Part shown: one piece after another, positions 1-38,486 of the stretch
How the letters are laid out: each line of letters opens with the position of its first letter
How positions within the stretch are numbered: position 1 is the stretch's first letter
From: Balneolaceae bacterium ANBcel3
GTDB lineage: Bacteria > Bacteroidota > Rhodothermia > Balneolales > Natronogracilivirgulaceae
Assembly: GCA_030012235.1 (NCBI GenBank)
Contig: JASCXY010000006.1
Location: 1 to 38,486 of the forward strand
Direction: 5' to 3'
DNA: 38,486 nucleotides
Notes under the pieces: model-generated
What the model saw: only the letters and a program-made list of their open reading frames with translations
Told to the model about the DNA's origin: nothing
Database searches by the model: none
Position numbers and translations under genes: made by a program

Positions 1-71
1 GATCGATGATCTTTTAGGTAAATAAGTTTGCTTAATTAGAAAAGGTCGCTTCCTGCATCAGTAGATGTTCG
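1..71. other. Left edge, no gene seen
   Basis: AT-rich spacer downstream of the minus-strand tRNA cluster. I see no reading frame or hairpin. In this group of bacteria the next gene downstream of such a cluster is usually tuf, but that would lie outside the window and is inference. Confidence 0.5.
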
Positions 72-143
<72 letters not shown>

Positions 144-149
144 TTGTAA

Positions 150-225
<76 letters not shown>

Positions 226-232
226 AATAGTG

Positions 233-314
233 TGGGGAGGACAGGATTCGAACCTGTGAAGGCTAAGCCAACAGATTTACAGTCTGCCCCGTTTGACCGC
301 TTCGGTACCTCCCC
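233..314 (-). tRNA. tRNA-Tyr (GTA)
   Basis: A class II tRNA of 82 bases with an extended variable arm. The acceptor stem is GGGGAGG/CCTCCCC and the anticodon loop is CTGTAAA, giving GTA. It is third from the left in the minus-strand cluster. Confidence 0.95.
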
Positions 315-357
315 GGAAAATTTCAATAAATCAAAAAGAACAAAATTCAATCTTACG

Positions 358-430
358 AGCCAGTGACCGGATTCGAACCGATGACCGACGGTTTACAAAA
401 CCGTTGCTCTACCAACTGAGCTACACTGGC
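358..430 (-). tRNA. tRNA-Thr (TGT)
   Basis: First tRNA of the minus-strand cluster. The acceptor stem is GCCAGTG/CACTGGC, the anticodon stem is ACGGT/ACCGT around TTTGTAA, so the anticodon is TGT. The order Thr-Tyr-Gly-Thr matches the tRNA set found ahead of tuf in many Bacteroidota-related genomes. Confidence 0.95.
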
Positions 431-522
431 ATAAACGACCAGCATGTTATCATCAATAAAAACAAAACAACATACTTTTTGGCCCGAAGGTCTCGACAGG
501 CCATATATATCAAAAGACTGCT

Positions 523-551
523 AAATTAGGAACTCTTGACCTACTTGTCAA
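523..551 (-). promoter_or_regulatory. Putative promoter of the tRNA cluster
   Basis: On the minus strand a perfect TTGACA (546-551) is followed 17 bases later by TAATTT (523-528). It lies between the end of ispF and the first tRNA-Thr and points at the tRNAs. The call is by eye only. Confidence 0.5.
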
Positions 552-580
552 CAAAACAAACAAAAAAATATTTCTTTTTT

Positions 581-1054
581 TTATGTACGCCCCAGTAAAC
601 ATACCGCTATGGCAGAAATACCTTCGCCACGACCTACCATTCCCATTTTTTCAGAAGTAGTCGCTTTAACCATGACCTGATTCTTTTCTACGTTCAAATC
701 GTCTGATATATATTTTATCATTTCATCAATGTACAAAGAAAGCCTGGGTTGCTCTGCAACTACGGTTGCATCAATATTTATTACATAAAAACCAGCACGA
801 CGTGCCATTTCCATTGCTTTACGTAGCAAAACCCTGCTGTCTGCATCTTTGTAGGCCGGATCCGTGTCTGGAAAATATGATCCGATATCCCTCAAACCGG
901 CCGCCCCCAATATTGCATCTGTGATAGCATGTAACAACACATCCGCATCAGAATGCCCTTCCAATCCCTTGGCAAAGGGAATCTCCACTCCGCCAATGAT
1001 CAGCTTCCTGCCTTCAGTGAGACGATGAATGTCGTATCCTAATCCAATTTTCAT
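581..1054 (-). CDS. ispF: 2-C-methyl-D-erythritol 2,4-cyclodiphosphate synthase
   Basis: Converts CDP-methylerythritol 2-phosphate into MEcPP with release of CMP, the fifth step of the cytoplasmic MEP isoprenoid pathway. The protein has 157 residues, the usual size. The metal ligands are visible as the DxH motif (D8, H10) and H42 within the GHSDADVLLH stretch. The TTSEKMG stretch near residue 130 and the GRGEGI that follows form the family's C-terminal active-site region. The ATG lies 4 bases after the ispD stop codon, so the two genes are almost certainly co-transcribed, and in some bacteria they are fused. No clear intrinsic terminator follows, only an AT-rich run. Confidence 0.95.
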   Translation of the reverse strand: MKIGLGYDIHRLTEGRKLIIGGVEIPFAKGLEGHSDADVLLHAITDAILGAAGLRDIGSYFPDTDPAYKDADSRVLLRKAMEMARRAGFYVINIDATVVAEQPRLSLYIDEMIKYISDDLNVEKNQVMVKATTSEKMGMVGRGEGISAIAVCLLGRT

Positions 1055-1058
1055 TATT

Positions 1059-1790
1059 TCATTCAGGCTTGTTCGCTTTGGGGTGTTGTTTTAGCCAATT
1101 TTCAAAAAAAACCAGATCTGAAAGATAGGTGATTTTTAAATTATCTTCTGATCCGGGAACAACAACTACCGGATACCCCGAATGCTCTACAACAGAGGCA
1201 TCATCCGTAGCATGAAACCTTTCAGCACCAAGTTCGGAATAAGCCTTCACAAACACCTCCTTCTGAAATACCTGGGGGGTCTGTGCAAGCCAGACTTCTT
1301 CTCTTTTGAGCGTAGCGCGGATAACGGACTCCGGCCCCACTAGTTTCACTGTATCCCTGGAAGGAATCGCCAAAATCGCGGCTCCGGTATCCGCAGCTAC
1401 CTGAATAGCTTTCTCTGTTTGTTCCAGTGAAAAACAGGGACGAACGGCATCGTGCACCATTACAAGCCGGATGCTTCTGTTCTTCAAATGATCCAGCCCT
1501 ATTCCTACAGAATCCATACGCTCTTTTCCACCCGCGACAACATCCACCTTCAACTGGCTATGACGCCCGGCCTCAGCAACAGCTTCATCAGCAATTTCCC
1601 TGACTTCAGGAATTGCTTTTTCGGAAGCCGTTATTACGATATAGCATACTTCTTTGATCAAGGACAAGCGATATAGCGTATAAAACAATACCGGCTTTCC
1701 CTGAACAGGAAGATACTGCTTGGGAGTATCAACCCCCATTCTTCTTCCCCAACCTGCGGACGGAACGATTACACCGGTGGAAAGATCCAT
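1059..1790 (-). CDS. ispD: 2-C-methyl-D-erythritol 4-phosphate cytidylyltransferase
   Basis: Transfers CMP from CTP to methylerythritol 4-phosphate in the MEP pathway. The protein has 243 residues. The nucleotide-binding loop is at the N-terminus (SAGWGRRMG, residues 11-19, then PKQY), the VHDAVRPC motif is mid-protein, and the Rossmann-like GT-A fold runs throughout. An ATDDASVVE stretch near the C-terminal third is also typical. The start is ATG with no strong Shine-Dalgarno sequence, only GTAAAGATTC upstream. It lies 11 bases downstream of queA on the same strand, so queA-ispD-ispF probably forms one unit. Confidence 0.95.
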   Translation of the reverse strand: MDLSTGVIVPSAGWGRRMGVDTPKQYLPVQGKPVLFYTLYRLSLIKEVCYIVITASEKAIPEVREIADEAVAEAGRHSQLKVDVVAGGKERMDSVGIGLDHLKNRSIRLVMVHDAVRPCFSLEQTEKAIQVAADTGAAILAIPSRDTVKLVGPESVIRATLKREEVWLAQTPQVFQKEVFVKAYSELGAERFHATDDASVVEHSGYPVVVVPGSEDNLKITYLSDLVFFENWLKQHPKANKPE

Positions 1791-1801
1791 GAATCTTTAC
1801 T

Positions 1802-2848
1802 CTATATAATCAGCATCGCATCGCCAAAAGAAAAGAAGCGATACTTTTTATCAATGGCCTCTTTGTAGACTTCCATGAGGAAATCAAAATCAGCAAAAGC
1901 TGCAGCAAGCATCAGCATGGTTGATTCCGGCCTGTGAAAATTGGTGATCAAAGCTTCCGTTATTTTAAAATCATAAGGCGGGTAGATAAACTTGTCGGTC
2001 CACCCCATGGAAGGCTTGACATGGCCACTGGCCGTTGTACTGGTTTCAATAGCACGAACAGCAGATATTCCACAAGCCACAACTTTATTTTTCTTTGAGT
2101 TCAGAACCTCATTAATGGTCTCGGAAGACTGCTCCGAGATAAAGTAGTTCTCTGAATCCATCCGGTGTTTTGTCAAATCTTCTACTTCGACCTGTCGAAA
2201 GGTACCCCATCCGATATGAAGAGTAACCGGAGCCATTTTTACCCCTTTTTCTTCTAAGGTTTGTATAAGTTCCGGCGTAAAGTGCATGCCGGCCGTGGGA
2301 GCAGCAACCGCTCCTCTTTCTGAGGCAAAAATGGTTTGATAACGCTCCTTGTCAGCCTCTTCCGGCTTTCTCTTTATATAGGGCGGAAGCGGCATTTCGC
2401 CAAGTTCGTCCAGAATACTATACAGCTTTTCGTTTGAATCTTCGAACAGAAAACGGATAGTACGGCCCCTTGAGGTTGTATTGTCAACAACTTCTGCAAC
2501 CAGTTCATCTCCGAAGTATAGTTTGTTTCCAATACGAATCTTTCTGGCAGGCTCAACCAGAACATCCCATAATTTATTTTCAGGCTGCAATTCCCTCAGC
2601 AAAAAAACTTCGATGGAAGCTTCCGTTTTTTCTTTCTTCCCTTTCAAACGGGCCGGAAAAACCTTTGTGTTATTATAAACCAGGCAATCCCCCTTTTCGA
2701 AATACTTATGGATATCTGCAAACGTTTCGTGCGTAATAGTTTTTTCCGCTCTATTCAATACCATCAGCTTTGCGGCATCCCTGGGTTCAACCGGATGCGT
2801 AGGTATTTTAATTTTATCTAATTCGTACCTGAAATCCGTTAATTTCAT
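1802..2848 (-). CDS. queA: S-adenosylmethionine:tRNA ribosyltransferase-isomerase
   Basis: Moves the ribosyl part of SAM onto preQ1 in the wobble position of tRNA to make epoxyqueuosine. The protein has 348 residues, normal for the family. Recognisable blocks are YNNTKVFPARLKG near residue 60, PTAGMHFTPEL mid-protein, LHIGWGTFRQVEVED, and the C-terminal HRPESTMLMLAAAFAD block. It is the first gene of the minus-strand queA-ispD-ispF run. No preQ1 riboswitch is evident in the 300 bases upstream, as expected, since queA acts after preQ1 synthesis. Confidence 0.95.
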   Translation of the reverse strand: MKLTDFRYELDKIKIPTHPVEPRDAAKLMVLNRAEKTITHETFADIHKYFEKGDCLVYNNTKVFPARLKGKKEKTEASIEVFLLRELQPENKLWDVLVEPARKIRIGNKLYFGDELVAEVVDNTTSRGRTIRFLFEDSNEKLYSILDELGEMPLPPYIKRKPEEADKERYQTIFASERGAVAAPTAGMHFTPELIQTLEEKGVKMAPVTLHIGWGTFRQVEVEDLTKHRMDSENYFISEQSSETINEVLNSKKNKVVACGISAVRAIETSTTASGHVKPSMGWTDKFIYPPYDFKITEALITNFHRPESTMLMLAAAFADFDFLMEVYKEAIDKKYRFFSFGDAMLII

Positions 2849-3087
2849 CTGTTTGCTTGTCTGTTTATATATGGCCAGCTGAAAACGACGTACATACCAT
2901 CACATTCCCTTACAGGAACACCTCGTGCGCCATCAACTGTCTATATGTTTGTATTAAAAGTGATTTCTACCGGGCCCATCCTTTACATAAAGCCGATGAT
3001 CAAATCCAAGAATTGCCAAATCCCTTATACAAGACATGGCATAGACCAACTCCCTTAGAGTCACCTATGGCTTTTCATAAAAAAAGA
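2849..3087. other. Intergenic, nothing recognised
   Basis: Divergent spacer between queA (minus) and tRNA-Ser (plus). An open frame crosses it but has no protein-like composition and runs through the tRNA gene. I see no hairpin, repeat or riboswitch. The queA promoter must lie here, but no convincing boxes were found. Confidence 0.4.
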
Positions 3088-3116
3088 TTGAATAACAGTA
3101 AAAAGTTTAGTAAAAT
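3088..3116 (+). promoter_or_regulatory. Putative promoter of tRNA-Ser
   Basis: TTGAAT at 3088-3093 and TAAAAT at 3111-3116 are separated by exactly 17 bases. They lie about 46 bases before the mature tRNA-Ser. Spacing and position fit a sigma70-like promoter. Found by eye. Confidence 0.5.
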
Positions 3117-3162
3117 ACATTATTTTAGGCGCTTTTACAAGACTTTTCGTATTAAGCGGTTC

Positions 3163-3248
3163 GGAGGTGTGCCAGAGCGGTCGAATGGGGCGGTCTCGAA
3201 AACCGTTGTACATTATGTGTACCGGGGGTTCGAATCCCTCCACCTCCG
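3163..3248 (+). tRNA. tRNA-Ser (CGA)
   Basis: An 86-base class II tRNA with a long variable arm. The acceptor stem is GGAGGTG/CACCTCC, the anticodon stem GCGGT/ACCGT encloses CTCGAAA, so the anticodon is CGA. The T loop contains GGTTCGAATCC. No CCA is encoded. It is a solitary gene between divergent operons. Confidence 0.95.
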
Positions 3249-3365
3249 CAACACATCGGACACCGTTATTTCTCAGAAAATATCACCTGCACTGTAACTT
3301 CTGGCATATCCGTTTTATTTCTTTACTAAAAAGTAAAGATTATACGTTCGAGCCCTTATGAAACG

Positions 3366-3395
3366 TTGACACTATACCTGTCTATTTTGTACATT
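3366..3395 (+). promoter_or_regulatory. Possible promoter for the secreted-protein operon
   Basis: TTGACA at 3366-3371 is followed after 18 bases by TACATT at 3390-3395, about 38 bases before the ATG at 3433. The -35 is perfect and the -10 is weak, so this is tentative. Confidence 0.3.
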
Positions 3396-3432
3396 AAACC
3401 ATATAATCCAGGTATCATAAATACGCCCGGCT

Positions 3433-3954
3433 ATGATTAGATTCATATACACTCTCCTTCTTCTGACCGCTATCGTCCTTTTGCCTGCAAAACAAGCAGA
3501 AGCTCAGTACCGATCGGATCTTGAGTCCAGCCTGGACCGAACCGGACATATCATACGAACTTTCCCGGAGTCCGATCAAAGCTCATTCCTCGGACTGCAA
3601 CATTTTCAAATGAATCATTCGTATGAAATGCGAGCCGGTTCTTTTGCCGGAAATGCTTTTAATGTCAATACCTATACAAACACCATGCATTTTGTCTTTA
3701 ATGACAACTTGTACAGCCGGGTGGATTTGGCTATGTCGCATTCCCCATTTGGTCCTGGTATGCCCGGAAGCCAAAATCAAACACAATTCTACATTAAAAA
3801 TGCAGAGGTTAATTACCGGTTTAGCGAAAACAGTCGAATACAAGTGAGATTCAGGCAGGTTCCTTACGGATACGGGTACGGATACAATCCTTACTCCCCG
3901 TTTTCATCTCCTTTTTATCAGCAAAACCGACACTCTAACCCCTACTACTGGTAA
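3433..3954 (+). CDS. Secreted hypothetical protein
   Basis: Family not recognised. The 173-residue protein starts with a clear signal peptide: a short basic start, the hydrophobic run FIYTLLLLTAIVLL, and a likely cleavage after QAEA near residue 24. The mature part alternates polar and hydrophobic residues in a way that suits beta strands, for example VNTYTNTMHFVFNDNLYSRVDL and AEVNYRFSENSRIQVRFR, as in a small outer-membrane or periplasmic beta protein. The C-terminus is rich in Tyr, Pro, Gly and Asn (YGYGYGYNPYSP, ending in YYW), and a terminal aromatic residue is common in outer-membrane proteins. It lies 50 bases upstream of the LytR_C gene and may share its transcript. Confidence 0.75.
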   Translation: MIRFIYTLLLLTAIVLLPAKQAEAQYRSDLESSLDRTGHIIRTFPESDQSSFLGLQHFQMNHSYEMRAGSFAGNAFNVNTYTNTMHFVFNDNLYSRVDLAMSHSPFGPGMPGSQNQTQFYIKNAEVNYRFSENSRIQVRFRQVPYGYGYGYNPYSPFSSPFYQQNRHSNPYYW

Positions 3955-4004
3955 GCTGCAAATTACAACCGGAAGTTAAATTCCCGGCGACCTGAATAAA
4001 TTGA

Positions 4005-4445
4005 ATGACGCAAAATAACAGATCCCCGTATTACCTCCACGCCTCCCTGATTGTATTAAGCATCGTTTTGATCGTGCTTGTTGCGGCTCTGTTTTCAAGA
4101 ATGCTTTTTCCGAGGGTGCACACAGAACGTGCCGACCCGGATACATTTTTAAGCCATGTTATCCAGGTGGAAGTTCTGAATGGTTGCGGAGTACCCGGAA
4201 TAGCTACACGTTACACTTCCCTGCTGAGGCAAAATGGATTCGATGTCGTTTCTTCAGGAAACTTTGAAACGTTCGATATCCAGGAGAGCCTCGTAATTGA
4301 CCGGCGTGGAAATATGGAAAATGCCCGACGGGTTGCCAGGGCACTTGGAATTCCGGAACAACGGATCATCCGGGAAATATCAACCGACTTTTATCTGGAT
4401 GCCACCATCGTCATTGGAGCAGATCACGAATCTTTACATCACTGA
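4005..4445 (+). CDS. Membrane-anchored LytR C-terminal domain protein
   Basis: The 146-residue protein has one membrane segment near residues 12-32 (LIVLSIVLIVLVAALF) followed by a domain matching the LytR/CpsA/Psr C-terminal family (LytR_C). Its hallmarks are VEVLNGCGVPGIATRYTSLL, the RRGNMENARRVARALG stretch and TIVIGAD at the end. The catalytic LCP domain that normally precedes LytR_C in wall-polymer transferases is absent, so it is a stand-alone periplasmic module of unknown partner. It lies 12 bases before rsfS, an arrangement that suggests one operon. The domain call is from motif recognition; the role is unknown. Confidence 0.85.
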   Translation: MTQNNRSPYYLHASLIVLSIVLIVLVAALFSRMLFPRVHTERADPDTFLSHVIQVEVLNGCGVPGIATRYTSLLRQNGFDVVSSGNFETFDIQESLVIDRRGNMENARRVARALGIPEQRIIREISTDFYLDATIVIGADHESLHH

Positions 4446-4457
4446 TTATTTTAGCCT

Positions 4458-4853
4458 ATGAACATAACGGAAACATCTGAACACACTGATTCACAAAAAA
4501 CCAAAAACTCCTTTCCAGAGCTCGTTACTCTGATCAACAATGCCCTTCTCGACAAAAAAGGTGAAAACCTGACGGTTCTGGATGTTCGGCAACTTACGAC
4601 ATTAACCGACTATTTTATCCTCTGCACAGGTGGCTCTGATACTCAGATCAAGGCTCTGGCCTATCATGTGATAGAAACCGTCAAAGAACAACTTGGAGAA
4701 AACGCATGGCAGAAAGAGGGACTGAATAACAAGCGATGGGTTGTACTGGATTACATTAATGTGGTCGTTCATATTTTTAATGAAGAAACCCGCCGCTTTT
4801 ATGCTCTGGAAACCATGTGGAACGATGCAGAAGTCACGACTATTCAGGATTAA
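4458..4853 (+). CDS. rsfS: Ribosome silencing factor
   Basis: Binds ribosomal protein L14 on the large subunit and blocks subunit joining under nutrient stress. The protein has 131 residues. Family blocks are LTVLDVRQLTTLTDYFILCTG near residue 35, then QIKALAYHVIE, and the C-terminal WVVLDYINVVVHIF followed by ETRRFYALETMW. The gene start is an ATG 12 bases after the LytR_C gene. Its 3' end overlaps the next gene by 29 bases in another frame, so the lipoprotein downstream is probably translationally coupled. Confidence 0.93.
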   Translation: MNITETSEHTDSQKTKNSFPELVTLINNALLDKKGENLTVLDVRQLTTLTDYFILCTGGSDTQIKALAYHVIETVKEQLGENAWQKEGLNNKRWVVLDYINVVVHIFNEETRRFYALETMWNDAEVTTIQD

Positions 4854-5247
4854 GATTCTTTTTCCGATATATCTGCTTGTCGTTTTTTTCTGCAGCTGCT
4901 CCTCGGCTTCCGATGTCTCCCTCCCGGCTTCCCACGATTTTAAAACGCCCGGTGAGCATATAGAGGTATCCTATACTCCTGTCTATGTCGAAAGCCTTTC
5001 CATAGCACAACTTGAGGGGGATTCTTACCTGCAAGTGGAAGGATATCTTCCAACGCCCTGCCACCATCCTGCTCCCTTTACAGCCAAAAGAAAAGAAGCC
5101 CTGCTGGAAATTACTCTGTTTGCGTGGCAGGATACGGAGGTCATGTGCGCACAGGCTCTGGAACCTGTGACGCTTTATTTCAAAATCCCCAAAAAAGACC
5201 GTCCGGAAATTATTACGGTGAACGAGGTCTCTATCACTGTGAATTGA
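4825..5247 (+). CDS. Putative lipoprotein, family unknown
   Basis: I chose the ATG at 4825 because it gives a normal lipoprotein signal: MQKSRLFRIK, then ILFPIYLLVVFF, then a CSCSS lipobox region with the lipidated Cys near residue 23-25. The frame stays open upstream only because it runs inside rsfS. The resulting 140-residue protein would be anchored on the outer face of a membrane. The mature part is mostly beta-type (EVSYTPVYVESLSIAQLEG, LQVEGYLP, LLEITLFAW) and keeps two further Cys in the mature domain (in PTPCHHP and in VMCAQ), possibly a disulfide. It overlaps rsfS by 29 bases. No function can be assigned. Confidence 0.72.
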   Translation: MQKSRLFRIKILFPIYLLVVFFCSCSSASDVSLPASHDFKTPGEHIEVSYTPVYVESLSIAQLEGDSYLQVEGYLPTPCHHPAPFTAKRKEALLEITLFAWQDTEVMCAQALEPVTLYFKIPKKDRPEIITVNEVSITVN

Positions 5248-5383
5248 GATGCATTTCCATTACCTTTAGCTGGCTTGAGCAGAGTATCTCTACCCGTTTT
5301 TTAAAACGTATTACAGTACAGGTCCGTTTGAGATACAAGAGTCTATTAAACCCTTACTTTTCCGTTACACTTTCCCGCAACTC

Positions 5384-6757
5384 ATGATGAAATCAGCCGG
5401 CCCTCTGAGTATAAAAAAGGAATCCGGGATTATCCTCCATCTTGGACTCCCTCTCGCAGGTGCACAACTTGCCCAGATATCCATGAGCTTTGTGGATACC
5501 ATTATGGCCGGAAACTATCACTCTGACGATCTTGCTTCGGTTGCCATCGGGTCCAGTTTTTTTATGCCCCTCTTTACGTTGATCACAGGCATTATTATGG
5601 CCATGAGCCCGATTATTTCTCAATTATTCGGTGCCAGAAAACTCTCGGTCATCGGTGAAAAGATTTGGCCCGGCCTATGGATTGCCCTCTTCCTTTCCCT
5701 GCCTGTCATCCTCATTCTGCGACACATGACACCGGTAATGAATCTCTTTGGCTTTGAACCGGAAGTCATCATGATTACCAATGGATATCTCAGAGCACTG
5801 GTATGGGGTGTACCGGCCGCTTTTCTTTTTGTGGCCCTCCGTTTTTTTAACGAAGCCCTGGGCGCAACCCGGCCGGCTTTATACATTACAGCTATTGGTT
5901 TGCTCGTTAATATAGTTGCCAATTACACCCTGATTTACGGCCACTTTGGCTTTCCGGAGATGGGAGCGGTTGGAACCGGCTGGGCAACCGCTATTGTTTT
6001 TTGGGTTATGTGTATCCTTCTCTTCATCTATACCTTCAGACAAAAAGCTTACCGCCGTTTTCAGCTTCTATCAAACTTTAAGCTTCCTGTAAAAAAAGAT
6101 ATAAAGGAGATGTTCAGAATCGGTGTTCCGATTGGCATCAGTATGGGAATGGAAACCAGCATCTTTTGCTCTATTGCACTATTAATGGGGTCTTTGGGCA
6201 CAGCCCTGGTAGCCGCTCATCAGATCGCCATGAACATCGCTTCGGTTACATTTATGATTACCCTTGGATTATCCATGGCTATAACGGTAAGAATCGGACA
6301 TTTAATCGGGAAAAAGAGATTCATTGAAGCCCGAAAATCCGGCTTTACCGGAATGGGAATCTGCACCGTTTTTATGTGCACCATGGCATTGATCATGGTC
6401 CTCTTTCCCGAGCAAATTATCCGGATATACACCCGTGAAGAAGAAGTGGTTTCAACGGCGCTGCTTTTGATTATCATGGCCGCAATTTTCCAGATTCCGG
6501 ACGGAATTCAGGTAAGCGGCTCGGCCTCTTTACGCGGACTTAAAGATACCCGAATTCCTATGTATGTTAATCTGATATCTTATTGGATGATTGGTTTTCC
6601 TCTGGCATACATTACAGGTATTGTTTATGAATGGGGCTCTGTGGGGTTGTGGGCTGGCCTGATTGCCGGGCTTTCCGCTGCAGCGGTTTTACATACGCTT
6701 CGATTTCACAAAAAAACCCGGGCATTGATTAATCGTTTTCCACCCGGACACATATGA
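5384..6757 (+). CDS. MATE family multidrug/sodium efflux transporter
   Basis: Inner-membrane cation-coupled exporter of the multidrug and toxin extrusion family, NorM/DinF-like. The 457-residue protein is hydrophobic throughout, with about 12 predicted segments arranged as two repeats of six. The N-terminal half starts PLAGAQLAQISMSFVDTIMAG, the standard MATE opening, and contains NEALGATRPALYIT, the family's repeat signature. The C-terminal half begins RIGVPIGISMGME and carries SGSASLRGLKDTRIPMY. The start could be the ATG at 5384 or the next one at 5387. It is separated from the lipoprotein gene by 136 bases. The substrate cannot be read from sequence. Confidence 0.92.
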   Translation: MMKSAGPLSIKKESGIILHLGLPLAGAQLAQISMSFVDTIMAGNYHSDDLASVAIGSSFFMPLFTLITGIIMAMSPIISQLFGARKLSVIGEKIWPGLWIALFLSLPVILILRHMTPVMNLFGFEPEVIMITNGYLRALVWGVPAAFLFVALRFFNEALGATRPALYITAIGLLVNIVANYTLIYGHFGFPEMGAVGTGWATAIVFWVMCILLFIYTFRQKAYRRFQLLSNFKLPVKKDIKEMFRIGVPIGISMGMETSIFCSIALLMGSLGTALVAAHQIAMNIASVTFMITLGLSMAITVRIGHLIGKKRFIEARKSGFTGMGICTVFMCTMALIMVLFPEQIIRIYTREEEVVSTALLLIIMAAIFQIPDGIQVSGSASLRGLKDTRIPMYVNLISYWMIGFPLAYITGIVYEWGSVGLWAGLIAGLSAAAVLHTLRFHKKTRALINRFPPGHI

Positions 6758-6868
6758 TGGGGAGGAAAAATGCACAAAACAAAATACCCATCCCTGTTCC
6801 AGCTACGTTTAGCCGTCCATATTTGATGAATAAAAACCGAAGCATTTGACCTTTCAATACGTCCGGAT

Positions 6869-6898
6869 AAAAAAAAAGCCCGGTACAGGATACCGGGC
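6869..6898 (-). terminator. Rho-independent terminator of the SOD gene
   Basis: A perfect 8 bp stem (GCCCGGTA at 6878-6885 with TACCGGGC at 6891-6898) encloses a 5-base loop. On the minus strand nine T residues follow at once. It lies about 95 bases after the dismutase stop codon. Confidence 0.9.
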
Positions 6899-6993
6899 GT
6901 ATGCAAGTAGTAAGGCCTAAATTTTTGTGATGTAAAAGCAAAAATTGCTTTGAAATAATTTAATAAACCGGCCCGTCATCGTCAAGTGGAAGA

Positions 6994-7716
6994 CTAAAGG
7001 ACCGACCTGGCTGTCGCATAGTTCCTTGCAACTACGTCCCAGTCAACTACTTTTAGAAACGCCTTCACATAGTCTGTTCGTCTGTTTTGATAACGCAGAT
7101 AGTAGGCATGCTCCCAAACATCCACGGCCAGCAGGGGAACCGTAACCATTGGAGACAGGTTCTGATGCTTTTCGGCCTGTAAAATCATAAGCTGGTCTGA
7201 ATCAGGCTCCCAGGCCAAAACTCCCCATCCACTGGCTTCCACCGCTCCGGAAGCGGCTTCAAAATGCCGGGTAAAGCCACGAAAACTTCCAAATGATTTA
7301 TTGATGGCTGTTTTTAAATCCGCATCACCAGGCTCTCCCCCTCCATCCGGGGACATGGTTTCCCAAAACAGGTTATGGAGAAAATGTCCTGCTCCATGGA
7401 AGCCAACCTCTCTGGACCAATGTTTGACCAGGCTAAAGTCGTTGCTGGCTCTGGCTTCAGCAAGTTTATCAAGTGCAGTATTCAAACCATTGACATAGGC
7501 CTGATGATGGATACTGTGATGCAACTCCATGGTCTGAGCATCTATATGCGGCTCCAGGTCATCATAAGAATATGCGAGCCTGGGCAAGGAATAACTTGCT
7601 GCCGTTCCCGACTCTCTGTTACGAATAGCTTCATTTGGGGATGCAGAAACAGCGGACATGCTCCCCAAAAGAGCAAAACCGCCCAGCGTAGACGTTAAAT
7701 ATTCTCTTCTGTTCAT
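6994..7716 (-). CDS. Fe/Mn superoxide dismutase with Tat-type leader
   Basis: Dismutates superoxide to peroxide and oxygen. The 240-residue protein has the two-domain Fe/Mn SOD fold from about residue 43 onward. Metal ligands are visible as H66 (ELHHSIHH), H114 (HNLFW), D199 and H203 (DVWEHAYYLRY). What is unusual is the N-terminus: MNRREYL followed by GGFALLGSMSAVSA reads as a twin-arginine signal peptide, with a likely cleavage near residue 25. That predicts export of the folded, metal-loaded enzyme to the periplasm. The gene stands alone, divergent from rplM, with its own terminator. The choice of iron or manganese cannot be decided from the motifs. Confidence 0.93.
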   Translation of the reverse strand: MNRREYLTSTLGGFALLGSMSAVSASPNEAIRNRESGTAASYSLPRLAYSYDDLEPHIDAQTMELHHSIHHQAYVNGLNTALDKLAEARASNDFSLVKHWSREVGFHGAGHFLHNLFWETMSPDGGGEPGDADLKTAINKSFGSFRGFTRHFEAASGAVEASGWGVLAWEPDSDQLMILQAEKHQNLSPMVTVPLLAVDVWEHAYYLRYQNRRTDYVKAFLKVVDWDVVARNYATARSVL

Positions 7717-7943
7717 TGTATAAAGTAGATTAAAGGTTTGCTTTTCAATATTCAGATCATACTCACATCGTTATGGCAGCTCTAATTACACATCCAGGCT
7801 ACCCGAATATGTTTTTGTAACGAATTTCGAGAGATGGTTCGTTCCTTTTCTCTTCCAGTGCCGCTTTATTTAGAAAGCAGAACTCCACTTCTCAACACCA
7901 GATACAAGCTAAAATAGTATGGGAGGCACCTGTGATGTAAATG
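7717..7943. other. Divergent spacer between SOD and rplM
   Basis: No gene is supported here. A long minus-strand frame covers the spacer's right end and rplM but is the shadow of the ribosomal gene. No hairpin or repeat was seen. Confidence 0.4.
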
Positions 7944-7972
7944 TTGCAATACAAAAATAATACTTTTATATT
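7944..7972 (+). promoter_or_regulatory. Putative promoter of the ribosomal protein operon
   Basis: TTGCAA at 7944-7949 and TATATT at 7967-7972 are 17 bases apart. A transcript from here would start near 7979, giving a leader of about 43 bases before the GTG at 8022. It would also exclude the upstream in-frame ATG at 7941 as a start codon. Confidence 0.45.
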
Positions 7973-8021
7973 TCCTGACTTGTCAGTAATAAATAATTTA
8001 GCGAACAAACCCATAAAGACC

Positions 8022-8468
8022 GTGAACACCGAGAGTTTTAAAACATATTCGGCAAAACCTGGTGATATCCAGAAGAAATGGTTTGTAATTGATGCAGAAG
8101 GCCAGCCGCTTGGACGATTAAGCACCAAAGTGGCCACTTTGCTCAGAGGCAAACACAAGCCGGAATTCACACCGCATATGGATACAGGCGACAATGTTAT
8201 TGTCATCAATGCGGAAAAAGTATCTTTATCCGGAAAAAAGATGCAGGAAAAAATATATTTCCGCCATTCCGGATACCCCGGTGGAACTACTTTTACAACC
8301 GCTGAAGAGGCGTTGAAAAAAGATCCCACCTTTCTTGTACGAAATGCTGTGAAAGGCATGATCCCCAAAAACCGGTTAGGCAGAAAGCTCCTAACCAACC
8401 TGCGTGTTTTTGCAGGGCCCGAACACAACCTGAATGCGCAAAAACCTGAAAAAATAGAACTTAAATAA
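8022..8468 (+). CDS. rplM: 50S ribosomal protein L13
   Basis: Primary 23S rRNA-binding protein of the large subunit. Core motifs are WFVIDAEGQPLGRLSTKVATLLRGKHKPEFTPHMDTGD and the C-terminal MIPKNRLGRKLLTNLRVFAGPEHNLNAQKPE. The frame is open back to an ATG at 7941, but the extra residues have no counterpart in L13 and overlie a good promoter. I therefore favour the GTG at 8022, which gives 148 residues. An ATA at 8013 would encode the more family-like start (I/M)KTVNTESF, so the exact start is uncertain. The stop shares one base with the rpsI start (TAATG), so the two are translationally coupled. Confidence 0.93.
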   Translation: MNTESFKTYSAKPGDIQKKWFVIDAEGQPLGRLSTKVATLLRGKHKPEFTPHMDTGDNVIVINAEKVSLSGKKMQEKIYFRHSGYPGGTTFTTAEEALKKDPTFLVRNAVKGMIPKNRLGRKLLTNLRVFAGPEHNLNAQKPEKIELK

Positions 8469-8854
8469 TGGCGAACCAATCATTCATTGGCCGAAGAAAA
8501 ACATCTACGGCACGAGTTTATGTACAGCCAGGCAGCGGTAAAATTGTTATTAACAACAAACCGTTTGAAACCTATTTTGTACTTCCTTCTCAGCAAAACA
8601 CCGTCCAGCTTCCTTTTGAGGTTACAGAAACCAAAGGCAAGTACGACCTGAAAGTAACGGTCAGAGGTGGAGGTATTACAGGGCAGGCAGATGCTGTGCA
8701 GTTAGGCGTTGCCAGAGCCCTCAACACACTGGAGCCGGAAACGCACAGTGCGCTGAAGTCTCACAGCTTGCTTACTCGTGATGATCGTATGGTAGAACGC
8801 AAGAAGTACGGCCAGCCGAAAGCAAGAAAGAGATTCCAGTTCTCTAAACGATAA
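8468..8854 (+). CDS. rpsI: 30S ribosomal protein S9
   Basis: Small-subunit head protein whose C-terminal tail reaches the P site. The protein has 128 residues. It starts with the family signature IGRRKTSTARVYVQPGSG, has VRGGGITGQADAVQLGVARAL mid-protein, and ends in the basic tail KKYGQPKARKRFQFSKR with the terminal KR that contacts P-site tRNA. Its ATG overlaps the rplM stop by one base. Confidence 0.97.
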   Translation: MANQSFIGRRKTSTARVYVQPGSGKIVINNKPFETYFVLPSQQNTVQLPFEVTETKGKYDLKVTVRGGGITGQADAVQLGVARALNTLEPETHSALKSHSLLTRDDRMVERKKYGQPKARKRFQFSKR

Positions 8855-8894
8855 TTTTTTTTACTTCACATACACAGTGACTTGTTACATGGTG

Positions 8895-8950
8895 TTCTGC
8901 AATGGTGCAGAATCTGTTCCGAGGTTGATCTGTGTAGCGGAAAACAACCT
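8895..8950 (+). promoter_or_regulatory. Possible structured leader of rpsB
   Basis: Two hairpins lie in the 116-base gap before rpsB. The first is a 7 bp stem, TTCTGCA (8895-8901) with TGCAGAA (8906-8912), and a 4-base loop. The second is AGGTTG (8922-8927) with CAACCT (8945-8950). An S2-binding autoregulatory leader upstream of rpsB is known in gammaproteobacteria. That this is an equivalent is inference. Confidence 0.4.
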
Positions 8951-8970
8951 AAACAAGAAGGAATAAAACA

Positions 8971-9909
8971 ATGGCAAAAGCAGCTAGTATTGAAGAACTG
9001 CTCAAATCAGGAGCACATTTCGGCCATCTCACTCGCAGATGGAATCCAAAAATGCGTGAATTTATTTTCATGCAACGCAATGGTATTCATATCATTGACC
9101 TGAACAAAACCCATGCATTACTGCAGGAATCTCTCGATGAAATCACCAAAGTAGTACGGTCTGGCAAGAAGGTTTTGTTTGTAGGTACAAAAAAGCAGGC
9201 GCAGGGGATCATCAAAAATGAAGCTAACCGTTGCGAAATGCCTTTCGTGACCCATCGCTGGCTCGGAGGAATGCTTACCAACTTTGTTACCATCAAAAAA
9301 AGTATTTCCCGCATGGAAGAAATTCACGCCATGCAATCGGACGGGACCTACGACAATATCACTAAAAAAGAACGTTTAATGCTGGACCGTGAAAAGGAAA
9401 AGCTCGAAAACGTCATGGGTGGTATTTCTAAAATGGGCCGTCTTCCCGGAGCACTTTTTGTCGTTGATATTGTAAAAGAAAATATCGCAGTAAACGAAGC
9501 GCTGAAACTGAATATCCCGATTTTTGCGCTGGTGGATACCAATTGCGACCCGGATGTTCCAGATTACATTATTCCTTGCAACGACGATGCAGCCAAGGCC
9601 ATTCAGCTTGTTGCTTCCAATGTTGCAGATGCCATTCTTGAAGGTATGGCAGAACGCGAAGCTTATCAGCAGGAGCAGTTGGCCGTTGAGTCCATGGAAC
9701 AGGGTGATGCTGAATCGGGGAAAGAGGAAATGACCGAGGCAGATGTCAAAACTACCCGCCGGAAACGGTCCAGAAAAGCCAAGCCTTCTGCGGCAAAAAC
9801 CGAAGAATCACCTGCTACTGAAAAAACTGCAGAGCCTGAAGCCAAAACAACGGCAAAAGAAGATGCAGCAAAAGCTGACGATGCAGATGATAAGAGCGAA
9901 AAGGATTGA
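8971..9909 (+). CDS. rpsB: 30S ribosomal protein S2 with long charged tail
   Basis: The 312-residue protein is longer than the roughly 240 residues of most S2. The core shows [22 protein letters not shown] at the start, [18 protein letters not shown] near residue 70, [12 protein letters not shown], and [24 protein letters not shown]. After about residue 235 it becomes a low-complexity tail rich in Glu, Lys, Ala, Thr and Asp, of a kind common in Bacteroidota-related S2 and probably disordered. A clear Shine-Dalgarno-like GAAGGA lies 8 bases before the ATG. It is followed by tsf, the classical rpsB-tsf pair. Confidence 0.97.
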
Positions 9910-9984
9910 CCCATTCAATCTGAATCCGCTCATCCAAACCATTGACTTTTTTGAACACAACGTACACGTTAGACTATTAAGAAT

Positions 9985-10815
9985 ATGAGTATATCAGCTG
10001 CCGATGTAAAAAAACTCCGTGACCAAACCGGTGCGGGAATGATGGACTGCAAAAAAGCCCTGGCCGAGTCTGGCGGGGACATGGAAAAAGCCATCGAATA
10101 CCTTCGAAAGAAAGGACAAAAAGTTTCTGAAAAGCGAGCCGACAGAGAAGCTAACCAAGGCCTGATTGTCGTAAAAATTTCTGATGACAAGAAAAAAGCA
10201 TCTGTTGTAGAATTGAATTGCGAGACAGACTTTGTTGCCAAGAATGAAGAGTTTCTTCAGTACGCAAGCGATTTTGCACAAGTTATTTTTGATCAGGAAC
10301 CGGCGGATCGTGATGCACTCCTGCAGACGAATATCAAACAAGTTACTGTGGGTGATATGCTGAAGGACCTGGTCGGAAAAATTGGTGAAAAAATTGATAT
10401 CGGTAAATTTGAACTTCTGAAAACCGAAGGTCAGATTATTGATTATATCCATCCGGGAAATCAACTCGCTGTATTAGTAGAGTTTGAAGGCCCCGTTTCT
10501 GATCCAGAGACTGGAAAAGACGTTGCCATGCAGATTGCGGCTATGAACCCCATTGCTGTTAACAGAGACGAAGTGGATACCACTATCCTTGAAAAAGAAC
10601 AGGAAATTGCTAAAGAGCAATTGATCAATGAAGGGAAACCGGAAGAAATCGCTGAAAAAGCAGCAGTTGGAAAAATGAGAAGATTCTTTGAAGAAAGAGT
10701 TTTGCTCGAGCAAAAATTTGTTAAAGACGGTTCGATTAGTATTCAGGAGTATCTGAAGAATGCCGGAGCTCCTAATGTTCGCTCTTTTGCGCGAATTCAA
10801 TTAGGCGGAAATTAA
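9985..10815 (+). CDS. tsf: Elongation factor Ts
   Basis: Guanine-nucleotide exchange factor for EF-Tu. The 276-residue protein opens with a UBA-like domain (VKKLRDQTGAGMMDCKKAL) and has the TDFVAKNEEF motif that contacts the EF-Tu G domain. It ends with VLLEQKFVKDG and a Phe-Ala-Arg-containing close typical of the family. It lies 75 bases after rpsB and is followed immediately by a strong intrinsic terminator, so rplM-rpsI-rpsB-tsf is one transcriptional unit. Confidence 0.97.
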   Translation: MSISAADVKKLRDQTGAGMMDCKKALAESGGDMEKAIEYLRKKGQKVSEKRADREANQGLIVVKISDDKKKASVVELNCETDFVAKNEEFLQYASDFAQVIFDQEPADRDALLQTNIKQVTVGDMLKDLVGKIGEKIDIGKFELLKTEGQIIDYIHPGNQLAVLVEFEGPVSDPETGKDVAMQIAAMNPIAVNRDEVDTTILEKEQEIAKEQLINEGKPEEIAEKAAVGKMRRFFEERVLLEQKFVKDGSISIQEYLKNAGAPNVRSFARIQLGGN

Positions 10816-10820
10816 ATACT

Positions 10821-10851
10821 AAAAAGGCTGCTTTTTGCAGCCTTTTTTTTT
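10821..10851 (+). terminator. Rho-independent terminator after tsf
   Basis: GGCTGC and GCAGCC form a 6 bp GC-rich stem around five T residues, extended by flanking A/T pairs. Nine T residues follow at 10843-10851. It lies 6 bases after the tsf stop codon. Confidence 0.92.
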
Positions 10852-10914
10852 ACCGTTTAATTAAGATCTGAACAGGTTTAAAAAACATGGTCACAAAAAG
10901 GTGGAGAACCGGTC

Positions 10915-11628
10915 TTGAGTAACTTTAAGCGAGTATTATTAAAACTAAGTGGAGAGTCTCTCCTCGGCAAACAGGGACACGGAATAGACGGGGATGTACT
11001 GAGTCAGTATGCCGAAGATATTGAACAGGCCCGAAATGCCGGGGCGCAAATAGCCATCGTTATTGGTGGTGGAAACCTGTTTCGTGGAGTCAAAGGAGCT
11101 ACACAGGGCATGGATCGTGTACAAGCCGATTATATGGGAATGATGGCTACCATCATTAACAGTATTGCTCTGCAGGATGCATTGGAGCGCAAAGGCATTC
11201 ACACACGGCTTATGTCTGCTATACGTATGGAAGAAGTGGCCGAACCATATATCCGCCGAAGAGCTATTCGCCACCTTGAAAAAGGCCGGGTAGTTATTTT
11301 TGGTGCAGGAACGGGGAATCCATACTTTACCACAGATACTGCGGCTTCTCTTCGTGCCATTGAAATAGAAGCCGATGTTATTCTTAAAGGGACACGTGTG
11401 GACGGTATCTATGATAAAGATCCGGAAAAAAATCCCGATGCTGTTAAATTCGATCATATCACAGGAGACGAGGTTCTTAACAAGCGATTGTCTGTCATGG
11501 ATCTAACGGCTTTTACCCTCTGCAGGGACAATAAAACTCCTATCTATGTATTCAATATGGACAAGAAGAATAATCTGGAGAAGATTATTCGCGGCAAAAG
11601 CATTGGTACCCGGGTAGACTGGGACTAA
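10915..11628 (+). CDS. pyrH: Uridylate kinase (UMP kinase)
   Basis: Phosphorylates UMP to UDP in pyrimidine synthesis and is hexameric in bacteria. The 237-residue protein of the amino-acid-kinase fold shows [12 protein letters not shown] at the start, [11 protein letters not shown] near residue 50, and the uridine-nucleotide site block [13 protein letters not shown]. The start is TTG at 10915, preceded by the Shine-Dalgarno-like AGGTGGAG. No closer ATG exists upstream. It is transcribed with frr as in most bacteria, but is separated from tsf by a terminator. Confidence 0.95.
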
Positions 11629-11711
11629 ACAAGCCCTCTTTTTTTTTTGCCAATTTGTTATATATTTCGCATCTGAGTGATTATACTTTTCACATTATCT
11701 ATCAGATGATT

Positions 11712-12278
11712 ATGATACCAGAACTACAGCCATATATTGATGAAGCGCAACAGCGCATGGATGAAGCCATCGCTTTCTTTAAACGAGAATTAGCCAATAT
11801 CAGAGCCGGGAAAGCTACACCTCAGCTCCTGGACGGCATTAAGGTTTCTTATTATGGAGCCCAAACTCCTTTAAATCAGCTTGCGAGCGTCTCTGCACCG
11901 GATCCAAGGCTATTAACGGTTGAACCCTTCGACAAGTCTGTTATAAAGGAAATTGAAAAAGCGATAATGGCTTCCGGGCTAGGCCTGAACCCCAGTAATG
12001 ACGGCTCTCTGATTCGAATTCCCCTTCCCCTTCTTTCTGAGGAACGCCGAACGGAATTGGTAAAAGTTTCCAAAGATGTTGCAGAGCAGGCGCGTGTCAG
12101 TATTCGAAACACGCGACGTGAACTGAAAGATGAAATAAAAAAAATCGTCAAAGAAGAATCGTTGCCAGAAGATTCACGCTTTGAAGCAGAAGAAGAACTT
12201 CAAAAGCTCACAGACGGCCATATTTCAAATGTAGACAGCCTGCTGGATGACAAAGAACAAGAAATAATGACGGTTTAA
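11712..12278 (+). CDS. frr: Ribosome recycling factor
   Basis: Splits post-termination ribosomes together with EF-G. The ATG at 11712 gives 188 residues, close to the family's 185. An ATG two codons upstream (11706) is possible, but the frame's further 5' extension lacks RRF character. Markers are FFKRELANIRAGKATPQLLDGIKVSYYG near residue 20, LLTVEPFDKSVIKEIEKAI, and RIPLPLLSEERRTELVK. The C-terminal helix is highly charged, as in all RRFs. It follows pyrH by 83 bases and precedes smc by 23. Confidence 0.96.
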   Translation: MIPELQPYIDEAQQRMDEAIAFFKRELANIRAGKATPQLLDGIKVSYYGAQTPLNQLASVSAPDPRLLTVEPFDKSVIKEIEKAIMASGLGLNPSNDGSLIRIPLPLLSEERRTELVKVSKDVAEQARVSIRNTRRELKDEIKKIVKEESLPEDSRFEAEEELQKLTDGHISNVDSLLDDKEQEIMTV

Positions 12279-12301
12279 TCTCTGATTGGAGTTAATCATC
12301 C

Positions 12302-15300
12302 ATGTATCTTGCCGAACTCGAACTTCAGGGGTTTAAAAGCTTTGCCAATAAAACCAAAGTAACGTTCGACAACGGCATAACAGCCATTGTCGGTCCTAAT
12401 GGCTGTGGCAAATCCAACATTGTAGACGCTCTTCGATGGGTGCTGGGAGAACAGCGCCCATCTCTCCTCCGCTCTGCAGCCATGAGCAACGTCATTTTTA
12501 ATGGTACAGCCGGGAAGAAAGCACTTGGCATGGCAGAAGTTTCGGTTACCATTATTAACAACAGAGGTATCCTGCCGACAGAGTTTTCTGATCTCACCAT
12601 GACCCGAAGACTTTACCGATCGGGTGAAAGTGAATATCTGCTTAATAATAAGCCCTGCCGGCTTCGGGATATCACCGATCTGTTTATGGATACCGGAATG
12701 GGATCCAATGCCTATTCTGTTATCGAACTCAAAATGGTAGAGGAGATACTGAATGATAAGAATAACGACCGGCGTAAGTTATTTGAAGAAGCCGCAGGTA
12801 TCACCAAGTTTAAAGAGCGAAAAAAACAAACGCTGAAAAAACTTTCCGATACACGAGCCGACCTTCAGCGCCTGGAAGATATTCTCGTTGAGATCCGGAA
12901 GAAAACCAGATCATTGCAGACACAGGCATCCCGGGCAGAGCGGGCCCAGAATTATAAAAAAGAACTGGATTTTCTTGACAAAGCCGTTGCCAAAGAGGAA
13001 TACAATAACATCAAAGGAGAATTAAACCCGTTACTGGAGCGGATAGCCAGTGCTTCAGCTACACGTGAAGAGTTAACCCGAAGACTCCAGCAACTGGAAC
13101 AATCCGAGCAGGAAGCTCATAATGAATTGATTCAAAAAGAACGGGCGCTCAATGATATTCGTTCAAAGGCAGACACGTTTAAAGGCACTGTTCATGAGAA
13201 TAAAACGGCTATTGGAATCACGGAAGAAAAAATAAAAAACGAAGAGAATATCATAAGCCGCTATGAACAAGATATCCATCAAGCAGAAAAAGACCTGAAG
13301 ACGCTTAGAACTTCGCTTTCAGAGAATGAGTCCCGGCTGGCTGAAGCACATGAGCAGCTTTCGAATATTCAGTCTGAAAAGAAAGCTTCATTCGAACAGT
13401 TAGAAGAAAAAAGAAGCCGGGTTTCTCATATTAAAGAGCAGCTTGATGCCGTGGCCGGTGAACACAAAGAGTCTTCCGCCAAAATTAATGATCTTCAGAA
13501 CCTTCGGGTACGTCTTGAATCGCGTGCCGAACATTCCAGTGAACAGATTGGCCGGATAAACAAAGAGATTAGTGATAATGAACAAAAGCTGACTTCCTTT
13601 TCGGAAGAGCATGCTGCGCTGGAAGGGAAGCTGTATCAACTGGAAATGGAAGCGGATGAATCAGAAAAAACGCTGGCCCTTAAACGACAGGAACGAGAAG
13701 AGCTCCTTCAAGAAATTCATCGGCGAAAAGATGACATCCGATCTCTTCAAAGCCGATACGATGCCCTGAAATCTGAATATGAGCTTTTTAAGAACTTATC
13801 GGAATCATCGGATGCTCACCCGGAAGCCGTTCGTTTTTTAAAAGAGCACGCTCGTGATTTTTCGGTCATGGAGGTATCGGCGGATCTTTTTTCTTCAGAA
13901 AAGATGGATTCTTCTGTAGTTGAAGCCGCCATGGGAGATGCCGCAAACTTTGTTGTTGTTGCAGATGAAAAGGAAGCCCATAACGCTTTTGCACTATTGA
14001 AAAAGCATCTAAAAGGAAGAGTTGGGATTGTTCCTTTGTCGCTTTTGCAGAGCTCTTACCCTGTGGCCCCCCAGTCCTTATATCATAGCATTAACTGTTC
14101 CGAAAAGTTTGACCCACTGGCCCGATATCTTTTTGGAGAAATTCTTTTGGCCGATACGCTTGAGGAAGCTCTTTCTACCGCTACGTCACAAAATCTGGAT
14201 GTAATTACTCCGGAGGGTGAATTTGTTCGCCGTACGGGCATAATTTTTAGCGGAAGCAAGCAAAAAAATGCCGGGATACGGATTGGTTTAAAAGAAAAAA
14301 TCGAAAAACGACAAACCGATATAGAACTTTATTCGGGGAAAATCGAACACGCTGAGATTGAGCTGGAAGAGCTGGAAGCAACATATAGCAAAGAATCCCT
14401 TGAACCGTATCAGGTCAAAGCCAGGCAGACGCAAACCGAGTTACAGCGGCATCAATCCCGCTTAGAGTCTTTTAATAACCAGGCCGGCTTCTACCGCACT
14501 GCCATTGAAGATCAAAAAAAGCGTCTTGAAGAACTGGAACAAGCCAAAAATGCCTCCAAAGAGGAGCTGAAGTCTATCGATCCCGGAATACAAGAGCTCA
14601 AGGATTCCATTTCGGAAGTGTTGCGAAAAGAAGTATCTCTGAAGTCTACGTTGAAGGAGAATGAAGACATTTTGCAGCGTTCACAAAACACGTATAATGA
14701 CATTGCATTACGTTGTCAAAATGCGGAGAACACGGTAGAAACGCGTAAAAATGAGGAAAAGCGAATCCAGACGGAGATCCAATCCATCAAAGACCGCCTC
14801 AAGGCCCGTGCCGACAGGGCGCGTCAAAGCAAGGATGCAATCCTGAGCTTGCGGGAACAAATCGAAGATTTCAAAGAGGCTCTTCAAAAAGCTCTTCAAG
14901 ATGAGGAGAATGCTCAAAAAGAATTGCAGGAAGCCGATGAGGCCTGCTCCAGGCAGCGTGGCAAAATCCACTTGCTGGAGGAAGACATAAAAGACACCCG
15001 GCACAAAAAAGAGTCTAATCAGGATCTGAGCCATAACCTTGAATTGGCAAAATCCAGGCTGGAAAGGGATCTGAAGGAAATTACCGATCACATTTGGGAA
15101 ACCTATAACCTGACGATGGATCAGCTTTCGGTTACCCTTCCCGAACATACGGATGTTTCTACGGCCAGAGAAACCATTTTCACTCTTAAAGAGCGTCTGA
15201 AGAACATTGGGGAGGTCAACCCGTTGGCCATCTCAGAATATGAAGAAGAAAAGCAGCGGCTGGATCATTTTGAGCAGCAAATAAGCGATCTTGAAAAGGC

Positions 15301-15820
15301 CGAGCACCAGCTAAAGGAAACCATTCAGGAAATCAATCAAAAAGCCCAGGAGCGCTTTAACCAGACCTTTCAGGAAATCCGAAAAAACTTTCAAACGGTA
15401 TTTCACACATTGTTTGAGGAAGACGATCACTGTGATTTACTGATCGATGAATCGGCGGAGGATCCACTTGAAGCAAAAATTGAAATTGTTGCCAACCCAC
15501 GGGGAAAACGCCCCAGTGTCATTGAACAATTATCTGGTGGTGAAAAAACCTTAACCGCAATCGCCTTGCTTTTTGCCATCTATCTGGTTAAACCTTCACC
15601 CTTCTGTGTAATGGACGAGGTGGACGCTCCGCTGGATGACCCCAATATCCTCCGCTTCACCAAATTGTTGAAAAAATTCAGCGGTCATACACAGTTCATC
15701 GTTATTACTCATAACAAGACAACCATGGAAAAATCCGAAATGATGTACGGAGTTACCATGCCGGAAACGGGTATCAGCAAGCTGGTTGGTGTTCGTCTTG
15801 ATGAAGTGGCAACAACGTAA
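12302..15820 (+). CDS. smc: Chromosome partition/condensin protein SMC
   Basis: ATPase of the bacterial condensin complex, acting with ScpA and ScpB to extrude DNA loops and resolve chromosomes. The 1172-residue protein has the canonical layout. The N-terminal head has Walker A GPNGCGKSN at 31-39. A long coiled coil runs from about 170 to 500, the hinge lies around 515-650 with a VGIVPLSLL stretch, and a second coil follows. The C-terminal head has signature LSGGEKT at 1077-1083 and Walker B VMDEVDAPLDD from about 1103. The start MYLAELELQGFKSFA is the standard SMC opening. No scpA or scpB is in the window. Confidence 0.97.
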   Translation: MYLAELELQGFKSFANKTKVTFDNGITAIVGPNGCGKSNIVDALRWVLGEQRPSLLRSAAMSNVIFNGTAGKKALGMAEVSVTIINNRGILPTEFSDLTMTRRLYRSGESEYLLNNKPCRLRDITDLFMDTGMGSNAYSVIELKMVEEILNDKNNDRRKLFEEAAGITKFKERKKQTLKKLSDTRADLQRLEDILVEIRKKTRSLQTQASRAERAQNYKKELDFLDKAVAKEEYNNIKGELNPLLERIASASATREELTRRLQQLEQSEQEAHNELIQKERALNDIRSKADTFKGTVHENKTAIGITEEKIKNEENIISRYEQDIHQAEKDLKTLRTSLSENESRLAEAHEQLSNIQSEKKASFEQLEEKRSRVSHIKEQLDAVAGEHKESSAKINDLQNLRVRLESRAEHSSEQIGRINKEISDNEQKLTSFSEEHAALEGKLYQLEMEADESEKTLALKRQEREELLQEIHRRKDDIRSLQSRYDALKSEYELFKNLSESSDAHPEAVRFLKEHARDFSVMEVSADLFSSEKMDSSVVEAAMGDAANFVVVADEKEAHNAFALLKKHLKGRVGIVPLSLLQSSYPVAPQSLYHSINCSEKFDPLARYLFGEILLADTLEEALSTATSQNLDVITPEGEFVRRTGIIFSGSKQKNAGIRIGLKEKIEKRQTDIELYSGKIEHAEIELEELEATYSKESLEPYQVKARQTQTELQRHQSRLESFNNQAGFYRTAIEDQKKRLEELEQAKNASKEELKSIDPGIQELKDSISEVLRKEVSLKSTLKENEDILQRSQNTYNDIALRCQNAENTVETRKNEEKRIQTEIQSIKDRLKARADRARQSKDAILSLREQIEDFKEALQKALQDEENAQKELQEADEACSRQRGKIHLLEEDIKDTRHKKESNQDLSHNLELAKSRLERDLKEITDHIWETYNLTMDQLSVTLPEHTDVSTARETIFTLKERLKNIGEVNPLAISEYEEEKQRLDHFEQQISDLEKAEHQLKETIQEINQKAQERFNQTFQEIRKNFQTVFHTLFEEDDHCDLLIDESAEDPLEAKIEIVANPRGKRPSVIEQLSGGEKTLTAIALLFAIYLVKPSPFCVMDEVDAPLDDPNILRFTKLLKKFSGHTQFIVITHNKTTMEKSEMMYGVTMPETGISKLVGVRLDEVATT

Positions 15821-15919
15821 TAACCGCTTAAACAAAAACTTCACCGCATTATTAATGTGCCTTTATACCGGATAATAACCGGCTTTCGGTACGTTTTAGT
15901 GCAAAAATGGACAGATATT

Positions 15920-17593
15920 TTGACGGATCAAAAAATTATATTTTCGATGATTGGGGTAGGAAAAACTTACGGGCCCAATCAACAGGTATTGAAAAATATA
16001 TACCTTTCTTTTTTCTACGGAGCCAAAATCGGAATTATCGGTGCAAATGGTTCCGGTAAAAGTACGTTGCTCCGGATCATTGCCGGCCTGGATGACAATT
16101 ATGAGGGCGAAGTCACCTCCAAATCCGGGGTTAGCTTTGGACATTTGCCCCAGGAGCCAGAATTGGATCCGGGAAAAACCGTTAAAGACATCGTTGTAGA
16201 AGGAGTGCAGGAACTGGCAGATTTGCTTAAAGAATACGAAGCCATCAGCGAGCAGTTCAGTGACCCGGATGCCGATTTTGATACCCTGATTGCAAGACAA
16301 TCTTCCTTGCAGGAGCAGATTGATCAAAAAAATGCATGGGACCTTGACAGCAAGCTCCAAATGGCCATGCAGGCATTACGCTGTCCACCTGAAGATACTC
16401 CGATCGATGTATTATCCGGAGGTGAGCGTCGCCGTGTTGCATTATGCCGCCTTCTGCTTCAGGAGCCCGATGTCCTTTTGCTTGATGAGCCTACAAACCA
16501 CCTTGATGCCGAATCCGTTCAATGGCTGGAGCAGCACCTTGAGCGATATGAAGGGACGGTTATTGCCATTACTCACGACCGCTATTTCTTGGATAATGTT
16601 GCCGGGTGGATTCTTGAACTAGATCACGGCGAAGGAATTCCTTACGAAGGAAACTATAGTGGCTGGCTGGAACAAAAAAGAAAGCGGCTGGAAGTAGAAA
16701 AACAGCAGAACAAACGCCTTCAGAAGACCATAGACCAGGAAATTGAATGGGTTCGTGCGAATCCCAAGGGACGCCAGACCAAGAGTAAAGCAAGGCTTTC
16801 CGCATATGAAGACCTGTTGTCAGCGAAAGACCAGGAAAAAAAGCGGGATGAGTTGGAAATTTATATCCCCCCCGGCCCGCGCCTGGGAGACAAAGTAATT
16901 GAGGCTCATGAGGTATCCAAGAGTTTTGGGGACCGGCTACTATTTGAGAATATGAACTTTAAGCTGCCCGCAGGTGGAATAGTTGGCGTTATTGGTCCCA
17001 ATGGTGCCGGAAAAACCACGTTATTTCGTATGATTACGAAGCAACTTGAACCGAACTCCGGCCTTTTTGAAGTAGGTGAAACGGTGAACATATCCTATGC
17101 TGATCAAAGTCGTCCCCTCGACCCTAATAAGTCGATTTGGGAAGAGATAACGGGTGGGAAAGATACCGTAGCACTGGGATCTAAAGAAATCAACTCAAGA
17201 GCCTATGTCGCCCGTTTCAACTTCAGCGGCTCCGACCAGCAGAAAAAGACCACCGAGTTGTCCGGGGGAGAGCGAAACCGGGTTCATCTTGCAAAAACAC
17301 TTAAAGAGGGTGGGAATCTATTGCTACTGGATGAGCCAACCAACGACCTGGATGTCCAGACCCTGCGTGCACTGGAAGAAGCTTTACTGAACTTTGGCGG
17401 ATGCGTTGTCGTTATATCCCATGACCGTTGGTTTCTCGACCGGATCGCTACACACATTCTTGCGTTCGAAGGAAACAGTCAGGTACGCTGGTTTGAAGGA
17501 AACTATCAGGAGTACAGAAATTACCGAAAAAATGTACTCGGTATTGATGACCATCCTGAACAGATTCAATACAAAAAACTCAAACGAGACTAA
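15920..17593 (+). CDS. ettA: ABC-F translational factor EttA
   Basis: Soluble twin-ATPase that binds the ribosomal E site and gates the first elongation step according to energy state. I chose the TTG at 15920, which gives 557 residues, matching the roughly 555 of EttA, and the family-like start TDQKIIFSMIGV. The frame stays open to 15857 with unrelated residues. Cassette one has GANGSGKST, LSGGERRR and DEPTNHLD. The linker with KQQNKRLQKTIDQEIEWVR includes the basic stretch NPKGRQTKSKARL. Cassette two has GPNGAGKTT, LSGGERNR and DEPTNDLD. No membrane segment is present. It lies 5 bases before ispH. Confidence 0.94.
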   Translation: MTDQKIIFSMIGVGKTYGPNQQVLKNIYLSFFYGAKIGIIGANGSGKSTLLRIIAGLDDNYEGEVTSKSGVSFGHLPQEPELDPGKTVKDIVVEGVQELADLLKEYEAISEQFSDPDADFDTLIARQSSLQEQIDQKNAWDLDSKLQMAMQALRCPPEDTPIDVLSGGERRRVALCRLLLQEPDVLLLDEPTNHLDAESVQWLEQHLERYEGTVIAITHDRYFLDNVAGWILELDHGEGIPYEGNYSGWLEQKRKRLEVEKQQNKRLQKTIDQEIEWVRANPKGRQTKSKARLSAYEDLLSAKDQEKKRDELEIYIPPGPRLGDKVIEAHEVSKSFGDRLLFENMNFKLPAGGIVGVIGPNGAGKTTLFRMITKQLEPNSGLFEVGETVNISYADQSRPLDPNKSIWEEITGGKDTVALGSKEINSRAYVARFNFSGSDQQKKTTELSGGERNRVHLAKTLKEGGNLLLLDEPTNDLDVQTLRALEEALLNFGGCVVVISHDRWFLDRIATHILAFEGNSQVRWFEGNYQEYRNYRKNVLGIDDHPEQIQYKKLKRD

Positions 17594-17598
17594 TTACC

Positions 17599-18828
17599 AT
17601 GTCCAGGGAATTTACCATTCCTGATGTCTACCAATCCAAAATCATTCGCCCTGTCAAGCAGAAAAGTCAGATTCTGGATCCGCGTAAAAAAAAGCTGGAT
17701 CCTGTTCTGCTTGATTTCGGCCCGGTGCGTTTTTACATACCGCGGCATTTTGGTTTTTGCTATGGTGTTGAAAATGCAATAGACATCGCTTACAGAACGG
17801 TAGAAAATAATCCGGGCAAACGCATATTCCTTCTGAGTGAGATGATTCACAACCCAATGGTGAACAATGATCTCAGAAACCGTGGAGTTGAGTTTCTTTT
17901 TAATACCGATGGCACTGAACGAATACCTCTGTCTTCACTTACTCCGGATGACATTGTGATTGTACCTGCTTTTGGTACCAGTATTGAAGTACAGCAACAG
18001 ATCGAACAACAGGGCGTTGACCCTTACCAATACGACACCACTTGTCCATTTGTGGTTAAAGTATGGAAAAGGGGGCAACAACTTGGTAAGAAAGGATATT
18101 CTCTTGTAATACATGGAAAACATGAACATGAAGAAACCCGTGCGACATTCTCGCATACCTCCATGGATGCTCCATGTGTCATTGTACGAAATCCGGAAGA
18201 AGCACGCATACTGGCAGATATTATAACCGGAAAAAGAGACTCTTCCGACTTTGAACGCCTGTTCAGAAAGAAAAGCAGCGACGGCTTTGATCCTTTCCGG
18301 GATTTGAGGCATTTTGGAGTGATCAACCAAACGACTATGCTGGCAACGGAAACCCAGGAAGTTATGTCGATTCTAAAAAGTGCCGTTGACGAACTTAATA
18401 AAGGCGGTGACCCTTCCCATGACTTTGCGGATACGGCGGACACGCTTTGCTATGCCACCAACGAGAATCAGTTTGCGACATATGCTTTGATGAAGCAGCC
18501 TGCGGATCTGGCATTGGTAATAGGCGGATACAACTCTTCCAATACCAAGCACCTTGTTGAATTACTAGAGCAGGCGTTCCCGACTTACCATATATCAGAT
18601 GCCAATCAGATCATCAGCCATGCACGGATCCGACATTTCGACCAATGGAAAAACAAAGTTCTTGAAACTCCGGACTGGCTTCCTTCAGAAAACACTCCGG
18701 TAACCATTGCGTTATCTTCGGGAGCTTCCTGTCCCGATACACTGGTAGATGAAGTAATCTTAAAGGTCATCGGACTTTTCAACGACTGCTACGACCTGGA
18801 AACGGTATTAGCTCCGTTTAAAGAGTAA
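17599..18828 (+). CDS. ispH: 4-hydroxy-3-methylbut-2-enyl diphosphate reductase, long form
   Basis: Iron-sulfur enzyme making IPP and DMAPP, the last step of the MEP pathway. The 409-residue protein is about 90 longer than the E. coli type, and long forms are common in the Bacteroidota and cyanobacterial lines. The three cluster cysteines are visible in HFGFCYGVENA, DTTCPFVVKVWKRG and SSGASCPDTLVDEV. The substrate-binding EMIHNPMVN and GKHEHEETRATFSH blocks are also present. The first 40 residues and an insert around residue 205-235 are extra. It is close behind ettA and ends convergently with the minus-strand YbbR gene. Confidence 0.95.
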   Translation: MSREFTIPDVYQSKIIRPVKQKSQILDPRKKKLDPVLLDFGPVRFYIPRHFGFCYGVENAIDIAYRTVENNPGKRIFLLSEMIHNPMVNNDLRNRGVEFLFNTDGTERIPLSSLTPDDIVIVPAFGTSIEVQQQIEQQGVDPYQYDTTCPFVVKVWKRGQQLGKKGYSLVIHGKHEHEETRATFSHTSMDAPCVIVRNPEEARILADIITGKRDSSDFERLFRKKSSDGFDPFRDLRHFGVINQTTMLATETQEVMSILKSAVDELNKGGDPSHDFADTADTLCYATNENQFATYALMKQPADLALVIGGYNSSNTKHLVELLEQAFPTYHISDANQIISHARIRHFDQWKNKVLETPDWLPSENTPVTIALSSGASCPDTLVDEVILKVIGLFNDCYDLETVLAPFKE

Positions 18829-18840
18829 TTATTTACAGTT

Positions 18841-19833
18841 TTACTCCTCAATCCGTTTAAAATACGAGATATTTCTGGGCTGAAAAGTCCGGATACGAAT
18901 ATCAAGATCCGACGAGGTTGTACGGACTATCGGAACAACTCTTCCCGTCGTATCAGCCTGGATAGAGTTATATTCTACAAAAGCCTCAAACGGCATCCCT
19001 TGCTGAACCTCCTCATAGTAATCCACCGATACATCATACCTCAGCGTCACAAATGAGGGTTCCAGCCGAATGCGCTCATTTGCCGGAACATTTCGGATCC
19101 GGATGGGAATCCGGGCCTCTCCTTCTGTAAACTCGGTAACATAAAAAGACACACGAACTTCATCGTGGCTGCTGTCCATAATCGTATGTGGTACTTCAAG
19201 GGGTACCATTAGATTCACGGATCCCTGCCCCTGTTCAACCCTTGCCCCTGATGTAGGCCAGTAATAAATAGAATCGATCACTGAACGTGCTCCGGTAACC
19301 GTTACGCTATCCGGAGTAATTCGAATCCCACCTAAAATTTCATGCCTGGATGGTAACCGGATGTCCAGATCAGGCATTACGGGAACCTTCTTACTTACAC
19401 GTGGTTCCATTTCAACGACGACCTCCTGCGGGCTGATTTTAAAGATTACCAATTCAGTATGTGAAGCCAAATGCGACTCGATGATATCGGCAACGTTCAC
19501 CCTTTTCTGATCAACTGAAATGGTAACTTCCGGTGGATTCCTGTATAGAGGTATTAAGTTCCAGCCTGTCCCGTTTAAACCAACTCGAATGCTTTCCGGA
19601 GGTTTACGCGAAAAGGCCATTTCTTCATCCACCTCCGTGACATTAAGCGGAACCTCGATAAACACGGTATACTCTCTGTTCATGTTGACCAGGATCCACA
19701 AGGCTATAGCTATAGCAAAGCCAATAATGAAAACTATGACAATTTCTCCTTTATGAAGATATACAGATTCCCGATCCGTTGGTGTAAACAAACGGCTAAT
19801 CCATTTTTTAAAAAAAGAGTGTTCCGAATTCAT
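18841..19833 (-). CDS. YbbR-domain membrane protein
   Basis: Membrane-anchored protein with YbbR-like repeats. In Firmicutes the YbbR protein CdaR regulates the cyclic di-AMP cyclase CdaA. From the ATG at 19833 it has 330 residues (a TTG at 19848 is an alternative). One transmembrane segment, roughly residues 30-50 (IVIVFIIGFAIAIALWILV), is followed by several beta-rich repeats. Each repeat contains a strand set like PESIRVGLNGTGW or PDSVTVTGARSVIDSI, the YbbR signature. No disA/cdaA partner is in the window. It lies 71 bases downstream of dciA on the same strand. Confidence 0.88.
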   Translation of the reverse strand: MNSEHSFFKKWISRLFTPTDRESVYLHKGEIVIVFIIGFAIAIALWILVNMNREYTVFIEVPLNVTEVDEEMAFSRKPPESIRVGLNGTGWNLIPLYRNPPEVTISVDQKRVNVADIIESHLASHTELVIFKISPQEVVVEMEPRVSKKVPVMPDLDIRLPSRHEILGGIRITPDSVTVTGARSVIDSIYYWPTSGARVEQGQGSVNLMVPLEVPHTIMDSSHDEVRVSFYVTEFTEGEARIPIRIRNVPANERIRLEPSFVTLRYDVSVDYYEEVQQGMPFEAFVEYNSIQADTTGRVVPIVRTTSSDLDIRIRTFQPRNISYFKRIEE

Positions 19834-19904
19834 GCGTAAAAGATACAAGGCTCTGCATGATAATCCAACGGTCAGCTGCCTCTATTCAGATGTGATTCAT
19901 TGCA

Positions 19905-20204
19905 TCACGTTTTTACAATGATATCGCGAATAATTTCTTCATTCACGGCCTTATTCAATTTTTTTGCGATCATGTGTCTCTGCATATGTATTTCGTGTCT
20001 CCAGGAAGGGTCATCCACAAACAAGACAAGCCGACTCCCCTGAAACTTTAAGTTATGCACTTGCTCTGTTATTGCTTTTCCGATCACTCTCGGCCAGAGT
20101 GACAGAATCATTCCGCGCTTTAAAGAAACCCTGTGCGGATACGATTCCACAAAATCATCCAGCAAACGTCCCAATGCCTGAGGCTGTTTTTTTCTGAAAG
20201 ACAT
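19905..20204 (-). CDS. dciA: DciA-like DUF721 protein (helicase loader)
   Basis: DciA is the ancestral bacterial loader or operator of the replicative helicase DnaB. The 99-residue protein is the DUF721 domain alone. It has a basic N-terminus (SFRKKQPQALGRLLDDFV), the LWPRVIGKAITEQ motif with the conserved Trp-Pro-x-x-Val-Gly, and LVLFVDDPSWRHEIHMQRHMI. It starts 4 bases after the recF stop on the same strand, so the two replication/repair genes are coupled. No dnaC is visible. Family call is firm; the loader role is taken from studied homologues. Confidence 0.9.
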   Translation of the reverse strand: MSFRKKQPQALGRLLDDFVESYPHRVSLKRGMILSLWPRVIGKAITEQVHNLKFQGSRLVLFVDDPSWRHEIHMQRHMIAKKLNKAVNEEIIRDIIVKT

Positions 20205-20208
20205 CTAT

Positions 20209-21351
20209 CTATCCTGAGCTTTTAACGGTGCCTTGACAGACTTCAAACCAGGAAAGCTTTTCATCCTTCCTGGATGAAAAACCGGTAAGTTTATCGGCAT
20301 GAGCTGCCGTGACAAAAGACTGCCCCGAATGATTCAGGAGCATATTCATCACAATATCGGTTTTTTCGGGATCAAGATCACCAAAAACATCATCCAGAAG
20401 AAATACCGGACAATCTTCCAGGGTATCCGAAAAATAATAAAGCTGAGCAAGCTTCAAAGCCAGTGCATAAATCCTGTGCTGTCCCTGTGAACCATACTTC
20501 CGAAGCTCCATACGATCCAGAAAAAAAACCAGGTCATCTCGATGGGGACCGTTTCCGGTCTGCTGACGTTCACGGTCTTTGTGAAGCGTCTCTTGAAGTA
20601 TTTTTTGGTACTGATCAAATACACGCTCCGCAGATGAGGTATCTTCAAGAAAAGAACGATACATCAATACAGGTTCAAGATCAGAACCGGCAAGCTCCTG
20701 GTGCGCTTTTTCAAGAAAAACCTGAAGAGCTTTTACTACCTCAGCCCTTTTTACGATCAGTCTTGTACCCAGTTCAAGAAGCTGTAAATCCCAGGGCTCA
20801 ATCAGACGAATGAATTCGGAAGTCGTATGCCGTATATCCGAGAGCAGTTTATTTCTTTGTTTCAAAACCGATCGATAGCGGATAAGGTCTTCCAGATACG
20901 AGGGTGAAAGCTGAGAAACCATAGCATCCATAAAAGCCCTTCGTTCAGCCGGTCCCTCGCCAGTCAATTTTCGATCGGCCGGAGAGACCAAAACTACCGG
21001 AACCCGGCCAATCAAGTCGGCCCGACGATCCAGCGGGCTGTCGTTTACAGACAGTTTTTTACCGTTTTTCCTCGAGAATGAACAGGTGATTTTAAATTGT
21101 TTGCGAATATTACCCTCGAAGTTACCCGAAACTTCAAAACCCGAAGCCCCTTCCTGAACGACATATTGGTCGGAGTTGCTGGTAAAACTCCGTCCCATGC
21201 AAAGATAATGAATGCCATCGAGGAGGTTTGTTTTACCGGCACCATTGGGTCCGGTAATTACATTTACGAAGCGCCCCCACTCCACATCGGTTTGCCCATG
21301 ATTTCGAAAGTGTACAAGAGAAAGCCGTGAATTAATCATGGGCCGGTTCAA
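20209..21351 (-). CDS. recF: DNA replication and repair protein RecF
   Basis: SMC-like ATPase that helps load RecA at gaps as part of RecFOR. The 380-residue protein has an N-terminal LVHFRNHGQTDVEW, Walker A GPNGAGKTN near residue 34, the signature SQGQHRIYALALKLAQ, and Walker B VFLLDDVFGDLD, all standard for RecF. The DRKLTGEGPAERRAFMDAMVSQL block is also diagnostic. The first Met could be residue 1 (21351) or residue 5. In many bacteria recF sits by dnaA-dnaN; here dnaA is about 5.6 kb away and dnaN is not in the window. Confidence 0.96.
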   Translation of the reverse strand: MNRPMINSRLSLVHFRNHGQTDVEWGRFVNVITGPNGAGKTNLLDGIHYLCMGRSFTSNSDQYVVQEGASGFEVSGNFEGNIRKQFKITCSFSRKNGKKLSVNDSPLDRRADLIGRVPVVLVSPADRKLTGEGPAERRAFMDAMVSQLSPSYLEDLIRYRSVLKQRNKLLSDIRHTTSEFIRLIEPWDLQLLELGTRLIVKRAEVVKALQVFLEKAHQELAGSDLEPVLMYRSFLEDTSSAERVFDQYQKILQETLHKDRERQQTGNGPHRDDLVFFLDRMELRKYGSQGQHRIYALALKLAQLYYFSDTLEDCPVFLLDDVFGDLDPEKTDIVMNMLLNHSGQSFVTAAHADKLTGFSSRKDEKLSWFEVCQGTVKSSG

Positions 21352-21376
21352 AGTAGTGGAAACATGGATGTTTTAA

Positions 21377-21694
21377 TCAAGAATCCTGATCCGGATCTGT
21401 ATCTTCATCCTCATCCGAATCGTCATCATACACATCCCCGTCCTCGTTCTCATCCTTTGGTTTGGCTTCATTGACCACAATCGTTCGTTCAAGAAAAACG
21501 GTATTATTCAATTTTTCTATGGCCGCTTCTGCTTCTTCTGCTATAGCCATTTCGACAAACCCAAAGCCACGGGATCTTCTCGTTTTCTTATCTCTGACAA
21601 TAAAAACATTCCGTACTTCCCCGAAATTCTCAAATAAATCCTTTAAATCCTGTCTTTTTGCCTTCCAGGCCAAGTTTCCAACATAAATGTTCAT
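21377..21694 (-). CDS. RRM-domain RNA-binding protein with acidic tail
   Basis: Small RNA-binding protein resembling the RRM proteins of cyanobacteria and Bacteroidota. Of 105 residues, about 1-80 are the RRM. RNP2 is IYVGNL at 2-7 and RNP1 is the RSRGFGFVEM stretch near residue 40-50, with the aromatic residues needed for stacking on RNA. The remaining roughly 25 residues are almost all Asp, Glu and Ser. The RNA targets are unknown. It stands about 25 bases upstream of recF on the same strand and may be co-transcribed with recF-dciA. Confidence 0.93.
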   Translation of the reverse strand: MNIYVGNLAWKAKRQDLKDLFENFGEVRNVFIVRDKKTRRSRGFGFVEMAIAEEAEAAIEKLNNTVFLERTIVVNEAKPKDENEDGDVYDDDSDEDEDTDPDQDS

Positions 21695-21924
21695 GATACA
21701 CTACATAATTAATTTCCAAAAACAAGCGTGATTCAAATAACCGGGCCGAAAACACATGGGCTTAGGAAAACTCCCATAAAAGAGAAGCCCTTTAACGTAC
21801 GGCAACGCTCTTTGGAGTACTTATAATGAATTAATAAACAATCCGGCCACGAGCATGCAGATACACAAACGTCACTGCCCGCCTTCCGGAGTACTGCTTC
21901 ATTTTAAAATGCAGAAAATAAGTT
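21695..21924. other. Intergenic, nothing recognised
   Basis: Spacer between the RRM gene and the eno terminator, both on the minus strand. It should contain the RRM promoter. I found no convincing boxes, repeats or small gene. Confidence 0.35.
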
Positions 21925-21960
21925 AAAAAAAAAGCAGATTGATCACTACTATCAATCTGC
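21925..21960 (-). terminator. Rho-independent terminator of eno
   Basis: A perfect 10 bp stem (GCAGATTGAT at 21934-21943 with ATCAATCTGC at 21951-21960) and a 7-base loop. On the minus strand nine T residues follow (21925-21933). A T run also follows on the plus strand, so it could act in both directions. Confidence 0.92.
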
Positions 21961-22020
21961 TTTTTAAAGGTAACTCTATGATACAGAATTACCGGTCAGA
22001 AACAATACCATCAATGTGGA

Positions 22021-23409
<1,389 letters not shown>

Positions 23410-23530
23410 TTATCAAATTTAGATATTTAGCATTAACAAAGCCGGAGAGAGGCGTTCGCAGCCTCTTCCTGTTACTCCCAAAACGCTGCTGCCGGAGTCT
23501 TCGGCTTTTGGCATCCGTAAAACGCTCCTT

Positions 23531-24199
23531 ATGAAAAATAGAAAAGCATACCTTTTTGATATTGACGGAACACTTCTCCGTCTTAAAAACAAGGCCAACC
23601 AGCAAATTATTTTTGAAATGCTCCGGGATTACGGGGCCTCTGAAAAAGAAGTCCAATCCTTTGACTTTGCCGGAAAAACCGACCGTAATATTTTCAGCCG
23701 CCTTTTAAACCATCCGTCAGAAGAAGACTTTGATATAGCGAAGAGTCGCTATCTTCATGCGCTTGAAAACCGTCTATCCAACGAAGATATTCACGTTTAT
23801 GATGGAGTCGATGAAGCTCTTGCCTACGTTAAGAGTACAGATGCCCCTGTAGGCCTTCTGACAGGCAATTTTGAGAAAGCAGCCCGGATCAAACTCGAAA
23901 AAAGCCGCCTGTCGCATCATTTTTCGTTTGGGGCCTATGGCGACCATCATCACCATCGAAATGATCTGGCGGTTTTAGCTCTCAAAAACCTGAATGCCTT
24001 TTCAGAGAGCCCATATAGTGCAAAGGCACTTGTTATCATTGGTGATACTCCCAGAGATATTGAATGCGCCCGGCATATTGGGGCTACCGCTCTGGCGGTT
24101 TCAACAGGCTACTATTCGGATGCTGAATTAGAAAAGTTCCATCCGGACGTGGTGTTGCCTTCTCTCAGCGAGTTAAAGGATTGGGATGAGGCAAACTGA
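23531..24199 (+). CDS. HAD superfamily phosphatase
   Basis: Cytoplasmic haloacid-dehalogenase-type hydrolase of 222 residues. Motif I is FDIDGTLL with nucleophile D10 and acid/base D12. Motif II is GLLTGNF, and motif IV is VIIGDTPRDIECARHIGA. A helical cap of the phosphoglycolate-phosphatase kind lies between residues 20 and 90. The substrate could be phosphoglycolate or another small phosphate ester; the sequence does not decide. A His-rich GDHHHHRND stretch sits before motif IV. It stands alone between eno (divergent) and an outer-membrane-type protein (convergent). Confidence 0.9.
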   Translation: MKNRKAYLFDIDGTLLRLKNKANQQIIFEMLRDYGASEKEVQSFDFAGKTDRNIFSRLLNHPSEEDFDIAKSRYLHALENRLSNEDIHVYDGVDEALAYVKSTDAPVGLLTGNFEKAARIKLEKSRLSHHFSFGAYGDHHHHRNDLAVLALKNLNAFSESPYSAKALVIIGDTPRDIECARHIGATALAVSTGYYSDAELEKFHPDVVLPSLSELKDWDEAN

Positions 24200-24221
24200 T
24201 CTGAACGAAGCCGCGTTTTAA

Positions 24222-25022
24222 TTACCACATAGCTCCTATCACAAAGGTAATGTGAGGGGTCCCAAAAAAAGATTGTTTGCCGTAGGCCGGAACCAGGCCA
24301 TCCTCTGGTTGCATATCCGGAGGCAGGTTTACATTAAATCCGGGTCCGGGTTCCAGTGGTTCCATCACTTGAATTCCGGAGGGATAATAGAAAAACTTAT
24401 AACCTAAGCGGATAGACTGAATTCGTCCGAAATCTCCTCCCACATTCGCACCAATAGAAATATGGCCCGTTGTCCCCATTTGAAACGAGCCATCCCCCCA
24501 ACCCTGAAGCGGATCATAGAGCTCAATTTCTGTCAGTCGAAATCCGTAACCAAACATATCGTGATCGAAATACGGATAGACAAAAGCGGGAGCAATGCCC
24601 CCCGAAGCCTGAACAAAAAAGCGGAAATTATCAGACAGATAACTTCCTAAAAATCTTTGTTGAACACCGAGTAATACCGGAAAAACCAGTACACGGTTGT
24701 ATTTGTTCGGCGAAATAGAGTATCCCCAATAACTCTGAAAGGATTGCTCGCGCTCATCCCTGAGCCCACTAATCTGAAATTCAAAAATACCCTTTGTATT
24801 TCTTGCCAGAACCCGTCGATATTCAGCTCCCAGACCAAAACCAAAGTTATTTAAGTGAATCCGGAAGGCGATGCCATTTCTGATATCGTGGTCTAACGGC
24901 GACATAGGCGCTTCAACAGGTGCAAGTTCGGGCTCGATCCTCTCCTGCGCTGTAGCCGGCCATGCAGAAACAGCTCCCAATAAAGCCATTAAAATGATAT
25001 AACAAACGCTATTTCGCATCAT
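24222..25022 (-). CDS. Outer-membrane beta-barrel type hypothetical protein
   Basis: Family not recognised. The 266-residue protein starts with a signal peptide: MMRNSVCYIILMALLGAVSAWPATAQ, with probable cleavage after the TAQ at residue 26. The rest is rich in alternating strands with Gly and aromatic residues (AFRIHLNNFGFGLGAEYRRVL, LGVQQRFLGSYLSDNFRFFVQASGG, IRLGYKFFYYPSG) and ends in the strand HITFVIGAMW with a C-terminal Trp. These are the marks of an outer-membrane barrel. It is monocistronic. No function can be assigned. Confidence 0.8.
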   Translation of the reverse strand: MMRNSVCYIILMALLGAVSAWPATAQERIEPELAPVEAPMSPLDHDIRNGIAFRIHLNNFGFGLGAEYRRVLARNTKGIFEFQISGLRDEREQSFQSYWGYSISPNKYNRVLVFPVLLGVQQRFLGSYLSDNFRFFVQASGGIAPAFVYPYFDHDMFGYGFRLTEIELYDPLQGWGDGSFQMGTTGHISIGANVGGDFGRIQSIRLGYKFFYYPSGIQVMEPLEPGPGFNVNLPPDMQPEDGLVPAYGKQSFFGTPHITFVIGAMW

Positions 25023-25331
25023 TCTTCGTTCTTAAAACAAGCTAAAATACAAAAAAAGGTCATTTCACTTGTTAATGGAGAAAAGAGTTGTATTTTCTAA
25101 AGCAAAAAAAACGACTTTTTATCTGCTTAAACAAAAAGTACAATAAAAAGCCGAATCTCGAAAAAACAAAAAGAAGTACAGAGTTACGAACATAAAACGC
25201 TTAAACAAACAAATCGTTCCGGTACCCGGCAAACCAACCCAGGCCTGCTGTACTCTTCGTCCGTTTTCACAAAATGATAACGAACGTGTTATTCTGTATG
25301 GTATCGCTGAACATTAAAAGTTAGAAAAACC
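25023..25331. other. Divergent intergenic region, AT-rich
   Basis: A 309-base spacer between two divergent genes, rich in A runs. It must hold the promoters of both, but I could not single out boxes with confidence. No repeat or small gene was seen. Confidence 0.35.
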
Positions 25332-25697
25332 ATGGCAAACATATCCAGGCTGGAAGTATTCGGACCTTCCAGCACCTTGCAGCGCATGGGAGAAACCATG
25401 CAAAAAGAGACCCCTCATGTTCATTTTTATAAGCAATCAACCGGTGAAGGCCAGAATATTTGGGTTTTCCTTTACGAAGACGATAATACGGCTGTTCAAA
25501 GTTCGCGTTGTGTTGCATGTATCTTGTCCGAAAACAGCCACTCCGTTTCACTAGAATTGGCCGATATTGGAAAACAAAACGGTTTCCGGGGTACTCAGGG
25601 ACTTGAAGAAGAGCCTGTCTTTGACCAGTTGTTAGATTTTATTCTGGACTTCAGCAAACAGTACGGCTTGACGGTCCAAAAGAAAATGGAAGATTGA
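25332..25697 (+). CDS. Small hypothetical protein coupled to prmC
   Basis: Not recognised. The 121-residue protein has no signal peptide or membrane segment and looks like a compact cytoplasmic alpha/beta protein, with acidic overall composition. Strands such as NIWVFLYEDDNTAVQSSRCVACIL and a C-terminal helix FDQLLDFILDFSKQYGL are suggested. Its stop codon overlaps the prmC start by four bases (TTGA), so the two are translated together. This coupling makes the frame more credible and hints at a link to release-factor methylation or translation, which is inference. Confidence 0.7.
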   Translation: MANISRLEVFGPSSTLQRMGETMQKETPHVHFYKQSTGEGQNIWVFLYEDDNTAVQSSRCVACILSENSHSVSLELADIGKQNGFRGTQGLEEEPVFDQLLDFILDFSKQYGLTVQKKMED

Positions 25698-26560
25698 ATG
25701 CCCCCACTGGCCATACCAGGGATTGGAATGTACTTCGTATGCTCGAATTCGGCACTGATTATTTCGAAAAAAAGCAGGTGCCTTCCCCCAGATTAAGTAT
25801 TGAGTGGCTTCTTTCTCATGTACTTAACATCAAGAGGCTGGATCTGTATCTTCAATATGACCGGCCGTTAACAGAAAAGAACCTGGCACATCTAAAGCCA
25901 TTAGTGCTAAGACGTGGCCACCATGAGCCCCTGCAATACATCACCGGAGAAACTGATTTTTACAATCTGACCCTTTCTATTCAACCGGGAGTACTGATTC
26001 CGAGACCGGAGACAGAAGAGTTGGTGGGTTTCATTCTTAATGATCTTCCCAAAAATACTCCCTTTACTCTTTTGGACGTCGGCACCGGGTCGGGTTGTAT
26101 TGCACTGGCTATTAAAAAAGAGCGGCCCGATGGTCGAGTTACGGGCATTGACCTATCTGAAGAAGCTCTTGAGGTCGCCCGGGTTAATTCCAGGAAACTG
26201 GATCTTGATGTTGAATTTATACAGAGCGACCTCTGTTCTTTTGAAGCAAACGAAAAAATGGATGTCCTGGTTTCCAATCCCCCTTACATTGGAACGAATG
26301 AAAAAAGCACTCTTGAGAAGCAGGTGATCCGATATGAGCCGGAGATGGCTCTTATAACGTCTGATGTTATCCGGATGTATACAAACCTTTCATCTTTATG
26401 CAGACGCTTACTCAAGCCTGGCGGTCTGTTTTATCTTGAAATTAACGACCTCTATGCAGAAGACTTACTTCCTGAGTTTAATTCGCATTCTTTATCTGCC
26501 GTCCTAAAGAAAGATCTCTCAGGAAAACAACGGTTTATCGTTGGAAAAACAACGGCATAA
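25694..26560 (+). CDS. prmC: Peptide chain release factor N5-glutamine methyltransferase
   Basis: Methylates the GGQ glutamine of RF1 and RF2 using SAM. From the TTG at 25694 it has 288 residues. An ATG at 25739 exists but would remove the conserved WNVLRMLEF start. An N-terminal helical domain (PSPRLSIEWLLSHVL, REHEPLQYI-like block at about 75) is followed by the SAM fold with LLDVGTGSGCIALAIKKE, the acidic GIDLSEEAL, and the catalytic NPPYIG. The Shine-Dalgarno-like GGAAGA lies inside the preceding gene. No prfA is adjacent. Confidence 0.94.
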   Translation: MNAPTGHTRDWNVLRMLEFGTDYFEKKQVPSPRLSIEWLLSHVLNIKRLDLYLQYDRPLTEKNLAHLKPLVLRRGHHEPLQYITGETDFYNLTLSIQPGVLIPRPETEELVGFILNDLPKNTPFTLLDVGTGSGCIALAIKKERPDGRVTGIDLSEEALEVARVNSRKLDLDVEFIQSDLCSFEANEKMDVLVSNPPYIGTNEKSTLEKQVIRYEPEMALITSDVIRMYTNLSSLCRRLLKPGGLFYLEINDLYAEDLLPEFNSHSLSAVLKKDLSGKQRFIVGKTTA

Positions 26561-26631
26561 TCATTTAATGGGTTGAAAATTAGGGGGTTAATACGTTTTT
26601 ACAGATCAGAGAAAATTTTTCCCAAAACCAG

Positions 26632-26640
26632 TGTGGATAA
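26632..26640 (-). promoter_or_regulatory. DnaA box 1
   Basis: Perfect TTATCCACA on the minus strand, within the putative oriC. It abuts an A/T-rich stretch that runs to about 26667. Confidence 0.75.
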
Positions 26641-26795
26641 CTTGTAGAAAACTTTTTTGTTTTTTAAGGATGCTTTCTGAAACCTATGCCCTTTCGCCCT
26701 TCTTAACATATTTCACCAAAGACTTAACACTATGCCAACACACCGTATTAACACATAAATCAATGTATAGCTTGCGCTTGCGTGTTTTTGCCCAG

Positions 26796-26804
26796 TGTGG
26801 ATAA
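26796..26804 (-). promoter_or_regulatory. DnaA box 2
   Basis: Perfect TTATCCACA on the minus strand, followed after one base by the two-mismatch site TTATGGACA (26806-26814, plus strand). Confidence 0.75.
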
Positions 26805-26893
26805 TTTATGGACAACAAAAACGTCACATATTGACAAGTGCGGCAAATATTGCCATCTTCCATTCGGGTCACACGCACCCCCATAGCTCAAGC

Positions 26894-26902
26894 TGTGGAT
26901 AA
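26894..26902 (-). promoter_or_regulatory. DnaA box 3
   Basis: Perfect TTATCCACA on the minus strand, 42 bases before the dnaA start codon. Its position also suits autorepression of dnaA. Confidence 0.75.
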
Positions 26903-26944
26903 CTACAAATTTCAAAGTAAAAATCAAGCAGTATTTTACCGGGG

Positions 26945-28441
26945 ATGGTTGAAACAAAAAAAAGTCATACAGAAAAACTGTCTTCAGAGACAAGAAACGC
27001 ACAGAGTGTCTGGGCAGAATGCCTGGAAATTATTCGGGATAACATAAACTATCAGAAGTATAATTCCTGGTTTCAGCCCATAAAACCCGTACATCTTGAA
27101 GATAAAATCCTGACCATTCAGGTTCCTTCTCAATTTTGGTATGAATGGCTGGAGGAGCACTACTACAACATTATGCGCTCCACCATCTGCAAGGTACTTG
27201 GAGAAGGAGCCCGCTTTGAATATTCTATTGTACTGGAAAAAGCGGAACAGGAGCAAAATGATCTGTCGGTTAGATTGCCACAGCGCTCCACTCCTCCGGG
27301 AAACACCTCTGTTTCTTCACAGGGAAATGGGTACGGATCCTTATACCCGACAGAGGCCATAGAGAACCCTTTTATTATTCCCGGGATTCAAAAGAGTAAA
27401 ATTGAATCCAATCTAAACGAAAACTATGTATTCAGTCAGTTTATAGAAGGAGACTGCAACCGCCTGGCACGTTCAGCCGCTATTGCCATTGCCGAAAACC
27501 CCGGGAAAAACTCTTTTAATCCATTTTTTGTGTACGGTGGCGTAGGACTTGGGAAAACACACCTGGTCCAGAGTATCGGTAATAAAATCCGGCAGGATTT
27601 CGGAGATCAATATTCTGTTCTTTACATTTCTTCGGATCAGTTTACCAATGAGTTTGTACATGCGATCCGAAACAACCGTGCCCGTGAATTCTCCATGCTG
27701 TACCGAAGTATTGATGTCCTCATTGTAGACGATATCCAGTTTTTTAGCGGCAAAGAAAAAACCCAGGAAGAGTTTTTCCACATTTTCAATGCCCTGCATC
27801 AAGAAGGAAAACAAATCATTCTAACCAGTGACCGGGCACCGAAAGACGTTCCCGATATTGAAGAGCGGTTAATTTCAAGGTTTAACTGGGGACTTAGTGC
27901 AGATCTTCAAATGCCGGATTACGAAACCCGATATGCCATCCTGGAAAAGAAGTCCCTCGAAAACGGAATCGAATTTGACGCAAAAATCTTTGAATTTATC
28001 GCACATAATTTCAAATCGAGTATACGGGACTTACAGGGGGCCATCATAAAGCTTCTTGCTACAGCATCGTTGCAGAAAATTGACAACATCGATCTTCCGA
28101 TGGCCAAACGCATCTTGAAAGATCTTATTAAAGAAACCAAGAAGCATATTTCCATCGAAAATATTCAGCGTCTCGTCTGTGACTATTTCGGGATCGATCC
28201 AAATAAAGTTCGTGAAAAAACACGGAAGCAGGAAATTGTTGAAGCCCGCCAAATTGCAATGTACCTATCGAAAACGATGACCAAATCGAGCCTCAAGACA
28301 ATCGGCCTGCACTTTGGAGGAAGGGATCATTCAACAGTAATTCATGCGATCAGCTCTGTAGAAGACCGGCTGACAACCAGCCCCAAGTTCCAACAAGTTT
28401 TGAAGGATATACAGCAAAGAATAGAACTTGCAAGTATGTAA
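26945..28441 (+). CDS. dnaA: Chromosomal replication initiator DnaA
   Basis: AAA+ protein that binds DnaA boxes and melts the origin. The 498-residue protein has all four domains. Domain I starts VWAECLEIIRDNINYQKYNSWF. Domain II is a Pro/Ser/Gly-rich linker near residues 110-150. Domain III has Walker A GGVGLGKTH, Walker B VLIVDDIQFFSGKEKTQEEFFHIFN and the box VII arginine region. Domain IV has the DnaA-box-binding signature GGRDHSTVIHAI. Immediately upstream lies a box-rich region. Downstream genes are folB and folK, not the dnaN-recF seen elsewhere. Confidence 0.98.
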   Translation: MVETKKSHTEKLSSETRNAQSVWAECLEIIRDNINYQKYNSWFQPIKPVHLEDKILTIQVPSQFWYEWLEEHYYNIMRSTICKVLGEGARFEYSIVLEKAEQEQNDLSVRLPQRSTPPGNTSVSSQGNGYGSLYPTEAIENPFIIPGIQKSKIESNLNENYVFSQFIEGDCNRLARSAAIAIAENPGKNSFNPFFVYGGVGLGKTHLVQSIGNKIRQDFGDQYSVLYISSDQFTNEFVHAIRNNRAREFSMLYRSIDVLIVDDIQFFSGKEKTQEEFFHIFNALHQEGKQIILTSDRAPKDVPDIEERLISRFNWGLSADLQMPDYETRYAILEKKSLENGIEFDAKIFEFIAHNFKSSIRDLQGAIIKLLATASLQKIDNIDLPMAKRILKDLIKETKKHISIENIQRLVCDYFGIDPNKVREKTRKQEIVEARQIAMYLSKTMTKSSLKTIGLHFGGRDHSTVIHAISSVEDRLTTSPKFQQVLKDIQQRIELASM

Positions 28442-28451
28442 TCATCAAGCC

Positions 28452-28811
28452 ATGGACTGCATTACCATAAAGAACTTGCGGATACATGCCAATCATGGTG
28501 TTTATCCTGAAGAGCGGGAGTCAGGAAATACGTTTGAAACGGATATTTTAATATGGCGCGAACTGGAGTTTGCTGCACAAACGGATAAGCTTGAGCATAC
28601 CTGTGATTATAGCATAGCGGCGTCCATTGTATCTGAAGTCCTGAACTCTGAACCGGTACAATTACTCGAAACATTAGTCTATCGCATTGGGAACCGCCTT
28701 ATGGCATCGTTTCCGGAAGCAAGAAAAATCGAAGTTGCCCTGCGTAAATGTACTCCTCCGATGGATCTCCCCTGCGATTACACTGAAGTCCGTTCGCAAT
28801 GGCCCAGGTAA
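28452..28811 (+). CDS. folB: Dihydroneopterin aldolase
   Basis: Cleaves dihydroneopterin to hydroxymethyldihydropterin and glycolaldehyde in folate synthesis. I chose the ATG at 28452, which gives 119 residues and a normal start MDCITIKNLRIHANHGVYPEERE. An earlier ATG overlaps dnaA. Conserved features are the active-site Glu in the GVYPEERE block, CDYSIAASIV, QLLETLVYRIG and the C-terminal VALRKCTPPM. It lies 10 bases after dnaA and overlaps folK by 13 bases, so folB-folK are translationally coupled, as successive enzymes of one pathway. Confidence 0.94.
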   Translation: MDCITIKNLRIHANHGVYPEERESGNTFETDILIWRELEFAAQTDKLEHTCDYSIAASIVSEVLNSEPVQLLETLVYRIGNRLMASFPEARKIEVALRKCTPPMDLPCDYTEVRSQWPR

Positions 28812-29290
28812 TCATTGCATTAGGATCTAACGTTGGCGACCGCTTAACACACATGTCGAGGGCAAAAGCGTTTCTCGCATCTCTCAGCCAACGTCCTGTT
28901 TTCGCCTCGTCCATTTACGAAACGGAACCTGTCGGAGAAGCTTCAACCCACTACTACTATAATGCGGTTTGTGAGATCCATATTGAAACAGAGGCACAAA
29001 CCTTCTTAAAAGAGCTCAAGTCCTATGAAAGAGAGCATGGAAGAGATCCGGATGCACTGCGCTGGGCCAATCGTACCATCGACCTTGATATCATTGATTT
29101 TGATCATACTCCTTTAGAAGCCACCTCTCTGATACTGCCTCATCCCGAATATCCGTCCCGTTTATTTGTCCTTGAGCCTCTCAAAGAACTATATCCAAAC
29201 TGGATCGATCCGGTTACCGGGCAATCTGTTTCTGAAATGATTTCCAAAGCACCAAAAATTGAGGTTTATAAAACTGCATTAAAGTGGTAG
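28799..29290 (+). CDS. folK: 2-amino-4-hydroxy-6-hydroxymethyldihydropteridine pyrophosphokinase
   Basis: Transfers pyrophosphate from ATP to hydroxymethyldihydropterin, the step after folB. The 163-residue protein has the HPPK signature: VIIALGSNVGDRLTHMSRA at the start, SSIYETEPVG, and RTIDLDIIDFDH carrying the two magnesium-binding Asp residues. The C-terminal LPHPEYPSRLFVLEPLKEL block is also typical. It overlaps folB by 13 bases and is followed 9 bases later by the deoxynucleoside kinase gene. Confidence 0.96.
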   Translation: MAQVIIALGSNVGDRLTHMSRAKAFLASLSQRPVFASSIYETEPVGEASTHYYYNAVCEIHIETEAQTFLKELKSYEREHGRDPDALRWANRTIDLDIIDFDHTPLEATSLILPHPEYPSRLFVLEPLKELYPNWIDPVTGQSVSEMISKAPKIEVYKTALKW

Positions 29291-29299
29291 TTTCTTTTC

Positions 29300-29938
29300 A
29301 TGAATCCATACAATTTCATAGCGGTTGAAGGAGTAATTGGAGCGGGAAAGACTTCTCTGGCCAGGCTCCTTGCGGAGCGGCACAATGCCCGCCTCGTACT
29401 GGAACAGTTTGAAGAAAATCCTTTTTTGCCGAAATTTTACGAAGACAGAGAGAGGTATGCCTTTCAGACACAACTCGCTTTTTTGGCCAGCCGGTTCAAA
29501 CAGCAAGATGTTTTGAGAAGCAGGGATCTTTTTCAGGAGTTGGTCATCTCTGATTATTTATTTGACAAAGACCGCATATTTGCCCGTTTGAATCTGAGTG
29601 GTGACGAAATGGCTTTATATGACAGCATATACAGCATCATGAATACCATCGCAGCAAAAGCAGACCTCGTTGTATATATACAGGCCAACGTTGACCGCCT
29701 CATGCAAAATATCCGGCAACGCGGCAGGCCGTATGAAAAAGAAATCTCACGTACATATATTGAAGAATTGAACGATGCATATAATCATTTCTTTCATCAT
29801 TATACGCGATCCCCGCTGATTATCGTTAATGCAAGTGAAATTGATTTTGTTCAAAATGAAGGGCATTTAAAGTATATTGAAGATCATATTTTTTTACAGC
29901 CCATACGAAGTCACACTACACACATTACCCCACGATAA
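29300..29938 (+). CDS. Deoxynucleoside kinase
   Basis: Phosphorylates a deoxynucleoside for nucleotide salvage, in the dNK/dGK/dCK family. The 212-residue protein has the P-loop GVIGAGKTS near residue 10-18, an acidic substrate-binding block EQFEENPFLPKFYED, the family motif ISDYLFDKDRIFARLNL with its Asp-Arg, and a lid with RQRGRPYEK. The base specificity cannot be stated. It lies in a tight run with folB and folK, a gene order often seen in Bacteroidota. Confidence 0.92.
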   Translation: MNPYNFIAVEGVIGAGKTSLARLLAERHNARLVLEQFEENPFLPKFYEDRERYAFQTQLAFLASRFKQQDVLRSRDLFQELVISDYLFDKDRIFARLNLSGDEMALYDSIYSIMNTIAAKADLVVYIQANVDRLMQNIRQRGRPYEKEISRTYIEELNDAYNHFFHHYTRSPLIIVNASEIDFVQNEGHLKYIEDHIFLQPIRSHTTHITPR

Positions 29939-29941
29939 GCC

Positions 29942-30148
29942 ATGTTGCGTATCCTTCTGTTCATTATCATTATTTACATGGTACTGCGAATAGCCCTTCG
30001 GCTGCTTCTTACGGAGTCTCCGGCACAAAAGCGAGCACGGGTATACAGTCAACAGGATAATGAACGGAGAAAAAACGCTCGGCCAAAGTTTGAAGACGTT
30101 GAAGATGCCGAGTTCGAGGAAATCCCCAAAGACTCTAAAAAGTCTTAA
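29942..30148 (+). CDS. Small membrane protein (DUF4834-like)
   Basis: The 68-residue protein starts with one membrane helix (LRILLFIIIIYMVLRIALRLLL, residues 2-23) and continues as a charged cytoplasmic tail with RRKNARPKFEDVEDAEFEEI. This architecture resembles the short DUF4834-type proteins of Bacteroidota, where the KFEDVEDAEFEEI close is typical. The call is from memory of the pattern. The ATG is 3 bases after the kinase stop, so it belongs to the same operon. The function is unknown. Confidence 0.75.
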   Translation: MLRILLFIIIIYMVLRIALRLLLTESPAQKRARVYSQQDNERRKNARPKFEDVEDAEFEEIPKDSKKS

Positions 30149-30175
30149 AAAAAACGGCTTTTACCCCTCATCTGT

Positions 30176-30205
30176 TTGCATATATGCGTTAAAAAAACGT
30201 ATCTT
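30176..30205 (+). promoter_or_regulatory. Putative promoter of tRNA-Leu
   Basis: TTGCAT at 30176-30181 and TATCTT at 30200-30205 are 18 bases apart and 18 bases before the tRNA. The same stretch also fits the Bacteroidota pattern of TTTG followed by TAnnTTTR (30175-30178 and 30200-30207). Confidence 0.45.
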
Positions 30206-30222
30206 TAAAATCTACTCCAAAT

Positions 30223-30306
30223 GCCCTGGTGGTGGAATTGGTAGACACGCTATCTTGAGGGGGTAGTGCCTTAATTGGCGTGCTGGTTCGAGTCCAGTCC
30301 AGGGCA
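30223..30306 (+). tRNA. tRNA-Leu (GAG)
   Basis: An 84-base class II tRNA. The acceptor stem is GCCCTGG/CCAGGGC, the anticodon stem CTATC/GGTAG encloses TTGAGGG, so the anticodon is GAG. The T loop has GGTTCGAGTCC. No CCA is encoded. It marks the left border of the accessory region. Confidence 0.95.
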
Positions 30307-30309
30307 CAT

Positions 30310-30349
30310 AAAGCCTTGTAAGCTATTAGCTTGCAAGGCTTTTGTTTTA
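30310..30349 (+). terminator. Rho-independent terminator of tRNA-Leu
   Basis: AAGCCTTG and CAAGGCTT pair, with a second inner stem AAGCT/AGCTT, and the T-rich run TTTTGTTTT follows. It begins 4 bases after the tRNA end. Its outer stem sequence is shared with the argD terminator at 35475-35512. Confidence 0.85.
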
Positions 30350-30426
30350 TAGGTACCAACTATAGTACAAACAAACACGCCTCTCTATTTATTTTATTGC
30401 TCCAACAGAATTAATCGTGCCTTGAA

Positions 30427-30514
30427 TTTCAGGAACCTTCAACCGTTGAGAACCTGGCATTATGAAAACAGCTATACGTTGCTCATCCGAAATCTGGCAA
30501 CAAGCCGTACGTAT
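30427..30514 (+). repeat. Direct repeat D, copy 1
   Basis: An unidentified repeat. Its 75-base core (30440-30514) matches 35229-35303 without gaps, with 8 mismatches by my count, in the same orientation. The two copies bracket the FISUMP and toxin-antitoxin region. Inside it ATACGTTGC and GCAAC...CGTAT could pair around a bulge. A hairpin GGTGCTC/GAGCACC follows directly in this copy only. Short open frames across it look like by-products. Confidence 0.7.
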
Positions 30515-30625
30515 GGTGCTCGATTATTGAGCACCGGTAAGCGTGAAGCTGAATACCCCCGCCACTACCGCCAGGACGCAGCCTTCGCGCCCTGCGGGAC
30601 GCTCAGGCTATAAATCAAAGGGTTC

Positions 30626-30741
30626 ACCCGTGTGGAATACGGGTATATAAAAACTATGCCATCTTATACCCGTACGATTTGAACACCCCTTATCCAAAAG
30701 CAAGCAATGGCAAACGTTGTTCAAATCGTATTCCACCGGGT
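30626..30741. repeat. Inverted-repeat element at FISUMP stop codon, copy 1
   Basis: A 116-base structured element between the repeat D stretch and the stop codon of the single-domain FISUMP gene. The outer arms (30626-30641 and 30727-30741) pair over about 15 bp with one bulge. Within them are CGGGTATA/TATACCCG (30640-30647, 30665-30672) and TACGATTTGAACA/TGTTCAAATCGTA (30673-30685, 30718-30730). The whole folds as a three-way junction in RNA or single-stranded DNA. A near-identical copy lies at 32778-32910, also ending on a FISUMP stop codon. Confidence 0.85.
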
Positions 30742-31433
30742 TAATCCTTTATGCAACGGACAGAGACCCCGAGCGCCCGATCGTTGCCGGTCATGTAGGC
30801 ATCGTTACTATCGAAGTACAGGCGCCGAACGCCAGAACCAGACACGGTACTTGACCAATAGTGCCCGCTAGAACCGACAATGCCGAGCGAACCATTGCTG
30901 CTGTGACGGTAGCCCGCCAGGGGCAGTTTCAGAGGAGAGTTGAACGCCCCGGATAAGTTATTGCTGGACCAACTACTTCTCTCAGCTTTCCATTCTGCCT
31001 CGGCGGGCAATCGATACCCAGGCGGACACGGGTTGTTGATTCCGTTTACTCCCTGCCATAAATCATCGTTCTGAGGGCTCCGCCAGTCGTAATTGGCTCC
31101 TGAGTTGCTGGTTATAAAAATCCCGTGGTCCGGCTGGTCGGAACTGCTAATAGTGCTGGTTTTATCAGAATCACGCCTCTGGTGCCCGTCGGCCGCACGG
31201 CCCCACTGATACAAATCGCCGTAGGCCTGCTCTTCGGTGGAAGAGGTGGCCGCTCGCGAAGCCCCCAAGTTTCGATCCATCCATACCTGCCCCGTCTCGG
31301 GATTGGTCACCTCGACCACCTCGGTATCGATATCCCGGGGCCAATTGTCGTCATCATCCTTGACCGAACCAAATATGCCGAAACCACTCTCGACCAGAAG
31401 TAAGGCTAATGATACTATATACTTTACTATCAT
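30741..31433 (-). CDS. Secreted single-domain FISUMP protein
   Basis: The 230-residue protein has a signal peptide (MIVKYIVSLALLLVESGFG) and then one FISUMP (Fib_succ_major) domain, a C-type-lectin-like or FGE-like fold of unknown ligand. Domain markers are VTNPETGQVWMDRNLGASRAA, YGDLYQWGRAADGHQ, NNPCPPGYRLPAEAEW, HYWSST and VSVRCIKD at the C-terminus. The last 60 residues differ from the neighbouring copies at scattered single positions while the framework is fixed. The gene looks more GC-rich than the housekeeping genes around it. The stop codon is the first base of the inverted-repeat element. A surface-binding role is inference. Confidence 0.88.
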   Translation of the reverse strand: MIVKYIVSLALLLVESGFGIFGSVKDDDDNWPRDIDTEVVEVTNPETGQVWMDRNLGASRAATSSTEEQAYGDLYQWGRAADGHQRRDSDKTSTISSSDQPDHGIFITSNSGANYDWRSPQNDDLWQGVNGINNPCPPGYRLPAEAEWKAERSSWSSNNLSGAFNSPLKLPLAGYRHSSNGSLGIVGSSGHYWSSTVSGSGVRRLYFDSNDAYMTGNDRALGVSVRCIKD

Positions 31434-31468
31434 TGTTTTCTAAGATTATTTTAAAAATTTCCCCTTTC

Positions 31469-31476
31469 ACCCGGGT
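31469..31476. repeat. Collapsed site of the inverted-repeat element
   Basis: The 8 bp palindrome ACCCGGGT sits on the stop codon of the FISUMP fragment. Its left flank (TTCACCC) equals the left end of the two full elements, and its right flank (GGGTTAATCC) equals their right end. It reads as the element with everything between the arms removed, or as a never-filled site. Confidence 0.6.
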
Positions 31477-31682
31477 TAATCCTTTATGCAACGGACAGAG
31501 TAACCGAACGCCTGGAGGTTGCTATGCATGCTGGCATCGTTGCTAACGATTCCCGGGGTTCGTGCATTGGTATCGGATACAGTACTTGACCAATAGCTGG
31601 CTAAAGAGCCTACATTGAAGAGTGAACCATTGCTGCTGGCGCGTGTGCCTGCCAAGAGCAGCTTGAGCGGAGAAGCTACAAA
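31476..31682 (-). pseudogene. 5'-truncated FISUMP fragment
   Basis: Only the C-terminal third of a FISUMP domain remains, starting at SPLKLLLAG and running through SYWSSTVSD to YSVRCIKD. The upstream sequence bears no FISUMP similarity, and no signal peptide or start of its own is credible, although an ATG lies at 31691. Compared with the intact copies it has lost the LYF block (here RTPGIV). It appears to be a leftover of recombination or duplication among the FISUMP copies. Confidence 0.8.
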
Positions 31683-31793
31683 TACAAGCATCAGGAATCA
31701 TCCTTTCTGCAACACTGCAAAAATGTCAAAAATTTAATTAAAAAAGAAGTTCCTGCTATTGTTAGCTATTCCATACTTGCACTTTCGAGCCTT

Positions 31794-32075
31794 TTATTTC
31801 GTCGTCAATTGTATAGTCAACCCCAAAGCACTCGCAACCAACAAAAGATTCGATATTCTGACGTCTTCACCATTTTCAACCCGTGAGATATATGGCCTTT
31901 TTTTTCCGACAATTTCTGCGAGTTTTTCCTGGCTCATGTTGAGTTCCTTTCTTCTGCTTCGGATAATTTCACCGAAGTAGTAAGAATAAGCGTTATCACG
32001 AAATTTTTCACGACGGTCAGAGTCTTTTTGTCCGTATCGCTCGTCTAATAAGTCTTTTGCTTTATACTTTTTCAT
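31794..32075 (-). CDS. HigA-type antitoxin, XRE-family HTH
   Basis: Antitoxin that neutralises the toxin encoded just upstream and represses their promoter. The 93-residue protein has a charged N-terminal part and an HTH from about residue 38 to 90: LNMSQEKLAEIVGKKRPYISRVENGEDVRISNLLLVASALGL, the standard XRE helix pattern. Its ATG overlaps the toxin stop by four bases. The toxin-first order is that of HigBA modules. Confident as a type II antitoxin; the exact subfamily is less sure. Confidence 0.9.
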   Translation of the reverse strand: MKKYKAKDLLDERYGQKDSDRREKFRDNAYSYYFGEIIRSRRKELNMSQEKLAEIVGKKRPYISRVENGEDVRISNLLLVASALGLTIQLTTK

Positions 32076-32416
32076 AATTCCGCGTTTTTAAGATATTCCT
32101 CCAAAATTCTTTCCGCTTTTTTTATCCCTACCAGATAATCTTTATTTGATTTTTTAACAAATCCATTCAAGCATACGGCTTTTTTTGATTCAGAAAAGTT
32201 TACATGGTCAATGGCAAAAACGATTACCCGGTATTCGTTTCCTGCTTTTATACGTAATTCGTAAAATTTTGTATTCTGTAATTTCTTCACAAATTTAGAA
32301 TGAACGATCTCAAATTCTTCCATGATTAATATCAGTTGGAAAAATTTGTCCGAGACCCTTTTTCCTTGCTTGTCTATAAAGTCCAAACAGAACTCTGTAA
32401 TAGCAATCTCTCTCAT
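32072..32416 (-). CDS. HigB/RelE-type toxin
   Basis: Predicted ribosome-dependent mRNA interferase. The 114-residue protein matches the Gp49-like or HigB branch of RelE-fold toxins: an N-terminal LDFIDKQGKRVSDKFFQLI helix, KKLQNTKFYELRIKAGNEYRVIVFAIDH with the conserved Tyr-Glu-Leu-Arg strand and Arg, and AVCLNGFVKKSNKD preceding the C-terminal helix. It is the first gene of the pair and lies directly behind a palindromic operator. The pair sits inside the repeat-rich region, as is common for mobile or stabilising modules. Confidence 0.9.
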   Translation of the reverse strand: MREIAITEFCLDFIDKQGKRVSDKFFQLILIMEEFEIVHSKFVKKLQNTKFYELRIKAGNEYRVIVFAIDHVNFSESKKAVCLNGFVKKSNKDYLVGIKKAERILEEYLKNAEL

Positions 32417-32425
32417 ACTCCGAAT

Positions 32426-32441
32426 GTAACGAATTCGTTAC
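32426..32441. promoter_or_regulatory. Palindromic operator of the toxin-antitoxin pair
   Basis: A perfect 16 bp palindrome, GTAACGAATTCGTTAC, lies 9 bases before the toxin ATG. Autorepression of type II pairs through such palindromes is established. That the HigA-type protein binds this one is inference. Confidence 0.7.
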
Positions 32442-32572
32442 TAAAATCCAAGGTTTTCGCCGGCTTTTCCGGCATCGGCACTGACAGGTATCAAGCATCA
32501 AGCTAGTATGGATTTCTTTTGGCTGCAACGTCTTCGTCTATCGGTATTGAGTTAATTACTTCCGATATGTGT

Positions 32573-32769
32573 TTATATCCGATAAATGTCCCCACTATTT
32601 TGAAGCCGCTTCTTTAAATACATTCTGCCATAGTGTGTCTTATAATATTTCTCCCGAATTAATTTCGATTCTTTACTTTTACAGGCTTCAAAAAAAAACA
32701 AATCTACTGGCCTTCTATCTTTCGTTGATGCAACCTGACCTTTTTCATGTTTGGCAAATCGTATTTCAC
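32573..32769 (-). pseudogene. N-terminally truncated GIY-YIG nuclease
   Basis: The frame reads IRFAKHEKGQVASTKDRRP, VDLFFFEACKSKESKLIREKYYKTHYGRMYLKKRL, the C-terminal two thirds of the small GIY-YIG endonuclease family. The N-terminal part with the GIY and YIG strands is missing. At its upstream end the frame runs into the inverted-repeat element and then the antisense of a FISUMP gene, so the long open frame there is not a real protein. Curiously the junction bases CAAATCGTATTTCACCGG are nearly identical to the end of the inverted-repeat element. Confidence 0.75.
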
Positions 32770-32777
32770 CGGAGTTC

Positions 32778-32910
32778 ACCCGTGTGGAATACGGGTATAT
32801 AGAAACTATATAATCATACGTAATATACCATCTTATACCCGTACGATTTGAACATCCCTTATCCAAAAGCAAGCAATGGCAAACGTTGTTCAAATCGTAT
32901 TCCACCGGGT
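32778..32910. repeat. Inverted-repeat element at FISUMP stop codon, copy 2
   Basis: Second copy of the structured element, 133 bases, ending on the stop codon of the large FISUMP gene. Outer arms are 32778-32793 and 32896-32910. Inner stems are at 32792-32799/32834-32841 and 32842-32854/32887-32899. All stem sequences equal those of copy 1. The extra 17 bases lie in the loop of the CGGGTATA stem, so the fold is preserved while the loop varies. Confidence 0.85.
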
Positions 32911-35117
32911 TAATCCTTGACGCAACGCACAGAACATCCGGATGCCCGGTAAGAGTAGCGCATGCTGGCATTGCCGCTAACGAAGTACAGATTCCATGCG
33001 CTAGAAGCAAACACAAACACGGAACTCGACCAATAGCGGCCGTGGGAGCCGACATTCAAGAGCGAACCATTTTCGCTGCTACGGTAGCCCGCCATGGGCA
33101 GTTTCAGCGGAGAGTTGAATGCACCGGATGTGTTGTTACTACTCCAGCTTTCTCTTTCGGCATTCCACTCCGCTACAGTTGGCAAACGGTAGCCGGCAGG
33201 ACAAGGATTATTAATCCCTTTTACTCCTTGCCACAGATTATCGTTCTGCGGCCTGCGCCAATCCCTATTGGCTTCAGAAGTACTCAAGATAAAACTCCCG
33301 TGGCCCGGTTGGTCGGAACTGCTCAAGGTGGATGTAATAGAAGAGTTGCTCCTCTGATGTCCGTCAACCCCGCGGCCCCATTGGTACAGGTCGCCGTAGG
33401 CCAGTGAGTCGGTGGAGGAAGTAGCAGCGCGAGATGCACCAAGGTTACGATCCATCCATACACGGCCTGTTAGCGGGTTGGTTACATCAACCACTTTCGT
33501 TTCGGTATCCCAGGGCCTGCCACCGTCATCTCCATTGTCATCTTGATACTCAAAATTAGCCATAAGACGGATATTCCTGGCTGGCATGGTTAAAGTGGTG
33601 TTGGCTGCGTTTTCATCTGCAATGTAGTCGATGTCGCCACTCCAATTGACAAACACATAGCCACTGTTAGCCATGGCTGTGATGGTGAACTCGTCGCCCT
33701 CATAATATTCAGCGGCACCACTGACCGATCCGCCCCACCATGGAGAGCTACCGAGTTCCAAAGTGTAGAAGCTCTTTATGCAGCGCACAGAGTAACCGGA
33801 CGTCCGCTGGGTGTTGCTAGTACCGGCTCTTGTGGTAAAAACATACAGGAACTGTGTGAGCATTTCATACACGGTACTCGACCAATATCGGGCTTCGGTG
33901 CCGACACCAAAAATTGAACTACTGATGCGTGCACGGGAGCCTGACAGAGGCAGTTTCAGTGGGGATTGAAATGCACCCGAAGCATTGCTACTGGACCAGC
34001 TGTTTAGCTCGGCATTCCACTCCGCATCGGTTGGCAGTCGGTAACCAGCAGGACACGGGTTATTAACCCCGTTTACACCCTGCCACAAATCATCGTTCTG
34101 AGGATTACGCCAGTCCCGGTTATCATCGGATGACAAGATAAAATTCCCATGACCTGGCTGGTCGGTAGTGCTGGCAGTACTGGTTGTGTCGGAATCACGT
34201 TTCTGGTGACCATCGGCCGCACGCCCCCATTGGTACAAGTCGCCGTAGGCCAGTGAGTCAGTACTTGAAATCGCAGCGCGAGATGCACCCAAATTACGGT
34301 CCATCCATATACGGCCTGTTACCGGGTTGGTTACATCAACCACTTCCGTTTCGGTATCCCGGGGCCAGTCGCCAGAATCCTCCTGCCTGGTGGTAAGAAC
34401 AAGGGTGCCCGTATCCAGATTTTCTAAGGATGCAATGGTAACTTCTTTACTCTGATATCGTTGGGTTTCTTTTACTACGACCCGGTATCCCATATCACGA
34501 TCCATCTGCTGCATACTGCTGTAAATCCGGTTTGATCGTTGTCCACCTTGCCTCACTGTGATTTCAGAAGCGCCGCCGCCTATACCTGCACTCAAAAAAG
34601 TCATACTCTGTGCAAGGGAATACCCCTCTCCCTGTACCCGGATGATATACTGCCCCTGTGAAAAATTTCCACCCAAATTGACCTGTATCTCATTGCTGCC
34701 AGCGCTTATGTCAACATGGTTGCTCAATAATCTTTGACCCAAAATATTATAAATAGAAATTACAGCCTGTGTTCGTTCAGGGACATGAAAAGGAACGGTA
34801 GTCGTAGGATTGAACGGATTGGGATAGGAAGATCCAAGTTTAAATTCCGAAGGGATATCCGATCCGTCCTGAGGGTCTGCGGAGGTAGGCTCAACCTGAT
34901 ATACCAGTGTAAACTCGCCATTATCGTCGGTTATATCCGTGGCGATTTGCTCGTCCTTTTCATTGAAAAGCATAACGGAAAGTCCGGACACCGGATCCTG
35001 GTCCGGATCAACCAAAGTGCCAGTAACCTCATACTGTGCGGATGAACCGATGCACAATAAAGCGAGCACGATGAGTAAAATGATATGAATTGAAATAGCT
35101 GCGTGAATACGAAACAT
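32910..35117 (-). CDS. Large secreted protein with two FISUMP domains
   Basis: The ATG at 35117 is chosen over an upstream one because it has a strong AGGAGG 4 bases before it and begins the signal peptide (residues 1-27, ending GSSA). The 735-residue protein then has: 28-78, a carboxypeptidase-regulatory-like beta domain; 97-165, a PNPFNPTTT...YNILGQ...GQYIIRV domain like the C-terminal sorting or FlgD-Ig-like domain, but internal; about 251-448, FISUMP 1; 451-523, an InlB B-repeat-like domain (YEGDEFTITAMANSGYVFVNWSG); about 536-735, FISUMP 2. The two FISUMP domains share framework blocks such as WMDRNLGASRAA and NNPCPAGYRLPT. They differ mostly in the last 60 residues. A surface or secreted binding protein is inferred. 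Confidence 0.88.
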   Translation of the reverse strand: MFRIHAAISIHIILLIVLALLCIGSSAQYEVTGTLVDPDQDPVSGLSVMLFNEKDEQIATDITDDNGEFTLVYQVEPTSADPQDGSDIPSEFKLGSSYPNPFNPTTTVPFHVPERTQAVISIYNILGQRLLSNHVDISAGSNEIQVNLGGNFSQGQYIIRVQGEGYSLAQSMTFLSAGIGGGASEITVRQGGQRSNRIYSSMQQMDRDMGYRVVVKETQRYQSKEVTIASLENLDTGTLVLTTRQEDSGDWPRDTETEVVDVTNPVTGRIWMDRNLGASRAAISSTDSLAYGDLYQWGRAADGHQKRDSDTTSTASTTDQPGHGNFILSSDDNRDWRNPQNDDLWQGVNGVNNPCPAGYRLPTDAEWNAELNSWSSSNASGAFQSPLKLPLSGSRARISSSIFGVGTEARYWSSTVYEMLTQFLYVFTTRAGTSNTQRTSGYSVRCIKSFYTLELGSSPWWGGSVSGAAEYYEGDEFTITAMANSGYVFVNWSGDIDYIADENAANTTLTMPARNIRLMANFEYQDDNGDDGGRPWDTETKVVDVTNPLTGRVWMDRNLGASRAATSSTDSLAYGDLYQWGRGVDGHQRSNSSITSTLSSSDQPGHGSFILSTSEANRDWRRPQNDNLWQGVKGINNPCPAGYRLPTVAEWNAERESWSSNNTSGAFNSPLKLPMAGYRSSENGSLLNVGSHGRYWSSSVFVFASSAWNLYFVSGNASMRYSYRASGCSVRCVKD

Positions 35118-35214
35118 GGAGCCTCCTCGATGGACTAATTTTATATGGGGCATAATTTTAATAAATATAAATAATAAATATTGAATACTATTCCACAAAA
35201 AAATCGTACCGGAG

Positions 35215-35303
35215 TTTCAGAGAGACTCCAACCGTTGAGAACCTGGAATTGTGAAAACAGCTATACGTTGCTCATCAGAGGCCCGGCAACAAGCCGCACG
35301 TAT
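35215..35303 (+). repeat. Direct repeat D, copy 2
   Basis: Second copy of the repeat at 30427-30514, same orientation, about 100 bases upstream of the large FISUMP gene start. The 75-base core 35229-35303 has no gaps against copy 1. Five of the eight mismatches cluster in one 9-base block, which in both copies is the loop between ATACGTTGC and GCAAC. Confidence 0.7.
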
Positions 35304-35474
35304 AGAGTATATCCACGCCGCTTAAATACAAAGACGCTTACTTCAGTCGCCAGGAGAGCCAGACCCTTTAGGCGGCAGTCACATATATCGGGATCCAATG
35401 ATTCGGAGTCGATCTGCAACGGTATTAGGAGAACGCACCTCTTGTGCGTAAACGAATTAAATGAAATTTCACAC
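35304..35474. other. Spacer, nothing recognised
   Basis: Sequence between repeat D copy 2 and the argD terminator. A frame runs through it on each strand, but neither has protein-like composition. No further repeat was seen. Confidence 0.4.
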
Positions 35475-35512
35475 AAAAAAAGCCTTGCAAATAGATGACT
35501 TGCAAGGCTTTT
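35475..35512 (-). terminator. Rho-independent terminator of argD
   Basis: AAGCCTTGCAA (35480-35490) pairs perfectly with TTGCAAGGCTT (35500-35510) over 11 bp. Seven T residues follow on the minus strand (35475-35481). It lies about 35 bases after the argD stop codon. Confidence 0.88.
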
Positions 35513-35545
35513 CTTGTTTTTTAGTTGAACTTCGCGCGAAGTGGC

Positions 35546-36724
35546 CTACTTCATTTCATCCAGAACTTTTTTCAGTATGCATACTGCTGAGAAAAGGTCG
35601 TCTTTTGAAATGACCAGTGGAGGCACAAAACGCATCACATTCACCGATGCGGCATTGGCTAAAACGCCGAGTTCTGCCATTCGCTGAACTACCGGGCCAC
35701 CTTCAATATCGAGCTCTGCTCCGGTCATGAGTCCTATCCCCCGAATATCTTTGACAAGAGGATGATCGGCAAGTTTCTCATTTAGGACTTCCATCAGCCA
35801 CGCTCCTTTCTCTTCAGACTGTCGAACCAGGTCTTCTCGTTCCACCGTTTGAAGTACCGCATTTGCAGCGGCACATGCCAGGGCATTTCCTCCAAACGTA
35901 GTTCCGTGATCACCGGGCGAGAGCGCTGAAGCGATTTCTTCTTTGGCGAGAACCGCACCAATCGGAACTCCCCCACCCAGGCCTTTTGCCAGAGTAAGAA
36001 TGTCGGGTTTTACGCCACTGTGCTCATACGCAAACATGCGGCCTGTTCGTGCAATCCCCGTTTGAATTTCATCAAAAATCAGCGGTACCCCATACTCATC
36101 ACATACCTTTCGGGCATGACGCAGAAACTCAGGATCCGCCGGACGAACACCTCCTTCTCCCTGAACCGGCTCAATGACAACAGCGGCCGTCTGAGCGTCT
36201 ACCGCTTCACTCAGTGCTTCTTTGCTGTTGAAAGGAATTTGCCTGAAGCCCGCCGGCATGGGTTCAAATCCCTCCTGGAACTTCTTTTTTCCGGAAGCAA
36301 TGCCGGCAATGGAGCGTCCATGAAAACAGCCCTCCATCGAGAGAATCGGACCTTTTCGCCCCTGTTTGTTAGCATACTTACGTGCCGTTTTATACGCACC
36401 TTCCATAGCCTCCAGTCCAGTGCTGCACAAAAAGACACGATCCAACCCGGATAACTCTGCCAGCTTCGCAGTCAGTTTTGCCTGTGGCACCGTTGAATAA
36501 AAATTGGATACATGAACCAGTTTTTCAGCCTGGTTTTTAATGGCGTGAACCAGTGCAGGATGGCCATGCCCCAAACTATTTACGGCTATTCCTCCCAGTA
36601 CATCTATATATTCTTTACCATTTGTATCCCACACCCGTGCCCCTTTTCCGTGGCTAAGAGTAATGGGAAGTCTTTTATATACCGGAAAATGATACTTTAG
36701 ATCTAATTCCTGAATTTCTTTCAT
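35546..36724 (-). CDS. argD: Acetylornithine/class III PLP aminotransferase
   Basis: PLP enzyme transferring an amino group between acetylornithine (or succinyl-DAP/ornithine) and 2-oxoglutarate. The 392-residue protein is the size of ArgD. The cofactor lysine is K247 in LTLAKGLGGGVPIG. The Asp that holds the pyridine nitrogen is D218 in IFDEIQTGIARTG, and the CFHGRS and GTTFGGNALACAAA blocks are present. The usual SGAEANEAAIK block reads STGLEAMEGAYK here, so substrate preference may deviate and the argD name is tentative. No other arginine genes are near. It is a single gene with its own terminator. Confidence 0.85.
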   Translation of the reverse strand: MKEIQELDLKYHFPVYKRLPITLSHGKGARVWDTNGKEYIDVLGGIAVNSLGHGHPALVHAIKNQAEKLVHVSNFYSTVPQAKLTAKLAELSGLDRVFLCSTGLEAMEGAYKTARKYANKQGRKGPILSMEGCFHGRSIAGIASGKKKFQEGFEPMPAGFRQIPFNSKEALSEAVDAQTAAVVIEPVQGEGGVRPADPEFLRHARKVCDEYGVPLIFDEIQTGIARTGRMFAYEHSGVKPDILTLAKGLGGGVPIGAVLAKEEIASALSPGDHGTTFGGNALACAAANAVLQTVEREDLVRQSEEKGAWLMEVLNEKLADHPLVKDIRGIGLMTGAELDIEGGPVVQRMAELGVLANAASVNVMRFVPPLVISKDDLFSAVCILKKVLDEMK

Positions 36725-37090
36725 AGGATACCTTCTTCATTCATTTCTTCATTAACGCTAATTCCATCTATCCTCTTGAGATGACAAACGGATGAAGATG
36801 CGTGTATACATCCTCTTTTCTATTTCCATGTTCTGACATATTTGTCTTGCAGAAACCGATTTCGATATGGCAGACTCCACAAATATAAGAGCAAGCTACC
36901 CGTTCTGCTTTCAATCTCCAACAAGGGAAAGAAAAAATACCCCGGAACGGATTTCAGCCGGGATCAGTCCATGCTATATTCCATACTTGCTGCGCCCATA
37001 TAATAGGCATTATTATTATTTTATGGAACCAAACCGTTCCAGCCACACAGGAAGGGATCATTTTCTGTTAAAACGTTATCCGAAGTATCT
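36725..37090. other. Divergent spacer between argD and plsC
   Basis: The 366-base spacer should hold both promoters. A frame from 36867, or from an inner ATG at 37023, ends in TGA overlapping the plsC ATG by four bases. The inner version would encode 23 residues and could be a leader peptide, but its composition is not convincing. No repeat or hairpin of note. Confidence 0.4.
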
Positions 37091-37822
37091 ATGAAGTCTT
37101 TTATCATCTCTGTAAGGATGGCTGTCATCCTGCTGTCTCTTGTCGTTCTGCTTCCTGTTATCAGTCTGTTTGGACTGCTGGTTGCTCTGATCACTTTGGG
37201 CAGAGCAAGCGCCTTTTTAACCAAGTGGATTGGACTTGCGTTGGGAAAATCGGTGCTTTTCCTTGCCGGGATAAAAATAAAAGAGATCCATCATGATCCG
37301 GAATACAAAAAACAACCGGCCGTATTTCTTTTTAATCACAGTTCGACCCTGGATTTATTTATAACTATTTCACTGAATCTGCCAAAAGTCCGGTTTATTG
37401 CTAAAAAGGAAATTGCCTACAACCCTTTTTTCTGGATCATGGCCAAGGTAACCGGGCAAATCATGATTAACCGGAAAGATTCCAGAAAAGCGGTAGAGCA
37501 GATCCGGGAAGCGTATGATTATGTCCGTGAAAACAAGATTTCACTGATGCTGGCTCCCGAAGGCACCCGCTCAAGAGACGGAAAAATCAAGCTGTTTAAG
37601 TCTGGTGCATTCCGGACGGCTATTGACCTTGGGTATCCCGTTCGCCCGGTTTTTATAGAAGGTGCTTACGATCTGTGCCCCGGAAGTTCTCTCATTTTTA
37701 AACCGGGAACCATTAATGTTCACTTTCATCATGCAACAGATACCTCCGAATGGGACAAAACTCGACTCCGGAAACACATTGAAGAGGTCCGGGAACAGTA
37801 TCTTGAATGGGCGGGTGAATGA
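37091..37822 (+). CDS. plsC: 1-acyl-sn-glycerol-3-phosphate acyltransferase
   Basis: Adds the second acyl chain to lysophosphatidate in phospholipid synthesis at the inner membrane. The 243-residue protein starts with a long hydrophobic region (residues 8-37 and again around 45-57). It has the catalytic NHSSTLDLF (the HX4D motif) near residue 82, the IMINRKDSRKA block, and the APEGTRSRDGKIKLFKSG block that binds the phosphate and forms the EGT motif. It is monocistronic, divergent from argD. Confidence 0.92.
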   Translation: MKSFIISVRMAVILLSLVVLLPVISLFGLLVALITLGRASAFLTKWIGLALGKSVLFLAGIKIKEIHHDPEYKKQPAVFLFNHSSTLDLFITISLNLPKVRFIAKKEIAYNPFFWIMAKVTGQIMINRKDSRKAVEQIREAYDYVRENKISLMLAPEGTRSRDGKIKLFKSGAFRTAIDLGYPVRPVFIEGAYDLCPGSSLIFKPGTINVHFHHATDTSEWDKTRLRKHIEEVREQYLEWAGE

Positions 37823-38107
37823 GAGAAAAGAGTTTTCTGGCGGCGGATGAAGAAGAGCTTGGCGAGTAGAAAATGGAAAGCCCCGAAACTATGCGCTCCG
37901 GGGCTAACTCAACCATGAGAGAAACCACCACAGTAACCCTCAGCTAACTTAATATAGGTGTTGCAACTTGATTTTTCAAAATAAAAACCCGATTCCCGAC
38001 ACGCTCTCCAGGACTGAATATCACTAACTATCTACCTGTTTATCCTTAGTGATCCTCCCCGGCTTCGTATGGTGTCTCAATGTATGTACAACAACAAAAT
38101 GTTTAGG
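37823..38107. other. Convergent spacer
   Basis: Gene-free spacer between two converging genes. It contains one GC-rich hairpin at 37879-37905 (separate entry). No further feature was seen. Confidence 0.35.
37879..37905 (-). terminator. Possible weak terminator hairpin
   Basis: AGCCCCG (37879-37885) pairs with CGGGGCT (37899-37905) around a 13-base loop. Neither side has a strong T run. The minus strand has CTTTCCATTTTC after it, so it could end minus-strand transcription or act as a convergent-region hairpin. Confidence 0.4.
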
Positions 38108-38473
38108 CTATAGTGCCAATGAGTCTTTTACTATTCTTGAAAAAAATACTACAGACTTATTAAGCCGTTCTATGTAATAATCCGGGACAGGCACTGCCGT
38201 AACTCGAGAGGGGTCTATTTCCAGTTTACTTGCGATAAAAAGCTCCTTTCCGGATTCGTGTTCCGAAGGGAAAGATGAATAGATATCATTTTCGCACTTA
38301 AAGGCCTGTACTTTTTCGTCTGCCATTTCTATTTGATATGCATCGTCGATGAGGTAAACAACTTTGCTTGACGGATTCCTGACACAGCTTACAATCTTGC
38401 TCTGTATGATACTGAGCCGATCCGATAACCCGCGACAGGTATCTGTCATGGACTTTATTTTTTCCTTATCCAT
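38108..38473 (-). CDS. Hypothetical protein at the right edge
   Basis: Not recognised. The 121-residue protein begins with a helix-forming stretch (KEKIKSMTDTCRGLSDRLSIIQSKIV), followed by a strand SKVVYLIDDAYQIEMAD and a C-terminal RLNKSVVFFSRIVKD helix. No signal peptide or membrane segment. The reading frame is complete (ATG to TAG), but only 13 bases of upstream sequence are available, so the start cannot be checked against a ribosome-binding site. Amino acid composition looks like a real cytoplasmic protein. Confidence 0.6.
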   Translation of the reverse strand: MDKEKIKSMTDTCRGLSDRLSIIQSKIVSCVRNPSSKVVYLIDDAYQIEMADEKVQAFKCENDIYSSFPSEHESGKELFIASKLEIDPSRVTAVPVPDYYIERLNKSVVFFSRIVKDSLAL

Positions 38474-38486
38474 TTCGTATTAATCT

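Follow-up and report, generated by a model that had tools for sequence, protein, structure and literature searches.

Efficient homing of the diversity-generating retroelement (DGR) of phage BPP-1 requires a hairpin or cruciform immediately downstream of the variable repeat (VR), and comparable structures are described for other DGRs in the available part of that work (PMC3240598); in an excerpt of a further source, the hairpin requirement holds for a subset of DGRs (PMC3521204). MITE-like sequences are reported at the DGR loci of Thiohalocapsa PB-PSB1, where some of them replaced the reverse transcriptase (RT) gene or the template repeat (TR) (passages of PMC10907252), and Fib_succ_major appears among the DGR target domains listed in a section of PMC4159848, with 9 proteins. 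Homing in the best-studied DGR depends on a structure behind the VR, and how VRs gain, swap or lose such a structure is not described in these literature passages. Here we analysed a stretch of 38,486 nucleotides (contig JASCXY010000006.1, positions 1 to 38,486; hereafter the window) of Balneolaceae bacterium ANBcel3, together with the rest of its assembly (GCA_030012235.1), which is the sole genome of its genus among the genomes searched.

A single reverse transcriptase of this genome scored above the Pfam cut-off, and it is located on contig C235. It is adjoined by a bAvd-type accessory gene, which was above the Pfam cut-off and below that of the NCBIfam Avd model, and by an AAC-codon-rich TR, of which 183 nt were used for the counts given below. 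RT, accessory protein and TR, the parts that a DGR requires, are all present in the same genome. Between a VR and the RT lies an open frame with a weak match to MutS domain I (L001:332-1300, contig C235). The DGR RT of another genus in the family (G004:C7:109488-110701) matches in two pieces that overlap, at 99% and 97% identity, which suggests a frameshift and, unless contamination is the cause, a recent horizontal transfer.

The FISUMP proteins are recognised by two models, Pfam Fib_succ_major and NCBIfam TIGR02145, and gene 1 of the window is barely above the cut-off of each. Ten VRs, one of them internal, were derived from 12 matches; the match of the TR itself was not counted and one on contig C124 (39% identity) was left out. 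When the four VRs of C235 were compared with the TR, 23-33 of the 51 adenines were changed versus 0-7 of the 132 other positions, which is the signature of a DGR. The VRs of the window showed the same excess of adenine changes but have drifted. FISUMP gene 1 (30741..31433, minus strand), identified by its Pfam and NCBIfam matches and its VR counts, ends in a C-terminal VR with changes at 25/51 adenines and 15/132 other positions. On the same strand, an open frame with two FISUMP domains (32910..35198) carries a terminal VR (27/51 and 19/132) and an internal one whose match ends at 33774 (30/51, and 40 of the 131 other positions that were aligned). Between them lies a 5'-truncated FISUMP fragment (31479..31676, minus strand) that is nearly all DGR VR; its match to the neighbour is confined to residues 165-230, so that it amounts in essence to an orphaned VR, with a weaker DGR pattern (23/51 and 30/132). 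The VRs on contigs C85 and C335 differ from the TR at 32/132 and 34/132 non-adenine positions, respectively. Going by these patterns, the FISUMP genes appear to be hypermutated and look like DGR targets whose 3' ends are adenine-mutated VRs. The C235 VRs ending at 19979 and 22892 are alike at 131 of 132 non-adenine positions, each differing from the TR at 7, so that a second TR may be absent from the assembly; the ungapped comparison of VRs left out C124, C85 and the internal VR of the window, and a 6-nt insertion in the VR next to copy 2 of the element described below was skipped to keep the register. One DGR target on C235 (L025:8253-10895) is a protein of 880 aa in which protein kinase and PEGA domains (Pfam) are combined with a C-terminal FISUMP/VR part.

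The element found at the ends of some of these VRs is a non-coding, three-armed hairpin of about 120-140 bp, composed of an outer stem and two inner arms. Two full copies of the window are located at VR stop codons on the minus strand, copy 1 at 30623..30744 and copy 2 at 32775..32913, and both bear the flanks that the initial annotation had claimed for them. A genome search returned a third full copy at a VR stop codon (C235:19979-20119), and a partial second left end, with 2 mismatches in 19, lies directly downstream of copy 2 (32755..32773, minus strand). The genome thus has three full copies, each behind a VR stop and carried by 3 of its 10 VRs, the other matches being limited to this partial left end and to short stretches of 14-20 nt; likewise, when up to 3 mismatches were allowed, the left-end 19-mer was detected at four places, once in each full copy and once in this partial left end. 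The folds of the two window copies, computed on both strands, gave z values of -6.25 to -7.56, and none of 200 shuffles per fold was as good. Twelve outer pairs are kept in 3/3 copies, and the element is, like a MITE, short, non-coding and bounded by terminal inverted repeats; however, the varied genomic sites of a MITE were not seen, since all three copies stand at VR 3' ends and the partial left end adjoins one of these copies on its downstream side. As a candidate target-site duplication, the 5-bp AACCC stands on both sides of two of the copies, with AACCC/AACTC at the third, but it is ambiguous in that these letters also belong to the inverted repeat.

The assembly, about 95% complete, yielded no autonomous partner with the same ends. 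By eye, no T run of an intrinsic terminator comes after the stem, which is followed by GGGTGAACCCTTTGATTT, GGGTGAACTCCGG and GGGTAAACCCTTTGACAC, and an Rfam search of window positions 30100-33500 gave 4 matches up to E = 1, none of them at the elements. No BLAST match of the element was judged real in 96 relatives and a 394-genome phylum sample, two partly overlapping sets. Searches of GTDB contigs and viral contigs, restricted to exact 20-mers, gave few matches, judged to be chance, as were the few in phages and plasmids, where those of Listeria cover 25% of the query. The matches at loci L029, L030, L031, L063, L064 and L065 lie inside long open frames and were also attributed to chance, and no relatives of P0001 were confirmed in viral contigs. 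The element was therefore found in a single genome. A candidate decayed left end on C335 (p 0.016) was discarded as unreliable, because element-free sibling VRs on C235 reached p 0.017-0.026 in the same test, in which C85 gave 0.097.

Between copies 1 and 2, identity extends to 112 of 115 aligned positions and to 31/32 of the unpaired first loop, while the C235 copy agrees with them at 104/115 and 118/132 positions, and at 24/32 and 25/32 of the first loop. BLAST identities that include length differences are 86% and 79% for copy 1 against the other two. The third codon positions in the constant parts of the host genes are, by contrast, 43.0, 49.6 and 46.7% identical, the lowest value being that of the hosts of copies 1 and 2. 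The block common to copies 1 and 2 has sharp edges, starting within AAGGATTAACCC and ending at GGGTGAAC. Since the elements are 89-97% alike over aligned positions, with sharp edges, and host third positions only 43-50%, the element probably moved between VRs after the host genes had diverged. The stems vary at 1 of 72 columns and the loops at 12 substituted and 19 gapped columns of 68, so that the stems look constrained and part of the identity may reflect constraint and not youth. In a codon tree, the gene ending at C235 19979 grouped with its C235 neighbours (98.2/77) and the other groupings were weak; a first tree, computed without the window genes, had no well-supported fork. With this weak support, the argument on vertical inheritance is drawn from pairwise divergence only.

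These data bear on the possibility that the element is immobile, a conserved long homing hairpin of the DGR target that has been kept by descent in some VR genes and has disappeared from the rest. The requirement for a hairpin just 3' of the VR for efficient homing, described for BPP-1 in the part of PMC3240598 referred to above, speaks in favour of it, as do the much higher conservation of the stems compared with the loops and the lower drift of VRs that carry the element, with 7, 15 and 19 of 132 non-adenine changes versus 30 in the truncated VR, 32 in C85, 34 in C335 and 40/131 in the internal VR. However, the siblings that lack the element and bear a short double hairpin show 0, 2 and 7 such changes, as few or fewer, so low drift is not peculiar to the element, and C85 has drifted in spite of a hairpin nearby. 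Moreover, the relatives have no such element, its edges are sharp, and the unpaired first loop is 31/32 identical between genes that are far apart at third positions. We consider an immobile homing hairpin improbable on these grounds. That VRs lacking a hairpin drift faster was not retained beyond a description, C85 having a 7-bp hairpin 50 nt downstream and yet 32/132 changes.

We compared the sequences flanking filled and element-free sites. The three sibling VRs of C235 without the element continue with TAACACCACTTTGACACTTTGCCTGACCG... and a short double hairpin, whose z values are -3.46 to -4.95. For the relatives, six flanks were taken from 17 listed loci; the remainder had their end within a longer protein, coincided in part with others, went unparsed or, in the case of L056, gave a weak partial match. 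Similar VR flanks with strong folds were found in G004, G013 and G011_a (z -3.59, -3.01 and -3.75), and those of G001_C67 (z -0.28), G016 (0.22) and G011_d (-1.80) fold poorly. Element-free sites, whether of C235 siblings or of relatives, read TAACACCACTTTGA, TAAAATGATCCTTTGA or similar, and their short hairpins, with 6-bp stems and 4-nt loops, are nearer to the classic DGR hairpin. The right flank of the C235 copy matches those of its three element-free siblings at 22/25, 32/42 and 32/42 positions, and copy 1 is followed by a flank that agrees with those of the C235 siblings at 33/44, 36/50 and 36/50 positions and with an element-free VR flank of another genus (G001_C67) at 38/40; none of 1000 shuffles was as good in any of these comparisons. 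The right flank of copy 2 matched none of the 12 flanks compared with it. The two filled sites have separate closest element-free counterparts, which suggests that the element reached this position on two or more occasions, or else that it alone was transferred.

Behind copy 1, AGCCTGAGCGTCCCGCAGGGCGCGAAGGCT (30580..30609, minus strand) aligns with the hairpin found behind element-free DGR VRs; a hairpin was drawn there in one of two folds (z -0.30, versus -1.61 in the fold where it was not), neither of which stands out. A replacement of the short hairpin by the element was considered and not retained, the results being mixed: besides the two folds behind copy 1, the short hairpin folded poorly behind the C235 copy (z 0.05 and -0.39), and behind copy 2 there was no such hairpin (z 0.94).

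At the truncated VR, the initial annotation had described the flanks of the full elements as joined directly, and saw there the empty counterpart of the filled sites. The letters of this junction, TTCACCC (31466-31472) and GGGTTAATCC (31473-31482) on the plus strand, were confirmed, as was the palindrome ACCCGGGT at 31469-31476, which overlaps the minus-strand TAA (31478-31476) of the truncated FISUMP frame. The element's site is indeed found both filled and element-free, although the element-free sites are elsewhere, in three C235 siblings and related genera, and not at 31469. Within 100 nt downstream of a VR, ACCCGGGT occurs only behind the truncated one and behind none of the nine other VRs of the genome. 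In relatives, 17 distinct FISUMP domain ends were read on both strands, and neither ACCCGGGT nor the element's GGTGGAATACG follows any of them within 100 nt; a stop comes after 12 of these ends. Given that ACCCGGGT is in no element-free site checked, 31469-31476 is not a pre-insertion site, and neither an empty site nor insertion at a palindrome is supported there. The flanks TTCACCC and GGGTTAATCC equal the ends of the full copies, as would be expected if the palindrome were the original target into which these had inserted, but element-free siblings and relatives read TAACACCACTTTGA or TAAAATGATCCTTTGA in its place and the palindrome accompanies none of the other ends just listed, which makes this origin very unlikely. 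Precise excision, also proposed, would give back a site like TAACACCACTTTGA, and none was seen at 31469.

Read on the minus strand, the junction (31466..31482) joins the right end of the element (GGGTGAA) to its left end (TTAACCCGG) with a 3-nt microhomology, CGG, and the 10-nt run CCCGGGTGAA after the stop consists of left end plus right end. The hairpin is absent, 4-5 bases of either element end are left, and the flank behind the fragment has no notable fold (z -0.40). The sequence TAACC[CGG]GTGAA is the product expected from a deletion between TAACC[CGG]TGGAATACG and CCACA[CGG]GTGAA, which is why hairpin deletion is preferred among the three mechanisms initially proposed; the joint fits it, but is so short that it may have arisen by chance. 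The run CCCGGGTGAA was equalled in 6 of 20,000 shuffles of the same stretch (p 0.0003). On the right side, however, the match breaks off past GGGTGAA (AGGGG at the joint versus CCCTT in copy 1); once the left CCCGG is given, 20% of random continuations extend to 10 nt when a join anywhere inside the element is allowed, and this flank, aligned locally with the element's initial 40 nt, gave no significant match (p 0.73). The case thus comes down to five nucleotides that match at a fixed position and another five beyond them.

The same figures sustain the main rival explanation, in which the truncated VR never had the right end of the element and a decayed left end alone, or a chance palindrome, lies beside the leader of the next FISUMP gene. 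Past TTAACCCGG, 13 of 18 ungapped positions fit a decayed left end, a level that also arises elsewhere by chance; the extra match past CCCGG is at the 20% chance level for any internal join, the left-end alignment has a p of 0.73, and a partial left end is known at 32755-32773. Against this, the exact terminal-arm run GGGTGAA comes immediately, within a 10-nt run whose shuffle p is 0.0003. We regard a left end or chance palindrome as possible, if on the whole unlikely. The sequence at 31469-31476 is best read as a collapsed copy that would have arisen by deletion across the hairpin base at the CGG microhomology, with the reservation that the joint is short and may be due to chance. The palindrome ACCCGGGT, the proposed stub of this copy on the stop codon of the VR fragment, is by itself a minor scar; palindromes at the ends of target genes may accordingly be deletion stubs and not insertion targets, which calls for caution.

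The FISUMP loci are accompanied by other features. A pair formed by an HTH antitoxin-like and a Gp49-like toxin-like gene (31794-32075 and 32072-32416, minus strand) is located between two FISUMP loci. The whole FISUMP/toxin-antitoxin cluster is enclosed by two direct repeats of about 103 bp (30413-30514 and 35202-35303), which are 84% identical and occur nowhere else in the genome; they possibly mark an island boundary. C-terminal fragments resembling integron integrases, below the family cut-off, are found at the starts of two contigs (C36:1-528 and C11:2-184). Such fragments, and a toxin-antitoxin pair between FISUMP genes, would be in keeping with the element being an integron attC site and the FISUMP genes cassettes. 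We scanned the window, the whole of C235 and parts of C335, C85, C36 and C11 for RYYYAAC/GTTRRRY boxes 45-160 nt apart with at most 1 mismatch between boxes, and obtained just two hits, one at 36440-36498 of the window and one at C235:9945-10040; no VR lies at either of them. The attC reading was rejected because no attC box pair lies at the VRs, and it is scarcely credible.

With moderate confidence we propose a composite explanation, in which the FISUMP genes are DGR targets, the hairpin element lies past VR stops and spread after the genes had diverged, and one copy collapsed at 31466-31482. The DGR core on C235 would act on FISUMP targets in the same genome, and the hairpin element has come to rest just past the VR stop codon, in at least two different flanks, its landing place being upstream of the position where element-free VRs bear a short DGR-type hairpin. 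Its spread among VRs would be later than the divergence of the host genes. In the copy behind the orphaned VR fragment, a deletion between the CGG of the left base (TAACC[CGG]TGG) and that of the right base (CCACA[CGG]GTGAA) would have taken the hairpin and left ACCCGGGT, most likely via slippage or cleavage at the hairpin exposed during replication. The DGR parts, the mutation pattern of the VRs, the copies of the element with their position, and its filled and element-free flanks are direct observations, and mobility, mode of insertion and deletion are deduced from them by comparing sequences. A bolder possibility is that of a selfish hairpin specialised on DGRs, which would land via the nick or target-primed reverse transcription at the 3' boundary of the VR and supply a hairpin by which the VR stays competent for homing, its collapse leaving the orphan, drifting VR at 31469. 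This seems to us quite improbable; if true, a DGR-specialised hairpin would be a parasite or a domesticated part of the hypermutation system.

When compared with known systems, the element resembles an integron attC site as a structured site behind a gene with a toxin-antitoxin neighbour, and differs from it in having no attC box pair at the VRs. Like the hairpins and cruciforms of BPP-1 and other DGRs, as presented in the accessible part of PMC3240598, it consists of inverted repeats directly 3' of the VR, beside the stop codon. Those hairpins have GC-rich stems of 7-10 bp and 4-nt GRNA loops, whereas the element is three-armed and about 120-140 bp long and lies, in two flanks, upstream of sequence aligning with the short hairpin of element-free VRs; its long arms and loops do not correspond to a classic homing hairpin, with a 7-10 bp GC-rich stem and a 4-nt loop at 4-34 bp from the VR. 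With the MITE-like sequences of Thiohalocapsa PB-PSB1 it shares the nature of a short stem-loop repeat linked to DGR loci. According to the passages of PMC10907252, those repeats occur in arrays and match the terminal inverted repeats that bound intact IS elements, while the element described here stands at VR 3' ends, and an IS sharing its ends was not detected. The FISUMP proteins of PMC4159848 have the same DGR target domain, and the passage on them is silent on an inserted hairpin. No report of an inserted hairpin element at VR ends was found in the portions of open-licence full texts that were searched, which does not prove its absence from the literature. An element landing at this place provides natural gain and loss variants of the structure at VR ends within one genome, whose effect on VR diversification is directly testable. 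MITE-like elements at DGR loci are already known; what appears to be new is a site-specific hairpin element at the ends of DGR VRs, with filled, element-free and probably collapsed states.
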